Part shown: positions 1 through 64,000 of the stretch, piece by piece
Layout: every line of letters begins with the position of its first letter
Position numbering within the stretch: the stretch's first letter is position 1
Origin: Aeromicrobium tamlense
Lineage (GTDB): Bacteria > Actinomycetota > Actinomycetes > Propionibacteriales > Nocardioidaceae
Length of the DNA: 64,000 nt
NCBI RefSeq assembly: GCF_013408555.1
Contig: NZ_JACBZN010000001.1
Coordinates: 1,674,001-1,738,000, forward strand
Direction: 5' to 3'
Program-made: the position numbers and the translations under genes
Notes under the pieces: generated by a model
The model's input: only the letters and a program-made list of their open reading frames with translations
What the model was told of the DNA's origin: nothing
The model's database searches: none

Positions 1-534
1 CGTCGAGGGGTCGGGCGCGATCCCGAGCGTGCGGATCGTGGTGGCCAGGCCCCGGTACTGACCGACGAGCAGCGTGAGCTCGATCGCCTGCGCCTCGTCC
101 CAGTAGGCGCGCAGCCGAGCCCAGGTGGCGTCGTCGATGCCCTCGTGCGCGATCAGCTGGTCGGTGGCGGCGAGCAGCACGGCGTCCGAGGGCCTCCAGC
201 CCTCGAGGCCGTCGGCACGCGTGCGCTCGATCTCCTCGGTCGTCAGTCCGGCGCGCCGGCCGAGCCGCACGTGGTGACGGCGCTCGTAGTCGCTGTCGCA
301 GTGGTGCGCGACGCGCAGGATCACGACCTCGGTCTCGCGCCGCGGCAGGCGGCCGCGCAGCATGAGGGCCCCCGAGTAGAGGAGCCAGGCCCGGAACAGC
401 GAGCGGTTGCGGCCGAGCGTGGTGAACAGGTGGGCCTCGCGCACGCCGGCCCCGCGGGACAGCGCCTTGCCGAGCAGGAAGTTCACGAGCCCGAGCTGGC
501 GGCGGCCGCCCGGGGCGACGCGGGGCGCCCTCAT
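1..534 (-). CDS. Carboxymuconolactone decarboxylase (AhpD-like) family protein, C-terminus cut by window edge
   Basis: About 178 residues are visible before the left edge. Residues 10-60 form a basic helical lead-in, followed by the family signature near residue 78 (RVAHHCDSDYERRHH), in which a Cys and several His sit where AhpD-like proteins carry their reactive centre. Only one Cys is present, so a CxxC disulfide reductase mechanism is unlikely; the group without CxxC is usually of unknown substrate. The ATG overlaps the TGA of the upstream SDR gene (ATGA), so the two are co-translated and probably belong to one catabolic or detoxification operon. The exact reaction cannot be told from the sequence. 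Confidence 0.75.
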   Translation of the reverse strand, partial: MRAPRVAPGGRRQLGLVNFLLGKALSRGAGVREAHLFTTLGRNRSLFRAWLLYSGALMLRGRLPRRETEVVILRVAHHCDSDYERRHHVRLGRRAGLTTEEIERTRADGLEGWRPSDAVLLAATDQLIAHEGIDDATWARLRAYWDEAQAIELTLLVGQYRGLATTIRTLGIAPDPST

Positions 535-1391
535 CGGCCCGCCCCGGCCTTCGCCTTGGCCCGCGTGAGGCTGCGGTTGAGAAGCCGCATCACCGCCTCG
601 TACCCCCACGGGAACCAGCGCTGCGCGTAGTGGCCGAGGCGGATGTCGCGCGAGGTGTAGACCCAGTAGCGCCGACGCTCGAGCCCCTTCACGATCGCGG
701 CCGCGGCCTCGTCGGGCCTGATCGCGTGCCGCAGGAACCGGCGCTCGACGGCTTGCATCGACGGCGCCGAGCGGTCGACGCCGACCACCTCGAGACCCTC
801 GACGAGCGGCGTCGCCACCGCGCCCGGGCACACGAGGCTCACGCCGATCCCGTGGCGGCGCAGGTCGAACCGCAGCACCTCGGAGACGCCCCGGAGGCCG
901 AACTTGCTGGCGCTGTAGGCCGCGTGCCACGGCAGGCCGAAGATCCCCGCCGCGCTCGAGACGTTGACCACGTGTCCCCCGCGGCGCGCCTCGATCATGG
1001 CGGGCAGGAACGACGACATCACGTGCACCGGTCCCATGAGGTTCACGTCGATGAGCCGGCGCCAGTGCTCCTCCTGGAGCCGGTCGATGGTCCCCCAGAT
1101 CGAGATGCCGGCGATGTTGAGCAGCACGTCGAGCGCGCCCACCTCCGACCCGACCTCGGCGGCGAGGGCGCGCACGGCGTCGGCGTCGGTGAGGTCGACG
1201 GCACGCACCATGAGCACGCGTCCGCCCGCGGCACGCACCTCCTCAGCCGTCCGCTCGAGTCCCGCGGAATGGAGATCGGTGAGCACCAGGTGGGCCCCCT
1301 CCCGGCCGAGTGCGACCGCGGTGGCGGCGCCGATGCCCCCGGCCGCTCCCGTGACGAGGCACCGCTTCGTACGAATGTCCAACTTCCCCAT
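531..1391 (-). CDS. SDR family NAD(P)-dependent oxidoreductase
   Basis: A 286-residue classical short-chain dehydrogenase. Residues 12-22 hold the Rossmann motif TGAAGGIG, residue 93 onwards NIAG, then NVSSAAG with the catalytic Ser, and YSASK with the Tyr/Lys pair. The C-terminal extension after residue 240 is basic and aromatic (RYWVYTSRDIRLGHYAQRWF), as in SDRs that act on hydrophobic or membrane-associated substrates. A TAGGGT hexamer lies 6 nt before the ATG, suggesting a leaderless transcript that runs into the carboxymuconolactone decarboxylase-like gene. It is divergent from a TetR regulator 94 nt away, a likely local repressor. The substrate is unknown. Confidence 0.88.
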   Translation of the reverse strand: MGKLDIRTKRCLVTGAAGGIGAATAVALGREGAHLVLTDLHSAGLERTAEEVRAAGGRVLMVRAVDLTDADAVRALAAEVGSEVGALDVLLNIAGISIWGTIDRLQEEHWRRLIDVNLMGPVHVMSSFLPAMIEARRGGHVVNVSSAAGIFGLPWHAAYSASKFGLRGVSEVLRFDLRRHGIGVSLVCPGAVATPLVEGLEVVGVDRSAPSMQAVERRFLRHAIRPDEAAAAIVKGLERRRYWVYTSRDIRLGHYAQRWFPWGYEAVMRLLNRSLTRAKAKAGAGR

Positions 1392-1397
1392 GCCGTC

Positions 1398-1403
1398 ACC
1401 CTA
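1398..1403 (-). promoter_or_regulatory. -10 hexamer of SDR gene, leaderless
   Basis: TAGGGT on the minus strand, separated by 6 nt from the ATG at 1391. Spacing fits transcription starting at the start codon. No clear -35 is seen. Confidence 0.6.
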
Positions 1404-1472
1404 GCGGTGTCCTGCCTCACAGTTTCTGCCTCGGCGGGCCGACGCGGCCGGTGCAAACGCGGACCAGACCGA

Positions 1473-1478
1473 TAGGGT
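1473..1478 (+). promoter_or_regulatory. -10 hexamer of tetR gene, leaderless
   Basis: TAGGGT 7 nt before the ATG at 1486. There is no Shine-Dalgarno sequence, consistent with a leaderless mRNA. Confidence 0.6.
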
Positions 1479-1485
1479 CGGTGTC

Positions 1486-2139
1486 ATGGCCATCGTCGAG
1501 CGCAGGGCGCAACGCACGCGCGAGATCCTCGATGCGACCCGCGCGCTCTTCGACGAGCGACGCATGCGGGACGCGCAGATCGAGGACATCGCCCGGGCGG
1601 TCGGCATCAACCGCGCGATCATCTACCGCCACTTCACCACGAAGGAAGAGCTCTTCGCGATGACGCTGGTGGACTACCTCAACCAGCTCGAGTCGCGGCT
1701 GGCCAAGTCCGACGACCCCGAGCTGACCCCGGGCCAGCGGATCGACACCATCACCGTGGAGTTCCTCTCCTACGGCACCGAGTACCCGGCCTTCGTCGAC
1801 TGCGCGCAGTCCCTGCTGCGCCACCGCGGCTCCGAGCTGCTGGAGCAGATCAGCCTCGAGCGGCTCACCGAGCTGGGCGCGGCGATCAACCGCTGCTTCG
1901 ACCACATCACGTCGGCGATCGAGGCGGGCAACGCCACCGGCGAGTTCGACGTCAAGGACCCCGAGCTCATCGCGAACATCATGTACACGCAGGGCCTGGG
2001 CATCCTGAACCTCGTGACCTTCCAGCGCTCGATCCGCGAGCTCAACTCCGGGCTGCCCACGATGGAGCACCTGCCCACGACCGAGGTCCTCGACCTCGCG
2101 AAGCGGTCGGTGCGCGCCATCGTCGAGCGCCCGGACTGA
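1486..2139 (+). CDS. TetR/AcrR family transcriptional regulator
   Basis: A 217-residue regulator with an N-terminal TetR helix-turn-helix (residues 8-55: TREILDATRALFDE, then IEDIARAVGINRAIIYRHFTTKEELF) and a helical ligand-binding domain of normal length. It is divergent from the SDR operon and convergent with the thiolase gene. Two candidate targets are therefore close: the 94-nt divergent region with the SDR gene, and the palindrome at 3623-3643 between the thiolase and fabG4. Ligand and target are inferred from position only. Confidence 0.9.
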   Translation: MAIVERRAQRTREILDATRALFDERRMRDAQIEDIARAVGINRAIIYRHFTTKEELFAMTLVDYLNQLESRLAKSDDPELTPGQRIDTITVEFLSYGTEYPAFVDCAQSLLRHRGSELLEQISLERLTELGAAINRCFDHITSAIEAGNATGEFDVKDPELIANIMYTQGLGILNLVTFQRSIRELNSGLPTMEHLPTTEVLDLAKRSVRAIVERPD

Positions 2140-2156
2140 CCCTCCCCCAGACGCGA

Positions 2157-2190
2157 AGCGGGGCCGGTGGCTGATGCCACCGGCCCCGCT
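2157..2190. terminator. Bidirectional terminator between tetR and thiolase
   Basis: A perfect 15-bp stem with a TGAT loop lies between two convergent genes. It has no T-run, as is usual in high-GC actinobacteria. Confidence 0.85.
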
Positions 2191-2202
2191 GTCGTTCGTG
2201 CG

Positions 2203-3543
2203 TCAGCGCTCGAGGATCGCCACGACGCCCTGACCGCCGGCGGCGCAGATCGAGATCAGGCCACGGCCCGATCCCTTCTCCTCCAGCAGCTTCGCGAGGT
2301 TGGCGATGATGCGGCCGCCCGTGGCCGCGAACGGGTGCGCGGCGGCGAGCGACGAGCCCTTGACGTTCAGCTTGTCGCGGTCGATCGAGCCGAGCGGGCT
2401 GTCGAGGCCGAGGCGCTGCTTGCAGAAGTCCGCGTCCTCCCACGCCGCGAGGGTCGACAGCACCTGGCCGGCGAACGCCTCGTGGATCTCGTAGAAGTCG
2501 AAGTCCTGGAGGGTCAGGCCGTTGCGCTCAAGCATGCGCGGCACCGCGTACGCGGGCGCCATGAGCAGGCCCTCGCCGCCGTTGACGTAGTCGACGGCCG
2601 CGGTCTCGTAGTCGACGAGGAACGCCTTGACGTCCCAGCCCCGACGCGCGGCCTCCTCCTCCGAGGCCAGCAGAGCGACGGAGGCGCCGTCGGACAGCGG
2701 CGTGGAGTTGCCGGCCGTCATCGTGGCGGCGTCGCCCAGCTGCCTGCCGAAGACGGGCTTGAGCTTGGCGAGCTTCTCGACGGTGGAGTCGGGGCGCAGG
2801 TGGTTGTCGCGCTCGACGCCGTTGTAGGGCGTGACGAGGTCGTCCTGCCAGCCCGACTCCCACGCAGCGGCCAGGTTCTGGTGCGAGCGCGCGGCGAGCT
2901 CGTCCTGCGCCTCGCGGGTGATGCCCCACTCGTGGGTGGTGAGCGCCTGGTGGTCGCCCATCGACAGGCCCGTGCGGGGCTCGGCGTTGCGCGGCTGGTC
3001 GGGCGCGAGGTGGCTCGGGCGGATCTTGCCGAACAGCTTGAGCAGGGCCTTCTTGTCGCCCTTGGCGTTGGCCTGGTTGGCCTGCAGCAGGATCTTGCGC
3101 AGCTTGTCGTTGACGGCCAGCGGCGCGTCGGACGTGGTGTCGGTGCCGCCGGCGATGCCGAACTCGATCTTGCCCAGGGCGATCTTGTTGGCGACCTGGA
3201 ACGCGGCCTGCAGGCCCGTGCCGCACGCCTGCTGGATGTCGGTGGCGGGCGTCGCGGGTGAGAGCTTGGAGCCCAGGACGACCTCGCGGGTGAGGTTGAA
3301 GTCGCGCGCGTGCTTCAGGACGGCTCCGGCGACGACCTCGCCGGCGCGCTCGCCCTCGAGGCCGAAGCGCTCGACGAGCCCGTCGAGGGCGGCGGTCAGC
3401 ATGTCCTGGTTGGAGACGCCCGTGTAGACGGTGTTGGACCGCGCGAACGGGATCCGGTTGCCGCCGATGACGGCGACGCGGCGGATGGTGGCGGCGTCCT
3501 GGGAGGCGGCCTTCGAGGCCTTCGTGGAGGGCTTGTCAGCCAT
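2203..3543 (-). CDS. fadA2: Acetyl-CoA C-acyltransferase (thiolase), FadA2/FadI type
   Basis: A 446-residue thiolase. The acyl-accepting Cys is residue 107 (QQACGTGLQ), the YEIHEAFAGQ segment carries the conserved His, and the second catalytic Cys lies in ICAAGGQG near the C-terminus. It cleaves 3-ketoacyl-CoA with CoA at the end of fatty acid beta-oxidation. A long open frame continues upstream, but MADKPSTK at 3543 is preceded by a GAAAGG ribosome-binding site, and the divergent gene makes a longer protein impossible. Divergent pairing with fabG4 and htdX reproduces the mycobacterial Rv0241c-Rv0243 arrangement, which supports the symbol. A -10 TAGCCT at 3600-3605 would give a leader of about 50 nt. 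Confidence 0.9.
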   Translation of the reverse strand: MADKPSTKASKAASQDAATIRRVAVIGGNRIPFARSNTVYTGVSNQDMLTAALDGLVERFGLEGERAGEVVAGAVLKHARDFNLTREVVLGSKLSPATPATDIQQACGTGLQAAFQVANKIALGKIEFGIAGGTDTTSDAPLAVNDKLRKILLQANQANAKGDKKALLKLFGKIRPSHLAPDQPRNAEPRTGLSMGDHQALTTHEWGITREAQDELAARSHQNLAAAWESGWQDDLVTPYNGVERDNHLRPDSTVEKLAKLKPVFGRQLGDAATMTAGNSTPLSDGASVALLASEEEAARRGWDVKAFLVDYETAAVDYVNGGEGLLMAPAYAVPRMLERNGLTLQDFDFYEIHEAFAGQVLSTLAAWEDADFCKQRLGLDSPLGSIDRDKLNVKGSSLAAAHPFAATGGRIIANLAKLLEEKGSGRGLISICAAGGQGVVAILER

Positions 3544-3599
3544 GAGGAACCTTTCGTCTGCGACCTTCGTCGCTTTCCTTTGCCGTGGCGCTGTCGTGC

Positions 3600-3605
3600 A
3601 GGCTA
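3600..3605 (-). promoter_or_regulatory. -10 hexamer of thiolase gene
   Basis: TAGCCT on the minus strand. A 17-bp spacer places the -35 inside the palindrome at 3623-3643, so binding there would block RNA polymerase. Confidence 0.5.
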
Positions 3606-3622
3606 GAGTCACCTTAACGCGT

Positions 3623-3643
3623 TCAGATACCGATGGTATCTGA
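3623..3643. promoter_or_regulatory. Operator-like perfect palindrome in thiolase/fabG4 divergent promoter
   Basis: Arms TCAGATACC and GGTATCTGA are perfect reverse complements separated by GAT. The size and symmetry are typical of TetR-family operators, and the site can serve both divergent promoters. The TetR gene at 1486-2139 is the nearest candidate binder; this is inference. Confidence 0.65.
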
Positions 3644-3672
3644 GAGATCCGAGAGATAGGACACACCCTGCG

Positions 3673-5004
3673 ATGAGCGACCGTTACAAGTCGATGGTCC
3701 AGAACCCGATCGGTCAGTTCTTGGTGAAGAACCTGGGCCTGCCGAATCCGCCGGAGCTGGAGCGCTACCGCGGCGGCGCGCTGGTCGACGGTCCCGTCCT
3801 GATCGGTGGCGCCGGCCTGGTCGCCGAGTCCCTCCCGGGTCTGCTCAAGGGCGCCGGCATCGACACCACCACCGTGCGCGCCGAGGGTCGTCGCTACAAG
3901 GGCCTCGTCTTCGACGCCTCGATCATCGACTCCGCCGCCGGCACCGTCGCGCTCCAGGAGTTCTTCACGCCCGTCCTGCGCAGCCTCGCGTCCAGCGCCA
4001 AGATCGTCGTCGTCGGCGTGCTGCCCGAGCGCGCCGGCTCGGTCGGCGCCGCCATCGCGCAGCGCGGCCTCGAGGGCTTCGTGCGCTCGCTGGGCAAGGA
4101 GATCGGCGCCAACGGCAGCACGGCCAACCTCGTGTACGTCACGCCCGAGTCGAAGGACGCGATCGGCTCCACGCTGCAGTTCCTGCTCTCGCCGAAGTCC
4201 GCGTTCGTCGACGGCCAGGTCGTCCGCCTCGGCACCACCGACCTCGTCGAGGCCGACTCCCCCGCCGACCCCGCGCTCCCGCTGGCCGGGAAGGTCGCCC
4301 TCGTCACCGGTGCCTCGCGTGGCCTCGGCGCCGCGATGGCCCGCACCCTGCACCGCGACGGCGCCACGATCATCGGCCTCGACGTCCCGCCGCTGCAGGC
4401 CGACCTCGACGCGCTGATGGAGGAGCTCGGCGGCTCGTCGATCGTCTGCGACATCACCGCCGACGACGCGCCCGAGACGATCGCAGCCGGCCTCGGCGAC
4501 GGCGTCGACCTCGTGGTGCACAACGCGGGCATCACGCGGGACAAGCGCCTCAAGAACATGAAGTCCGAGAACTGGGCGAAGGTCGTCGACATCAGCGTCG
4601 GCGCCCCCGAGCGCATCACGGCCCACCTGCTCGAGCAGAAGCTCATCCGCCCCGGCGGTCGCGTCATCGGCATCTCGTCGATCGCCGGCATCGCGGGCAA
4701 CAACGGCCAGACCAACTACGGCACGGCCAAGGCCGGCGTCATCGGCTTCGTCCAGGCGCTCGCCCCGCAGGTGGCCGGCGACGGCATCACGGTCAACGCG
4801 ATCGCGCCGGGCTTCATCGAGACCGACATGGTCAAGACGATGCCGCTGGGCATCCGCGAGGCCGGGCGCCGCCTCAGCTCGCTGTCGCAGGGCGGGCAGC
4901 CCGTCGACGTCGCCGAGGCGATCGCCTGGTACTGCCACCCCGGCTCGTCCGCGATCTCGGGGAACGTCGTGCGCGTGTGCGGCCAGGGCTTCCTCGGGGC
5001 CTGA
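3673..5004 (+). CDS. fabG4: High-molecular-weight 3-oxoacyl-ACP/CoA reductase (FabG4 type)
   Basis: A 443-residue two-domain SDR. The N-terminal 200 residues form a degenerate Rossmann domain without catalytic residues. The C-terminal domain starts with LAGKVALVTGASRGLGAAMA and has NAGI, the catalytic Ser336, Tyr349 and Lys353. This architecture is that of FabG4/HMwFabG, an NADH-dependent 3-oxoacyl reductase that accepts long acyl-CoA, rather than the 250-residue FabG of FAS II. The next gene, a MaoC dehydratase, starts 2 nt after the stop, so reduction and dehydration are co-expressed. The divergent thiolase completes a reversible beta-oxidation-like set. Confidence 0.92.
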   Translation: MSDRYKSMVQNPIGQFLVKNLGLPNPPELERYRGGALVDGPVLIGGAGLVAESLPGLLKGAGIDTTTVRAEGRRYKGLVFDASIIDSAAGTVALQEFFTPVLRSLASSAKIVVVGVLPERAGSVGAAIAQRGLEGFVRSLGKEIGANGSTANLVYVTPESKDAIGSTLQFLLSPKSAFVDGQVVRLGTTDLVEADSPADPALPLAGKVALVTGASRGLGAAMARTLHRDGATIIGLDVPPLQADLDALMEELGGSSIVCDITADDAPETIAAGLGDGVDLVVHNAGITRDKRLKNMKSENWAKVVDISVGAPERITAHLLEQKLIRPGGRVIGISSIAGIAGNNGQTNYGTAKAGVIGFVQALAPQVAGDGITVNAIAPGFIETDMVKTMPLGIREAGRRLSSLSQGGQPVDVAEAIAWYCHPGSSAISGNVVRVCGQGFLGA

Positions 5005-5005
5005 C

Positions 5006-5884
5006 ATGAGCACCCGCACCTACGAGAAGGCCCCCGCGGGCCTGCCGCTCATGCTCAAGGCGGCGCTGCCGGCGATCCCGGTCGTCGGCACGCTGCCGGG
5101 CATCAAGCACGAGAAGGGCGGTCTGCCCGACGTCACGCTGCGGCGCACGCGGGTCGCCACCGACCTCGCCCACCTCGACCGCTACAACGAGGTCTGCGGC
5201 TTCTCGCGCGCGGACACGCTCCCGGCGACCTACCCGCACATCGCGGCCCACACGCTGCACCTGAGCCTCATGACGGACACGGCGTTCCCGTTCCCGCCGA
5301 TGGGCGCGGTGCACCTGCGCAACCGCATCACGCAGCACCGTCCGATCGGCCGCGAGGAGATCTACGAGCTGTCGCTGCGCGCCACCTCCGACGACCCGCA
5401 CCCGAAGGGCCGGCTCATCTCGCTGGTCAGCGAGGCGCACGTCGGCGGCGAGTTGGTGTGGGACGAGACGATGACCGTCCTGTTCCGCAGCCGTCACGGT
5501 GGCGACGAGCCCATGGTGCCGCCGCTGGCCGGCGTCGAGGCCCCGGAGGGGGTCGTGCACTGGAAGCTCGGCAGCGACCTCGGTCGTCGCTACGGCGCGG
5601 TCTCCGGCGACCGGAACCCGATCCACCTCTACCCGTGGACCGCCAAGGCGTTCGGGTTCCCGCGCCAGATCGCGCACGGCATGTGGACGAAGGCGCACGG
5701 CCTCGCCACGCTGCAGAACCGGCTGCCCGACGCCTACACGGTGGACGTCGAGTTCAAGAAGCCCGTCCTGCTGCCGTCCACCGTGGTGTTCGGCACCGAG
5801 TCCGAGGGCGACGTCACGACCTTCGGCGTTCGCGACGCGCGGAAGTCCGTCCCGCACCTCGTCGGCCGGATCACTCCGGCCTGA
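5006..5884 (+). CDS. htdX: MaoC family (R)-hydratase/3-hydroxyacyl dehydratase, HtdX type
   Basis: A 292-residue double hot-dog protein. The hydratase motif sits in the C-terminal hot-dog: VSGDRNPIH with the catalytic Asp202/His207 pair, followed by GFPRQIAHGMW. The N-terminal half is a second, motif-less hot-dog of the kind that widens the binding tunnel for long acyl chains. It would interconvert 3-hydroxyacyl and enoyl thioesters. The gene is separated from fabG4 by only 1 nt, matching mycobacterial fabG4-htdX. Confidence 0.9.
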   Translation: MSTRTYEKAPAGLPLMLKAALPAIPVVGTLPGIKHEKGGLPDVTLRRTRVATDLAHLDRYNEVCGFSRADTLPATYPHIAAHTLHLSLMTDTAFPFPPMGAVHLRNRITQHRPIGREEIYELSLRATSDDPHPKGRLISLVSEAHVGGELVWDETMTVLFRSRHGGDEPMVPPLAGVEAPEGVVHWKLGSDLGRRYGAVSGDRNPIHLYPWTAKAFGFPRQIAHGMWTKAHGLATLQNRLPDAYTVDVEFKKPVLLPSTVVFGTESEGDVTTFGVRDARKSVPHLVGRITPA

Positions 5885-5909
5885 CCGCCCTCCGGCCCGG
5901 CGGGGTCAG
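5881..5909. terminator. Hairpin overlapping the stops of htdX and tesB
   Basis: CTGACC with GCC pairs with GGC and GGTCAG across a 9-nt loop; the stem has one bulge. It overlaps the stop codons of both convergent genes and probably ends both transcripts. Confidence 0.5.
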
Positions 5910-6784
5910 CGCTGCTCGCGCGGCTTCGCCGGCCGGATCAGGCCCTCCTGGGCCACGGTGGCCACGAGGGTGCCGTCCTGCGTGAACACGCGGGCGGTGC
6001 TCAGTCCGCGGGCACCCGACGCCGACGGGGACGTCTGGTCGTACAGCAGCCACTCGTCGACGCGGAACGGGCGGTGGAACCACACGACGTGGTCGAGCGA
6101 GGCCGGCTGGACCTTCGGCGAGCTGATCACCAGGCCGTGCGGCACGAGCGACGCGCCCAGCAGGCTGAAGTCGCTGTAGTACGTGAACGCGGCACGGTGC
6201 AGCTCGGGATCGTCGGGCAGCCGGTCGCTGGCCTTGAACCACATCCGCTGCACGACGGGGACGTACGGGCGCGTGGGATCGTCCTCCGGGCGCGGATCGC
6301 CGACGTAGCGCATGTCGAAGCCGCCCCACTCCTGCTTCCACTGCTCGGCGCCGTCGGGGCTGATGTACTTCACCAGGTCGAACATCGACGTGGCGTCCTC
6401 CGGGCCCGGCGTGGGCGGCAGGACGTCCTGGTGGTCCCAGCCCTCCTCGTCGCGCTGGAACGACGCGGTCATGTAGAAGATGACCTCGCCGTGCTGGCGC
6501 GCCGAGACCCGGCGCGTCGCGAAGGAGCGACCGTCGCGGACGCTCTCGACGTCGTAGATGATCGGGATGCTCGGGTCGCCGCCCAGGATGAAGTAGGCGT
6601 GCAGCGAGTGCAGGTGCTTGCCGTCGGTGACGGTGTGCTGGGCCGCGCTCACGGCCTGCCCGGCCACCTGGCCGCCGAAGACGCGCTGCAGGCGCGACTT
6701 GCGGGGCTGTCCACCGCGGAAGAGGTTCACCTCGAGCTGTTCGATCTGGAGCAGTTCGACGAGTTCGTTCACGGAGGCAGGCAC
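5906..6784 (-). CDS. tesB: Acyl-CoA thioesterase II
   Basis: A 292-residue double hot-dog thioesterase, close to the 286 residues of E. coli TesB. Typical segments are LLQIEQLEVNLFRGGQP, RVFGGQVAGQA, LHSLHAYFILGGDPSIPIIY (TesB N-terminal hot-dog) and the C-terminal SLDHVVWFHRPFRVDEWLLYDQTSPSASGARG with the active-site Asp/Thr/Gln region. It hydrolyses medium and long acyl-CoA. I chose GTG 6784 rather than GTG 6817 because a TAGGAT -10 sits exactly 7 nt before 6784 (leaderless), and the family starts at this point. It faces htdX and continues the acyl-CoA theme of the region. Confidence 0.92.
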   Translation of the reverse strand: MPASVNELVELLQIEQLEVNLFRGGQPRKSRLQRVFGGQVAGQAVSAAQHTVTDGKHLHSLHAYFILGGDPSIPIIYDVESVRDGRSFATRRVSARQHGEVIFYMTASFQRDEEGWDHQDVLPPTPGPEDATSMFDLVKYISPDGAEQWKQEWGGFDMRYVGDPRPEDDPTRPYVPVVQRMWFKASDRLPDDPELHRAAFTYYSDFSLLGASLVPHGLVISSPKVQPASLDHVVWFHRPFRVDEWLLYDQTSPSASGARGLSTARVFTQDGTLVATVAQEGLIRPAKPREQR

Positions 6785-6791
6785 GATCGCG

Positions 6792-6797
6792 ATCCTA
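6792..6797 (-). promoter_or_regulatory. -10 hexamer of tesB, leaderless
   Basis: TAGGAT on the minus strand, 7 nt before GTG 6784. It decides the start codon. Confidence 0.65.
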
Positions 6798-6873
6798 TCG
6801 AAGATCGGCTCCGCCACCGGGGCGCCGGCGGCCCCAGGTGGCGGTAACCGTGGTCACAGGACGGGTCTGAGGG

Positions 6874-7770
6874 TCAGCCCTGGTCGTCCTTGCGCTGCCT
6901 GGCCAAGAACTGCTCCAGCTGGCTGGCGAGCTCGTCGCCCGTGGGGAGGCTGGCGTCGTCGGCGAGCAGCGACTCGGCCGCGCCGCGGCTGAAGATGTCG
7001 TACTGCTCCTCGAGGCCGTGCAGCACCTGCTCACCGTCCTGCTCGGCGATCTGCTGCTCGATCTCGGTGATCGACTCGGGCTGGCGGGCGCGCAGCTCCT
7101 CGAGGTCGAGGTCGAGCCCCAGCCGCAGGCCGACCGCCTCGAGCAGCGCGAGCGCCGCCGTGGGGTACTCGACCTGGGCGAGGTAGTGCGGCACGTGCAC
7201 GACGTAGCCGATCGCGTCGAGGCCGTGCTCGCGCATGCGGTACTCCAGCAGCGACTGCGCGGACGACGGCACCGAGACCTCGGCGTTCCAGAAGTTCTTC
7301 CGGTCGACCAGCTCAGGGCGCGTGCCGTGCATCGTCAGCAGCGGCGGCCGCGTGTGGGGCACGCCCATCGGCACTCCCCCGAGGCCCACCGTCAACGGGA
7401 CGCCCAGCTCGGAGATGACGTCGATCGTCTCGGCCGCGAAGGCCTCCCAGCCGAAGTCCGGCTCGGGGCCGGCCAGCAGCAGGTAGGGCGTGCCAGCGCG
7501 ATCGCGGTGGCGGGTGATCTGCAGGACCGGCTCGACGTAGTCCACGTAGTGGTCGCGCCGGAACGTGATCGGGGGTCGCCGCGCGCGGTAGTCCAGCATC
7601 GAGTCGAGATCGAACTCGTGGACCACCTCGGCGTCGGCGGTGCGCAGGTGCTCCGCCGCGAGGACGGAGGAGGATCCCGCGCTGAGGAAGCCGTCGAGGG
7701 CGACGATCAGCGGGATCGGGTCGCGCTCGTACTCATCGGAACGTCGTCGTGAAAACCACTTCCGCGTCAA
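6874..7770 (-). CDS. PAC2 family protein (proteasome assembly chaperone 2-like)
   Basis: A 298-residue PAC2/DUF75 protein: [33 protein letters not shown] and [16 protein letters not shown] are typical, and the C-terminal 60 residues are an acidic helix. Homologues are found across Actinobacteria; archaeal and eukaryotic relatives help assemble proteasomes, but a bacterial function is not settled. The most upstream start is TTG 7770, whose TTGA overlaps the dxs stop, implying translational coupling. No in-frame ATG lies nearby. Confidence 0.85.
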
Positions 7771-9656
7771 CGTCGGTCACCCTCGGAGAATTCCCGGAGC
7801 CGGCCGAGCGCGTCCTCGGCGATCGACTCGGCGGTCAGGCCCAGGCGCTTCAAAATGACGTCGCGCTTGGCGTGGTCGAGGAACTCCTGCTCGACCGCGT
7901 GGATGCGCACCGGGACGTCGAGACCACGATCGCTCACGGCGTGCAGGATCGTGGAGCCCACACCGCCCTGGCGGCCGTTGTCCTCGATCGTGACGACGAG
8001 GCGGTGCTCGGCCGCGAGGTCGAGGACGGCCGGGTCGAGCGGCTTGATCCAGCGGGGGTCGACGGCCGTGGCGGGCACGCCCTCGGCCTCGAGGCGCTGG
8101 GCGACGTCGACGGCCGTGGCGGCCATCGTGCCCACGCCGACGACGAGGACCTCGGAGCCCTCGCTGCGGTGCAGGACGTCGACTGTGCCGACGCGGTCGA
8201 TCGCCTCGAGGTCCGGAGCGACCGGGCCCTTGGCGAAGCGGACCACGCTGGGGGCGTCGTCGATCGTGACGGCCTCGCGCAGCAGCTCGCGCAGGCGGCT
8301 GCCGTCCCGCGGGGCGGCCAGGTGCAGGCCGGGGACCAGCTGGAGCAGCGAGAGGTCCCACATGCCGTTGTGGCTGGCGCCGTCGTCGCCGGTGACGCCG
8401 GCGCGGTCGAGCACGAAGGTGACGCCCAGGCGGTGCAGGGCGACGTCCATGAGGACCTGGTCGAAGGCGCGGTTGAGGAAGGTGGCGTAGACCGCGACGA
8501 CGGGGTGCAGGCCGCCCATCGCCATCCCGGCCGCGCTCGTGACGGCGTGCTGCTCGGCGATGCCGACGTCGAGCACGCGGTCGGGGAACTTGTCGGCGAA
8601 CGCGTCCAGGCCGGTGGGGTACAGCATCGCGGCGGTGATGCCCACGACGTCGGGGCGGTCGTCGGCGATGCGCACGATCTCGTCGCGGAAGACCGAGGTC
8701 CAGCCCGCCGGGGCGATGCTGATGGCCTCGCCCGTGGAGCGGTCGAACGGGTGCGCCTGGTGCATCTGGTCGTTCTCGTTGGCCACGGCGATGTCGTAGC
8801 CCTGGCCCTTCGTGGTGATCGCATGGACCAGCACGGGGCCGCCGAAGTTGCGGGCCGCGGTGAGCGCCTGCTCCATCGCGCGGCGGTCGTGGCCGTCGAC
8901 CGGACCGAGGTACTTGATGCCGAGGTCCTCGAACATGCCTTGGGGCGCGAGCGCGTCCTTGAAGCCCTTCTTGATCGCGTGCAGCGCCTCGTAGGCGACC
9001 TCGGCGACCTTCGGACCGGTGGTCATCCGCTCGCGGATCGCGCTCAACGCGGGCTCGTAGCGCGGGTTCGTGCGGATCTGCGTGAGCCGGTTGGCCAGGC
9101 CGCCGACCGTGGGCGTGTAGGAGCGGCCGTTGTCGTTGACGACGATGACCACCCGGCGACAGTTGTCGGCGCAGATGTTGTTGATGGCCTCCCACGCCAT
9201 GCCGCCGGTGAGGGCGCCGTCGCCGATCACGGCGACGACGTGGTCGTCCTTGCCCTGCACCGCGTTGGCGCGGGCCAGGCCGTCGGCGTAGGACAGCGAC
9301 GTGGAGGCGTGCGAGTTCTCGACCCAGTCGTGGGGCGACTCGGCGTGGCTGGGGTAGCCCGAGAGGCCGCCCTCCTTGCGCAGGTCGCCGAACTGGTCGG
9401 CGCGGCCCGTGAGCATCTTGTGCACGTACGCCTGGTGGCCCGTGTCCCACACGATCTTGTCGTTCGGGGAGTCGAAGACGCGGTGCAGCGCGATCGTCAG
9501 CTCGACGACGCCGAGGTTGGGACCGAGGTGTCCGCCGTTGGCCGCGACCGACTCGATCAGCAGCTCGCGGACCTCCGCGGCGAGCCGCGTCAGCGACTCG
9601 TCGTCCAGGCGCCGCAGATCGGCGGGACCGGACACGGAGCTGAGCACTGAAGCCAT
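7767..9656 (-). CDS. dxs: 1-deoxy-D-xylulose-5-phosphate synthase
   Basis: A 629-residue thiamine diphosphate enzyme. [17 protein letters not shown] and [16 protein letters not shown] open the first domain; [16 protein letters not shown] followed by VNDN is the ThDP/Mg site; [17 protein letters not shown] and [15 protein letters not shown] are in the pyrimidine domain; a transketolase C-terminal domain follows. It condenses pyruvate with glyceraldehyde-3-phosphate, the first step of the MEP isoprenoid pathway. A TACGAT -10 lies 6 nt before ATG 9656, supporting that start without a ribosome-binding site. The PAC2 gene is coupled downstream. Confidence 0.97.
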
Positions 9657-9662
9657 TGCTCC

Positions 9663-9668
9663 ATCGTA
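9663..9668 (-). promoter_or_regulatory. -10 hexamer of dxs, leaderless
   Basis: TACGAT on the minus strand, 6 nt before the ATG at 9656. Confidence 0.6.
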
Positions 9669-9714
9669 ACGACGACCGACCAGCGCGGCCCCGCGACCAG
9701 CCGTGCCGCGTCGC

Positions 9715-10221
9715 TCAGCCGAGATCGTGGAAGCGGCCCCGGGCGTGGGCGGCCCCGGTGGCGGCCTCGACGGCCACCGTCCGCACCGTGCCGGTGACCC
9801 GCAGCGACCAGCCGAGCTCGGAGATCTCGTCGACGGTGAACCCGCACCATGACCGGTCGTCGAGGCGCGGACCCCAGTCCGAGTCGACCCAGGTGCCCAC
9901 CGTGAACATGCCGCCCGGAGCCGGCGCCAGGCCGGCGAAGACCTCGGCGAGGAAGGCGTCCCCCGCCTGCAGGACGCTGGCCGCGGCGCGGGCGCCCACC
10001 TCGAGCGACTCCCCCAGCTCGGAGTCCGGGTCGACGAACACCTCGATGCGCGGAGGATCGCCGTCGACGAGCAGCAGCGACGACACCGTGAGACCGGCGC
10101 GGCCGCGGCCGGTGCCCGTCGCCACCACCGTGACCGGGGACGGCAGCCGTCCCCGCAGGCGCCGGAAGGCGTCCTTGTCGCGGTCGGCGGGCGCGAACGG
10201 GTGCTCGGAGTGGATCGTCAC
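9715..10221 (-). CDS. Flavin reductase-like (FMN-binding split barrel) protein
   Basis: A 168-residue protein of the flavin reductase-like split-barrel group. [45 protein letters not shown] matches the FMN-binding core, and the C-terminal part ([27 protein letters not shown]) the second half of the barrel. The start is GTG. Members reduce flavin for two-component monooxygenases or bind F420/FMN themselves; no partner monooxygenase is next to it. It lies between dxs and acnA on the same strand but is separated from acnA by a terminator, so it is probably transcribed alone. Confidence 0.75.
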
Positions 10222-10249
10222 TCCCCCATCCCATCACGGCGGGACGCAG

Positions 10250-10282
10250 AACCGCCCGCCACCGAGACGGTGACGGGCGGTT
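10250..10282 (-). terminator. Terminator after acnA
   Basis: A 14-bp stem closes a 5-nt loop. The only imperfection becomes a G-U pair in the acnA-sense RNA, which supports leftward use. Confidence 0.8.
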
Positions 10283-10294
10283 CCGGGAGCGTTC

Positions 10295-10322
10295 GCTCAG
10301 TCGAGCAGCGAGCGCAGCACGC

Positions 10323-10346
<24 letters not shown>
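10295..10346 (-). repeat. 26-bp tandem duplication of the acnA 3' end
   Basis: Two adjacent copies (10295-10320 and 10321-10346) differ at one base. The right copy encodes the last residues and stop codon of acnA; the left copy lies just after the stop and would encode nearly the same tail plus a second TGA. This looks like a recent slippage duplication. Confidence 0.9.
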
Positions 10347-13124
<2,778 letters not shown>

Positions 13125-13188
13125 GGGCTTCTCCTTCGCTGGTGTTCCCATCCTGCCCCCGCGACAGCGCCCGCGGGCGATCAGGATG

Positions 13189-13216
13189 ACCTAAGTCCCA
13201 GATATCTTGATGTCAA
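13189..13216 (-). promoter_or_regulatory. acnA promoter
   Basis: On the minus strand TTGACA (13211-13216), a 16-bp spacer and TTAGGT (13189-13194) form a sigma-A type promoter. The leader to ATG 13124 would be about 58 nt. Confidence 0.55.
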
Positions 13217-13220
13217 GATA
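13203..13220. promoter_or_regulatory. Operator-like palindrome over the acnA -35 element
   Basis: Arms TATCTTGA and TCAAGATA, 2 nt apart, form an 18-bp palindrome that covers the TTGACA element. A repressor bound here would occlude RNA polymerase. It does not match the AcnR motif known from Corynebacterium as I recall it; the binder is unknown. Confidence 0.65.
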
Positions 13221-13264
13221 AACGGTATCAAATGATGTCCCGGCGCGCCGTGCTCAGGTGACCC

Positions 13265-15757
13265 TCACCTCAGCGCGCCGAGGCGCGCCACGAGGGCGCG
13301 ACCCTCCGCGACGCGCTTTTCCCAGGTCGTACCCACGAGCAGCAGCACCAGTCCCGCGGCGGCGATCAGGATCCACCGCGGCAGGCCGAGCGCGGTCGGC
13401 CCGACGTTCGCCAGCACGAGCAGCAGCAGCACCGCTGCACCCGCGATCACCGGGGCGCCCCAGCGCAGCACGACGCCCGCGCCCAGGACGGCGGCGGCGA
13501 CGAGGGCCAGCAGTGCGGCCCTCAGGCTCGTCGGCTCGTCGAGCGCCTGCGGCAGCGACGGCAGCAGCGCGAGCACGAGACCCGGCGTGAGGGCGGTCCA
13601 CGTGCGGCTCTCGGGATCCGTGCGCAGGCGCCACCAGCCGGCTGCGAGGACCGCGACGGCGAACGGCGCCGTGTAGGCCTCGATCGTGTCGACCTCGCTG
13701 GCCGCGAGCCGCGCCACCCAGGCGCCGCCGGTGAGGCCGAGGGCGACCCAGCGCAGGTACGTGCGGTCGTCGTCGAGCAGCCCCACGATCGCGGTCCCGA
13801 CCGCGCCGATCGTCAGCAGCAGCGCGACCCGAGCGAGGTCGTCGCCGTCGCGGACCACGCACACGAACAGGGTCGCCGCGACGACGACCTCCACGGCGGT
13901 GCGGTGCCACGGCAGCTCGTCGAGCGCCAGCGTGAGCAGCAGCAGGCCCGCGGCGACGCCGAACACCACGACGCCCCACGCCTCGGGGGCGACGTCGGCG
14001 AGGTCGGCCACCTGGGCCACGGTCGCCACGATCGCGAACGCCGCCAGTCCTGCCGCCCCCGCGGAGACGAGGCGACGGGGCCCCGGCGGGTCCTCGTCGA
14101 GGCCGACCGCCGCGCATGCCAGGGCGCCCACCGCGGCCAGGCCCCAGGCCCACGCGGTCGACGGTCCGCCGAGCGGCACGACGACCATCGCGAGCGCCAC
14201 CACCGCGACCGGGACGATGGACAGCTCCCAGCGAGCGGTGCGCAGGACCACGGCGAGCACGACGCCCACCACCACGAGCGTGATCGCGTGGACGAGGAAT
14301 GGCAGGGACGAGGCCGCGACGGCCGTGACGACGGCGGCGCCCGCCGCGATCTCGGCGACCGGGACGCGCCACTCGTCCGGCAGGAGCCGCGGGGCCGGCC
14401 AGCGGGCGGTGGCGAGCCACGCGACGATCAACGGCAGCGCCACCGCGAGGACCCACCAGCCCTCCGTGATGGTCATGTCGGCCGGGCGGATCCACAGATC
14501 GCGCGGCGAGGAGAACCAGCCGGCCCGGTCCGTGCGCTCCAGGGTGGCCGTGCTCGCCGCGCCGCACCAGAGAAGCACGCCCGCGCCGGCGACGACCGCG
14601 CCCCACCGCACGCCGAGCGACCAGAGGTCGGGCCGGGTGACGAGCGCGGCGAGCACAGCGACGGCCACGGCGACCGCGACGAGCCCCGCGGCGGTCGTGT
14701 CGAGGTCGGCGCTCCACGCCCAGCCGTCGAACGCGACGCCCACCAGGAACAGGACGGCGACGACCGCGAAGGCGTTCAGCCAGGCGCGCAGCGGCGGGAC
14801 CAGGCGCGCTCCGGCGACGGCCACTGCCGCGAGCACGAGAGCCGGCAGCGCGTCACTCGGCGTGAGGACACGGGAGCCGCCGAGGGCGGAGTCGATCGCG
14901 AGCACGACGAGCACTGCCGTGAGCAGGAGCGCGAGCAGGGCGCTGGGCCACAGCATCCAGCGCAGGCGCGTGCGATGGGCGACCGCGACGACCGCCAGCG
15001 GCAGCACCAGGGCGGCGGCCGCCGCCCAGAACCAGTGGTCGCCCTCCCCCAGATCTCCGAGCCTGATCATCACGGCGGGCGCGCTGACGAAGGGCGCGAA
15101 CCCGCCCGCGAGCTGCGGGGTGATCAGGTCACGGTCCAGCCGGGGCCGAGCCCACCGCACGATGGCGACGCCGGCGCCCACGAGCACGGCGGTCCAGATC
15201 ACCGAGACGAGGGCGAAGTCCGACCAGGACAGGCCGAAGAGGCCCTCGGCGACCGCGGCCAGGAAGTCGACCGTGACGAGGCCGAGGAACACGGTCCAGA
15301 GCGCCTCGGCCGTGCCGACGAGACCCCGTCGCGTGGCCCACGAGGCCGTCGCGCCGACGAGCGCGGTGACGGCGAGCAGGATCAGCGCGCGGCCGAGGAT
15401 GCCGAGCGAGCCCCACGCCACGGTGGCGAAGATGATCGCCGCGACGATCAGGCACACGGCGCCCAGGCCGAGCAGGAGCGAGCCGGTCGACCACGTGCGG
15501 ACCGGGCGCACGACTGCGGCGGGCATCGGGGAGGTGGGGGTCGCGGCGGGCGTGGCGGCGACGGGCGCGGTCACCTCGGCCGCCGTGGCTCCCTGGCGCG
15601 CGCGTCCCTGCGCGACGAGCCGGTCGGCCTCGAGGAACAGGCCCCACAGCCGCTGCGCCTCGGGCGAGCCGAGGACGAAGCCGCAGCGCGGGCAGGTGTC
15701 GACGCCGCCGATCGGGCCTCGGCAGGCGGGACAGGCGTGGGGATCGGCGTACGTCAC
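13265..15757 (-). CDS. Large polytopic membrane protein with N-terminal zinc ribbon (SCO7613-like)
   Basis: An 830-residue protein. Residues 9-25 contain two CxxC knuckles (CPAC, CPRC), a cytosolic zinc ribbon, followed by a short helix and a proline/alanine-rich linker; from about residue 95 onward there are more than twenty hydrophobic segments separated by short loops. It resembles the actinobacterial family named after the C-terminal domain of SCO7613, whose function is unknown. The start is GTG, 22 nt after the stop of the TRAM methyltransferase gene, so it probably ends the permease - methyltransferase operon. Nothing in the sequence suggests an enzyme; a sensor, scaffold or transporter role is open. 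Confidence 0.75.
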   Translation of the reverse strand: MTYADPHACPACRGPIGGVDTCPRCGFVLGSPEAQRLWGLFLEADRLVAQGRARQGATAAEVTAPVAATPAATPTSPMPAAVVRPVRTWSTGSLLLGLGAVCLIVAAIIFATVAWGSLGILGRALILLAVTALVGATASWATRRGLVGTAEALWTVFLGLVTVDFLAAVAEGLFGLSWSDFALVSVIWTAVLVGAGVAIVRWARPRLDRDLITPQLAGGFAPFVSAPAVMIRLGDLGEGDHWFWAAAAALVLPLAVVAVAHRTRLRWMLWPSALLALLLTAVLVVLAIDSALGGSRVLTPSDALPALVLAAVAVAGARLVPPLRAWLNAFAVVAVLFLVGVAFDGWAWSADLDTTAAGLVAVAVAVAVLAALVTRPDLWSLGVRWGAVVAGAGVLLWCGAASTATLERTDRAGWFSSPRDLWIRPADMTITEGWWVLAVALPLIVAWLATARWPAPRLLPDEWRVPVAEIAAGAAVVTAVAASSLPFLVHAITLVVVGVVLAVVLRTARWELSIVPVAVVALAMVVVPLGGPSTAWAWGLAAVGALACAAVGLDEDPPGPRRLVSAGAAGLAAFAIVATVAQVADLADVAPEAWGVVVFGVAAGLLLLTLALDELPWHRTAVEVVVAATLFVCVVRDGDDLARVALLLTIGAVGTAIVGLLDDDRTYLRWVALGLTGGAWVARLAASEVDTIEAYTAPFAVAVLAAGWWRLRTDPESRTWTALTPGLVLALLPSLPQALDEPTSLRAALLALVAAAVLGAGVVLRWGAPVIAGAAVLLLLVLANVGPTALGLPRWILIAAAGLVLLLVGTTWEKRVAEGRALVARLGALR

Positions 15758-15779
15758 GGGGGTGACTCAACCGGACGGG

Positions 15780-16979
15780 TCAGGCCCGCGCAAGCACCGC
15801 GACGCACTCGACGTGGTGCGTCATCGGGAACAGCGCGAAGCCGCGCAGCGACTCCAGCCGGTACCCGAGCGTGGCGAACGTGGCGAGGTCGCGTGCGAGG
15901 GCGGCGGGGTCGCAGGCCACGTAGACGATGCGCCGGGGCTCCAGCGCGGCGATGGCGGGGACGGCCTCCTTCGCTCCGGTGCGCGGCGGGTCCAGCACGA
16001 CGACGTCGGCACGCGCACCGAGCAGTCCGCGACGCAGCGCGCGCTCGACGGGGGCGTGCACGATCGACGCGTTCGGGAGCTCGGCGAGATTGCCCCGCGC
16101 GTCGGCCGAGGCGCGGCGGTTGCCCTCGACGCTCACCAGCTCGCCCGGCGCACACGCCTCGGCGAGGAACGCCGAGAACAGCCCGGCGCCCGCGTAGAGG
16201 TCGAGCACCCGGTCGTCGGGACGGACGTCGGCGCCGGCGAGCACGGCCTCCACGAGGGTGGTGGCCGCGGCGGGATGGACCTGCCAGAAGCCGGATCCGC
16301 TCACCGAGAAGCGTCGGCCGCGCACCTCCTCGACGAGCGTGCCCGTGCCGGCGCGCACGGTGCCGTCGGAGGCGACGACGCCGTCGACCTGCGCCTCGAG
16401 GTCGTCCTCGATCGAGGCGTCGGTGACCAGCAGGCGCTGCCCGGTGGAGGACGCGATGGTCTCCACGCGCGGCTCGTCCCACAGCTGGCGGCTGACGTCG
16501 GGGATGTCGGGGTGCGCGATGGGGCACGACTCGACGGGGATCACGTCGTGGCTGCGGTGACGGCGCAGGCCGGCCATGCCGTTCTCGGCGACCGACCACA
16601 CCACGCGCGTGCGCCAGTCCAGCAGCGGGCCGACCGCCTCGACGCGACCGTCCCAGTCGAGCCCGGCGAGCCGCTGCAGCTGCTCGCGGACGACGTCGGT
16701 CAGCAGCGTCAGCTGACCCTCCTCGGAGACGTGCTGGAAGTCGCAGCCGCCGCACAGCCCCGGACCCGCGAGCGGGCACGGCGGGGTGACGCGGTCGGGC
16801 GAGGGCTCGAGCACCTGCACCGCGTCGGCGCGCAGGAACCGCTTGGAGCGCTCGGTGACGCGGATCTCGACGACCTCGCCGGGCAGCGCATGGCGGACGA
16901 ACACCACCTGCCCGTCGAGGCGCGCGACGCAGTGGCCCCCGTGCGCGACCGGTCCGACCGTGACCACGGCGTCGCTCAT
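15780..16979 (-). CDS. Class I SAM-dependent RNA (uracil-5-)methyltransferase with TRAM domain
   Basis: A 399-residue RlmD/TrmA-family enzyme. Residues 1-55 are a TRAM RNA-binding domain; CxxxxxxCGGCDFQH around residue 80 is the Fe-S cluster motif; VLDLYAGAGLFSAFLAEA binds SAM; LDPPRTG and VACDPAALARDL (catalytic Cys) complete the domain. It methylates C5 of a uridine in rRNA or tRNA; which one cannot be told. The ATG overlaps the stop of the KimA-like permease gene (ATGA). The same neighbour pair is seen in M. tuberculosis as Rv2689c-Rv2690c. Confidence 0.9.
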   Translation of the reverse strand: MSDAVVTVGPVAHGGHCVARLDGQVVFVRHALPGEVVEIRVTERSKRFLRADAVQVLEPSPDRVTPPCPLAGPGLCGGCDFQHVSEEGQLTLLTDVVREQLQRLAGLDWDGRVEAVGPLLDWRTRVVWSVAENGMAGLRRHRSHDVIPVESCPIAHPDIPDVSRQLWDEPRVETIASSTGQRLLVTDASIEDDLEAQVDGVVASDGTVRAGTGTLVEEVRGRRFSVSGSGFWQVHPAAATTLVEAVLAGADVRPDDRVLDLYAGAGLFSAFLAEACAPGELVSVEGNRRASADARGNLAELPNASIVHAPVERALRRGLLGARADVVVLDPPRTGAKEAVPAIAALEPRRIVYVACDPAALARDLATFATLGYRLESLRGFALFPMTHHVECVAVLARA

Positions 16980-18988
16980 CGACGCTCCTCCCGGCGGATG
17001 CCCCGTCGCACGTCTCCGGCGGTGGGGTGCGAGTCGCCCGTGGCCACGCGCTTCGCCGAGGCCAGCTGGAACGGCACGCTGACGACGAGGACGCCCGGCA
17101 CGAACAGCAGGCGGGCCTTGAGGCGCAGCGCGGTCTGGTTGTGGAGCGCCTGCTCCCACCAGCGGCCGACGACGTACTCGGGGATGTAGACGGTGATCAG
17201 GTCGCGCGGGTTCTGCGTTCGGCGGTTCTTGACGTAGCGCATGACCGGCCGCACGACCTCGCGGTAGGGCGAGTCGAGCACGCGCAGCGGGATCGGGACG
17301 CGCAGCTCGTCCCACCGGCGGGTCAGCTCGGCGGTCTCGTCGGGGTCGAGGTCGACGACGACGGCCTCGAGCGAGCTCGCGCCGGCCAGCCGGGCGTAGG
17401 CGATCGCGCGCATCGCCGGTTTGTGCAGCTTGCTGATCAGGACCACGCCGTGGACCCGCGCCGGCAGGGCGACGTCGGCGTCGTCGACGGCCAGCTCGGC
17501 GGCGACCCGGTCGTAGTGGGCGGCGATCGACCGCATCACCACGAACACCGCGATCATCGCCAGGATCGCGATCCACGCGCCGGCGAGGAACTTCGTCACG
17601 AGGACGATCACGAGCACCGTCGCGGTCATCGCCAGGCCGAAGGCGTTGACGCCGCGTGAGCGCTGCATGCGACGCCGCTCGGCGGGATCGGTCTCGGTGA
17701 GCAGGTGCCGGGTCCAGTGCCGGATCATGCCCAGCTGGCTCAGCGTGAAGGAGACGAACACGCCCACGATGTAGAGCTGGATGAGCTTCGTGACCTCGGC
17801 GTCGAACGCGACGATCAGCACGGCGGCCGCGGCGGCGAGCAGCAGGATGCCGTTGCTGAACGCGAGGCGGTCGCCGCGGGTGTGCAGCTGGCGGGGCAGG
17901 AAGCCGTCGCGGGCCAGGATCGAGCCGAGCACCGGGAAGCCGTTGAAGGCCGTGTTCGCGGCCAGCACCAGGATGACGCCGGTGCACGCGATGACGAAGT
18001 AGAACAGCGGCGGCACGTCGTGGAAGAGCGCCCCGGCCAGCTGGCCGATCACGGTCTCCTGGGTGTACCCCTCCCCCACGGGCTCGCCGTTGAGCAGCAG
18101 CTGGTGCGCCGGGTCCTCGACGTAGCGCAGGTTCATCAGGTCGGCCAGCACGATGATGCTCATCAGCATCGCGATCGAGATCGTGCCGAGCAGCAGCAGC
18201 GTGGTGGCCGCGTTGCGGCTCTTGGGCTTGCGGAAGGCCGGCACGCCGTTGCTGATCGCCTCGACGCCGGTCAGCGCGGCGCAGCCCGACGAGAAGGCGC
18301 GCGCCAGCAGGTAGGCCATCGCGATGCCGCTGACCGCCCCGGTGAACGGCTCCTCGGCGGCGATGTCGTACTGCGCGCTCTCCACCTCGGGCAGGGTGCC
18401 CATCGCGAACTCGACGTAGCCCCAGCCGGCCATGAGCGCGATCGCGATCATGAACAGGTACGTCGGCACGGCGAACGCCCGGCCCGACTCCTTGGTGCCG
18501 CGCAGGTTCATCGCCGTCAGCAGCGCGACGAGCCCGACCGCGGCGGTGGCCTCGTGGCCCTTGAGGAACGGCAGGGCGGCGGCGGCGTTCTGCACGCCCG
18601 AGGAGATCGACACCGCGACGGTCAGCACGTAGTCGACCATCAGCGCGCTCGCGACCGTGAGCCCCGCGTTCCGGCCGAGGTTCACCGTGGCGACCTCGTA
18701 GTCGCCGCCTCCGCTGGGGTAGGCGCGCACGTTCTGCCGGTACGACGCCACGACCGTGAGCATCACCACGACCACAGCGAGGCCGATCTGCCAGTTGAAG
18801 GCGTAGGCCGTGAGCCCGCCCATCGACAGGGTCAGGAAGATCTCGTCCGGCGCATAGGCCACGGACGAGAGCGCGTCACTCGCGAAGACGGGCAGCGCGA
18901 CGCGCTTCGGCAACAGGGTCTCCCCCATTTGCGAGGTGCGCAGCTTCCGTCCGATGAGGGCGCGCTTCAGCGCACCGGTCATTCCCAC
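16976..18988 (-). CDS. KimA-like APC superfamily potassium permease
   Basis: A 670-residue APC permease with 12 membrane segments up to about residue 475 and a 190-residue cytosolic tail. The resemblance to Bacillus KimA is segment by segment: an IGRKLRTSQMGE start, LPVFASDALSSVAYAPDEI, YPSGGGDYEVA, DYVLTVAVSISSG, AFSSGCAALTGVEAISNGVPAF, LAANTAFNGFP and the tail ending WWEQALHNQTALRLKARL. KimA imports potassium with protons and is inhibited by c-di-AMP. GTG 18988 is chosen because a TAGCAT -10 lies 7 nt before it. Two TrkA-type proteins are encoded 44 bp away in the opposite direction, which supports a potassium role. Confidence 0.85.
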   Translation of the reverse strand: MGMTGALKRALIGRKLRTSQMGETLLPKRVALPVFASDALSSVAYAPDEIFLTLSMGGLTAYAFNWQIGLAVVVVMLTVVASYRQNVRAYPSGGGDYEVATVNLGRNAGLTVASALMVDYVLTVAVSISSGVQNAAAALPFLKGHEATAAVGLVALLTAMNLRGTKESGRAFAVPTYLFMIAIALMAGWGYVEFAMGTLPEVESAQYDIAAEEPFTGAVSGIAMAYLLARAFSSGCAALTGVEAISNGVPAFRKPKSRNAATTLLLLGTISIAMLMSIIVLADLMNLRYVEDPAHQLLLNGEPVGEGYTQETVIGQLAGALFHDVPPLFYFVIACTGVILVLAANTAFNGFPVLGSILARDGFLPRQLHTRGDRLAFSNGILLLAAAAAVLIVAFDAEVTKLIQLYIVGVFVSFTLSQLGMIRHWTRHLLTETDPAERRRMQRSRGVNAFGLAMTATVLVIVLVTKFLAGAWIAILAMIAVFVVMRSIAAHYDRVAAELAVDDADVALPARVHGVVLISKLHKPAMRAIAYARLAGASSLEAVVVDLDPDETAELTRRWDELRVPIPLRVLDSPYREVVRPVMRYVKNRRTQNPRDLITVYIPEYVVGRWWEQALHNQTALRLKARLLFVPGVLVVSVPFQLASAKRVATGDSHPTAGDVRRGIRREERR

Positions 18989-18995
18989 GCGGTCG

Positions 18996-19001
18996 ATGCT
19001 A
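18996..19001 (-). promoter_or_regulatory. -10 hexamer of KimA-like permease gene, leaderless
   Basis: TAGCAT on the minus strand, 7 nt before GTG 18988. Only 18 bp separate it from the opposing -10 at 19020. Confidence 0.6.
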
Positions 19002-19019
19002 GACCCGTTCGGGCCGGTG

Positions 19020-19025
19020 TACCGT
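19020..19025 (+). promoter_or_regulatory. -10 hexamer of first trkA gene, leaderless
   Basis: TACCGT, 7 nt before GTG 19033. Confidence 0.6.
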
Positions 19026-19032
19026 CGCCGGT

Positions 19033-19698
19033 GTGCACATCGTGATCATGGGGTGCGGACGCGTGGGTGCGTCGCTCGCCCGGAGCCTGGAGTCGCGGGG
19101 GCACTCGACCTCCGTCATCGACTCCAATCCCGACGCGTTCCGGCGCCTCGGACCCTCGTTCGCCGGCGACACCGTCACCGGCATGGGCTTCGACCGCGGG
19201 GTCCTCGTGGCTGCCGGCATCGAGCGCGCCGACGCCTTCGCAGCGGTCTCCAGCGGCGACAACTCCAACATCATCGCCGCGCGCGTGGCCCGCGAGGTCT
19301 TCCGCGTCGGCAACGTCGTGGCGCGCATCTACGACCCGCGCCGCGCCGAGGTCTACGAGCGGCTCGGCATCCCCACCGTCGCGACCGTCCCCTGGGCGGC
19401 CGACCAGATGCTCAGGCGCCTGCTCCCGGCCGGGTCCGAGCCCGCGTGGCGGGACCCGTCGGGCCGCCTGCAGCTCGACAACGCCTACGCGCCGTTCGCG
19501 TGGGTGGGTCGCACCGTCGCCTCCCTCGAGGCCCACACCGGCGCGCGCGTTGCCTACATCACGCGCCTGGGCACCGGGCAGCAGGTCACGGGCGACACCG
19601 TGATCCAGGAGGGCGACTACCTCAGCATGTTCCTCGTGTCGGACGAGGCGGACACCGCGCTCGCCGCGCTCGAGGCCGGACCGAAGGAGACGGACTGA
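19033..19698 (+). CDS. TrkA family potassium uptake protein (CeoB-like)
   Basis: A 221-residue RCK protein: MHIVIMGCGRVGASLARSLESRGHSTSVIDSNPDAFRRL is a complete NAD-binding RCK_N domain with GCGRVG, followed by VSSGDNSNIIAARVAREVF, then an RCK_C domain from about residue 150 (YITRLGTGQQVTGDTVIQEGDYLSMFLV). Such subunits gate or regulate potassium transporters in response to nucleotides. It is followed without gap by a second TrkA gene, as in mycobacterial ceoB-ceoC (Rv2691-Rv2692). No TrkH-type pore is encoded here; the divergent KimA-like permease is the obvious partner candidate. Confidence 0.92.
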   Translation: MHIVIMGCGRVGASLARSLESRGHSTSVIDSNPDAFRRLGPSFAGDTVTGMGFDRGVLVAAGIERADAFAAVSSGDNSNIIAARVAREVFRVGNVVARIYDPRRAEVYERLGIPTVATVPWAADQMLRRLLPAGSEPAWRDPSGRLQLDNAYAPFAWVGRTVASLEAHTGARVAYITRLGTGQQVTGDTVIQEGDYLSMFLVSDEADTALAALEAGPKETD

Positions 19699-20363
19699 TG
19701 CGCGTCGCGATCGCCGGAGCCGGGGCCGTCGGCCGCTCCGTCGCCCAGGAGCTCCTCGACCACGGTCACAGCGTCCTGCTGATCGACAAGTCCCCCACCT
19801 CGATCCGCAGCGATCTCGTGCCCGACGCGCAGTGGCTGCTGGCCGATGCCTGCGAGATGTCCACGCTCGAGGAGGCGCAGCTGCAGACGTGCGACGTCGC
19901 CATCGCCGCCACCGGCGACGACAAGGCGAACCTCGTGATGTCGCTGCTGGCCAAGACCGAGTTCACGGTGCCGCGCACCGTCGCGCGCGTGAACAATCCC
20001 AGCAACGAGTGGCTGTACGGGGAGTCCTGGGGCGTCGACGTCGCGGTGTCGACGCCGCGCATCATGGCCGCCCTCGTCGAGGAGGCCGTGGCGGTGGGCG
20101 ACCTCGTCCGCCTGTTCACGTTCCGCCAGAGCGACACGAACCTCGTCGAGCTGACCGTGCCGGCCGACTCGGCCTACGTGGGCCGCCGGCTGGGTGACAT
20201 CACCTGGCCCGCCGGCGTGCACCCCGTGGTCATCCTGCGTCAGCAGCAGTCGCTGCTGCCCGAGGCCGACCGCACGGTCGAGGCCGGCGACGAGCTGCTG
20301 TTCGTCACCCCGTCCGCCGCGGAGGGCGAGCTGTCGGCCCTGCTGGCCAACCACCGGGGCTGA
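19698..20363 (+). CDS. TrkA family potassium uptake protein (CeoC-like)
   Basis: A 221-residue RCK protein with MRVAIAGAGAVGRSVAQELLDHGHSVLLIDK (RCK_N, GAGAVG) and a C-terminal RCK_C domain (VELTVPADSAYVGRRLGDITWPAGVHPVVILR). Residues TGDDKANLVMSLLAKTEFTVPRTVARVNNP are typical of TrkA. The ATG shares one base with the stop of the first TrkA gene (TGATG), so both subunits should be made in equal amounts, probably as a hetero-oligomer. Confidence 0.92.
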   Translation: MRVAIAGAGAVGRSVAQELLDHGHSVLLIDKSPTSIRSDLVPDAQWLLADACEMSTLEEAQLQTCDVAIAATGDDKANLVMSLLAKTEFTVPRTVARVNNPSNEWLYGESWGVDVAVSTPRIMAALVEEAVAVGDLVRLFTFRQSDTNLVELTVPADSAYVGRRLGDITWPAGVHPVVILRQQQSLLPEADRTVEAGDELLFVTPSAAEGELSALLANHRG

Positions 20364-20369
20364 GAGCGC

Positions 20370-21035
20370 CTACGGGGCCGGGGTCTCGTCCTCGATCTCC
20401 GTGACGGGCGTGCTGTTGCGACTGAGCAGCCACACCATCGCGGCGAGCGTGGCGATCTGCAGCGGCCAGCCCATGATCACCTTCGAGGTGCCGAGCCAGC
20501 CGATCTGGTCGGACAGGTAGAGCGGGTACTGCACCAGCACGCGCAGCACGCACGGCAGCGCGAACAGCAGCGTGAGGCGGTTGCAGAGCCTGCGCATGCC
20601 GGGATCGCGGCGCCAGCCGGAGAGGTCGCCCACGAGGGCGCCGATCATCACGCCGATCGCCGGCCAGCCGATCACGACCGTGGCGACGAGCACCACGGCG
20701 TAGCCGGCGTTGTAGATGATGCCCGGCAGGAAGACGTCGCGCGCCTCCCCCGACCGCGACGCGAACAGCGCCGCGATGCCGATGCCGACCAGGGCGTTGA
20801 TGACGAACTGCGGGTTGGAGCGCTGCACCACGCGCACGATCAGCAGCACGGCGGTCAGCGCCGACGCCACGATGAGGCTCATCCTGAGCTCGCGCGTCGT
20901 CAGGTAGCAGAGCGTGAAGGTGATCGTCGGCACGGCCGCCTCGACGATCCCGCGGACGCCTCCGAACGCCTCCGCGAGGCGCTGGCGGACCACCTGCTCG
21001 ACGGTGGCGACGTTCGCCTCGCGGGGCTCGGACAT
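20370..21035 (-). CDS. DUF3159 family membrane protein
   Basis: A 221-residue protein with five to six hydrophobic segments between residues 30 and 205 and a short acidic C-terminus. It matches the actinobacterial DUF3159 family (Rv2693c-like) by length, position and the GGVRGIVEAAVPTITFTLCYL start. Its function is unknown. It is the last gene of the dut operon, 1 nt after the OB-fold gene. Confidence 0.85.
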   Translation of the reverse strand: MSEPREANVATVEQVVRQRLAEAFGGVRGIVEAAVPTITFTLCYLTTRELRMSLIVASALTAVLLIVRVVQRSNPQFVINALVGIGIAALFASRSGEARDVFLPGIIYNAGYAVVLVATVVIGWPAIGVMIGALVGDLSGWRRDPGMRRLCNRLTLLFALPCVLRVLVQYPLYLSDQIGWLGTSKVIMGWPLQIATLAAMVWLLSRNSTPVTEIEDETPAP

Positions 21036-21036
21036 C

Positions 21037-21390
21037 TCAGGAGTCCAATCGGTAGGCGGGGTTGTACATGACCCGCTCGGAGCCGCGGTGGCCGATGCGG
21101 CCCGTGGCGGTCAGCGAGCGGCCGGCGGCGATGCCCTCGATGCGACGGCGGCCCAGCCAGATCAGCGTGATCGTGCCGGTGCCGTCGTACAGCGAGGCCT
21201 CGAGCGCCGTCACGTCGCCGACGGGGCGCAGCGTGACGTCGTGCAGCACGCCGTGGATGTCGACGCGCTCGCGCTCGGGGGCGTCCTTGATCGCGGCGCA
21301 GCCCGCGGCGGTGGCGCGGCCGCGCAGCTCGGAGTCCTCCTGGCTCTCGACCGAGAACCGGTCGAGCCACTTCGACACGACACCGGGCAC
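21037..21390 (-). CDS. OB-fold nucleic acid binding domain protein
   Basis: A 117-residue protein whose residues 40-105 form an OB fold (RVDIHGVLHDVTLRPVGDVTALEASLYDGTGTITLIWLGRRRIEGIAAGRSLTATGRIG), the RecG/RecO-like tRNA-anticodon type of strand pattern. The start GTG 21390 follows a GGAGGAG site; the open frame continues upstream without another plausible start. It equals Rv2694c by size and place. Nucleic-acid substrate and role are unknown. Confidence 0.88.
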   Translation of the reverse strand: MPGVVSKWLDRFSVESQEDSELRGRATAAGCAAIKDAPERERVDIHGVLHDVTLRPVGDVTALEASLYDGTGTITLIWLGRRRIEGIAAGRSLTATGRIGHRGSERVMYNPAYRLDS

Positions 21391-21395
21391 GGGAC

Positions 21396-22025
21396 CTACT
21401 CCTCCTCGACGCGCTGGGCGTCGGCGGGGATCACCAGCGGCAGCGACTCGCGCAGCATCCGCGGCTCCTCGCCGCGGCGCACGCGCAGGTCGCGCAGCAC
21501 CTCCACGAACACGCCCTCGTCGGTGGACTCCAGGCCCGCAGCGCCCAGGATCGTGGCACGCACGACCCAGCGGGGGCCCTCGATGCCGATGAACCGAGCG
21601 GGCTGCACGCCCGCGGTGCCGTCGGCGGTGGTGGCGGGGAACTGGGCCAGGATCTCGGGGCCGAACGGGCCGTCGATCTCGGTGATCGTGCCGCCGCGCT
21701 TGTCGACCTCCTCGCGCAGGTCGGCGCGGACGCCGTCCCACGTGCCGCCGCTGCGGGCCCCGGCGAACGGGCGCAGCTCGACGGCCGAGCCGCCGGAGGT
21801 GACCAGGACGGCCGTGACGACGTCGTCCTCGGTGGGCAGCTGGACCTCGATGTCCGGACGCATCCGGATCAGCAGCGAGCCCAGGTCGACGTACTCGTCG
21901 GGCGACTCGATGGGGCGCTCGGTGACGTCGAAGGGTCCGTCGGCGCGCGGCCCGGCGACCTCGACGGGCTCAGCAGCAGCAGCGGCCGGGGACTCGGTCG
22001 CGCCGGCGTTCTTGCGACCAAACAT
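21396..22025 (-). CDS. DUF3710 domain-containing protein
   Basis: A 209-residue soluble protein: residues 1-30 are a low-complexity Ala/Pro/Glu stretch, and the rest matches DUF3710 (YVDLGSLLIRMRPDIEVQLPTED, GTWDGVRADLREEVDKRGGTITEIDGPFGPEI, FIGIEGPRWVVRATILG). The function is unknown. It starts on the last base of the dut stop codon (TGATG), as Rv2696c follows dut in mycobacteria, which hints at a role in nucleotide or DNA metabolism by association only. Confidence 0.88.
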   Translation of the reverse strand: MFGRKNAGATESPAAAAAEPVEVAGPRADGPFDVTERPIESPDEYVDLGSLLIRMRPDIEVQLPTEDDVVTAVLVTSGGSAVELRPFAGARSGGTWDGVRADLREEVDKRGGTITEIDGPFGPEILAQFPATTADGTAGVQPARFIGIEGPRWVVRATILGAAGLESTDEGVFVEVLRDLRVRRGEEPRMLRESLPLVIPADAQRVEEE

Positions 22026-22495
22026 CAGTGACTTCCTTCCGTCGATGCCCCGATCGAGGCGTGACCACCCGAGGAACCGTACCCGCCCTCGCCACGTACG
22101 GAGTCCTCCAGTCCGTCGACCTCGACGAAGCGCACGTGCTCGACGCGCTGGACCACGAGCTGGGCGATGCGGTCGCCCCGCGCGATGTGGACGGGCTCGC
22201 GCAGGTCGTGGTTGACCAGCAGCACCTTGATCTCCCCACGGTAACCCGCGTCGATCGTTCCCGGCGTGTTCACGACCGACAGACCGTGCCGCAGCGCCAG
22301 GCCCGACCGCGGATGGATGAAGCCGGCGAAGCCCTCGGGCAGCGCGAGGGCGATGCCGGTGGGGACCAGGGCGCGCTCCCCCGGCGCGAGGACGACGTCG
22401 ATCGTGGAGACCAGGTCGGCGCCGGCGTCGGCGGGATGGGCGTACGCGGGAAGGGGGACGTCGGCGTCGAGTCGCCGGATCTGCACCTCGGTCAC
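22025..22495 (-). CDS. dut: dUTP diphosphatase
   Basis: A 156-residue trimeric dUTPase with all five motifs: [12 protein letters not shown] (I), [11 protein letters not shown] (II), [20 protein letters not shown] (III, catalytic Asp and Tyr), [10 protein letters not shown] (IV) and the C-terminal GEGGYGSSG arm (V). It converts dUTP to dUMP, keeping uracil out of DNA and feeding thymidylate synthesis. GTG 22495 is preceded by TATCGT at a distance of 6 nt and starts the protein at the usual place. It leads an operon with DUF3710, OB-fold and DUF3159 genes. Confidence 0.97.
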
Positions 22496-22501
22496 GTGGC
22501 G

Positions 22502-22507
22502 ACGATA
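22502..22507 (-). promoter_or_regulatory. -10 hexamer of dut, leaderless
   Basis: TATCGT on the minus strand, 6 nt before GTG 22495. Confidence 0.6.
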
Positions 22508-22578
22508 CTGGCGCGAGACCCCTGCGGGCACGTCGGCCGCGGTCGGGCAGGTTGGCTCGGGTGAGGCACAGTGGACCC

Positions 22579-23109
22579 GTGCAGAAAACCCCCGAGCGTC
22601 ACCGCGAGCGCCTCGTCGCCCCCGGCCTGTGGTGGGGCGGTGTCGTCGTCGCCTCCGTGAGCGTCGGCTGGCTGCTCCTCGTGGCCACCAGCCCGTTCGT
22701 CGCCGCCGGAGTGGGCCTGCTGACCCTCCTGATCGCCGGGGCCGGCCTGTGGAGGTACGGGTCGCTGCTGGTGACGGCCGAGCCGGGCCGGCTGCGCGCG
22801 GGCGACGCCCACCTCGAGGCGCCCGACCTCGGCACCGTCGAGGCCCTCGACCCCGCGTCCTGGCGGGCCGCCCTGGACCGCGCCGGCACCGATCGCGCCT
22901 TCCTCCTGACCCGCCCGTGGATCGACCGCGGGGTGCGCGTGGAGGTGGCCGATCCGGCCGATCCCACGCCCTACTGGCTCGTGTCGACGCGCCGTCCCGA
23001 CGCGCTGAGTCGCGCCGTGGGCCAGACTGGTGCTCCCACCGACACCGGTGACCCCACGGACGAAAGGACCATCGATGGCCAGGAAGCGCGCGACGAAGGC
23101 GACGCCTGA
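22579..23109 (+). CDS. DUF3093 family membrane protein
   Basis: A 176-residue protein. Two adjacent membrane helices at about residues 14-55 follow the family opening [16 protein letters not shown]; the rest is a soluble domain with [21 protein letters not shown] and [16 protein letters not shown], characteristic of DUF3093 (Rv2698-like). The function is unknown. GTG 22579 is my choice of start; GTG 22561 and TTG 22552 are in frame but add residues the family lacks. The last 35 nt overlap the DUF4235 gene. Confidence 0.82.
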
Positions 23110-23443
23110 CGCCGGGACCACCTCGAAGGCCGAGGCCAAGGTCTCGAAGGGACGCGGCCGCGGCGCCTGGCGGGCGCTCGACACCGGCTCCGGCCTGCTC
23201 GCGGCCACGCTCGCCCCGTACGTGTCCAACCTGGCCTGGCGCGCGGTCACCGGCCGTCAGCCCCCGCGCAACACGCGCAGCCCCGAGCTCAGCACGAAGG
23301 AGGCCGTGGCGTGGGCCGCGATCGGTGGCGCCACCGTGCAGATCGTGCGCACCGTGGCCCGGCGCGGCGCGGCCAGCTACTGGCTCAAGTCCACCGGCGG
23401 CCTGCCGCCGGGGATGAAGTCGACGAAGGACGCCAAGCGCTGA
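23075..23443 (+). CDS. DUF4235 family membrane protein
   Basis: A 122-residue protein: a Lys/Ala-rich N-terminus (residues 1-32), then [27 protein letters not shown] and [37 protein letters not shown], the DUF4235 pattern of two short hydrophobic helices. The ATG follows an AAGGA site and lies inside the end of the DUF3093 gene, so the two are coupled. The function is unknown. Confidence 0.82.
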
Positions 23444-23465
23444 CGCGTCGCCCCCGACACACGAA

Positions 23466-23504
23466 GACGTCCGGCCCGCCGCGTGAGCGGCGACGCCGGA
23501 CGTC
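23466..23504. terminator. Bidirectional terminator between DUF4235 and DUF4193 genes
   Basis: Outer arms GACGTCCGGC and GCCGGACGTC enclose a second short GCCGC/GCGGC stem. It lies between convergent genes. Confidence 0.8.
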
Positions 23505-23527
23505 GTGCGTTCGTCGGGGCGCGGACC

Positions 23528-23827
23528 TCAGTCGGCGCAGTCCTTGCAGATCGCCATGCCGTTCTTCTCGGTGGCCAGCTGGCTGCGGTGGTGCACCAGG
23601 AAGCAGGACATGCAGGTGAACTCGTCGGACTGCTTGGGGACGACCTTGACCGCGAGCTCCTCGTGCGACAGGTCGGCGCCGGGGAGCTCGAACGACTCTG
23701 CCGCCTCGACCTCGTCCTCGTCGACCTTGCCCGAGTTCTTCTCGTGGCGACGCGCCTTCAGCTCCTCGATGCTGTCCTCGGACTGCTCCTCGTCGGTCTT
23801 GCGGGGCGCGTCGTAATCGGTTGCCAT
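23528..23827 (-). CDS. DUF4193 zinc-ribbon-like protein
   Basis: A 99-residue acidic protein. Residues 1-60 are highly charged (KTDEEQSEDSIEELKARRHEKNSGKVDEDE); the C-terminus has CMSC and CKDC 23 residues apart, a likely zinc site. This is the DUF4193 family, present in nearly all actinobacteria at the suhB/dut locus (Rv2699c). The ATG follows a GGAG site. The role is unknown; the zinc ribbon and acidity suggest binding to the transcription or replication machinery (inference). A pair of equal palindromes lies just upstream. Confidence 0.88.
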   Translation of the reverse strand: MATDYDAPRKTDEEQSEDSIEELKARRHEKNSGKVDEDEVEAAESFELPGADLSHEELAVKVVPKQSDEFTCMSCFLVHHRSQLATEKNGMAICKDCAD

Positions 23828-23842
23828 CAACTCTCCATGCTG

Positions 23843-23877
23843 GTTCTCGTGGAACTCTGGTCGTGTTCTTGTGGAAC
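23843..23877. promoter_or_regulatory. Paired palindromic sites upstream of DUF4193 gene
   Basis: Two 13-bp sites, GTTCTCGTGGAAC (23843-23855) and GTTCTTGTGGAAC (23865-23877), are each GTTC/GAAC dyads. Their spacing is 22 bp centre to centre, two helical turns, so a dimeric regulator could bind both on one face. They lie 16-50 nt before the DUF4193 start. Confidence 0.6.
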
Positions 23878-23996
23878 GCGCAGATTCAACCACATGGGTC
23901 CAACTCGCGCGCACCCGGAAGACACAAGCCGCCCGGTGGCGCCGATATTCCCACCGCAGCCGCCGTTCCGCCAGTCGTGGAGGGCGCCGATGCGGC

Positions 23997-24785
23997 TCAG
24001 AAGCCGCAGCGTCGGACGAGCGCGAGGAACTCCTCGATCCCGCCCGCGGGAGCCGCGACCACGAGGCGGTCGGACGGCGGACCGTCCAGGCCCGTCACGA
24101 CGAGTCCGGCCTCGCGCGCGATCAGTCCCGCCGCGGCGTGGTCCCACGGCTGGAGGCCCTGCTCGACGAAGGCGTCCAGGCGCCCCTCCGCGAGGTCCGT
24201 GAGGTCGAGCGCGGCCGCGCCGATCCGGCGGACATCGCGCACGTGGGGCAGCATCGCGCCGACCGCCTTCGCCTGGTGCTCACGCACCTCGGGCACGTAG
24301 TTGAAGCCGGTGGCCACGAGCATCTCGGCCGGCGGCAGGACGGGCGGGCCCGTCAGGCGTCGCGGCGCGGCCTCGTCGACCCGCCAGGCGCCCTCCCCCG
24401 CCACCGCCGCGTAGGACTCGCCCGTGGCGATGTTGACGACGACGCCCACGTGGTCGATGCCACCGACCCGGGCGCCGATCGCCACCGCGTACCGCGGGAT
24501 GCCGTAGACGAAGTTGACCGTGCCGTCGATCGGGTCGACGACCCACTCGACGTCCGAGGTCCCGGGCACGTCCTGGCCCTCCTCGCCGACGAAGGCGTCG
24601 TGGGGACGGGCGGCGAGGATGCGCTCGCGGATGAGCTCCTCACATGAGCGGTCGATCAGCGTGACGAGGTCGGTGGGGCTGGACTTCGTCCCCGCCACGC
24701 CCACCCGGCCGGCGGGACGCTGCGCGGCGACGTGCTCGGCCGCCTCGGCCGCGACCCGGCGCGCGAGGTCGAGCAGCTCGGTCAC
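23997..24785 (-). CDS. suhB: Inositol monophosphatase family protein
   Basis: A 262-residue magnesium-dependent phosphatase of the IMPase/FBPase fold: GEEGQ (metal Glu), [14 protein letters not shown] (metal Asp residues), [17 protein letters not shown] (second metal Asp) are intact. It hydrolyses inositol-1-phosphate or related sugar phosphates. GTG 24785 overlaps the ferrochelatase stop codon (GTGA), giving a coupled pair. The equivalent place in mycobacteria is occupied by suhB. A 169-nt gap follows before the DUF4193 gene. Confidence 0.9.
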
Positions 24786-25822
24786 GCCAGCACCGGGCGC
24801 ATCGACCGCGGGTTGACGCAGCAGTCGCCCGGGCAGGTGTCGGCCTTCGGCCCGAACTCGCCGAGTGCCGGACGCTCCGGCGACTCGCCGCGCTCGGCCG
24901 CGGCACGCTCGAGCAGGAGCTCGCGCACCATCGCCGCGTAGCGCGGGTCGGCGTTGGGACTGGCGGCGCGCGCGAAGCGCAGGCCGAGGCGCTCGGCCGT
25001 CGCCTTGGCCTCGGTGTCGAGGTCGTACACGACCTCCATGTGGTCGGCGACGAAGCCGATCGGCACCAGCACGACGGAGGTGACGCCCTGCTCGGCCAGC
25101 TCCTCGAGGTGGTCGTTGACGTCCGGCTCGAGCCACGGCTGGCTCGGCGGGCCCGAGCGCGAGCAGTAGGCCAGCGACCACGTCGGCAGGTCGAGCGCCT
25201 CGGCGACGAGGCCGGCCACCGAGAGGTGCTGACGCTCGTACAGGCCGCAGCCGGGTCCGCCGCTCGCCTCGTTCATCTGGTCGGGCACCGAGTGGGTGAC
25301 GAACACGACGCGCGCGTCGGGACCGACCTCGGCCAGCGCCGCGCGGGTGTACTCGGTGAACAGCTCGACGAAGACCGGGTGGTTGAAGTGGTGACGCAGC
25401 CGGTCGACCCGGATCGGGCGGTCGTGCGATACCTCGAAGAGGTTCTCGCGGTACTGGCGGCAGCTCGAGTACGACGAGTAGGCGCTGGTCATGAAGCACG
25501 CGACGCGCTCGACGCCGTCGGCCTCCATCTGGTCGAACGCATCGGCCAGGTACGGGTCCCAGTTGCGGTTGCCCCAGTAGACCGGCAGGTCGAGTCCCTG
25601 CTCGGCGAAGTCGGCCCGCAGCGCGGCCAGCAGGTCGCGGTTGATGTCGTTGATGGGCGACTTGCCGCCGAAGCCGAAGTAGTGCTCCCCGACCTCGACC
25701 AGACGCTCCTTCGGGATGCCCCGGCCGCGCGTCACGTTCTCGAGGAACGGGACCACGTCCTCGGGCTTCTCGGGGCCTCCGAAGGAGACGAGCAGGAGGG
25801 CGTCATAGGGGCGTGCGTCCAT
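24782..25822 (-). CDS. hemH: Ferrochelatase (probably coproporphyrin III ferrochelatase)
   Basis: A 346-residue ferrochelatase: [52 protein letters not shown] with the iron-binding His, and [19 protein letters not shown]. The C-terminus holds CPGDCC, which with the Cys of SSCRQ can bind the [2Fe-2S] cluster known in actinobacterial enzymes. Actinobacteria generally use the coproporphyrin-dependent route, so the substrate is probably coproporphyrin III (cpfC). An AAGACT hexamer 6 nt before the ATG is a weak leaderless -10. suhB is coupled downstream. Confidence 0.95.
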
Positions 25823-25900
25823 GCCGCCAGTCTTCCACGGGGCCCCTTCGGGCACGCTTCGGGCGAGCCGGTCCCCAGTTCGTCGGCGAGTGGGTCCAAG

Positions 25901-27100
25901 ATGAGTCCCGTCATGCTCTCCGCCTACCGCTCGATCCTGTCGACGCCCGGCGCGCCCGCCTTCACCTCGGCCGGCGCCCTCGGACGCCTGCCCCTGTCCA
26001 TGACGGGGCTCGGCATCGTGCTCCTGGTCTCGGGACGCACCGGCGACTACGGACCCGCCGGACTGCTGATGGCGGTCTACGTCGTCACGTCGGCGATCTG
26101 CGCGCCCGTCCAGGGTCGGCTCGCCGACCGCGTGGGACAGGCGCCCGTGCTCCTCACGGCCGGCGCGCTGTTCGCGTCGGGCATCACGATCCTGCTCACG
26201 ACGGTCGACCTGTCGCTGTGGGTGGCCGCGATCGGCGCCGTGATCGCCGGCCTCGGCGCGCCGCAGGCCGGCAACATGGTCCGCGCCCGGTGGACGCACA
26301 ACCTCTCCGACCGCGGTCGCCTGCAGACCGCGTTCGCCCTGGAGGCGGTGCTCGACGAGGTCGTCTTCATCGTCGGTCCCGTCCTCGTCACCGTCCTCAC
26401 GCTCAGCGTCCTCGACTGGTCCGGACTCGCCGTCGCCGGCGCCGCCGCGCTCGTCGGCGCCTGGGGCCTGGCACTCCAGCGCTCCACCCAGCCGCCGCAC
26501 CGCCGTCAGGCGGAGGGTTCCCGCGAGCCCCTGCCGTGGTTCCTGCTCGGTCCGCTGGTCGTGGCGGCGTGCGGGCTGGGCCTGCTGTTCGGCGCCGCCG
26601 AGGTCCTCGTGGTCGCGTTCACCGAGGAGCAGGGCCGTCCCGGCGCGGCCGGACTCGTCCTGGCGATCTGGTCCGCGGGCAGCCTCGCGGCGGGCCTCGT
26701 GATCGGTGCGCTGGCGCCGCCGGCCGACCCCGTCCGACGGCTGCGCCTGTCGACCCTCGGCCTGCTCGTCTTCCTCGCCCCGCTGCCCTTCGCGCCGAAC
26801 ATCGCGCTGCTCGCGGTCGGCTTCCTGCTGGCCGGCCTCATGCTCTCGCCGACGCTCATCACGGCGGTGCACCTGGTCGAGCTGTGCGTGCCGCCGTCGC
26901 GCCTCACCGAGGCCCTCACCTGGACCACCACCGGCATGTCCGCCGGCACCGCCGCGGGGGCCGCCATCGCGGGACTCATGGTCGACCGGTGGTCCGCATC
27001 GGTGGGCTTCACGCTGCCCATCGTGGCGGCGCTGATGACCACCTCGGTCGCCTTCTGGTTCCGCGGTCCGCTCCCCCAGCGTCACGCCCTCGCCGAGTGA
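25901..27100 (+). CDS. MFS transporter
   Basis: A 399-residue 12-helix major facilitator. After [30 protein letters not shown] come [13 protein letters not shown] (the loop 2-3 motif) and [33 protein letters not shown], as in the actinobacterial YfcJ/AraJ-like drug or metabolite exporters. The substrate is unknown. Start ATG 25901 fits the family; ATG 25913 is a possible alternative. It is divergent from hemH with 78 bp between the starts, but no functional link is evident. Confidence 0.85.
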
Positions 27101-27165
27101 CCGACGGCGTCTCGGAAAACACATCCGGACACGGCGCGTCTCCCGGGATCGTCGCGGCCGTTCAC

Positions 27166-27171
27166 TAGCCT
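27166..27171 (+). promoter_or_regulatory. -10 hexamer of sepH
   Basis: TAGCCT, giving a leader of about 30 nt that carries the GGAGG ribosome-binding site of sepH. Confidence 0.45.
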
Positions 27172-27209
27172 TGAAGTCGGTGGCAGCAGCGACACGGGGA
27201 GGCTCGAAC

Positions 27210-28088
27210 ATGCGGGAACTCGCGACCGTGGGACTCAGCGACGACGGACGATTCCTCGTGGCCCGTGACGCGACCACCGGAGAACGCTTCCGACTCAGCA
27301 TCGATCGCCGGCTCACCACGCTGGTCGATCGCACTCCCGTAGGGTCGAGTCGTTCCGGACAGATGGAGATTCCGATGGAGAGTTCGCTCACCCCCCGAGA
27401 CATCCAGACCCGCATCCGCCGCGGCGAGTCGGTCGAAGAGGTCGCCGAGGCCGCCGGCATCACGGTCGAGCGGGTGCAGGGCTTCGCCGTGCCCGTCATC
27501 GCCGAGCGCGAGTGGATGGCCCAGTCGGCACGCGCCACGTCGGTGCGCCGCAAGCACGTCGGCGGACCCGCCGTCGCCCTGGCCGAGCTGGCGGACACCG
27601 CCCTGGCCGAGCGCGGCATCGCCCCCGAGAACGCCCAGTGGGACGCCTGGCGTCGCGAGGACGGTCGCTGGACCGTCCAGGTCGACCTCCAGGACGGCGC
27701 CGCGTCGTTCCTCTACGACCCCAAGAGCCGCTACGTGATCGCCGACGACGACGCCGCCCGCGGCCTGGTCGGCGACCTCGCCACGCAGGACCAGCACGAC
27801 ATGGCGCTGGCCGACCTCGTCACCGACGCGCCCGAGGCCTTCGGCGGCGCCATCGCCGAGGAGCCCGACCACGCCCCGCTCGTGCGCTCCATCAAGGAGG
27901 CGCGCGACCGCCGGGCCCTCGAGCAGGCCGTCTTCGAGGAGCCCGTCGAGGAGGTCGTCGAGGACCTGGAGGACCAGGCCCTCGAGGAGCGCATCGCCGT
28001 GCCCGACACCCCGAAGCCCCGCAAGAAGCACTCGCGCCGCTCGGTCCCCAGCTGGGACGAGATCATGTTCGGCGGCTCCTCGGACTGA
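27210..28088 (+). CDS. sepH: Cell division protein SepH
   Basis: A 292-residue DUF3071/SepH protein. The N-terminal [35 protein letters not shown] is diagnostic; residues 58-100 ([32 protein letters not shown]) form the helix-turn-helix-like element that SepH uses to contact FtsZ. The C-terminal 100 residues are acidic and disordered and end in a basic patch with WDEIMFG. SepH stimulates FtsZ assembly at division septa in Streptomyces and mycobacteria. GGAGG stands 7 nt before the ATG. It is convergent with tdk. Confidence 0.95.
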
Positions 28089-28107
28089 GGACCCACCGCC
28101 CTCAGTC
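28083..28107. terminator. Hairpin overlapping the stops of sepH and tdk
   Basis: Arms GACTGAGG and CCTCAGTC pair across a 9-nt loop and contain the stop codons of both convergent genes. Confidence 0.65.
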
Positions 28108-28755
28108 GAAGGGCAGGACGTCGGGCGAGAGCGCACCGGCCTTCGCGCGCGCGGCGGTCATCCGCTTGCGGTGGTGGCGACGGCACAGCACCTCGTACCC
28201 GACCTGCGGGGTCGGGCGGTCGGGATCCTCGACGTCGCCCACCACGATGACCTCGCCCTCGGTGACCATCTCGCCGTCCTCGGTGCGGGCGTTGTGCGTG
28301 GCACGGGCGCCGCACCAGCACAGCGCCTCGACCTGGAGCGTCAGCACGCGGTCGGCCAGCTCGACGAGTCGCTGTGAGCCGCTGAACAGCCGCGTGCGGA
28401 AGTCGGTGAGGATGCCGAAGCAGAACACGTCGAGGTCGAGCTCGTCGGCGACCTTGGCCAGCTGCTCGACCTGGCGCGCGGTGTAGAACTGCGCCTCGTC
28501 GCACACGAGGTAGTCGACGCGGGCGCCGCTGGTCAGCTGGCCGACGACGTCGTCCCAGAAGTCCAGCTCCTCGGTGACCTCGACGGCGGACGTCGACAGC
28601 CCGAGGCGGCTCGACAGCGTGGCCTCGCCGGCACGGTCGTGCGAGGAGTAGATGCGGCCCACACGGCCGCGCGCCCGGTGGTTGTGATCGAGCTGGAGCG
28701 CCAGTGTGCTCTTGCCCGAGTCCATCGTGCCCGAGTAGAAGACCAGTTCGGCCAC
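28102..28755 (-). CDS. tdk: Thymidine kinase (type II)
   Basis: A 217-residue kinase with a P-loop GTMDSGKST at residues 9-17, the lasso-region DEAQF (catalytic Glu), and zinc-binding CWCGA and LCRRHH pairs. It phosphorylates thymidine for nucleotide salvage. GTG 28755 is 4 nt after the stop of the phosphodiesterase gene, the end of a four-gene operon. Its hairpin terminator overlaps the stop codon. Confidence 0.96.
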   Translation of the reverse strand: MAELVFYSGTMDSGKSTLALQLDHNHRARGRVGRIYSSHDRAGEATLSSRLGLSTSAVEVTEELDFWDDVVGQLTSGARVDYLVCDEAQFYTARQVEQLAKVADELDLDVFCFGILTDFRTRLFSGSQRLVELADRVLTLQVEALCWCGARATHNARTEDGEMVTEGEVIVVGDVEDPDRPTPQVGYEVLCRRHHRKRMTAARAKAGALSPDVLPFD

Positions 28756-28759
28756 GGCG

Positions 28760-29851
28760 TCAGCCCGCCACGAGGACCGGGATGCGGCGCTCGCGGTCCG
28801 TGATGGAGCCGTGGAAGCCGCCCAGCAGCAGCTCGACGGCGAAGGCGTCGGAGGCGAACACCGCGAAGTCGTCGAGGGCAGCCACGACGACGTCGCCGAA
28901 GCGCCCGCGGACGGCGGGGTCGATCGGGCCGAACCACTCCTCCGCGTCGTCGCGCAGGCGGACCTCGACGCGGTCACCCAGCGCCTCGCGCCAGCGCGCG
29001 GCCACGGTGGCCTCGGCGCCGGAGCGCGTGTGGACGTGCCGGAACCGCGCCTCCCCCGCCACCAGCACGACGTCGTCGCGCAGCTCGGGGTGGTCGACGA
29101 GGTCGAAGCGGTCGTCCTTGGGGACGTCGACCATGCCGTGGTCGGCGGTGACCAGCAGCACGACGTCGGGCGGCAGCGCCGCGCGCAGGTCGGCGACGTC
29201 GCGGTCCACCTGGACGAGCGCCTTGCGCCACTCCTCGGAGTCGACGCCCGAGCCGTGGCCCGTGTGGTCGACGCTGGACTCGTAGGCGTAGACGAGGGCG
29301 CGGTCGTCGCGCTCGACGGCCTCGACGACGGCCGCGAGGCGGTCCCACGCGTGGCGCACGCCGACGAACGGCACGCCGCGCTGGCTGACCTGCGTGAGGC
29401 CGCTCAGCTCGAAGCGCGCGTCGTTGACGACGGTGACCGCGATGCGCTCGTCGGCCAGCTGCTTCAGCACGGTGGGGTACGGCTGCCACTCGGCGGGATC
29501 GATCCGGTCGTCCCACTGCAGCGTGTTGAGGAAGCGCGAGGTGCCCGGGATGCGACACGTGTAGCCCGCCATCCCGTGCTGGCCGGGCCGAAGGCCCGTG
29601 CCGAGCGACGTGAGGCTGACGGACGTGGTGGACGGGATGCCCGCGAGGACGCCGTCGATGTTCAGGCAGGACGACAGGAAGGGCGCCAGCTCGGCGTGCT
29701 CGCGCAGGAGGTCGAGGCCGAGGCCGTCGACGACCATGACGACGAAGCGCTTCGCCTGCGGGAGTCCCAGGACGTCGGTGAAGCCGCTCGCGCCGAGGGC
29801 GCCGCCCACCGAGGTCATGATCTCGTGGATGCCGGCGTGGGGCGTGGTCAT
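28760..29851 (-). CDS. Alkaline phosphatase superfamily protein (nucleotide pyrophosphatase/phosphodiesterase type)
   Basis: A 363-residue cytosolic enzyme without signal peptide. Metal and nucleophile residues of the type I phosphodiesterase fold are visible: VVDGLGLDLL (Asp), IPSTTSVSLTSLGTG (Thr nucleophile), DHTGHG, TADHGMVDVP and GFHGSITDRE. It should hydrolyse phosphodiester or pyrophosphate bonds of a nucleotide-like substrate. The ATG overlaps the stop of the DUF5998 gene (ATGA). Homologues sit next to parC in other actinobacteria; the substrate is unknown. Confidence 0.85.
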   Translation of the reverse strand: MTTPHAGIHEIMTSVGGALGASGFTDVLGLPQAKRFVVMVVDGLGLDLLREHAELAPFLSSCLNIDGVLAGIPSTTSVSLTSLGTGLRPGQHGMAGYTCRIPGTSRFLNTLQWDDRIDPAEWQPYPTVLKQLADERIAVTVVNDARFELSGLTQVSQRGVPFVGVRHAWDRLAAVVEAVERDDRALVYAYESSVDHTGHGSGVDSEEWRKALVQVDRDVADLRAALPPDVVLLVTADHGMVDVPKDDRFDLVDHPELRDDVVLVAGEARFRHVHTRSGAEATVAARWREALGDRVEVRLRDDAEEWFGPIDPAVRGRFGDVVVAALDDFAVFASDAFAVELLLGGFHGSITDRERRIPVLVAG

Positions 29852-30423
29852 CGAGCCTCGGTGACGGTCGTGGCGGCCGTGAGCGCGCGGGCGAACTCGA
29901 GCAGGCCGACGACGGCAGCACCGCCCTCGGCGGCGGCGCTCAGCCGCAGCGAGAAGTCGTCACCGGAGATCGAGCCGGTGTAGCCGTGGTCGGCCTCGCA
30001 CTCGGGGTCGTCGCAGCGGGCGGGCTCGAGCTCGACCCGGGACACGGCGCCCCAGCCGATCGTCAGGAGCGCCTCCTCCAGCTGCTGTGTCTGCGCCGAG
30101 ACCATGCGGGTGACGACGACGCCGGAGACGCGCGACAGCGGCACCGCCTCGACCGAGGTGGAGGTGTAGGGCTTCGGCAACAGCGTGTCGCCGGGGTGCT
30201 CGTCGGTGTGCGTCAGCAGCAGGCGCGTGGGCGTGAGGACCAGCACCGACATGTGCCGGCGGATCTCCTCACGGTCGAACGTGGGCTCGTGGTGCACGAC
30301 GAACGACTCGACGGGCTCGGTGGCGAGGGCGTCCTCGAGGGCGCCCGCCACGATCTCCGGGTAGTAGCCACTGCGGGAGATCGACTCGTACAGGTCCTTC
30401 GTGCGGTCCGTGGTTCGGGTCAC
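29848..30423 (-). CDS. DUF5998 family protein
   Basis: A 191-residue soluble protein: TKDLYESISRSGYYPEIVAGALEDALATEPVESFVVHHEPTFDREEIRRHMSVLVLTPTRLLLTHTDEH and a C-terminal segment with CDDPECEADHGYTGSISGDDFSLRLSA. This matches the actinobacterial DUF5998 family, which has a PH-like strand order and unknown function. The GTG start overlaps the stop of the acyl-CoA synthetase/GNAT gene, and its own stop overlaps the next ATG, so it is translated as part of the operon. Confidence 0.8.
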   Translation of the reverse strand: MTRTTDRTKDLYESISRSGYYPEIVAGALEDALATEPVESFVVHHEPTFDREEIRRHMSVLVLTPTRLLLTHTDEHPGDTLLPKPYTSTSVEAVPLSRVSGVVVTRMVSAQTQQLEEALLTIGWGAVSRVELEPARCDDPECEADHGYTGSISGDDFSLRLSAAAEGGAAVVGLLEFARALTAATTVTEAR

Positions 30424-33140
30424 CGACCCAGCGTATCCGTCGCCGCATCGGGCTGACTCAGCCGCCGCACGTACCAGTCGCCGCGGCTGTCGGACGACGG
30501 GATCACCTTCGCGCGGGCACTCAGGGCCGTGTAGCCGTCGGGATTGACCAGCACCGGCTCGAGGTCGAGCGACACCACCTCGGGCAGGTCGTCCTTCAGG
30601 GCCGCGAGACGCAGCACGATGTCCTCGAGCGACGCGACGTCGACGGGCTCGCTGCCGTGGTGGCCGAACAGCAGCGGCGCCGCGCGGATGCCGCTGACCA
30701 TCGTGCGGGCGTCGACGTCGGTGAGCGGCGGAATGCCGTAGCTGCGGTCCTCCAGCAACTCGCTGGGGGCGCCGGCGATGCCGAACGACACGAGCGGGCC
30801 GAAGAGACGGTCCTCCGTGGCGCGGAACGCGACCTGGACTCCGTCGGGCGCCGAGCGCTGGACGAAGAACGTGGTGTCGGCGCGGATGCCGCTCCACGTG
30901 GTCATCTCGTCCCAGGCCTCGGCCATGTCCTCGGCGTCGTGGATGCCCCGCCAGACGTGCGCGAGGTCGGGACGGGCGCGCAGGTGCTCGCTGCCGGCCT
31001 TGAGGACGACGTCCCAGCCGAGCTGCTCGCCGGCCGCGATCGCCTCCTCCTTGCTGTGCACGTTGGTCCAGGTCCACAGGTCGATGCCGTAGCAGGACAG
31101 CAGGTAGTGGACCTGCTCGGTGGACAGCACCGCGCCGCGCGGAGCGATCGTCAGCACGTCGCGGATCAGCGCCTTCGCGTCGCCGGAGCGGTGCTCGGCG
31201 GCGACGTGGTACTCGCCGTGGTCGCGCGAGGCCCACTCGGCGTAGTTCGTGGCACGGGCCAGCGCCTTCACGGCCGCTTCGGGCGCCGCGTACGACGGCA
31301 CCGAGCCGCGGCCGGCCGAGCCGCCCTCGAGGTCGGGCACGCGCAGCAGCACCGGGATGCCCTTGCTGGCCAGGAACGTGGAGACGATCGGCTTGTCGGA
31401 CTGCTCGCCGATCGCGGCCAGCACGGTGGCCACCGCGTCGCTGTCGGTGGTGATGGGCGGCGTGTAGACCACGACGAGCGCGTCGACGTCGGGGCGCGCG
31501 AGCGCGGCCTCGATGGCGACCTCGAACTCCTCGGCGCCGGCGGTGGCGCCCAGCGCGATGGGCGGGGCGACCTGGAGGCCCTGCGACTTCGCGGCGTCGG
31601 TGACGATCAGTCCCACGGCGTCGGAGTTGCCGACCACGGCGATGCGATTGCCGCGCGGCAGCGGCTGGTGGGCCAGCAGCTGGGCGACGTCGAACATCTC
31701 GTCGAGGTTGTCGACCTGGATCACGCCCGCCTGGCGGAACATCGCGTCGACCGCCTGCTGGGGCGCCGAGCTGCGGCGCACCGTGTGGCCGACGGGCACA
31801 CCCTGGGTGGACCGGCCCGACTTCACCGCGACGATCGGCTTGACCTCCGAGACGCGGCGGGCCAGCCGCGAGAACTTGCGCGGGTTGCCGATGTACTCGA
31901 GGTACAGCAGCACGACGTCGGTGCTGTCGTCCTGCTGCCAGTACTGCAGGAGGTCGTTGCCCGAGACGTCGGCGCGGTTGCCGGCCGAGACGAAGGTGGA
32001 CAGGCCCAGGCCGCGCGCGGAGACGGTCTCGAGGATCGCCGTGCCGAGGGCGCCGGACTGGCAGAAGAAGCCCGCGCGGCCGGGCGGCGGCATCGTGGCC
32101 GACAGCGAGGCGTTCAGCTGGACGTCGGAGGACGTGTTGATGATGCCCAGGCAGTTCGGGCCGATGAGGCGCAGGCCGTGGATGCGGCACGAGTGCAGCA
32201 GCTCCTGCTGGCGCGCGCGCCCCTCGGGACCCTCCTCGGCGAAGCCTGCCGAGATCACCACGAGGCCGTGGACGCCCTTGGCGGCGCAGTCGAGGACGAC
32301 GTCGTTGACGTGCTCGGCCGGCACCGCGACGATCGCGATCTCGACCTCGCCCGGGATGTCGCGCACGGTCGGGTAGGCCGTGAGGCCCGAGACGGCCTCG
32401 GCCTGGGAGTTCACGGCGTAGACGGTGCCGCCGTAGTCGCCCAGCACGAGGTTGCGGACCATGGCCTGGCCGATCGAGCCGGCACGGCGGCTGGCGCCGA
32501 CGACGGCGACGCTGCGGGCGCCGAAGATGCGGGCGATCGAGGCGGCCTCGGCGCGCTGCTCGCGCGAGCGCATGACGCCGAGCGCGGAGTCGGTGGGGTT
32601 GATCTCGAAGGTGAGGCGCTGCACGCCGTCCTCGAGGGTGCCGCTGATGGTGTAGCCCATCTCCCGGAACACCTGGAGCATGCGCACGTTCTCGGGCAGG
32701 ACCTCGGCGGTGAACTCGGTGAAGCCGCGCTCGCGACCGGCCTGGGCGAGGTGCTCCAGCAGCAGCTGGCCGATGCCACGACCCTGGTGGGCGTCCTCGA
32801 CGAGGAATGCGACCTCGGCCTCGTCGTCGGAGACGGCGTCGTAGCGGCCGACCGCGATGATGTCGTCCTGCTGCGTCACCACGAACGCGACGCGCTTGTA
32901 GTGGTCGACGGTGGTGAACCGCTGCACGTCGCGGTCGGACAGCCGCGGGTACGGGGCGAAGAAGCGGAAGTACTTCGACTCGGCCGAGACGCGGTCGTAG
33001 AACTCGACGAACTTCGGGGCGTCCTCGGGGACGATGGGGCGGATCTGAGCGACGCGCCCGTCCTTGAGCAGGACGTCGGCCTCCCACGCGGGGACCGGGT
33101 GGGGCATCAGGCTCGTCTCGACCGGTTCGCTGCCACTCAC
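30420..33140 (-). CDS. Bifunctional GNAT acetyltransferase / NDP-forming acyl-CoA synthetase-like protein
   Basis: A 906-residue fusion. Residues 20-185 are a GNAT domain (EVAFLVEDAHQGRGIGQLLLEHL is the acetyl-CoA loop); 205-305 a CoA-binding domain (SVAVVGASRRAGSIGQ); 310-470 a succinyl-CoA-ligase-like domain (FCQSGALGTAILE, VAVKSGRSTQG, then a retained HT); about 660-895 an ATP-grasp domain. Relatives are the Pat-type lysine acetyltransferases that silence acetyl-CoA synthetase; the GNAT-first order is the actinobacterial form. In the ATP-grasp, FGxGG reads FGIAG, so synthetase activity may be lost. GTG 33140 is set by TAGGTT 7 nt upstream. It leads a four-gene coupled operon. Confidence 0.88.
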   Translation of the reverse strand: MSGSEPVETSLMPHPVPAWEADVLLKDGRVAQIRPIVPEDAPKFVEFYDRVSAESKYFRFFAPYPRLSDRDVQRFTTVDHYKRVAFVVTQQDDIIAVGRYDAVSDDEAEVAFLVEDAHQGRGIGQLLLEHLAQAGRERGFTEFTAEVLPENVRMLQVFREMGYTISGTLEDGVQRLTFEINPTDSALGVMRSREQRAEAASIARIFGARSVAVVGASRRAGSIGQAMVRNLVLGDYGGTVYAVNSQAEAVSGLTAYPTVRDIPGEVEIAIVAVPAEHVNDVVLDCAAKGVHGLVVISAGFAEEGPEGRARQQELLHSCRIHGLRLIGPNCLGIINTSSDVQLNASLSATMPPPGRAGFFCQSGALGTAILETVSARGLGLSTFVSAGNRADVSGNDLLQYWQQDDSTDVVLLYLEYIGNPRKFSRLARRVSEVKPIVAVKSGRSTQGVPVGHTVRRSSAPQQAVDAMFRQAGVIQVDNLDEMFDVAQLLAHQPLPRGNRIAVVGNSDAVGLIVTDAAKSQGLQVAPPIALGATAGAEEFEVAIEAALARPDVDALVVVYTPPITTDSDAVATVLAAIGEQSDKPIVSTFLASKGIPVLLRVPDLEGGSAGRGSVPSYAAPEAAVKALARATNYAEWASRDHGEYHVAAEHRSGDAKALIRDVLTIAPRGAVLSTEQVHYLLSCYGIDLWTWTNVHSKEEAIAAGEQLGWDVVLKAGSEHLRARPDLAHVWRGIHDAEDMAEAWDEMTTWSGIRADTTFFVQRSAPDGVQVAFRATEDRLFGPLVSFGIAGAPSELLEDRSYGIPPLTDVDARTMVSGIRAAPLLFGHHGSEPVDVASLEDIVLRLAALKDDLPEVVSLDLEPVLVNPDGYTALSARAKVIPSSDSRGDWYVRRLSQPDAATDTLGR

Positions 33141-33147
33141 GGGCACA

Positions 33148-33153
33148 AACCTA
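33148..33153 (-). promoter_or_regulatory. -10 hexamer of acyl-CoA synthetase/GNAT operon, leaderless
   Basis: TAGGTT on the minus strand, 7 nt before GTG 33140; decides this start over GTG 33179 and GTG 33146. Confidence 0.6.
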
Positions 33154-33202
33154 CCCCGCACGCGGCGGGTCGGGCGCACCCCGCGCGGGGCGGGGCGGGA
33201 GA

Positions 33203-35680
33203 ATGGCCGGCGTGACTGGATCGAGCACCGAGACCGTGGACTTCGAGGAGCACATCCTCGACACCGACGTCGGCGACGAGATGCGCTCCAGCTTCCTCGA
33301 GTACGCCTACTCGGTGATCTACGCCCGGGCGCTGCCCGATGCGCGCGACGGCCTGAAGCCCGTCCAACGCCGCATCCTCTACACGATGGACGAGATGGGC
33401 CTGCGCCACGACCGTCCGCACGTGAAGAGCGCGCGCCCCGTCGGCGAGGTCATGGGCAAGCTGCACCCGCACGGCGACAGCGCGATCTACGACGCGCTCG
33501 TGCGTCTCGTCCAGCCGTGGGCGCTGCGGCTGCCGCTGCTGGACGGCCACGGCAACTTCGGCTCGCCCGACGACCCGCCCGCCGCGATGCGCTACACCGA
33601 GATCCGGATGGACCGCGCGGCCGAGGCGATGACCGCGTCGCTCGACGAGGACACGGTCGACTTCAAGCCGAACTACGACGGCCGCCTGCAGGAGCCCACC
33701 GTGCTCCCCGCCGCGATCCCCCAGCTGCTGGTCAACGGCGCGTCCGGCATCGCGGTCGGCATGGCCACGAACATCGCCCCGCACAACCTCATCGAGGTCG
33801 TCCAGGCGCTGCGCCACCTCATCGACCACCCCGACGCCGACCTCGACGCGCTCATGCGGTTCGTGCCCGGCCCCGACCTGCCCACGGGCGGCAAGATCGT
33901 CGGCCTCGACGGCATCCGCGACGCCTACGCCACCGGCAACGGCTCGTTCAAGATGCGCGCCACCACCCGCATCGAGAACGTGACGCCGCGCAGGAAGGGC
34001 ATCGTCGTCACCGAGCTGCCCTACAACGTGGGCCCCGAGAAGGTCATCGAGTCGATCAAGAAGCTCGTCCAGGCCAAGAAGATCCAGGGCATCTCCGACC
34101 TGAAGAACCTCACCGACCGCACCCACGGGCTGCGGCTGGTGATCGAGATCAAGAACGGCATCGTCCCCGAGGCGCTGCTCGAGCAGCTGTACCGCCAGAC
34201 GCCGCTGGAGACCTCGTTCGGCATCAACGCCGTCGCCCTCGTCGACGGCCAGCCGCGCACGCTCGGTCTGCGCGAGATGCTCACGGTCTACCTCGAGCAC
34301 CGCATCGACGTCGTCCGCCGCCGCACCACGTTCCGCCGCACGAAGGCGGCGGACCGGCTGCACCTCGTCGACGGCCTGATGATCGCGATCCTCGACATCG
34401 ACGAGGTCATCCAGCTGATCCGCTCCTCGGAGAACCGCGGCGAGGCGCGCCAGCGCCTCATGTCCGTCTTCGACCTCTCCGAGCTGCAGGCCGACTACAT
34501 CCTCGACCTCCAGCTGGGCCGGCTGACGAAGTTCTCGCGGCTCGAGCTCGAGCGCGAGGCCGACGAGCTGCGCCGCCTCATCGAGGAGCTCGACGCGATC
34601 CTCGCCGACGAGGGCACGCTGCGCTCGGTCGTCGGCGACGAGCTCGCCCAGATGGCCCAGCAGTTCGGCACGCCGCGGCGCACCGTGCTGCTGGAGTCGG
34701 CGGGCGTTCCCGTGCCGATCGCCAAGGGCGGCTCGCTCGAGGTCCCCGACGACCCGTGCTGGGTGCTGCTGTCCTCCACGGGACTCGTGGCGCGGACGTC
34801 CGATGCCGAGCCGCTGGGCGACCACGGCCGCCGGGCCAAGCACGACACCGTGGTCGCCGCCGTCCGCGCCACCGCGCGCGGCCAGGTCGGCATCGTCACG
34901 TCCGCCGGCACGGTCCACCGCCTCGAGGTCGTCGACCTGCCGGCCCTGCCGCCCACGGCCGACTCCCCCCGCCTCCAGGGCGGCGTCCCGCTGGGCGAGC
35001 TGCTGAGCCTCGACGGCGACGCGCTCACGCTCATGACGTTCGACGAGGACGTGCCCGGGCTCGCACTCGGCACCCGCGACGGCGTCGTCAAGCGGGTCAA
35101 GCCCGACCACCTGTCGAACCGCGACTCGTGGGAGCTCATCCGGCTGGAGGACGGCGACAAGGTGGTCGGCGCGGTGCCGCTGACCACGGGCGAGGAGGAG
35201 CTGGCGTTCGTCACCTCCGAGGCCCAGCTGCTGCACTTCCCCGCCTCGCTCGTGCGCCCTCAGGGCCGCAGCGGCGGCGGCGTCGCCGGCGTCAAGCTCG
35301 GCGGCGGTGCCCACGTGGTCGCGTTCGGCGCGGTGTCCGACGTCGAGTCGGCCCACGTCGTCACGGTGGCCGGCAGCTCCGACGCGCTTCCCGGCACGCA
35401 GGCCGGCTCGGCCAAGGTGAGCCCGTTCGCGATCTACCCGGGCAAGGGTCGCGGCACCGGCGGCGTCCGCTGCCAGCGCCTGCTGAGCGGTGAGGACGCC
35501 CTGGTGTTCGCGTGGGTCGGCGACGGCACCCCGGTGGCCTCCGCGGCCAGCGGCTCGCCGGTCGACCTGCCCGAGCCGGTGGAGAAGCGCGACGCCTCAG
35601 GCACTCCGGTGGGCCAGCCGATCACGGGCGTCTCATCGGCCGCGGCCTCCTTGCCGGGGGCGCGAGACGTGTCAGACTGA
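33203..35680 (+). CDS. parC: DNA topoisomerase IV subunit A
   Basis: An 825-residue type IIA topoisomerase A subunit. MRSSFLEYAYSVIYARALPDARDGLKPVQRRILY opens the winged-helix domain; the DNA-cleaving Tyr is residue 131 in AAMRYTEIRM; the quinolone-binding helix has Ser93 and Asp97, the drug-sensitive type. The tower and coiled coil (LQADYILDLQLGRLTKFSRLELEREADELRRLIEELD) and a beta-pinwheel with QGRSGGGVAGVKL follow. With ParE (39169-41259) it decatenates daughter chromosomes. Calling it ParC rather than GyrA rests on the nearby parE and the Streptomyces-like parE/sigA neighbourhood. GGGAGA precedes the ATG. Confidence 0.9.
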   Translation: MAGVTGSSTETVDFEEHILDTDVGDEMRSSFLEYAYSVIYARALPDARDGLKPVQRRILYTMDEMGLRHDRPHVKSARPVGEVMGKLHPHGDSAIYDALVRLVQPWALRLPLLDGHGNFGSPDDPPAAMRYTEIRMDRAAEAMTASLDEDTVDFKPNYDGRLQEPTVLPAAIPQLLVNGASGIAVGMATNIAPHNLIEVVQALRHLIDHPDADLDALMRFVPGPDLPTGGKIVGLDGIRDAYATGNGSFKMRATTRIENVTPRRKGIVVTELPYNVGPEKVIESIKKLVQAKKIQGISDLKNLTDRTHGLRLVIEIKNGIVPEALLEQLYRQTPLETSFGINAVALVDGQPRTLGLREMLTVYLEHRIDVVRRRTTFRRTKAADRLHLVDGLMIAILDIDEVIQLIRSSENRGEARQRLMSVFDLSELQADYILDLQLGRLTKFSRLELEREADELRRLIEELDAILADEGTLRSVVGDELAQMAQQFGTPRRTVLLESAGVPVPIAKGGSLEVPDDPCWVLLSSTGLVARTSDAEPLGDHGRRAKHDTVVAAVRATARGQVGIVTSAGTVHRLEVVDLPALPPTADSPRLQGGVPLGELLSLDGDALTLMTFDEDVPGLALGTRDGVVKRVKPDHLSNRDSWELIRLEDGDKVVGAVPLTTGEEELAFVTSEAQLLHFPASLVRPQGRSGGGVAGVKLGGGAHVVAFGAVSDVESAHVVTVAGSSDALPGTQAGSAKVSPFAIYPGKGRGTGGVRCQRLLSGEDALVFAWVGDGTPVASAASGSPVDLPEPVEKRDASGTPVGQPITGVSSAAASLPGARDVSD

Positions 35681-35685
35681 CCGAC

Positions 35686-36372
35686 GTGTTTCCTCGACTG
35701 CTGACCGCGACGATCCTGAGCAGCGCCCTGCTGCTGACCGCCTGCACCGGCGACGACTCCGACTCCGGCGACCCCGCCGAGCGCCTCGACGCCGCCTCAC
35801 AGGCGCTGGCGGAGGCCGAGTCGTTCGACATCTCCCTCAGCACGAAGGAGCTGCCCAGCGGGCAGCGCGGGCTGCTCTCGGCGGACGGCGTCGGCGACCA
35901 GTCCCCCGCCTTCCAGGGCGACGTGAAGGTGGTCGCCGGTGGCGCCACCCTCGCGGCCGAGGTGATCTCGGTCGACGGCAAGACCTACGCCAAGACCGGC
36001 TTCTCGCCCGTCTGGGCGCCCCTCGACCCCGCCTCGCTCGGCGCACCCGACCCGGCCGACCTGGTGGGCACCGACGCCGACTCCGGACTCGCCGGCCTGC
36101 TGAAGGCCACCGAGGACGTCGAGGCCGGCGACCAGTCCCGCGACGGCGACCTCGTCCTCACCGAGATCACCGGCGACCTGCCCGGCGAGCGCATCGCGCA
36201 GCTGATCCCCACGGCCGACAAGACCGAGGACTTCGACGTCACGTACCGGCTCACCGACGACGACGAGCTGCACGACGCCAAGATCACCGGCCCGTTCTAC
36301 GGCGGCGAGGACGTGACCTACACGCTGCGGCTGGAACCGCGCGACGAGCCCGCCGGCATCGAGGCTCCCTGA
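35686..36372 (+). CDS. lprG: LppX_LprAFG family lipoprotein (LprG-like)
   Basis: A 228-residue exported lipoprotein. The signal peptide ends in the lipobox LLLTAC (modified Cys at about residue 21). The mature part has the LppX/LprG strand pattern: AERLDAASQALAEAESFDISLSTKELPSGQRGLLSADGVGD, FQGDVKVVAGGATLAAEVISVDGKTYAKTGFSPVWAPLDPASLG, and DVTYRLTDDDELHDAKITGPFYGGEDVTYTLRLE. Members hold acylated lipids in a hydrophobic cavity. GTG 35686 lies 5 nt after the parC stop. The next gene resembles the P55 exporter, the same pairing as mycobacterial lprG-Rv1410c for triacylglyceride and lipoglycan transport. Confidence 0.87.
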   Translation: MFPRLLTATILSSALLLTACTGDDSDSGDPAERLDAASQALAEAESFDISLSTKELPSGQRGLLSADGVGDQSPAFQGDVKVVAGGATLAAEVISVDGKTYAKTGFSPVWAPLDPASLGAPDPADLVGTDADSGLAGLLKATEDVEAGDQSRDGDLVLTEITGDLPGERIAQLIPTADKTEDFDVTYRLTDDDELHDAKITGPFYGGEDVTYTLRLEPRDEPAGIEAP

Positions 36373-36382
36373 GCCGGTGGCG

Positions 36383-38089
36383 ATGAAGGAGCTCGCGTCC
36401 CGCGGGCTGCTCGCGCTCGCGGCGGTGGCCATCGGCTTCGCCGCCGCGGACACGTACGTCGTCGTCCTGGCGCTGCCGGACATGATGACGGCCGCCGGCC
36501 TCACGGTCGCCGAGCTGCAGCGGGCCGCGCCGATCATCTCGGGGTTCCTGCTCGGCTACGTGGCGGTCCTGCCGCTCATCGGCCGGGTCTCGGACCTGCG
36601 CGGACGGGTTCCCGTGCTGATCGGCTGCCTCGTGATCTTCGCGATCGGCTCGGTGATCACGGCGGCGGGCTACGACCTCACCACGATCGTGCTCGGACGG
36701 CTGATCCAGGGCATCGGCGGGGGCGGGCTCATCCCGCCGACCCTCGCGCTCATCGCCGACACGTGGCCCGCCGAGCGGCGCGGGCTGCCGCTGGGCATCG
36801 TCGGCGCCGTCCAGGAGCTCGGCAGCGTCGTCGGCCCGCTCTGGGGCGCGGCGATCCTCGCCTTCGGCACGTGGCACGACATCTTCTGGCTCAATGCGGC
36901 GGTCGGTCTCCTCATCGGCGCCGCCCTCCTGCGTCACCGCCCCGCCGAGCACGAGCGAGGCTGGGACGTGCCCGGCCTGCTCCTGGCGCTGCTGGCGGGC
37001 GGCTGTCTCCTGCTGGTGATGCTCGAGCCCGAGCGGCTCACCACCGGTGTCACGAGCGGGCTGGCGTTCCTGCCGGTGGCCGGCGACTCGCGGTGGCTCA
37101 CGCCGCTCGCCCTCGTCGGCTACGGCCTGCTCGTGGCCTTCGCGGTGCGCCAGGCCACCGCAGCCCGTCCGCTGCTCGCGTGGCGCGCATGGGGCGAGGT
37201 GGCACGCCAGACCGACCTGTGGGGCGCCACGGCGCTCACGGTGGCCCTCGGAGCCGTCATCCTGACGTTCGCCAGCGCGGAGCCCGAGCAGGCCGTCGTG
37301 TCCGAGGACGCGATCGTGCTGCTGCCGGTCGCGGCGATCGCGCTCGGTCTCTTCGTCTGGCGCGGACGGCACGCGGCGCACCCGCTCATCCCCCGTGACT
37401 CACTCACCGCCACTCCTGCGTGGGGCTCCATCGCGGTCTCGTTCTTCGTCGGCTCCGCGCTGATCGCCGCGCTCGTCGACATCCCGTTCTTCGCGCGCCT
37501 GACGATCGCGCCCGACGACCAGCTCGAGGCCGCGCTCGTGCTGCTGCGTTTCCTCGTCGCCCTGCCGGTCGGCGCCGTCCTGGGCGGCTGGCTGCTGCGG
37601 CACCTGCCGGCCGGGCCGCTGACCGGTGCCGCCCTCGCCCTCTCGGGAGGCTGCTTCCTCGTCATGGCGACGTGGGACCAGAAGTCGCTCGAGTCGTTCA
37701 CGTCGACGATCGTGCTGGCGGCGTGCGGCCTCGGCTTCGGGCTCGCGATCGCGCCGGTGAACGCCGCGCTGCTCGAGCACACGGCCGACGACGTGCACGG
37801 CCTGGCGAGCGCGCTGCTCGTTGTCGCGCGGATGGTGGGCATGCTGATCGGCATCTCCGCCCTGACCACGCTCGGCCTGCGGGCGTTCCACTCCGCGGTG
37901 GAGCGGATCCCGCCCATCGAGGAGCTCTGCAACGGCTCGGCCACCGCGTGCCGCGCCTACAACGGGGCGATGCGCGACGCCGGGATCGCGCAGTTGCAGG
38001 CCGTCTTCACCGGCGCCGCGGTGGCGGCGTTCGTCGCGGCGGCCCTCGCCCTGCTGCTCCTGCGCCGGCGCGCTAGTTTCTCCTCATGA
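36383..38089 (+). CDS. MFS transporter, P55 (Rv1410c)-like lipid/drug exporter
   Basis: A 568-residue 14-helix facilitator. FAAADTYVVVLALPDMM in helix 1, LLGYVAVLPLIGRVSDLRGRVPVL (motif A), VLGRLIQGIGGGGLIPPTLALIADTWP, GIVGAVQELGSVVGPLWG and VVARMVGMLIGISALTTLGLRAF align with the mycobacterial P55 pump. P55 works with LprG to move triacylglycerides and confers drug tolerance. A periplasmic loop before the last helix contains two Cys (ELCNGSATACRA). ATG 36383 is 10 nt after the lipoprotein stop; GTG 36377 is possible. Its stop overlaps the carbonic anhydrase ATG. Confidence 0.88.
   Translation: MKELASRGLLALAAVAIGFAAADTYVVVLALPDMMTAAGLTVAELQRAAPIISGFLLGYVAVLPLIGRVSDLRGRVPVLIGCLVIFAIGSVITAAGYDLTTIVLGRLIQGIGGGGLIPPTLALIADTWPAERRGLPLGIVGAVQELGSVVGPLWGAAILAFGTWHDIFWLNAAVGLLIGAALLRHRPAEHERGWDVPGLLLALLAGGCLLLVMLEPERLTTGVTSGLAFLPVAGDSRWLTPLALVGYGLLVAFAVRQATAARPLLAWRAWGEVARQTDLWGATALTVALGAVILTFASAEPEQAVVSEDAIVLLPVAAIALGLFVWRGRHAAHPLIPRDSLTATPAWGSIAVSFFVGSALIAALVDIPFFARLTIAPDDQLEAALVLLRFLVALPVGAVLGGWLLRHLPAGPLTGAALALSGGCFLVMATWDQKSLESFTSTIVLAACGLGFGLAIAPVNAALLEHTADDVHGLASALLVVARMVGMLIGISALTTLGLRAFHSAVERIPPIEELCNGSATACRAYNGAMRDAGIAQLQAVFTGAAVAAFVAAALALLLLRRRASFSS
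38074..38079 (+). promoter_or_regulatory. -10 hexamer of carbonic anhydrase gene inside the MFS gene, leaderless
   Basis: TAGTTT, 6 nt before ATG 38086. It would give the last gene an additional, separate leaderless transcript despite the ATGA coupling. Confidence 0.5.
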
Positions 38090-38580
38090 CCACCTCTTTC
38101 GACGACCTGCTGGAAGCGAACCGGCGCTACGCCCAGGACCACGAGGGAGGCTTCGACGGCATCGCCCGTGCGGGCGTCCTCATGGTGACCTGCATGGACT
38201 CGCGCATCGATCCCCTCGCCATGATCGGCCTCCAGGAGGGCGACGCGAAGATCCTGCGCAACCCCGGCGGCCGCGTCACCGACCAGGTCCTCGTCGCGAT
38301 CGTGCTGGGCGTGAGCCTGCTGCAGGTCAAGCGCGTCCTGGTCATCGAGCACACCCGCTGCGCCATGGCCTCCTCCACCGAGGAGCAGGTCAAGGAGCGC
38401 GTCGCGGAGTTCACCGGCACCGACGCCTCGTGGATGTCGATCGGTGTCATCGAGGACCAGCAGGCCACGATCCGCGCCGACGTGCACAAGGTCCGCAGCC
38501 ACCCGCTCGTCCCCGACTCCGTCGAGGTCGGCGGCTTCCTCTACGACGTCGACAGCGGCCTGCTGACCCCCGTCGACTGA
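38086..38580 (+). CDS. Beta-carbonic anhydrase
   Basis: A 164-residue beta-class enzyme. Zinc ligands Cys36, His89 and Cys92 and the Asp38-Arg40 dyad are present (CMDSR, EHTRC), and the length equals the mycobacterial 163-residue form Rv1284. It interconverts CO2 and bicarbonate, supplying bicarbonate for carboxylations such as acetyl-CoA carboxylase. The ATG overlaps the MFS stop (ATGA). A TAGTTT -10 just upstream suggests additional independent transcription. Confidence 0.95.
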   Translation: MTTSFDDLLEANRRYAQDHEGGFDGIARAGVLMVTCMDSRIDPLAMIGLQEGDAKILRNPGGRVTDQVLVAIVLGVSLLQVKRVLVIEHTRCAMASSTEEQVKERVAEFTGTDASWMSIGVIEDQQATIRADVHKVRSHPLVPDSVEVGGFLYDVDSGLLTPVD

Positions 38581-38590
38581 CTCATGCCTG

Positions 38591-38675
38591 AGCGGTGAGC
38601 CGTCAACCGCTCCCGCGAAGGTCGCGGTGGCCCACCAACCGCATCGCGACCCATTACGGTTGGCAGCTCACCGCT
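38591..38675. repeat. Long imperfect inverted repeat with nested hairpins
   Basis: The 19-nt arms 38591-38609 and 38657-38675 are complementary except for two positions. Between them lie a CCGCGA/TCGCGG hairpin (38613-38627) and two further copies of CAACCGC/GGTTGG-like pieces. The element fills the gap between the carbonic anhydrase and the unrecognised gene and could be a composite terminator or a structured RNA. Confidence 0.7.
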
Positions 38676-38701
38676 CCAGACGCGCGTTGCACCCTCGGCG
38701 C

Positions 38702-39157
38702 TTAGCGGCGGTAGGCCGAGTAGGCGACCCGGCGCCCGCGGCGGAGCCATCCCGGGTCCGGGAGCCACCCCCGACCTGTGTCGTAGCCAGTCTCGCTGAC
38801 GAACTCGCCGCTCAGCAGCGTGACGTCGGCGCGAGAGCGGCCCGGCCCGAAGGTCTCCACGACGTGTCCCGCGACGACGGCACGCGCCAGCTCCCAGATG
38901 AACTCGACGTCCTCCACCGCAGCGCCGAGCTCCCACCGTCCGCCGTGGCGGCCGGCCTGCACCTGCAGCGCTTCGACGGCATCGGAGTCAGACCAGAACT
39001 CGATCCAGTGGAAGCCGAGAGCGCCCGGAGCGATCGGTGCCACATCGACGAACCGCATGCCCGGCGCCTCGCTGGTCGTGACAGTGGCAAGACCGGCACA
39101 GGACCGCATCACGTCCTCTCGCAGCATCGTCAGCCGAAGCTGGACCTCGTCGTCCAT
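38702..39157 (-). CDS. Unrecognised 151-residue protein
   Basis: A soluble protein without membrane segment or signal peptide. It opens MDDEVQLRLTMLREDVMRSCAGL and continues with aromatic-rich strands (GALGFHWIEFWSDSDAVEALQVQAG, VEDVEFIWELARAVVAG, WLPDPGWLRRGRRVAYSAYRR). I do not recognise the family. The ATG stands 11 nt after the parE stop on the same strand, so it could be read from parE mRNA. Third codon positions are less GC-rich than in neighbouring genes, and it lies beside the inverted repeat at 38591-38675, both possible signs of acquisition. The frame is open without interruption, so I regard it as real but of unknown role. Confidence 0.6.
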   Translation of the reverse strand: MDDEVQLRLTMLREDVMRSCAGLATVTTSEAPGMRFVDVAPIAPGALGFHWIEFWSDSDAVEALQVQAGRHGGRWELGAAVEDVEFIWELARAVVAGHVVETFGPGRSRADVTLLSGEFVSETGYDTGRGWLPDPGWLRRGRRVAYSAYRR

Positions 39158-39168
39158 CCCGAGTCGGG

Positions 39169-41259
39169 TCAGGCGTCGATGAGCTCGGAGTCGATCTCGT
39201 AGGCGCCCTGGATGATGAACTCCTTGCGCGGCGGGACCTCGTTGCCCATGAGCAGCTCGAAGACGTCGGCGGCGGCCTCGGCGTCGTCCACGGTGAGGCG
39301 GCGCAGGGTGCGGTGGCGCGGGTCCATCGTGGTCTCGGCCAGCTGGTCGGCGTCCATCTCGCCCAGGCCCTTGTAGCGCTGAGGCGCGTCCTTCCAGCGG
39401 ATGTTGCGCTTCTTCAGCTCGGCCAGCTTCCGCTGCAGCTCGGGATCGGAGTACGTGTAGATGTACTTGTCCTGCCCCTTCTTGGGCGAGACGAGCTCGA
39501 TCCGGTGCAACGGCGGGACGGCGGTGTAGACGCGGCCGGCCTCCACCATCGGGCGCATGTAGCGGAAGAACAGCGTCGCCAGCAGGCAGCGGATGTGGGC
39601 GCCGTCGGAGTCGGCGTCAGCCATGAAGATGATCCGGCCGTACCGCGCCGCGTCGAGGTCGAACGTGCGGCCCGAGCCGGCGCCCACCACCTGGATGATC
39701 GACGAGCACTCGGCGTTCTTCAGCATGTCGCCGATGCTGGCCTTCTGGACGTTGAGGATCTTGCCGCGGATCGGCAGCAGCGCCTGGAACTCGGCGTCGC
39801 GCGCCGACTTCGCGGTGCCGAGGGCCGAGTCGCCCTCCACGATGAACAGCTCGGAGCGTTCGACGTCGTTGCTGCGGCAGTCGGCGAGCTTCGCCGGCAG
39901 GGCGCTCGACTCGAGCGCGTTCTTGCGGCGCTGGGTGTCGCGGTGCTGACGCGCCGCCAGGCGCGTGCGCGACGCGCCGACGACCTTCTCCATCACCTGG
40001 CGCGCCTTGGCCTTCTGCGCGGTCTTGGTGGAGGTCAGGAACGCCTTGAGCTCGCGCGCCACGATCTTGTTGACGATGCGGGTGACCGGCGGCGTGCCGA
40101 GCACCTCCTTCGTCTGGCCCTCGAACTGCGGCTCGGCGAGGTTCACGGTGACGACGGCGGTGAGCCCCTCGAGCACGTCGTCCTTGATGACGTCGGGGTC
40201 GCCGTTCTTGAGCATGCGGGAGCTCCGCAGGACCTCGTTGAACGTCTTGGTGACGCCGCGCTCGAAGCCCGACACGTGGGTGCCGCCCTTGGGCGTGGCG
40301 ATGATGTTGACGAACGACTTCACGACGGTGTCGTAGTCGGTGCCCCACCGCAGCGCGATGTCGACGCCGAGCGTGCGCTCGACGTCCTGGGGCGTCATGT
40401 GGCCCTTCTCGTCGAGCACGGGCACGGTCTCGACGAAGGTGTCCTCGCCCTGGATGCGCAGCACCTCCGAGACGGGCCCGTCGGGCGCCAGGAAGTCGCA
40501 GAACTCCGAGATGCCGCCCTCGTGGAAGAAGTCCTCCTCGCGCGGCTCGTCGGCGCGCTCGTCGCGGATGCGGATGCGCAGGCCGGGCACGAGGAAGGAG
40601 GTCTGGCGGGCGCGGGCGACGAGGTCCTCGTAGGAGAACTTGGCGCCCTTGATGAAGATCTGCGGGTCGGCCCAGTAGCGGACGCGCGTGCCCGTGCGCG
40701 CCCTCGCGACCTTGCCGATCTTGCGCAGCGTGTTGTCGGGGGTGAAGTCCGCGTCGGCGCCGTCGCCGGCGAACACGCCGGGCACGCCACGGCGGAAGGA
40801 CATGGCCCACGTGGCGCCGCCCTTGTCGACCTCGACGTCGAGGCGCGCCGAGAGCGCGTTCACGACGGAGGCGCCGACGCCGTGCAGACCGCCGGTGGCG
40901 TTGTACGAGCCGCCGCCGAACTTTCCGCCCGCGTGCAGCTTCGTGTAGACGACCTCGACGCCGGTGAGGCCCGTCTTCGGCTCGATGTCGACCGGCACGC
41001 CGCGTCCGTCGTCGCGGACCTCCACCGAGCCGTCGCCGTGGAGCAGGACGTCGATGTGCGCGCCGTGACCGGTCAGCGCCTCGTCGACGGAGTTGTCGAT
41101 GATCTCCCACAGGCAGTGCATGAGGCCGCGCGTGTCCGTCGAGCCGATGTACATGCCGGGTCGCTTGCGTACCGCTTCGAGCCCCTCGAGGACGAGCAGA
41201 TTGCGTGCGTCGTACGTGGAAATGTCCGGTTCCTCCTCATCGATTCCCCCGGCTCTCAC
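39169..41259 (-). CDS. parE: DNA topoisomerase IV subunit B
   Basis: A 696-residue type IIB-fold ATPase subunit: ARNLLVLEGLEAVRKRPGMYIGSTDTRGLMHCLWEIIDNSVDEAL (ATP site with catalytic Glu and Asn), VRDDGRGVPVD, GGLHGVGASVVNALS, then TOPRIM with FIVEGDSALG, DADSDGAH, and the C-terminal PQRYKGLGEMDADQLAETTMDP. It pairs with ParC. The start is uncertain: GTG 41259 overlaps a TACCGT -10-like hexamer, whereas an in-frame ATT at 41221-41223 has GAGGAGG at ideal distance; ATG 41240 is out of frame. The divergent small protein and sigA nearby repeat the Streptomyces arrangement. Confidence 0.92.
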   Translation of the reverse strand: MRAGGIDEEEPDISTYDARNLLVLEGLEAVRKRPGMYIGSTDTRGLMHCLWEIIDNSVDEALTGHGAHIDVLLHGDGSVEVRDDGRGVPVDIEPKTGLTGVEVVYTKLHAGGKFGGGSYNATGGLHGVGASVVNALSARLDVEVDKGGATWAMSFRRGVPGVFAGDGADADFTPDNTLRKIGKVARARTGTRVRYWADPQIFIKGAKFSYEDLVARARQTSFLVPGLRIRIRDERADEPREEDFFHEGGISEFCDFLAPDGPVSEVLRIQGEDTFVETVPVLDEKGHMTPQDVERTLGVDIALRWGTDYDTVVKSFVNIIATPKGGTHVSGFERGVTKTFNEVLRSSRMLKNGDPDVIKDDVLEGLTAVVTVNLAEPQFEGQTKEVLGTPPVTRIVNKIVARELKAFLTSTKTAQKAKARQVMEKVVGASRTRLAARQHRDTQRRKNALESSALPAKLADCRSNDVERSELFIVEGDSALGTAKSARDAEFQALLPIRGKILNVQKASIGDMLKNAECSSIIQVVGAGSGRTFDLDAARYGRIIFMADADSDGAHIRCLLATLFFRYMRPMVEAGRVYTAVPPLHRIELVSPKKGQDKYIYTYSDPELQRKLAELKKRNIRWKDAPQRYKGLGEMDADQLAETTMDPRHRTLRRLTVDDAEAAADVFELLMGNEVPPRKEFIIQGAYEIDSELIDA

Positions 41260-41382
41260 GGTATCGAGCCGGCCCCACCGGATCGCACGTGACACGCCCC
41301 CTCGGCGCGTCCGACGCGCGTTTGGCCGGATGAGGGAGTATTCATGGTGATGTTCGACGACACCCGACGAAATGAGGACACC

Positions 41383-41580
41383 GTGACGGCCACTGCCGAG
41401 TTCCCCGCCCTCACCGCCTCCGACCGCTGCGACCGCTGCGGTGCGCAGGCGCTGGTTCGCGTCGAACTGCCCTCGGGCGCCGACCTGGTCTTCTGCGGCC
41501 ACCACGCCCGACTGCACGAGACGCGACTGCGCGAGATCGCCGTCGACTACCACGACGAGAGCGACCGACTCACGGTCTGA
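41383..41580 (+). CDS. DUF7455-type small zinc-ribbon-like protein
   Basis: A 65-residue protein with CDRCGAQALVRVELPSGADLVFCGHHARLHETRLREIAV: a CxxC and a CxHH arranged as a compact zinc knuckle. Such proteins are conserved between parE and the principal sigma factor in actinobacteria; their role is unknown. GTG 41383 is chosen because GAGGA lies 5 nt upstream; ATG 41344 in the same frame would add 13 residues not typical of the family. Confidence 0.8.
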   Translation: MTATAEFPALTASDRCDRCGAQALVRVELPSGADLVFCGHHARLHETRLREIAVDYHDESDRLTV

Positions 41581-41608
41581 GGCGCACCCGCCCCAGCCGA
41601 GAACGACG

Positions 41609-41640
41609 ACGGCGCCGAACCCCGAGGGGTCCGGCGCCGT
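41609..41640. terminator. Bidirectional terminator between DUF7455 and phospholipase-D genes
   Basis: A 9-bp ACGGCGCCG/CGGCGCCGT stem, with an inner CCCC/GGGG pairing in the loop, is followed by TTCTCG. Confidence 0.75.
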
Positions 41641-41663
41641 TCTCGTCGCTCAGTACCTGAGGC

Positions 41664-43205
41664 TCAGTACTTGAAGACGCCGTACGACTTCGTCTGGGTG
41701 ACCGAGCGCCAGTGCTCGACGTAGGCGTCGTACACGTCGGGGTCGGTCGTGATGGTCGTGATCTCGTCACTGGCCACCAGGTTCGAGCCCGTCAGGTTGG
41801 CCGAGCCGGCCAGCACGAGCTTGACGCGCGCACCGGACTTGGGCCAGACGCCGCCACCGGGCAGGCGCTCCTCGGGGTTCATCTTGTTCCGCTTGAGCTT
41901 CGCGTCGACCAGGATCGCCTTGTCGTGGATCTGCGCGTAGGCCGCGTCGACCTCGGTGCGCGAGGTCTTGAGCACGTCGAGGATCGGCTTGCACACGCGC
42001 AGCAGCTGGCGGCAGTGCTCGAGATAGTTCTTCTTCAGGTCGTCCTTGAAGGCCACGACCGACACACGGCAGCCACCGTTGTTGAGCGCCGCCAGCTTGT
42101 ACGCCAGCGCGATTCGGCGGTACTTGAAGCGGTTCTCCATGACGCGGATGCGGCACTGCTCGTCGGGGACGATGCGGTTCAGCATGTTGAGGATCGGGTC
42201 GCGGCCGTTGGTGGGCGTCGCGCGCAGCGGCGTGACGTGGACCGTGTAGTTCGAGAGGTTCGAGTACAGCAGGCCGCGCTTGGCGTAGGCGCTGGAGTAG
42301 CCGTCGCGGGTGGCGGTGCGGTAGCCGTAGCGCGTGCTGCGCTTGGCGATGTAGCGACCGTAGTCCGAGCCGATGCGGCGCTCGGCCCACATGTCCTTCC
42401 AGACGCCGCGCATCTGGTACCAGAGCTTCTTGTCGTTGTAGACCGTGCTGCCGTTGTTGTACGTGCGCTCGGCGCTGCGGCCGCCGAAGTTCGTCGAGCC
42501 CGTCCACACGACGCCCTTGGCGCGCTTGTTGCTGCGCGTGTAGGTGTCGCTGACCATGACGATCTTGGAGTGCATGATCGCGCCGTTGACACGCGAGAGG
42601 CAGGCCATCGACTTGCCGTTGGAGCAGATGCGGAACTTGCCGTACTTCGTGGCGTTCAGCTGCTTGCGCAGCTTCTTCGAGGCGCCCGACAGGTGCGCGT
42701 TCGGGTGGATGAACTGCACGTTGACGCCGGCCTTCGCGGCGCGGACGAGCTCGCGGCCGATGCGGACCGAGTCCTCCATGCGCGAGTTGGCGGCGTAGAC
42801 CGAGGTGGCGCGGCGCTGCTTCTTGCTCTTGTACTTGCCCTGCGGGGTCTTGTACGAGCCGCGGATGAGGCGCTCGAGGTCGTTCAGCAGGGAGTAGTCG
42901 CGGTTCGAGGCGCCGCGGTCGAAGTACGGACGCGAGAAGTTGGCCTCGACCTCGACCGGGTAGGCCGCGCCGTAGGGGCGACCGCGGACCGTGGTGGCGG
43001 CCGGCGCGACGGCCTGCGGGGTCACCGCCTGGGTCTCGACCCGGGGCGCCTCCTCCGTCGGCGCCGCCTGCGGCTCGACGGCCGCGGCGGGGTCGGCGAC
43101 CTCGGTCTCGTCCGCTCCGAACGTGGTGGAAGCGGCGACGAGCGGCAGCACGAGCGCACCGAGGGCGGCGACACTCGCGAGTCGAAGTCGATGACTGACG
43201 GACAC
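41664..43205 (-). CDS. Secreted phospholipase D-like protein
   Basis: A 513-residue exported protein with a Sec signal peptide (LRLASVAALGALVLPLVAASTTFGA) and a 50-residue Ala/Pro/Glu linker. Two HKD-like active sites are present: MHSKIVMVSD followed by GSTNFGGRS, and IHDKAILVD followed by GSANLTGSN, so both halves of a PLD active site are intact. The mature domain is rich in Lys, Asn and Tyr, unlike cytosolic neighbours, which fits an extracellular protein. It may cleave phosphodiester bonds of lipids, nucleic acids or wall polymers; the substrate is not visible. GTG 43205 follows GGGGGAG. The convergent and divergent neighbours do not form an operon with it. Confidence 0.87.
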   Translation of the reverse strand: MSVSHRLRLASVAALGALVLPLVAASTTFGADETEVADPAAAVEPQAAPTEEAPRVETQAVTPQAVAPAATTVRGRPYGAAYPVEVEANFSRPYFDRGASNRDYSLLNDLERLIRGSYKTPQGKYKSKKQRRATSVYAANSRMEDSVRIGRELVRAAKAGVNVQFIHPNAHLSGASKKLRKQLNATKYGKFRICSNGKSMACLSRVNGAIMHSKIVMVSDTYTRSNKRAKGVVWTGSTNFGGRSAERTYNNGSTVYNDKKLWYQMRGVWKDMWAERRIGSDYGRYIAKRSTRYGYRTATRDGYSSAYAKRGLLYSNLSNYTVHVTPLRATPTNGRDPILNMLNRIVPDEQCRIRVMENRFKYRRIALAYKLAALNNGGCRVSVVAFKDDLKKNYLEHCRQLLRVCKPILDVLKTSRTEVDAAYAQIHDKAILVDAKLKRNKMNPEERLPGGGVWPKSGARVKLVLAGSANLTGSNLVASDEITTITTDPDVYDAYVEHWRSVTQTKSYGVFKY

Positions 43206-43300
43206 GGTGGAACTCCCCCGAGACGACAACAAGCGGTCGCGACAGCCTAACCCATGGCCGCGTGGGGTCACGGGACCGCGGCGGCCGGGCGCCGCGTCGG

Positions 43301-43306
43301 TATAGT
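43301..43306 (+). promoter_or_regulatory. -10 hexamer of pyruvyl transferase-like gene, leaderless
   Basis: TATAGT, 7 nt before GTG 43314; decides this start. Confidence 0.65.
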
Positions 43307-43313
43307 CCAGCGG

Positions 43314-44555
43314 GTGGCGCGCATTCTCCTGAAGGTCCACCACCCCACGCTGGAACCGGCCGACGCCGCCACCGTCCTCGAGCGCAACCTCATCGGCAAC
43401 AACGTCGGGAACCTGGCCTTCAGCCACGCCTCCGAGCGGCTCCTGACGCACCCCGGCGACGACGTCACCGCAGCGCCCACGGGCCCGTGGTTCGCCGACC
43501 CCGCTCGGGTGAACCGCGAGTTCGACCACGTGGTCTTCCCGCTCGCCAACCACTTCCGCGCCTCCAACCTCAAGGCCCTCGACCGCCAGTCGACCGCGAT
43601 CGAGCAGCTCACCACCGGCTTCACCGTGCTGGGGGTCGGGGCGCAGGCCGACCTCGACGGCAACGCGCCCCGCGCGGAGCGCGAGGCCGTCGAGAAGGCC
43701 ACCCGGCGCTTCGTCCGTGCGGTCCTGGAGCGCGGCCCGTCGATCGGCGTCCGCGGCGACTTCACCAAGGAGTACCTCGTCGGCCTGGGCTTCGACGACT
43801 CCGAGGTCGACGTCATCGGCTGTCCCTCGATGTTCCTCCACGGCCCCGAGCTGCCGCTGCGGCTCCCCGACGCGGTCGCGGCCGACGACCCGATCGCGAT
43901 CACCATCTCTCCCTACGTGACCGAGATGGGGCCGATCCTCGAGCAGAGCCTGCGGCGGCACCGGCACCTGACCTACATCGGCCAGGACGTCCACACGCTG
44001 CGGCTGCTGCTGCGCGGGACGTCGCTGTCCGGCGACGACCCCCGACTGCCGCTCTCCCCCGAGCACCCGGTCTTCGCTCCCGGTCGCACGGTGTTCCCGC
44101 TCAACATCCCCGCGTGGCAGGAGTTCCTGCGCAGCCAGCGGTTCGCGTTCGGCACGCGGATCCACGGCACGATCGTGTCGTTGATCTCCGGCACGCCCGC
44201 GGTCCTGCTCGCGCACGACTCGCGCACCCTCGAGCTGGCGCGGTACCACCGCATCCCGTTCGTGCGGCTCGACGAGCGCGACCCGTCCGAGGTCTCGGTG
44301 CCGGACCTGTTCGCGCAGGCCGACTGGTCCGCGCTCGTCGACGGTCACCGCGAGCGATGGGACACCTACGCGGCATTCCTCGAGCGTCACGGGCTCCGGC
44401 ACGGGTTCGGTCCCGCAGGCGGGGTCGAGCGCTTCGACGCCGCCGCCGCGGCCGTGGCCGCCGACCCGGGCTTCCCGCCCGTGGTCCGGTCGAACGCCGG
44501 CCCGGTCTCCCCCGCCCGTCGCCTCGCCCGCGCGGTGCGCCGCCGCCTCCGCTGA
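43314..44555 (+). CDS. Polysaccharide pyruvyl transferase family protein
   Basis: A 413-residue protein with the GT-B-like pyruvyl transferase core: LIGNNVGNLAFSHASERLL, GVGAQADLDG, GVRGDFTKEYLVGLGFDDSEVDVIGCPSMF, and FGTRIHGTIVSLISGTPAVLLAHDSRTLELARYHRIPFV, whose R-x-H-G motif is the family signature. The family transfers pyruvyl groups from PEP to sugars of surface polymers. It lies alone, convergent with sigA. The basic C-terminal tail (RRLARAVRRRLR) could bind the membrane surface. It is a single gene without glycan genes nearby, so the target polymer is unknown. Confidence 0.85.
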   Translation: MARILLKVHHPTLEPADAATVLERNLIGNNVGNLAFSHASERLLTHPGDDVTAAPTGPWFADPARVNREFDHVVFPLANHFRASNLKALDRQSTAIEQLTTGFTVLGVGAQADLDGNAPRAEREAVEKATRRFVRAVLERGPSIGVRGDFTKEYLVGLGFDDSEVDVIGCPSMFLHGPELPLRLPDAVAADDPIAITISPYVTEMGPILEQSLRRHRHLTYIGQDVHTLRLLLRGTSLSGDDPRLPLSPEHPVFAPGRTVFPLNIPAWQEFLRSQRFAFGTRIHGTIVSLISGTPAVLLAHDSRTLELARYHRIPFVRLDERDPSEVSVPDLFAQADWSALVDGHRERWDTYAAFLERHGLRHGFGPAGGVERFDAAAAAVAADPGFPPVVRSNAGPVSPARRLARAVRRRLR

Positions 44556-44585
44556 CCGACGTTCCGCACGCGACTCTCACACGCA

Positions 44586-44619
44586 GAACGGCCCGCGACC
44601 GTGAGGTCGCGGGCCGTTC
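44586..44619. terminator. Bidirectional terminator between pyruvyl transferase-like gene and sigA
   Basis: A perfect 15-bp stem with a GTGA loop lies between convergent genes. Confidence 0.88.
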
Positions 44620-44634
44620 GCCGTGGGGTGAGGC

Positions 44635-45963
<1,329 letters not shown>

Positions 45964-46023
45964 CGGATCATCAACCTCACAACGTCGTTCGGGGCATGAC
46001 AATGAGGCCTGCGGTCAACCTCT

Positions 46024-46045
46024 GGCACCAGTGTGCCACGGTGCC
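46024..46045. other. Small inverted repeat between GCS2-family gene and sigA
   Basis: GGCACC and GGTGCC arms with a 10-nt loop, 20 nt beyond the stop of the ligase gene. It may be a weak terminator or an operator of sigA; the stem is too short to decide. Confidence 0.35.
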
Positions 46046-46065
46046 CAAGACGGACGGGTACCGGT

Positions 46066-47541
46066 TCAGTCGACGGGCCAGGAGTGCACCGGTTCGTTGC
46101 TGTGCATGTGCTCGGCGTAGCGGCGCGTGAGGGCTCGCATCGAGTCGAAGACGTCGCTGCCGCGCTCGTGGATCCGGTCGAACTGCTCGGTCATCCAGGT
46201 GGAGCCGTTCCGCCCGGTCACGCAGCGTCGCTCGATGATCGTGAGGAACTCGTCGATGACCGCGCCGTCCACGCCGCGACGCTCCAGGCCCACGTGCGCC
46301 AGGGGCAGCAGGTGGCGCAGGACCAGCTCGCGCACGGGAACGGTGCCGATGCCCGGCCAGTAGGCCTGCGCCTCGATCCCGGCGGCGGCGGCCTCGTGGA
46401 AGCCCTCCTCGGCCGCCTTGAACGACAGCTGGCTCCAGACGGGACGCTCCTGCTCGGTCAGCGCGGTCACGAGCCCGTAGAACAGCGCGGCGTTCGCCAC
46501 GGTGTCCTTGACCGTGGGACCCGCGGGCAGCAGCCGGTTCTCGACGCGCAGGTGCGGCTTGCCGTCGACGACGTCGTAGATCGGCCGGTTCCAGCGCCAG
46601 ATCGTGCCGTTGTGGAGGCGGAGCTCGGGCAGGACCGGGATCCGGCCGGCCTCGATCTCGGCCACCGGGTCCTCGTCCTCGACGATCGGCAGCAGCGCCG
46701 GGAAGTAGCGCGAGTTCTCCTCGAAGAGGTCGAAGACCGAGGTGATCCAGCGCTCGCCGAACCACACGCGCGGGCGGACGCCCTGCGCCTTGAGCTCGTC
46801 GGTGCGCGTGTCGGTGGCCTGCTCGAACAGGGCGATGCGGGTCTCGTGCCACAGCCGCTTGCCCAGGAAGAAGGGCGAGTTCGCGCCGACGGCGATCTGG
46901 ACGCCCGCGATCGCCTGCGCAGCGTTCCACGTGGGCGCGAAGTCCTCGGGCTCGACCTGCAGGTGCAGCTGGGTGCTCGTGCAGGCGGCCTCGGCGATGA
47001 TCGTGTCGATCGTCGTGCGCAGCCGCTCGACGCCGTTGATGACCAGGTGGATGTCCTCGCCGCGCGCGGTGAGGATCTGGTCGGAGAGCAGGTGGTACCG
47101 CGGGTTCGCCGAGATCGACTCACGCGTCAGGTGCGGCGCGTCCAGCGTGGGCAGGATGCCGATCATCATGAGGCCGGTGCCGACGCTCTGCGCCTTCCCC
47201 TGCGCGACGTTGAGGTCCTCGCGCATGCGCTCGGCCATGTCCGCCAGCCCGCGGCCCGCCACGGGGGCGGGCGGCACGTTGATCTCGACGTTGAACTGGC
47301 CGAGCTCGGTCTGGAAGTCCTCGGTCGCGATCGCGTCGAGCGTCTCGGAGTTCCGCAGCGCCGGGTCGCCCGAGTCGTCGACGAGGTTGAACTCGATCTC
47401 GATGCCGACGTGCGGATCCGGCACCGAGAAGTCCTGCTGCCCCAGCATCGCGGCGAGCACGTCGAGGTTGCGACGCACCTTGGCGCGGTACCGAGCCCGG
47501 TCCTCGCCCGTGAACTCCCGGGCCTCGACGTCCTGTCCCAT
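46066..47541 (-). CDS. Glutamate-cysteine ligase (GCS2) family protein
   Basis: A 491-residue GCS2-fold ATP-dependent ligase: HVGIEIEFNLVDDSGDPALRNSE (glutamate/metal site), FNVEINVPPAPVAGRGL, QLHLQVEPEDFAPTWNAAQAIAGVQIAVGANSPFFLGKRLWHETRI and ENRLLPAGPTVKDTVANAALFYGLV. The family joins glutamate to an amine such as cysteine; actinobacteria make mycothiol instead of glutathione, so the amine acceptor here is uncertain (ergothioneine, polyamine or another glutamylation). A TAGGCT -10 lies 6 nt before the ATG. It stands next to sigA as in related genomes. Confidence 0.82.
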   Translation of the reverse strand: MGQDVEAREFTGEDRARYRAKVRRNLDVLAAMLGQQDFSVPDPHVGIEIEFNLVDDSGDPALRNSETLDAIATEDFQTELGQFNVEINVPPAPVAGRGLADMAERMREDLNVAQGKAQSVGTGLMMIGILPTLDAPHLTRESISANPRYHLLSDQILTARGEDIHLVINGVERLRTTIDTIIAEAACTSTQLHLQVEPEDFAPTWNAAQAIAGVQIAVGANSPFFLGKRLWHETRIALFEQATDTRTDELKAQGVRPRVWFGERWITSVFDLFEENSRYFPALLPIVEDEDPVAEIEAGRIPVLPELRLHNGTIWRWNRPIYDVVDGKPHLRVENRLLPAGPTVKDTVANAALFYGLVTALTEQERPVWSQLSFKAAEEGFHEAAAAGIEAQAYWPGIGTVPVRELVLRHLLPLAHVGLERRGVDGAVIDEFLTIIERRCVTGRNGSTWMTEQFDRIHERGSDVFDSMRALTRRYAEHMHSNEPVHSWPVD

Positions 47542-47547
47542 GTCGCC

Positions 47548-47553
47548 AGCCTA
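47548..47553 (-). promoter_or_regulatory. -10 hexamer of GCS2-family gene, leaderless
   Basis: TAGGCT on the minus strand, 6 nt before ATG 47541. Confidence 0.6.
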
Positions 47554-47561
47554 GGGGCGGA

Positions 47562-48530
47562 TCAGGGCCGCGCGCCCGCTGTGGCCCAGAGGTCGGGATG
47601 CATCCCGGCCTCCAGCGCGCCGCGGAGCAGCTGGCCCATCCGGTAGTGGGGCTCCAGCACGAGGGCACGCTCCAGCGCGAACCGGGCGCGGACACCGTCG
47701 CCCATCTGCCAGGCCGAGAACCCGGCGAGGCACAGGGACGCCGGCGCGAAGTCCTCCGCCGCGATGCGCGCGACCGCCGCCCACAGCTGGTACATCGGCC
47801 CGGCGTTGTCCCGGGTGATCCGCAGCCACGCGGTGTCGCGGACCTGCCGCCCCGAGGCGCGCACCGAGAGCTCGACGAGCTGGCCGTCGGTGAGGTGCAC
47901 TCCCGCGAGGAACCGCTCGGTGAGCTCCGCAACGGCCGCGCACTCCCCCGCGAGGAACGCGTCGGGATCCGTGGTGAGCGCTCGGGCCATGAAGCGGCCC
48001 AGCTCCTCGTCGTGCGCCGCGTCGAGCCAGCGGCGGCGGGGGTCGCGTGCCGGAGCCACCTCGGCCGCGAGGTCGGACCGGTCGCGTGCGATGACCCGGC
48101 CCTCGGCGACGGCGCGCACGATCGCCTCGTGGTGGGCGTCGAGCGTGTACGGCTCGCCCTCGGGCGGGACCTCCGGGAGATCGGCCCAGAGCCGGTGGTC
48201 GTCGGCCCAGATCGTCAGCCAGTCCCGACCGGGCGGCAGGGCGTCGCGCAGCGCCAACGCCATCGTCCGGGCACGCTCGGCGTCGGAGGAGAGCCCGAAG
48301 ACGAAGAAGCCCTCGTCCCCGTTGCGCAGCAGGTGCGGCGCGAGCTCGGCGGCCAGCGCGGCCTCCTCACCCGGCTCGGGCAGGTCGTGCCGCAGTCGGA
48401 AGCCGAACCGGCAGCGCGGGCCCGAGACCGCCATGCCGATGACGCACTCGCGGGGCACGAACCCGAAGAAGGTGGGCAGGGCGTTGAGGAGGTCCTCGTG
48501 GGTGTGGGCGCGGAACACGGATTCGGTCAT
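47562..48530 (-). CDS. DUF4192 family protein
   Basis: A 322-residue soluble protein. AHTHEDLLNALPTFFGFVPRECVIGMAVSGPRCRFGFRLRHDLP is the DUF4192 opening, and the C-terminal half has helical-repeat character (AVARIAAEDFAPASLCLAGFSAWQMGDGVRARFALERALVLEPHYRMGQLLRGALEAGMHPDLWA). The function is unknown; it is conserved near the principal sigma factor gene in actinobacteria. It ends 20 nt before the start of the ligase gene. Confidence 0.85.
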   Translation of the reverse strand: MTESVFRAHTHEDLLNALPTFFGFVPRECVIGMAVSGPRCRFGFRLRHDLPEPGEEAALAAELAPHLLRNGDEGFFVFGLSSDAERARTMALALRDALPPGRDWLTIWADDHRLWADLPEVPPEGEPYTLDAHHEAIVRAVAEGRVIARDRSDLAAEVAPARDPRRRWLDAAHDEELGRFMARALTTDPDAFLAGECAAVAELTERFLAGVHLTDGQLVELSVRASGRQVRDTAWLRITRDNAGPMYQLWAAVARIAAEDFAPASLCLAGFSAWQMGDGVRARFALERALVLEPHYRMGQLLRGALEAGMHPDLWATAGARP

Positions 48531-48625
48531 GAGCCGACCCTCGTGCTCGAACGGGGCTCGGCTGAACCCCTCCCCCGCGGCCTGTGGACGATGCCGGGCT
48601 CCGATCCGCCCCTGTGGACGGAGGG

Positions 48626-49204
48626 CTAGTCCCGGTCGCTCCGCCGCCGTGCCACGACCGTGCCTGCGGCGACGGCGAGCACGAACGCCCCGACCACCAA
48701 CGCGATCTGGGCGCTGTCGGCGCCCGGGGAGACGGTCGGCGGCTCCCGGACGGTCATCCGCGGGTCGACGGACTCCGCCGTCACCTCGAAGGCCGGCTGG
48801 GACCGAGCGCCTACACGTCCGTCCCCGCACTGCTGCTCGGACACGACCGCGACCTCCGGAGCCGCCTCCTCGCCGATGCGCGCCGTGACGAGGAACTCGG
48901 TCGCCTGTCCTGGCGGGATGCCGGTACCGGCGAACTCCACGCGCGGACCGTCGAGGACTCGCGTCCACCCGTCGGGCGCCGTGGCATCGATCAGCGACAC
49001 GTCGTCAGGCACCTCGAGCGCCAACCCGGTGGTCGGGGCGTCGCCGCAGCCGTCCTCGACGGCGACCACGAGGACGGTGGTCCCGTCGCCCTGGGGCACG
49101 ATCCCCTCGATCGCGGCATCGGCGATCGCGGGCGAAGCCGCCCCGACGACCAGAGCGACGGCGGCGCTCGCGGCGGCCAGGGTGAGTCTCGGTCGATCGC
49201 TCAT
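48626..49204 (-). CDS. DUF1775/YcnI-like exported protein
   Basis: A 192-residue protein with an N-terminal signal peptide (AAASAAVALVVGAASPAIADA) and one C-terminal membrane helix followed by RRRSD, so it is a membrane-anchored extracytoplasmic domain. EDGCGDAPTTGLALEVPDDVSLIDATAPDGWTRVLDGPRVEFAGTGIPPGQATEFLVTARI follows the YcnI pattern (GC..APTT..L...P.....V....GW). It lacks the mature N-terminal His that YcnI uses for copper, so it may be a partner or a derived copy of the YcnI at 50847-51557. Its ATG overlaps the CopCD stop (ATGA). It is the last gene of the copper operon. Confidence 0.72.
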   Translation of the reverse strand: MSDRPRLTLAAASAAVALVVGAASPAIADAAIEGIVPQGDGTTVLVVAVEDGCGDAPTTGLALEVPDDVSLIDATAPDGWTRVLDGPRVEFAGTGIPPGQATEFLVTARIGEEAAPEVAVVSEQQCGDGRVGARSQPAFEVTAESVDPRMTVREPPTVSPGADSAQIALVVGAFVLAVAAGTVVARRRSDRD

Positions 49205-50850
49205 GGGATCAGCACCTCCGTCGACACGACGGGCTCGTCGAACCGGGTCAGCCGCACGGCCACCAGCAGCCGCCAGGCGCCCGGCAGAGGGAGGTCCGCG
49301 GTGCCCTCCCAGTGACCCGGGCCCGTTCGGGTCAGCGGCCGGTTGATCGGGCCGACGTCTCCCTCCTCGAGCGAGATCTGCAGGCGTGGCGGATCGGGCA
49401 GGTCCACCACGCGGCCCGCGCCGTCCGTCAGTTCGATCTGCACGGCGTTCACTCCGCGGCGCGTGGGCGACACGACGACCTCGACACGGTGGGAGTCCTC
49501 CAGCTCGAGCTGCGCGCGCTGGACGGTCGGCACGTCCCTGACGACGGTGTCGGTCCGCGGGGGCGGGGTCTGCCCGACGAGCACGCCGGTGGCGAGCAGC
49601 ACTCCGGCGATCACGACGGCCTCGAAGGCCACGGTGCGCCGGAGGACGCGCGCCCCCGCCTCGGCGTCGCGTCCGGAGACGCGGCGCACGACGAACCGAC
49701 GGTTCCATGCCGCGACCGCGACCACGGGGACGAGCAGGAGCGCCTTGATCATCACCGATCTGCCGTACCCGGTCTCCCACAGGGCCGCGAACGAGTCCGC
49801 GACCCGCCAGTAGAGGACGATGCCCGCCGCGACGAGCCCGACGACCGACACCCCGGCAACGGAGGAGAAACGGGAGAGGGTGGCCGCGCGCTCCCGCACC
49901 CGCAGGGTCGAGCCCGACGCGAGGACGATCGCGAGGCCGATCAGTCCGCCCCACCAGACCGCGCCGGCGAGCACGTGCAGGACGTCGGCCGGGACGACGA
50001 GCCACCAGGGACCGTAGCTGCGGGTGTGCCCGACCGGCGCGAGCGAGGAGAGCATCAGCGCGACCCCGACCGCGGCGAGCACGGGCTCACGCGATCGCCC
50101 GCGCAGCGCCGCCGCCACTCCCAGGAGCGCCAGGAGTGTGGCCACGCCGGCGGACGAGGTCAGTCCGTCGCGCCAGGCATCGAGACGCGCGACCGCGGAC
50201 AGCTCCTCCCCCGACTCCCACACGGCGGTGAGGGGTGCGAGCAGGACGGAGGCGATGACGGCGAGCGCGGCGAGTCGCCGCGTGGCTGCGCGCGTGCGTC
50301 GCTCGACGTCCTGCGCCCGGCGCACGGAGGAGGGCACCGCGAAGAGCGAGAAGGCGACGAGCCCGGCGAGCCCGAGCACACCGGCGTAGCGGAGGGCCTC
50401 GACGACCGACCGTCCCACGACGAGCTCGCGCTGGGCCTCGGAATCCGGCACGCCGATCGCGCCGGGCGTCGCCTCGCCCACCGCGAACGTGAACCCACCG
50501 GTGACGGGGTGGGAGTCGGCCGACACGACGCGCCACGTCACGACGTGGGTCCCCGTCGGCAGGGGCTGTTCGGGACGGATCGTGAGGACGGAGTCACGCA
50601 CGGAGAACTCCGCCGGCTCCTCCTCGCCCGTGGCGTCGAGCACGGCGTTGCCGTTCCCCGCGAGCGTCACCGGCTCCGTGAACGACACGGTGAGCTCGCT
50701 CGGCGAGGACGTCAGCACCTGCCCGTCCGCGGGGTTGCTCCCGATCGGCGTGGCGTGGCCGAACGCGGCGGCCGGCCACACCAGGAGCAGGAGCAGCCCG
50801 GAGAGCACGGCGGCGAGCCGTGCTCTCCGGGCGCGTGGGGCGAAGGTCAC
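49201..50850 (-). CDS. CopC-CopD fusion copper uptake/resistance protein
   Basis: A 549-residue fusion. After a signal peptide, residues 32-125 are a CopC domain starting with HATPIGSNPADGQVL, whose N-terminal His is the Cu(II) ligand, and ending with DSHPVTGGFTFAVG. Residues 145-430 contain about eight membrane helices of the CopD type (LHVLAGAVWWGGLIGLAIVLASG). A C-terminal periplasmic domain of about 100 residues (FixH/YtkA-like, ending LTRTGPGHWEGTADLPLPGAWRLLVAV) completes it. CopC binds copper outside and CopD passes it inward. It is coupled to YcnI and the DUF1775-like gene by ATGA overlaps. Confidence 0.9.
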   Translation of the reverse strand: MTFAPRARRARLAAVLSGLLLLLVWPAAAFGHATPIGSNPADGQVLTSSPSELTVSFTEPVTLAGNGNAVLDATGEEEPAEFSVRDSVLTIRPEQPLPTGTHVVTWRVVSADSHPVTGGFTFAVGEATPGAIGVPDSEAQRELVVGRSVVEALRYAGVLGLAGLVAFSLFAVPSSVRRAQDVERRTRAATRRLAALAVIASVLLAPLTAVWESGEELSAVARLDAWRDGLTSSAGVATLLALLGVAAALRGRSREPVLAAVGVALMLSSLAPVGHTRSYGPWWLVVPADVLHVLAGAVWWGGLIGLAIVLASGSTLRVRERAATLSRFSSVAGVSVVGLVAAGIVLYWRVADSFAALWETGYGRSVMIKALLLVPVVAVAAWNRRFVVRRVSGRDAEAGARVLRRTVAFEAVVIAGVLLATGVLVGQTPPPRTDTVVRDVPTVQRAQLELEDSHRVEVVVSPTRRGVNAVQIELTDGAGRVVDLPDPPRLQISLEEGDVGPINRPLTRTGPGHWEGTADLPLPGAWRLLVAVRLTRFDEPVVSTEVLIP

Positions 50851-51557
50851 GCGCGCTTCCGCGTGCGACCCAGCGCGAGTCCGCCGGCCGCGAGTCCCAG
50901 CGCGCCGAGCACGACGCCGGCCCAGCCCAGCGCGTCGGAGCCCGAGCCGGCCTCGGCCGTCTCGTCCGCGTCCGCGCCGGCGTCGGCGTCGGCGTCGCCA
51001 TGACCGCCGTGACCGTCGGTCTCGGCGGCCGTCGTCGTGATGAACGGCGCCGGGGACTCGGGCTCGTCCTGACCCTCCTCATAGGTCTGCGTCCAGGCGG
51101 TCTCGCCCTTCTCGCAGGTCTGGATCACGGGGAAGACGAGCTTCTCGCCCTCCTCCTCGGGCAGCGGCAGCTGCAACGAGACGGTGTCGCGCAGACCGTC
51201 GGCCAGCGGCGTCTTGGCCGTGTAGACGACTTCCGCGACGCGCTCGGTGTACTCGCTGCCATGGCTCCCCTTGACGGCGGACTCGAGCTTCTCGATCTTC
51301 TTCTCGACCGTCCAGTTCGGGTTGACCGTCGGCGTCACGGCGATGACCTCCTCAGGGATCTGGAAGGTCAGCTGCGTCGTCGGCGAGGCCTCGCAGCCGT
51401 GGCCGACCGAGAAGGTCAACACGGCGTAGGAGCCGGCAGCCGTCGAGGACGGCGTGACCGAGACGTGGGCCGAGGCCGCTCCGGCGCCGAGGACCACGAG
51501 GGCCGAGGACGTGAGGGCGAGCGCTGCCGTCCGGGCAGCACGAGGGGCAAGGGACAT
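50847..51557 (-). CDS. ycnI: YcnI family copper-binding protein (DUF1775)
   Basis: A 236-residue exported protein. The signal peptide ends ...GAASA and the mature chain begins HVSVTPSSTAAGSYAVLTFSVGHGCEASPTTQLTFQIPE, the DUF1775 signature; the terminal His with a conserved Trp further on (NWTVEKK) binds Cu(II) in YcnI. The C-terminus has an Asp/Ala/His-rich stretch (HGGHGDADADAGADAD) and a membrane helix. AGGAG lies 7 nt before the ATG. Probable role: copper chaperone on the outer face of the membrane that feeds the CopCD fusion. A palindrome lies just upstream (51580-51597). Confidence 0.92.
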   Translation of the reverse strand: MSLAPRAARTAALALTSSALVVLGAGAASAHVSVTPSSTAAGSYAVLTFSVGHGCEASPTTQLTFQIPEEVIAVTPTVNPNWTVEKKIEKLESAVKGSHGSEYTERVAEVVYTAKTPLADGLRDTVSLQLPLPEEEGEKLVFPVIQTCEKGETAWTQTYEEGQDEPESPAPFITTTAAETDGHGGHGDADADAGADADETAEAGSGSDALGWAGVVLGALGLAAGGLALGRTRKRA

Positions 51558-51579
51558 GGTTCTTCTCCTGGTTCGGTGA

Positions 51580-51597
51580 CCGCCTGAGGTCAGGCGG
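51580..51597. promoter_or_regulatory. Perfect palindrome upstream of ycnI-copCD operon
   Basis: Arms CCGCCTGA and TCAGGCGG, 2 nt apart, lie 22 nt before the ycnI start and just after the end of the upstream membrane protein gene. It could be an operator for a metal regulator or a short attenuating hairpin. Confidence 0.5.
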
Positions 51598-51604
51598 AGA
51601 GGAG

Positions 51605-52147
51605 TCACCCGCAGATGCGGGCGACCGGGGCGGTGACGACCCGGGAGAAGGGCGGACCTCGCCGCACCACGATGTGCTCGAGCAGAGCGGACGGATGCAG
51701 CGGCTCGGCCCCACGGAGCGCGAGCGCGACCGGCACCGGCGCCGTGACGGGACGGACGAGGCGCAGGACGAAGGTGACGTGGCGCCACCACGACCACCAG
51801 AGGCGCTCGGCCAGCGCGATGCCCGCCGCGACGACTCCGAGCCCGAGCACGTGGGCGACCAGCATGCCCACGCCCGGGACCACGTCGTGGCCGTGGACGT
51901 AGCCCGTCAGCACGTGGACGACGACCTGCGGGACCGCGAGCAGCCCGAGGGCGACGGCGAATCCGATCCGCCGCGCGGCGGCCCACCAGGCCAGCGCGGC
52001 CCCGGCGGCGACGACCGGCACGAGCACCACGGCCGGGGGCGGCTGACCGCTCCCGGAGACGTGCGCGCCGACGGCGATGAGGGTCGACCACAGGCTCACG
52101 GAGCCGGCACGCACGACGCGTGCGACCGGAGCGGCGGGGGCGACCAT
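51605..52147 (-). CDS. Small polytopic membrane protein of the copper operon
   Basis: A 180-residue protein with four to five hydrophobic helices between residues 15 and 135 and a basic C-terminal tail. A His-containing loop (VVVHVLTGYVHGHDVVPGVGMLVAHVLGLG) could bind metal. Similar small membrane proteins precede YcnI/CopCD genes in other actinobacteria, but I do not recognise a named family. TACGCT 6 nt before the ATG indicates a leaderless transcript; it is codirectional with ycnI, 47 nt upstream of it. Confidence 0.7.
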   Translation of the reverse strand: MVAPAAPVARVVRAGSVSLWSTLIAVGAHVSGSGQPPPAVVLVPVVAAGAALAWWAAARRIGFAVALGLLAVPQVVVHVLTGYVHGHDVVPGVGMLVAHVLGLGVVAAGIALAERLWWSWWRHVTFVLRLVRPVTAPVPVALALRGAEPLHPSALLEHIVVRRGPPFSRVVTAPVARICG

Positions 52148-52153
52148 GACGTC

Positions 52154-52159
52154 AGCGTA
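52154..52159 (-). promoter_or_regulatory. -10 hexamer of the copper-operon membrane protein gene, leaderless
   Basis: TACGCT on the minus strand, 6 nt before ATG 52147. Confidence 0.6.
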
Positions 52160-52379
52160 GGGCCACGCGTCCCCGCTCCCGACGCCGGTGACCTGATGTT
52201 TACACGCCCGTCACGGCCCTGCGGCCCCTCAGTCCCATTCGGTGTCTCATTCACGATCGCGACTCCTTCACATCGACGGCGCTTTCGTAACGCGCCAGTT
52301 CCCGCCGCGACCGCCGCGTGAAACGCGTCGCCACCAGATTGATGGCCGAATCGACCCCGGCCAGAAGGAACTTCCCCGC

Positions 52380-53870
52380 ATGTCTGCTACTCGCGTCCTG
52401 TCCCAGCTCACCGCAGCCGCCGTCGCCACGACGGCCCTGGCGACCCTCACCTCGTCGGTCGCGCACGCGGAGGCGACGGGCGTCATCCGCGGCACCGTCC
52501 TGGAGACCGGACACGTCATCGCGCCGGGCATCGACGTGTCGCTCTACCGACTCAGCGGAGAGTTCGTCCAGGCGACGGTCGCCGACTCGTCGGCAGGAGG
52601 GTACGCCTTCACCGGACTGGAGCCCGGCTCCTACATCCTGTGGTTCGAGAACCAGAACGAAGCCGTCAGCGAGTGGTACGACAACCAGCCCGACAAGCCT
52701 CAGGCCACGCCGATCACGCTCGGCGCCGGGCAGACGTACGTCGCCGACGCGTACCTGACCCAGATCAGCGAGAACCTCGCCGTGCCGACGATCTCGGGCA
52801 CTCCCACCGTGGGCTCGGTGCTGACCGCGAGCCGTGGCACCTGGTACCCGACGCAGGGCGTCGAGTTCAGCCACCAATGGCTGCGTGACGGCGCCGTCAT
52901 CGCCGGCGCGACGACCTCCACCTACCGACTGCGCGACGCGGACGGCGGTCACCGCATCTCCGTCCGCTCCGTGGCGATGGTGCAGGGGGCCACGGAGACG
53001 GCCACGAGCGCGTCCACCGCACTCGTCACGGGTGGGACGGCCCCGGTCGAGACGATCGCGAACGTCGCGAAGCCCGCGATCTCGGGGTCCACGACCGTGG
53101 GCTCCGTGCTCACGGCCACCCCGGGAAGCTGGACGCCGGCCGACGCGAGCGTGACCCTCCAGTGGCTGCGAGGCGACACGGTGGTCGGGACCGGAAGCAG
53201 CTACACCACGGCGACCCAGGACATCGGCTCGGTGCTGCGCGTGCGGGCCACCGCGTCGAGGTCCGGCTGGACCGCCGGCGTCGCCGAGTCCACCGACTTC
53301 GGACCGATCACCAGCGCCGCCCCCGTGCTGGTCGCACCGGTCCTGGTGACTCCGCCGACCGTGTCCGGCACCGCCCGCGTCGGCAGCACGCTCACGGCCA
53401 CGACCGGATCGTGGAGCACCGCGGCCTCCCACGCCTTCCGGTGGACGCGCAACGGCAAGGCCATCTCCGGCGCGACCGGCCGGTCCCACCGTCTCACCCC
53501 CGCCGACGCCCGCGCCCGGATCGCGGTCGTGGTGACCGCGAGCAACCCTGCGGGCGGCGCGAGCGCCACCAGCGCCGCGCGTCCGGTCGCCCGGGCCACG
53601 ACCCGCCTGAGCGCCTCGGCGAAGCCGCTGCGCAAGGGACGGCTGAAGGTCACGGCCAAGGTCACCTCGCAGGGGTCGCGCACCGGGCGGGTCACCATCA
53701 CGGTCAAGTCCGGCGGCAAGACCAAGGTCGTCCGCACGACGCTCTCCCGCGGCAGCCGCACCCTCACGATCAAGGGCCTGCGCAAGGGCCGCGCGACGGT
53801 GCGCGTCGTCTACGCCGGAGACGCGTCCACCAGCGGCGCCTCCCTCACCAGGAAGACGACCGTGCGCTGA
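52380..53870 (+). CDS. Secreted multi-domain protein with carboxypeptidase-like and Ig-like repeats
   Basis: A 496-residue exported protein. A signal peptide (LTAAAVATTALATLTSSVAHA) is followed by a CNA-B/SdrD-type domain (VIRGTVLETG...GGYAFTGLEPGSYILWF, residues 30-125), three Ig-like repeats of about 90 residues (each GTPTVGSVLTA...GTW...QWLRDG..I.GA....Y....D.G..I.VR), and a C-terminal Big_3-like domain (residues 410-496) that is Lys/Arg-rich. There is no sortase motif or enzyme domain, so it is probably a wall-associated adhesin or scaffold. ATG 52380 has an AGAAGGAA site. Its Ig and C-terminal modules recur in the amine oxidase two genes downstream. Confidence 0.82.
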   Translation: MSATRVLSQLTAAAVATTALATLTSSVAHAEATGVIRGTVLETGHVIAPGIDVSLYRLSGEFVQATVADSSAGGYAFTGLEPGSYILWFENQNEAVSEWYDNQPDKPQATPITLGAGQTYVADAYLTQISENLAVPTISGTPTVGSVLTASRGTWYPTQGVEFSHQWLRDGAVIAGATTSTYRLRDADGGHRISVRSVAMVQGATETATSASTALVTGGTAPVETIANVAKPAISGSTTVGSVLTATPGSWTPADASVTLQWLRGDTVVGTGSSYTTATQDIGSVLRVRATASRSGWTAGVAESTDFGPITSAAPVLVAPVLVTPPTVSGTARVGSTLTATTGSWSTAASHAFRWTRNGKAISGATGRSHRLTPADARARIAVVVTASNPAGGASATSAARPVARATTRLSASAKPLRKGRLKVTAKVTSQGSRTGRVTITVKSGGKTKVVRTTLSRGSRTLTIKGLRKGRATVRVVYAGDASTSGASLTRKTTVR

Positions 53871-53896
53871 CCCACGCGGCCTCGCCGCTCCCCAGA

Positions 53897-53950
53897 CCTC
53901 GGACCGTCGGCGATCGACGGCCCGAGGGACCGGCTCCCCGGGCCGGTCCC
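53897..53950 (+). terminator. Tandem hairpins after the Ig-repeat protein gene
   Basis: Hairpin one (53897-53927) pairs CCTCGG/CCGAGG and CCGTCG/CGACGG; hairpin two (53926-53950) pairs GGGACCGGC with GCCGGTCCC. They separate the Ig-repeat gene from the amine oxidase genes. Confidence 0.65.
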
Positions 53951-54005
53951 GACGGCTCCGGCTCCTCCGGCGTCGATCACCCAACCAGCCCCACAAGGAG
54001 ACCAT

Positions 54006-54761
54006 GTGAATGCGTCACAGCGCGTGCCCTGGAGGACACGCAAAGTCGCCGTCGCTGCACTCGCCCTCGGACTGACCGCCGCCGCGACGACCTACGTCAT
54101 GGCGCAACAGGACGTGAGCGGCACCGACTCCGGCGAGAGCAGCAAGTTCACCGTCGTCGGCGACGGCGACCTGCCCACCAGCAAGCCGAAGCTCGGCGCC
54201 GACCGAGCCACGCTCTCGGCGGAGGAGACCGGCTACGCCATCCACGTCGCGTCCACCGACGCGAGCATCCCCGCGGACGCGACCGACGTGCGGGGGAAGG
54301 CGGGGCCGGAGTTCCTCTACGCCGACCTGCCCGACCTGGGTGACGACTACACCGGCCGCAAGGCCGTGGTCGCGCTGTACGACTACACGCACGACATCGC
54401 CTACGACCAGGTCGTGGACCTCGGCGCCGGCAAGGTCGTGGACTCCACGAAGTCGGCCAAGGCCCAGCCTCCGACCTCGGCCACCGAGGCGGACCTGGCC
54501 ATGCGGATCGCCGTCGAGTCCGAGGAGAAGCTGGCGTTCAAGGCCGAGTTCGAGGAGAACATGGGCGTCCCGCTCATCGATCCCGACCAGGTCGACTACG
54601 TCGCCGGCTCGTGGGTCTTCAACAAGACCACCGCCAAGGGCAAGGAGTGCGGCGAGGACCGCTGCGCCCAGCTGATGGTCTCGACCGCGTCCGGGGTGTA
54701 CCTCAACACCTTCGACTTCGTCGTGAACCTGTCCACCCAGAAGATCGTCCGCACGCAGTGA
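54006..54761 (+). CDS. Exported protein corresponding to the N2/N3 domains of copper amine oxidase
   Basis: A 251-residue protein with an N-terminal membrane/signal helix (VAVAALALGLTAAATTYVMA). The remainder follows the amine oxidase N-terminal region: ATLSAEETGYAIHVASTDASIP (N2 helix), GRKAVVALYDYTHDIAYDQVVDLGAGKVVDS...QPP (start of N3), AVESEEKLAFKAEFEENMGVPLIDPDQVDYVAGSW and YLNTFDFVVNLSTQKIVRT (end of N3). No catalytic residues are present. The next gene, 17 nt downstream, begins where an amine oxidase catalytic domain would. GTG 54006 follows AAGGAG; the preceding ATG overlaps it as ATGTGA. Inference: a separate subunit of a split enzyme. Confidence 0.72.
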   Translation: MNASQRVPWRTRKVAVAALALGLTAAATTYVMAQQDVSGTDSGESSKFTVVGDGDLPTSKPKLGADRATLSAEETGYAIHVASTDASIPADATDVRGKAGPEFLYADLPDLGDDYTGRKAVVALYDYTHDIAYDQVVDLGAGKVVDSTKSAKAQPPTSATEADLAMRIAVESEEKLAFKAEFEENMGVPLIDPDQVDYVAGSWVFNKTTAKGKECGEDRCAQLMVSTASGVYLNTFDFVVNLSTQKIVRTQ

Positions 54762-54778
54762 GCAGGGAGAGAAGTCCG

Positions 54779-56872
54779 ATGCGAAAGAAGACAGTGACGC
54801 GGATCGTCGCCGCCGGCGCGACCGCACTCCTCACGGCAGGCCTGGTCTCGGTCCTGCCCTCGACGGCGGCGACCGCCGCCGAGTCGCCCCTGGCGTGTGC
54901 GGACAGCCTCATCGAGAAGGAGCTGGAGAACGGGTCCGCGTGGCGGATGTGCGCGCGCATCCACCCGATCAAGGGCCTCATCCTCGAGCAGATCGAGTTC
55001 AAGCCGGCCACGGGCGACTACGAGTACGCGGGCTACAAGCGCGTGCTCGACCAGCTCAACATCGCCCAGCTGAACGTGCCGTACGACACCGGTCACGTGC
55101 AGTACAACGACATCACCTCGTACGGGTTCGGCAAGCAGTACCTGATGACGCAGGGGCCCGAGGTGTGCTCCGGCGAGGCGCTCGACGTGGACCAGTCGTT
55201 CACGTACAGCGGACGTCTCGTGGAGCGGACTATCCCGGGCATCTGCGTGCAGGAGGACCCCACGGGACTCATGACGCACGCCCAGGAGACCCAGATCGGC
55301 GGCGGCACGCTGTACGCCGACCAGGGCACGACCCTCGCCGTCTCGTCCATCTCGAAGATCAGCTGGTACGAGTACCAGCAGCGCGTCTCCTTCGACGACC
55401 ACGGTCAGATCGACGTCGGCCTCGGCGCCACGGGCGACATCGCACCCGGCTGGGCCTCCGAGAGCCAGACAGGTGCGTTCTTCGGCACCAACCCCAAGGT
55501 CGGCTGGCCCCTGTCGGGCAAGTCCACCGTGACGTCGACCCAGGGCGGCCAGACCACCACCAAGGAGGTCCAGTCGTACGCGGGCTCGCACTGGCACAAC
55601 GCGATCTACAAGGTGGACTTCGGCATCGACAAGGCCGAGCGGCAGACGGTCGAGCAGTGGGACTTCAGCAGCCCCGGGTCCGGGACGCGCGCTCCGATCG
55701 TCGAGGGCACGGGAACGGTCAAGAGCTCGGCCTTCTCCTCGGTCGAGAACGAGGACCACGACCAGCTCAGCTGGTGGCGCGTGCTGAACCCCAACAGCAA
55801 GAACAAGGACGGGCACGCGCGCTCGTACGAGATCGTGAACAACAACACCTCCAACGCGCTGATCCCGGTCACGTCGCCGGCGGTGTCGTTCACGAACTAC
55901 CGCTCGTGCGAGGAGTACGCCTCGGACAACCTCAACGCGGGGTGCCCGGGACAGACCATCCTCGACTACGTCGCGAACGACACCCACGAGCTGACCGACC
56001 CGGTCGCGTGGGTGAACGTCGGGTTCCACCACACCGACAAGGACGAGGACCAGTCGCCGATGCCGATCCACTGGCAGAAGTTCCAGCTGGTCCCGCGTGA
56101 CTTCTTCGCCCAGAAGCCGACGATCAAGGATGCGCGCAAGTGCATCAACGGTCCGTTCTCCTCGGTGAACGCGGTCACGAAGCCGTGCACGCCGGAGAAC
56201 ACGGTCAAGCCGAAGATCACCGACAAGGCCGACAGCACCGCGACCGTCGTTCCCGCCGTGGGCAAGGTCCTGACGTCGAGCGCGGGCACGTGGCGCAGTG
56301 CGGCCCAGAGCCTGACCTACGCGTACACCTGGTTCCGCAACGGCGAGGCCGTGTCGACGGGCCAGGACTACACCCTGAGCGAGGCCGACATGAACGCATC
56401 GATCTCGGTCAAGGTGAACGCATCGGCCGCCGGCTTCCCGTCGAACGTCGCCGAGTCCGACGCGGTCGTGTGGGGCACCCCGCCCACGACGGCTCCCACC
56501 CCGGAGCCGACGACCGAGCCGACGACCGCCCCGACGACGGCGCCCACCACGGCACCGACGACGGCGCCCACCACGCGGCCCGTCGCCAAGGCGACGCCGC
56601 GCGTGGCGGTGCGGCTGGCGGCCAAGACCGTGAAGCCCGGCCGGAAGAACAAGGTCGCCGTCACGGTGACCGCGGCCGGCAAGCCGGTCTCCGGGAAGGT
56701 GCGACTCACGGTGAACGGCAGCGTGAGGACGCTGACCCTGGTGAAGGGTCGCACCAACCTCACCTTCACGGCACCGAAGAAGCCGAAGGGGTACGTCGTG
56801 AAGGCGTCGTACGCCGGAAGCGGCACGGTCAAGTCGGGAACCGCCGCGGTGAAGTACGTGGTCAGGAAGTGA
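54779..56872 (+). CDS. Exported copper amine oxidase catalytic domain with Ig-like C-terminal modules
   Basis: A 697-residue protein. After a signal peptide (residues 1-38) comes the amine oxidase core: WRMCARIHPIKGLILEQIEF, VPYDTGHVQYND with the likely catalytic base Asp111, TIPGICVQEDPTG, ISWYEYQQRVSFDDHGQIDVGLGATG with the topaquinone-precursor candidate Tyr197, SHWHNAIYKVDFG with copper ligands His271/His273, and VAWVNVGFHHTDKDEDQSPMPIHWQKFQLVPRDFF with the third His region. Asp111-Tyr197 spacing (86) is like that of known enzymes (83-84). The usual Asn before the Tyr is Trp. Residues 475-570 are an Ig-like repeat, then a Pro/Thr linker and a Big_3-like domain. Confidence 0.75.
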   Translation: MRKKTVTRIVAAGATALLTAGLVSVLPSTAATAAESPLACADSLIEKELENGSAWRMCARIHPIKGLILEQIEFKPATGDYEYAGYKRVLDQLNIAQLNVPYDTGHVQYNDITSYGFGKQYLMTQGPEVCSGEALDVDQSFTYSGRLVERTIPGICVQEDPTGLMTHAQETQIGGGTLYADQGTTLAVSSISKISWYEYQQRVSFDDHGQIDVGLGATGDIAPGWASESQTGAFFGTNPKVGWPLSGKSTVTSTQGGQTTTKEVQSYAGSHWHNAIYKVDFGIDKAERQTVEQWDFSSPGSGTRAPIVEGTGTVKSSAFSSVENEDHDQLSWWRVLNPNSKNKDGHARSYEIVNNNTSNALIPVTSPAVSFTNYRSCEEYASDNLNAGCPGQTILDYVANDTHELTDPVAWVNVGFHHTDKDEDQSPMPIHWQKFQLVPRDFFAQKPTIKDARKCINGPFSSVNAVTKPCTPENTVKPKITDKADSTATVVPAVGKVLTSSAGTWRSAAQSLTYAYTWFRNGEAVSTGQDYTLSEADMNASISVKVNASAAGFPSNVAESDAVVWGTPPTTAPTPEPTTEPTTAPTTAPTTAPTTAPTTRPVAKATPRVAVRLAAKTVKPGRKNKVAVTVTAAGKPVSGKVRLTVNGSVRTLTLVKGRTNLTFTAPKKPKGYVVKASYAGSGTVKSGTAAVKYVVRK
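56531..56578 (+). repeat. 24-bp tandem repeat encoding a Pro/Thr linker
   Basis: Two units (56531-56554, 56555-56578) differ only in the last three bases. They encode part of a PTTAPTTAPTTAP-type linker between the Ig-like domain and the last domain of the amine oxidase. Confidence 0.85.
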
Positions 56873-56891
56873 CAACCGGCTGAGCCGTGGG

Positions 56892-56923
56892 CCGGGACGC
56901 CATCCGCGCGGGTGGCGTCCCGG
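56892..56923 (+). terminator. Terminator after amine oxidase gene
   Basis: An 11-bp perfect stem with a 10-nt loop, followed by a pyrimidine-rich run. Confidence 0.8.
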
Positions 56924-56956
56924 TCCCCTCCCCCTCCCTTCGACGACGGAGCACCC

Positions 56957-57652
56957 ATGCGCGTGACGACTCTCCTTCGCCCCCTCGCCCTCGTGGTGGC
57001 GACGCTGGCCCTCACCGGCTGCGGATCGCAACCCCAGCAGGTGGCGCTCGGCGGCACCCAGGCCTCCGAGACCGCGGCGGACCGGCCCACGGTGGAGCGC
57101 CCGTGGGGCACCGTGAAGACCTTCCCCCGACTGCAGAAGGCGGAGCCGCCGGCGGCGGCCGACATCGCGTTCGCGCGGGACATGATCCTGCACCACCGGC
57201 AGGCCATCGAGCTCTCGGAGAACGTCCGCCGTCATGCGGGCCTCGACGAGCGCGTCAGCGCCTCGGCCCGGTTCATCGTCCAGGACCAGCGCAACGAGAT
57301 CACGACCATGAAGGCGTGGCTGCGCGCCTGGCAGCAGCCCGTGGACGATGCCGCCGACGATCACGACCACACGGCGGGCACGATGCCGGGCATGATCGCG
57401 GCCGAGCGCGTGGACGAGATCGCGACGCTCCCCACGCCCGACGCCCAGGTGGCGTTCCTCCGAGCGATGATCGAGCACCACGAGGGTGCCATCACGATGT
57501 CGCAGGACTACCTGCCCGTTCAGTCGAACGCGTTCGTCCACAGCACCGCGACGCACATCATCGCCGAGCAGACCACCGAGGTGCGCTACATGGAGGGTCT
57601 GGTCCGGGAGTGGTGCGAGACCAACGGGCCCCGGACGTGCCCCGCGAGCTGA
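56957..57652 (+). CDS. DUF305 family lipoprotein
   Basis: A 231-residue exported lipoprotein with lipobox LALTGC. The mature part has the two DUF305 helices ARDMILHHRQAIELSENV and LRAMIEHHEGAITMSQDYL, each with an M..HH motif, and a His/Met-rich loop between them (DDHDHTAGTMPGM). DUF305 proteins are ferritin-like bundles often encoded next to copper genes and presumed to bind metal at the membrane. GGAG precedes the ATG. The last 16 nt overlap the signal peptidase gene. Confidence 0.9.
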   Translation: MRVTTLLRPLALVVATLALTGCGSQPQQVALGGTQASETAADRPTVERPWGTVKTFPRLQKAEPPAAADIAFARDMILHHRQAIELSENVRRHAGLDERVSASARFIVQDQRNEITTMKAWLRAWQQPVDDAADDHDHTAGTMPGMIAAERVDEIATLPTPDAQVAFLRAMIEHHEGAITMSQDYLPVQSNAFVHSTATHIIAEQTTEVRYMEGLVREWCETNGPRTCPAS

Positions 57653-58218
57653 CCTCGCGTCGTCCCCGCCGCCTGGGCTGGTGGGCGGGCGCGACCCTCG
57701 CCGCGACCCTGGCGATGTCCTTCCTCACCGGACTGCTCGGGCACGCGACGGTCACCTCTCCGTCGATGGCGCCCACCCACGACGTCGGCAGCACCCTGCT
57801 GACGACGTCGCTCGGGGCGCGACACCCCGACCGCGGCGAGGTCGTCGTGTTCGAGGCTCCGCGCAGCTGGCGCGAGGCCCACCGCGCCCGCTCCGGCGCC
57901 GCGGGAGACGAGGTCGGCGCGCAGGACGCGATGGTGAAGCGCGTGCTCGGGCTGCCCGGCGACCGGATCACATGCTGCGCGCCCGGTGGAGCCCTGATGC
58001 GCAACGGGCGCGTGCTCGACGAGCCGTACCTCGCGGAGCCCCCGATCGACGTCTCGAACGTGGCCTACGACGTCACGGTGCCCCCGGGGCACCTCTGGGT
58101 GCTCGGCGACAACCGCCGTCGCTCCTTCGACTCGCGTGCCATGCAGGCACGCGGGGGCCAGACGGGCCTCCTGCCGCTGACGGCGGTCCGGGCCCGCGTG
58201 CTGCGCGGCTGGCCCTGA
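57637..58218 (+). CDS. lepB: Type I signal peptidase
   Basis: A 193-residue S26 peptidase with one N-terminal membrane helix (residues 16-36). Catalytic Ser43 is in TSPSMAPT and Lys101 in DAMVKRVLGLPGDRI; GHLWVLGDNRRRSFDSR is the conserved box E. It cleaves signal peptides outside the membrane. GTG 57637 lies inside the end of the DUF305 gene. A second, dedicated signal peptidase beside four exported proteins suggests specialised processing (inference). There is no long C-terminal domain; the size is at the short end of the family. Confidence 0.9.
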   Translation: MPRELTSRRPRRLGWWAGATLAATLAMSFLTGLLGHATVTSPSMAPTHDVGSTLLTTSLGARHPDRGEVVVFEAPRSWREAHRARSGAAGDEVGAQDAMVKRVLGLPGDRITCCAPGGALMRNGRVLDEPYLAEPPIDVSNVAYDVTVPPGHLWVLGDNRRRSFDSRAMQARGGQTGLLPLTAVRARVLRGWP

Positions 58219-58237
58219 CGCCTCGCGGCCGTCAGGG
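58213..58237. terminator. Hairpin overlapping the stops of lepB and the IclR-type gene
   Basis: CCCTGACG and CGTCAGGG pair across a 9-nt loop and contain both convergent stop codons. Confidence 0.6.
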
Positions 58238-58534
58238 ATCGACCGTCGTCCCGAGGGAGTCGGTCCCTCGGGCGAGGTCCCGCACCCGCTGACCGAGTGC
58301 GAAGCCCGACAGGTCGGGACTGCGCACGAGGTACTCCTGCTGCACGAGGTGCTTGAGGATCCGGTAGGCGGTCGCGCGCGGCATGCCGAGGTTCTCGGCG
58401 ATCTCCCGCGCGGACACCCCGGCTCCCGATCGGGCCACCTCCTCGAGGATCGCGAAGGCGTTGTCGACCGCACCGGGCTCACGGCCGCGGAAGGCCGCGG
58501 GCGGCACCTTCGACGACTGACCCGATCCGCTCAT
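58232..58534 (-). CDS. IclR-type winged-helix DNA-binding domain protein (no effector domain)
   Basis: A 100-residue protein that is only the N-terminal IclR DNA-binding domain: VDNAFAILEEVARSGAGVSAREIAENLGMPRATAYRILKHLVQQEYLVRSPDLSGFALGQRVRDLARG. Full IclR regulators have about 250 residues, so the effector-binding domain is missing; the stop follows directly after the wing. Its ATG overlaps the stop of the APC permease gene (ATGA), so it is made together with the permease and probably regulates it or the adjacent oxidase genes. It may be a complete small regulator or a truncated one. Confidence 0.82.
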   Translation of the reverse strand: MSGSGQSSKVPPAAFRGREPGAVDNAFAILEEVARSGAGVSAREIAENLGMPRATAYRILKHLVQQEYLVRSPDLSGFALGQRVRDLARGTDSLGTTVDP

Positions 58535-60018
58535 GCGCCCAGCAGGTCCGTGCTGATCGTCTCGTCGTGGATGCCCATCCGCCGCAGCGAGGAGGGCCGG
58601 AGCCACCGCAGCCCGACGAACCAGAGCAGGCCCGAGCCGAGCGAGCCGAGCGTGAGCGTCAGCCCCCCGAGGTCGCCCCCGCGCACGTCCTCCACGATGG
58701 CGAGTCCTGCCAGCAGCAGCGTCAGCGCCGCGGCGAGACCGGCGAGGACCAGCGGCCCCGGCGTCAGCTCGTCGATGCGGTGCAGGAAGACCGGGAGCGC
58801 GAGGGCCACCAGTGCATACGCCACGAACAGGACGAGGACGGCGTGCTGGAGCAGCGCCATCGACAGCACGCCCACCTGGCGTCCTGTGACCAGGGTGAGG
58901 GTTGCGGGAGCGATCGCGACCGGCGCGACCACCAGCAGCGCCCCGACGGGCGACCCCCACCGGTCGTGCGTGCGACCCAGCACGGCAGGCAGGACGCCCT
59001 CGCGGGCGAACGAGAAGATCACCCGCGCCAGCGCGTTCCACGCGCAGAGGGTCAGCGCCAGGAACGAGACCGCCAGCAGCGAGCTCAGCACGGCGTCGGC
59101 GACGTGGGCGTCCACCGACTCCGGGAACCACCACTGCGCGGGACCGCCACGGCGCTCCCCCTCGGGGGCGGTCAGGGTGCCGACGGCCGTGAACGCGACG
59201 GCGTAGAGCGCCGCGGCCACCAGCAGCGCGCCGGTCATCGCGCGCGGGACGCTCCAGAAGGGTCGTGCGGCCTCGCCGCCGAGCGCCGCCGACGACTCGA
59301 AGCCCACCGTGATGCCCAGGACCGCGACGGCACCGAGCAGGACCCGCCACGGATCGGCGCCGTCGAGCGACAGGATCGCGAGGGACGGTGCGCCCTCCCG
59401 CGCGAACGTGAGCCCGGCGAGGACCAGCAGACCCACGACCAGCGCCGACTCCACCACCAGCGCCAAGCGGGTCGCGACCCGCACGCCACGCACGGAGACC
59501 AGCAGGCAGACCACCACGACCGCGGCGCCGATGCACCACTGGGAGCCGGCCCCGAGCGCGGGCGCGGAGGGGGCGGCCGACGCGACGGCGTCCGTCGACC
59601 GGCGCATCGTCTGCGACAGGCCGAACGCCACCAGGATCGCGTAGCCGAGCAGCATCGACGCTCCCACGAGCAGCCCTGCGCAGGGTCCGAGCGACCGCGT
59701 CACCCACGTGTACATCGAGCCGGGCGCGGCGATGCGGGTCGCGTAGTGCGAGAACACCCCGGCCAGCAGCAGCGCCAGCCCGAATCCGAGCACCGCGCTG
59801 AGCCAGGCGCCGGGCCCGACCACGGCGAGGAGCACGAACGGGACGCTCAGGGCGCTGGCTGCGGGCGCGATGACGGCGACCGAGTTCGCCAGCAGGTCCT
59901 CCGCACGAACGGACCGGCGGTCGAGTCCCGCGAGGTCGGAGGCCTCACGCACATCGGGGACCTCGGGCGGATCGGCGATCGCTCGCTCGAGGGCCGCGGG
60001 ACCGGGCAGACCGTTCAT
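58531..60018 (-). CDS. APC family permease, amine or amino acid type
   Basis: A 495-residue 12-helix permease: ANSVAVIAPAASALSVPFVLLAVVGPGAWLSAVLGFGLALLLAGVFSHYATRIAAPGSMYTWVTRSLGP is the family opening with helix 1 break and helix 3, and GFESSAALGGEAARP lies in helix 6. It resembles ethanolamine/amino acid permeases rather than the KimA type at 16976. The substrate is not readable, but an amine fits the neighbouring amine oxidase genes. TAGCCT lies 9 nt before the ATG (60028-60033), giving an almost leaderless mRNA. An IclR-type DNA-binding protein is coupled downstream. Confidence 0.85.
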   Translation of the reverse strand: MNGLPGPAALERAIADPPEVPDVREASDLAGLDRRSVRAEDLLANSVAVIAPAASALSVPFVLLAVVGPGAWLSAVLGFGLALLLAGVFSHYATRIAAPGSMYTWVTRSLGPCAGLLVGASMLLGYAILVAFGLSQTMRRSTDAVASAAPSAPALGAGSQWCIGAAVVVVCLLVSVRGVRVATRLALVVESALVVGLLVLAGLTFAREGAPSLAILSLDGADPWRVLLGAVAVLGITVGFESSAALGGEAARPFWSVPRAMTGALLVAAALYAVAFTAVGTLTAPEGERRGGPAQWWFPESVDAHVADAVLSSLLAVSFLALTLCAWNALARVIFSFAREGVLPAVLGRTHDRWGSPVGALLVVAPVAIAPATLTLVTGRQVGVLSMALLQHAVLVLFVAYALVALALPVFLHRIDELTPGPLVLAGLAAALTLLLAGLAIVEDVRGGDLGGLTLTLGSLGSGLLWFVGLRWLRPSSLRRMGIHDETISTDLLGA

Positions 60019-60027
60019 GGTGCCGTC

Positions 60028-60033
60028 AGGCTA
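60028..60033 (-). promoter_or_regulatory. -10 hexamer of APC permease gene
   Basis: TAGCCT on the minus strand, 9 nt before ATG 60018; a leader of only 1-3 nt is expected. Confidence 0.45.
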
Positions 60034-60105
60034 GAAATCTCTCGTATCCCGCGCGTTACGCGCCCGTGTCGGCGGGGGAACGACCGCGAGACGTGACGTC
60101 GGCGT

Positions 60106-60111
60106 GACAAT
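60106..60111 (+). promoter_or_regulatory. -10 hexamer of dinB, leaderless
   Basis: GACAAT, 6 nt before ATG 60118. It lacks the leading T of TANNNT but the spacing fits. Confidence 0.45.
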
Positions 60112-60117
60112 GGGCGC

Positions 60118-61458
60118 ATGCGTCCGACGGCCTCGATCCTGCACCTGGACCTGGACGCCTTCTTCGCCTCGGTCGAGCAGCGCGACAAGCCGTCCCTGCG
60201 CGGCAAGCCCGTGATCGTCGGCGGGATCGGTCAGCGCGGCGTGGTCTCCACCGCGTCGTACGAGGCACGGAAGTTCGGGGTCCGCTCCGCGATGAGCATG
60301 GCCGAGGCCCGATCGCGCTGTCCCCACGCGGCCTTCCTGTCCGGCCGGTTCGACGCGTACCGCGCGGCCTCGCGGATCGTCATGGACCGGCTGCGCGCCC
60401 TCTCCCCCGCCGTCGAGCCGCTCTCGCTCGACGAGGCCTTCGTCGACCTGGCCGCCGGCGAGGACTTCGACCCCGACCGGCTGCCCGAGCTCGTGGACGA
60501 GCTGCGCTCCGACGTCACGCGCCTGACCGACGGGCTCACGGCGTCGGTCGGCGTGGCGTCGTCGAAGCTCATGGCCAAGATCGCGAGCGAGATCGAGAAG
60601 CCGGACGGCTCCTTCATCGTCGCCCCCGGCACGGAGCGGAGCCTGCTGGAGCCGATGCCGATCGGCGTCATCGCGGGCGTCGGCCCGGCGACCGAGGCGC
60701 GGCTGCGCCACATCGGCGTCACGACCGTGGGCGACGTGTGGCGTCACTCCGAGGCCGAGCTGGTCGACCTGCTCGGGTCAGCGTCCGGTGCCTCGCTGCA
60801 CCGACTCTCACGCGGCATGGACGACCGTGCCGTCAGCTCCCACCGCGAGAACAAGTCCGTCAGCACCGAGGACACCTTCGAGACCGACATCGTCGACCGG
60901 GCCGAGCTCGGGCTCATCTGCGACTCGCTCGCCCGCAAGACCGCTGAGCGGCTGCGACGGGCGCAGCTGTCGGGCCGCACCGTGACGCTCAAGGTCCGCT
61001 ACCACGACTTCACGACCCACACCCGCTCCCTCACGCTGCCCGGGCCCACCGACCAGACGCGCCTGATCGTCCAGACCGCCCGCCGCCTGCTCGACGCCAC
61101 GGACACCGGCGGCGGCCTGCGGCTGCTGGGCGTGGGGATCAGCGGGCTGGCCGACTGGGTCCAGGACGACCTGTTCGCCGAGGACACCGCGGACGACGAG
61201 CCCGTGCTGCCCGAGCCGGTCGAGGAGGTCCCCGCCGTCCCCGAGCCGCGCCGCGACTGGTCGCCGGGCATGGACGTCCACCACGTCGAGCACGGCGACG
61301 GCTGGGTGTGGGGTCGCGGCATGGGCCTGGTGACCGTGCGGTTCGAGACCCGGCACACCCCCGTCGGGCCCGTGCGGACCCTGCGCGCGGACGACCCCGA
61401 TCTGGTTCCCGGCCATGCGGGGACGGTGTCGCAGCCGGCCGGTACGGTCGGGGAATGA
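60118..61458 (+). CDS. dinB: DNA polymerase IV (Y family)
   Basis: A 446-residue Y-family polymerase: ILHLDLDAFFASVEQRDKPSLRGKPVIVGG (catalytic Asp and steric-gate region), STASYEARKFGVRSAMS, LSLDEAFVDL (catalytic Asp-Glu), and thumb and little-finger domains. QDDLF near residue 345 is a beta-clamp binding motif. About 90 further residues with a Pro/Glu linker and a DVHHVEHGDGWVWGRGMGLVTVRFE domain follow, an actinobacterial extension. It copies damaged templates. No SOS box is visible upstream. Its stop overlaps the S9 peptidase ATG (ATGA). Confidence 0.93.
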   Translation: MRPTASILHLDLDAFFASVEQRDKPSLRGKPVIVGGIGQRGVVSTASYEARKFGVRSAMSMAEARSRCPHAAFLSGRFDAYRAASRIVMDRLRALSPAVEPLSLDEAFVDLAAGEDFDPDRLPELVDELRSDVTRLTDGLTASVGVASSKLMAKIASEIEKPDGSFIVAPGTERSLLEPMPIGVIAGVGPATEARLRHIGVTTVGDVWRHSEAELVDLLGSASGASLHRLSRGMDDRAVSSHRENKSVSTEDTFETDIVDRAELGLICDSLARKTAERLRRAQLSGRTVTLKVRYHDFTTHTRSLTLPGPTDQTRLIVQTARRLLDATDTGGGLRLLGVGISGLADWVQDDLFAEDTADDEPVLPEPVEEVPAVPEPRRDWSPGMDVHHVEHGDGWVWGRGMGLVTVRFETRHTPVGPVRTLRADDPDLVPGHAGTVSQPAGTVGE

Positions 61459-63587
61459 CCGACCAGCGGCCGACCGTCCCCTCCGCCCCCCGCCGTCCGG
61501 TGGAGCGCACGCACCACGGCGACACGGTCGTCGACGCCTACGACTGGCTGCGCGACAAGGACGATCCCGAGACGATCGCCTACCTCGAGGCCGAGAACGC
61601 GTGGGCCGAGGACACCACGGCGCACCTGGCCGACCTCCGCGAGCAGGTCTTCACCGAGATCAAGGACCGCACGCTCGAGACGGACATGTCGGTCCCGGTG
61701 CGCCACGACCGCTGGTGGTACTACTCCCGCACGGTCGAGGGACGTCAGTACGGCATCCGCTGCCGGGTGCCGCTGGCCGGCCCCGACGACTGGGAGCCGC
61801 CCGTCGTCGAGCCCGGCGCCACCCTGCCCGGCGAGGAGGTGCTGCTGGACTCGAACGAGGAGGCCGAGGGGCACGAGTTCTTCTCCCTCGGCGCGTTCAG
61901 CATCTCCGACGACGGCGACCTGCTGGCCTGGTCGGTCGACACCCAGGGCGACGAGCGCTACACGATCCGCGTCCGGCGACTCTCCACCGGCGAGGTCCTG
62001 CCCGACCTCGTCGAGGGCGCCGCGCCCGGCGCCACCTGGTCGGCCGACGGCCGCCACCTCTTCTACGTCACGGTCGACGAGGCCTGGCGCCCGCACCGCG
62101 TGTGGCGCCACGAGCTCGGCTCCACCGAGGACGACGTGCTCGTGTTCGAGGAGCCCGACGAGCGCTACTTCGTCGGCCTGGGCCGCACCAGCTCCGAGCG
62201 CTTCCTGGTGATCGCCGTCGGGTCCAAGATCACCACCGAGGTCCGTCTGCTCGACGCGCACGACCCCACGGGCGAGTTCTCCGTCGTGTGGCCGCGCCGC
62301 GAGGGCGTCGACTACTCCGTCGAGCACGTCGTCGTCGGCGGCCGCGACCAGCTCGCGATCCTCCACAACGACGGCGCCGTGAACTTCGAGCTGGTCCTGG
62401 CGCCGCTGGAGGACCCCACCGACACGCGCGTGCTCATCCCCGGGTCCGATGACGTCCGCCTCGAGGCGGCCGACGCGTTCGCCCACCACCTCGCCGTCTC
62501 GTACCGGCGCGACGCCACCACGCGCCTGGCCCTCATGGACATCGGCGACGACGGCATCGGCGCGCCGCAGGAGCTCGAGTTCGACGCCGAGCTGTTCACG
62601 TGCGGCCTCGCCGGCAACGCCGAGTGGGACCCGCGCTACCTGCGGATCGGCTACACGTCCTACGTCGAGCCCGCCACCATCTGGGACCTCGAGCCGGCCA
62701 CCGGTGAGCGGATCCTGCGCCGCCGCGCGCCCGTGCTGGGCGACTTCGACCCGCAGGACTACGAGCAGCACCGCGCCTGGGTGCGCGCCGACGACGGCGC
62801 CCTCGTCCCGCTGTCGATCGTGTGCCGTCGCGGCACGCCGCGCGACGGCAGTGCCCCGGGCCTGATCTACGGCTACGGCTCGTACGAGATCAGCCTCGAC
62901 CCCGACTTCTCGATCTCGCGCCTCAGCCTGCTCGACCGCGGCTTCGTCTACGCCGTCGCCCACGTGCGCGGCGGCGGCGAGCTCGGCCGCGCCTGGTACG
63001 ACCAGGGCAAGCAGCTGGCCAAGAAGAACACGTTCACCGACTTCGTCGCCTGCGCCCGTCACCTCGCCGACGAGCGCTGGACGTCCGCCGACCGGCTGGT
63101 CGCCGAGGGCGGCAGCGCCGGCGGTCTGCTGATGGGCGCCGTCGCGAACCTCGCACCCGACGCGTTCGCGGGAATCTTCGCCGACGTGCCGTTCGTCGAC
63201 CCGTTGACCACGATCCTCGACCCCTCACTGCCGCTCACGGTCATCGAGTGGGACGAGTGGGGCGACCCGCTGCACGATCCCGAGGTCTACGCCTACATGA
63301 AGGGTTACGCGCCCTACGAGAACGTGGCCGACATCGAGTACCCCGCGATCCTGGCCGGCACGTCGCTCAACGACACCCGCGTCCTCTACGTCGAGCCCGC
63401 CAAGTGGGTCGCCCGGCTGCGCGAGGTCACCGGGGCCGAGCGATCGGTCCTGCTGCGCACCGAGATGGCCGCCGGCCACGGCGGCGTCAGCGGTCGCTAC
63501 GCCGCCTGGCGTCAGCGGGCCTGGGAGCTGGCGTGGATCATCGACACCGCGACCCGCGTGACCGGCGCCATTCCAAGAAACTCCTGA
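61455..63587 (+). CDS. ptrB: S9 family peptidase, oligopeptidase B type
   Basis: A 710-residue prolyl-oligopeptidase-fold enzyme: an N-terminal lid (HGDTVVDAYDWLRDKDDPETIAYLEAENAW), a beta-propeller to about residue 420, and an alpha/beta hydrolase domain with the nucleophile in EGGSAGGLLMGAVAN, Asp in LAGTSLNDTRV and His in AAGHGGVSGRY. YGSYEISLDPDFSISRLSLLDRGFVYAVAHVRGGGELGR is characteristic. There is no signal peptide, so it works on cytosolic oligopeptides, typically after basic residues. The ATG overlaps the dinB stop. A 63-nt gap with an ECF-type promoter separates it from the sigma gene. Confidence 0.94.
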   Translation: MTDQRPTVPSAPRRPVERTHHGDTVVDAYDWLRDKDDPETIAYLEAENAWAEDTTAHLADLREQVFTEIKDRTLETDMSVPVRHDRWWYYSRTVEGRQYGIRCRVPLAGPDDWEPPVVEPGATLPGEEVLLDSNEEAEGHEFFSLGAFSISDDGDLLAWSVDTQGDERYTIRVRRLSTGEVLPDLVEGAAPGATWSADGRHLFYVTVDEAWRPHRVWRHELGSTEDDVLVFEEPDERYFVGLGRTSSERFLVIAVGSKITTEVRLLDAHDPTGEFSVVWPRREGVDYSVEHVVVGGRDQLAILHNDGAVNFELVLAPLEDPTDTRVLIPGSDDVRLEAADAFAHHLAVSYRRDATTRLALMDIGDDGIGAPQELEFDAELFTCGLAGNAEWDPRYLRIGYTSYVEPATIWDLEPATGERILRRRAPVLGDFDPQDYEQHRAWVRADDGALVPLSIVCRRGTPRDGSAPGLIYGYGSYEISLDPDFSISRLSLLDRGFVYAVAHVRGGGELGRAWYDQGKQLAKKNTFTDFVACARHLADERWTSADRLVAEGGSAGGLLMGAVANLAPDAFAGIFADVPFVDPLTTILDPSLPLTVIEWDEWGDPLHDPEVYAYMKGYAPYENVADIEYPAILAGTSLNDTRVLYVEPAKWVARLREVTGAERSVLLRTEMAAGHGGVSGRYAAWRQRAWELAWIIDTATRVTGAIPRNS

Positions 63588-63591
63588 GAAC

Positions 63592-63617
63592 GGAACACCA
63601 GCGCTGCCGCGTTCGTT
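63592..63617 (+). promoter_or_regulatory. ECF (SigE/SigH-type) promoter of the sigB-like gene
   Basis: GGAAC (63592-63596), a 17-nt spacer and CGTT (63614-63617) match the stress-sigma promoter pattern. The leader would be about 25-30 nt and contains GGAGG. Confidence 0.6.
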
Positions 63618-63650
63618 GTACCGGGTGAAGCCACCGTCAGGAGGATCACC

Positions 63651-64000
63651 GTGGAAGACCGTGAATTCGAGGGCAAGGACAGCGTCGGCATGTACCTGTC
63701 CGAGATCGCGCGCACCCCGCTGCTCGACGCCGAGCGCGAGGTCGAGCTGAGCCGCACGATCGAGGCCGGGCTGTACGCCCGCCACTTGCTCGAGACCGGC
63801 CGCATCGGACGTGCGAAGGGCGGCGCGCCCAAGCGCGCCACGCGCGAGGAGCTGGAGTGGATCGCCGAGGAGGGCGACCGCGCCGTGCAGGAGTTCGTCC
63901 AGGCGAACCTGCGCCTCGTCGTGTCGATCGCGCGCAAGTACGGACGCGCGCAGATGCCGATGCTCGACCTCATCCAGGAGGGCAACACGGGTCTGATCCG
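63651..64000 (+). CDS. sigB: Group 2 sigma factor, SigB-like, C-terminus cut by window edge
   Basis: The first 116 residues are visible. [39 protein letters not shown] is sigma region 1.2; [35 protein letters not shown] is region 2.1-2.2. There is no Lys/Ala-rich N-terminal extension, unlike SigA at 44635-45963, so it belongs to the non-essential group 2 (SigB/HrdA type). GTG 63651 is preceded by GGAGG at 6 nt. An ECF-type promoter lies upstream, as for mycobacterial sigB, which is induced by SigE and SigH in stress. The remainder lies beyond the right edge. Confidence 0.88.

Follow-up and report, generated by a model that had tools for sequence, protein, structure and literature searches.

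At the locus described here the domains of a copper amine oxidase, an enzyme known until now as one chain, are encoded as two proteins cut at a domain boundary. Two genes, A and B, lie in different reading frames on the forward strand of the window (the whole stretch of Aeromicrobium tamlense DNA that was analysed, 64,000 nucleotides long). Gene A (54006..54761, GTG start, 251 amino acids) encodes the D2 and D3 (N2/N3) half of such an enzyme and gene B (54779..56872, 697 amino acids) the catalytic (D4) half, and both products are predicted to be exported. A sequence-only reading of the window had given these coordinates and a spacing of 17 nt, both of which are correct, the gap between the stop of A and the start of B (54762..54778) containing a purine-rich stretch. 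It had also credited each half with an export signal of its own, which is a judgement by eye; this stands for B, which begins with a typical Sec-type signal peptide (about residues 1-34, 54779..54880), while for A it comes down to an N-terminal hydrophobic helix (residues 12-32, 54039..54101, in a low-confidence stretch of the model) that may be either cleaved or anchoring.

The two proteins as parts of an amine oxidase

Protein B is a D4 enzyme domain with an Ig-like tail. It matched the Pfam family PF01179 (Cu_amine_oxid) over residues 54-448 with an E value of 7.5e-32 (111.2 bits against a gathering cut-off of 27), and a model of 441 residues built from 28 sequences (pLDDT 86.3, pTM 0.87) has the D4 fold, aligning to AGAO, the phenylethylamine oxidase of Arthrobacter globiformis, and to ECAO, the Escherichia coli enzyme, with Z of 35-37 over 362-372 residues (best Foldseek E 6.6e-24; top VIA-align row 6grr, ECAO, Z 37.2, rmsd 3.2, 368 aligned) at a D4 identity to single-chain enzymes of 20-24%. 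Together these bear out the earlier claim that B begins with the catalytic domain. In row 1ivv, model residues 4-414 (54893..56125) align to AGAO 232-623; VIA-align ranges give the first and last residue only, and the remaining rows put the opening few residues of B on a distant N-terminal residue (range starts of 9 or 138). The final third of B, which starts near residue 480 (Ig-like and Thr/Pro-rich, 56216..56869) and on which the sequence-only reading was silent, resembles the Ig-like repeats of a predicted exported protein encoded upstream (52242..53870, forward strand) and is absent from the five loci of genus g28 that were examined for it. A search of the window's own genome at E up to 0.001 gave no D4 match besides B.

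Protein A is the D2 and D3 part of a copper amine oxidase, a claim of the earlier reading that was upheld by structural and profile-profile matches although the Pfam N2/N3 profiles were silent. Pfam searches returned no family for A at E up to 10 and none for three of its relatives at E up to 1, so that the N2 and N3 profiles, PF02727 and PF02728, do not recognise A, and phmmer found no match to it among PDB chains. A search of NCBIfam gave a weak match of A to the N-region of PRK11504 (E 0.0033), and three A relatives from other genomes matched the same region weakly (E 0.0037, 0.078 and 0.15). A profile-profile comparison of 13 A proteins with 15 single-chain rows, some of them genes fetched twice, gave E 8.9e-6 at a probability of 83% over 192 columns. 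An AlphaFold2 model of A from 13 sequences (mean pLDDT 81, residues 1-49 below 50) was compared with the PDB using Foldseek, and the best 50 rows were all copper amine oxidases (best E 3.3e-6, probability 1.00; best listed row 1oac, ECAO), with modest TM-scores by query length of 0.36-0.50.

The D2-D3 fold was also recovered by VIA-align, in which the region from residue 59-64 to 251 (54180..54758) aligned to solved enzymes: the top row placed A 60-251 on HPAO 17-207 (1ekm, Z 10.2, rmsd 3.5, 171 aligned), A 64-251 fell on ECAO 93-279 (Z 9.1, rmsd 3.6, 167 aligned), and the same stretch of A fell on AGAO 9-190 (row 3wa2, Z about 7). The AGAO score alone is not decisive, as other folds reach Z 7.7 (4exr, over one 65-residue domain), but the HPAO and ECAO rows score above those folds. 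Identity of A to solved D2-D3 regions is 9-20% in the copper amine oxidase rows of VIA-align, and this, the silence of Pfam and the TM-scores count against a two-subunit enzyme. The chain is thus cut between AGAO 190 (row 3wa2) and about 232 (row 1ivv), which is the D3-D4 junction, as the earlier reading had it in placing the split at a domain boundary.

A motif C-G-E-D-R-C (residues 215-220, 54648..54665) lies within the D2-D3 region of A, and the pattern CGxxRC occurs in all 39 A partners and in none of 15 single-chain ORFs. Histidine-rich C-terminal tails, which perhaps bind copper, were seen in three A proteins (L022:2792-3700, L003:7027-7890 and L021:2765-3565, with 7, 4 and 3 His respectively in the last 40 residues).

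Recurrence of the gene pair

The pair recurs in many actinobacteria, in several genera, at least three families and nearly 100 genomes (the samples searched for family, order, phylum and genus g28 overlap). A pattern-based contig scan, which detects close relatives only, found six, and in every one an A-like ORF precedes B. Both genes are frameshifted in one of these (L006:7082-9895, Nocardioides alcanivorans NGK65), which is an error or a decaying second copy; the pair that this strain has in L004 is intact. Neither alignments A1-A3 nor the tree include L006. Among 149 genomes of Nocardioidaceae 20 gave a match, nine of them of the split form (own genome included) and 11 single-chain, and A lay upstream in all eight of the other split loci, one of which is on the contig of L005 (Nocardioides lianchengensis) also found in the contig scan. 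All 12 relatives with complete ORFs have A upstream of B, adjacent and separate. The split form was carried by nine of 196 genomes of the order, and across 396 genomes of the phylum six had split-type B (own plus five of genus g28), 20 had single-chain kinds and seven had A, these being the same six and G394. Mutual exclusion of split and single-chain forms is not claimed: no genome of the 149 in the family had both (9 against 11), but chance alone would give only about 0.7 such genomes, and the two kinds of match occur together in some g28 genomes.

In the 199 genomes of genus g28, B was located at 93 places spread over 86 genomes and A at 90 places spread over 84. At 88 of the 93 B places A lies upstream on the same strand, no more than 1.5 kb away; this count excludes a further 15 places, which are weak matches resembling single-chain enzymes and the four pieces of a copy in G728 that looks broken. 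Of the five exceptions, G684 has its B beginning at base 171 of one contig and its A on a different one, G638 and G703 gave partial matches, and in G713 a second copy was matched in part. The fifth is G640, whose second copy (L100:8205-9386) is a WY-type D4 gene with the motif W-Y-H-Y and no adjoining A, an A-like gene lying about 112 kb away on the same contig. This last case counts against a two-subunit enzyme. Other second A-B copies in g28 genomes (L101, L102 and L103) have a beta-lactamase-family gene after them (by Pfam, on L102 only) and lie near a long ORF of 1200-2400 codons.

Of a set of 45 rows with W-Y-x-Y D4 domains, 44 have A at the same locus, and fused versions, which the earlier reading had proposed to look for along with the pair, were found in none of these 44; reading frames of the 88 g28 pairs were checked only at loci shared with the 45-row set. 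In the 12 relatives, and at 88 of 93 g28 places, A and B are neighbours yet distinct genes, which favours a hetero-oligomer over a catalytic domain freed from its N-domains. A search of plasmid records gave 51 matches, the best 40 of these 51 at 20.6-26.3% identity, and the one examined was a single chain with N-Y-E-Y. The N-regions of two further relatives, L067 (single-chain, Asn-type) and L045, match profile A1, which supports homology, and neither is a WY-type fusion.

In an unrooted tree, built without L006, repeats and overlapping rows, 40 WY-type rows (the W-Y motif being the label for split) were separated from 32 single-chain rows by a branch with 100/100 support. Both genes are under purifying selection, dN/dS against five relatives lying at 0.25-0.43 in A and 0.15-0.26 in B. 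When 13 loci are compared pairwise, identity in A correlates with identity in B (Spearman 0.95), which is no evidence of contact between them as shared descent alone would give such a value.

Copper-related genes lie near the pair in the window: a CopC-CopD fusion (49201-50850) and a DUF1775 protein (50847-52091), both upstream, divergent on the reverse strand and assigned by Pfam, and downstream a DUF305 / CopM-like lipoprotein (56957..57652, forward strand). Among 20 compared neighbourhoods (the window is one of them, as are the G394 locus, which has no split pair, and L100, which lacks A) a CopC-CopD gene was present in four and a DUF305 gene in five. All four of the g28 main loci compared have other neighbours: genes of the alpha-amylase and isoamylase families lie upstream, and a SAV2148-like HEPN gene lies downstream (by Pfam, on L093 only). 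A copper operon was therefore rejected as an explanation of the pair, since neighbours vary between loci and the copper genes are no constant partner.

Active site and possible workings

Alignment of 28 rows (22 split and six single-chain) showed the V-P-Y tyrosine, the Asp base, the precursor tyrosine, the H-x-H pair, a distant His and two D4 cysteines to be invariant. The corresponding residues of the window's B, with their columns in alignment A3, are the stabilising Tyr102 (55082..55084, column Y67, equivalent to AGAO Tyr284), the catalytic base Asp111 (55109..55111, column D76, AGAO Asp298), the TPQ precursor Tyr197 (55367..55369, column Y162) and three copper ligands, His271-Trp-His273 (55589..55597, columns H236 and H238) and His418 (56030..56032, column H383). 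Tyr197 stands within a W-Y-E-Y motif that the sequence-only reading did not mention, and the residue before it, Trp196 (55364..55366), replaces the conserved Asn of single-chain enzymes. This position is Trp in 45 of 45 B rows (W-Y-x-Y rows from 41 distinct loci, with four repeats) and Asn in 38 of 38 single-chain rows (about 33 distinct places); at position -4 the split rows have Lys, Gln, Ala or Glu and the single-chain rows Thr. The TPQ consensus region of the window's B reads Lys-x-x-Trp-Tyr-Glu.

A 2012 review calls the Asn preceding the precursor tyrosine strictly conserved (PMC3382800), and a study of AGAO reports that the N381A change lowered TPQ formation to 1/180 and kcat to 1/160, with flipped rings in crystals (PMC9491219). 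As positions -4 and -1 are off consensus in all 45 rows TPQ formation is not certain, and with Trp in place of the Asn that steers TPQ, the way in which the cofactor forms or turns over has probably changed. The Trp may either be compensated for elsewhere or change the chemistry.

We consider it probable that A and B are two subunits of one exported copper amine oxidase, A giving D2 and D3 in trans. The hetero-oligomer suggested by the sequence-only reading is supported in that A was found to match N2/N3 and B the catalytic domain. The physical association, stoichiometry, activity, location and substrate of the enzyme are what we infer, as follows. The D4 beta-sandwich of B would bind copper through His271, His273 and His418 and form a quinone from Tyr197 with Asp111 as the base, while A would supply D2 and D3 packed on D4 as in the single-chain enzymes, in an A2B2 assembly around a D4 dimer. 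Each half would be exported by its own signal and assembled outside the membrane, and a primary amine would yield an aldehyde, ammonia and hydrogen peroxide. Protein A may also line part of the amine entry channel, as HPAO positions 155 and 156, among the amine-channel positions named in the 2012 review (PMC3382800), fall in the stretch of HPAO aligned to A.

More speculatively, and with the balance tilted against it, the pair may represent a lineage of obligate A2B2 enzymes assembled beyond the cell membrane, in which the Cu-Tyr-Trp site gives TPQ under different conformational control, or another Tyr-derived cofactor, with chemistry or substrates unlike those of the single-chain enzymes. The split pairs themselves are widespread and depart both from the single-chain layout and from the Asn rule. 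As the halves can be expressed apart and mixed, they lend themselves to testing what D2/D3 do and how quinone formation is controlled by the residue beside the tyrosine.

An alternative that we think unlikely is that B is a minimal D4-only amine oxidase acting alone and A a separate protein, for example a copper-loading or folding chaperone derived from D2-D3. According to the review, most of the conserved residues of the active site belong to D4, whose arms take part in dimer contacts (PMC3382800), and both the three of 39 A proteins (L003, L021, L022) that have at least three His in their last 40 residues and the copper-related neighbours in the window would suit a chaperone; however, neither tails nor neighbours are general, A covers D2 and D3 and terminates where D3 terminates, and 88 of the 93 B places in g28 have an adjoining A, two or three of the other five being contig ends or fragments. 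Less probable again is a pseudo-enzyme that binds copper or an amine but has lost catalysis, as it would have no need of the three copper-binding His, the precursor Tyr, the aspartate base and the V-P-Y Tyr that are invariant in the 28 rows, and dN/dS is lower for B than for A. That a single-chain enzyme of the usual kind has lately been broken in two, or misread in sequencing, which the two-ORF layout and the damage to both genes in L006 might have suggested, can be dismissed, since the different frames of A and B, the purifying selection and the conservation of the unit across genera and families, with separate export segments in the loci examined, show that this is not a broken gene.

Comparison with known copper amine oxidases

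All structurally characterised copper amine oxidases are homodimers according to the 2012 review (PMC3382800), and no description of a split copper amine oxidase was found in the titles and abstract starts of the literature matches listed. A different arrangement was seen in G394, of the same phylum, where a single chain of 538 amino acids (L104:7702-9318) has an N-part that matches profile A1, as A does, and a C-part with a weak PF01179 match (6.3e-9) confined to 49 residues (255-303), so that a very divergent D4 is here carried on one chain; this protein, and also L045, is possibly another offshoot of the copper amine oxidase family.

The solved enzyme closest to A by VIA-align is HPAO-1 of Hansenula polymorpha, a single chain with 14% identity in the aligned part, and ECAO of Escherichia coli, closest to B by VIA-align and best listed for A by Foldseek, is also a single chain, with an extra D1 domain (PMC3382800). 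AGAO and the bacterial single-chain enzymes (PRK11504, PF01179) have the same D2, D3 and D4 folds as A and B together and share with B the three His ligands, the precursor Tyr, the Asp, the V-P-Y Tyr and the two D4 cysteines. They differ in being one chain, whereas the genes and models place D2-D3 and D4 on two chains, both predicted to be exported; in having Asn381 (AGAO) where B has Trp, and the consensus Thr where the B rows have Lys, Gln, Ala or Glu; and in the CGxxRC motif, which belongs to A.
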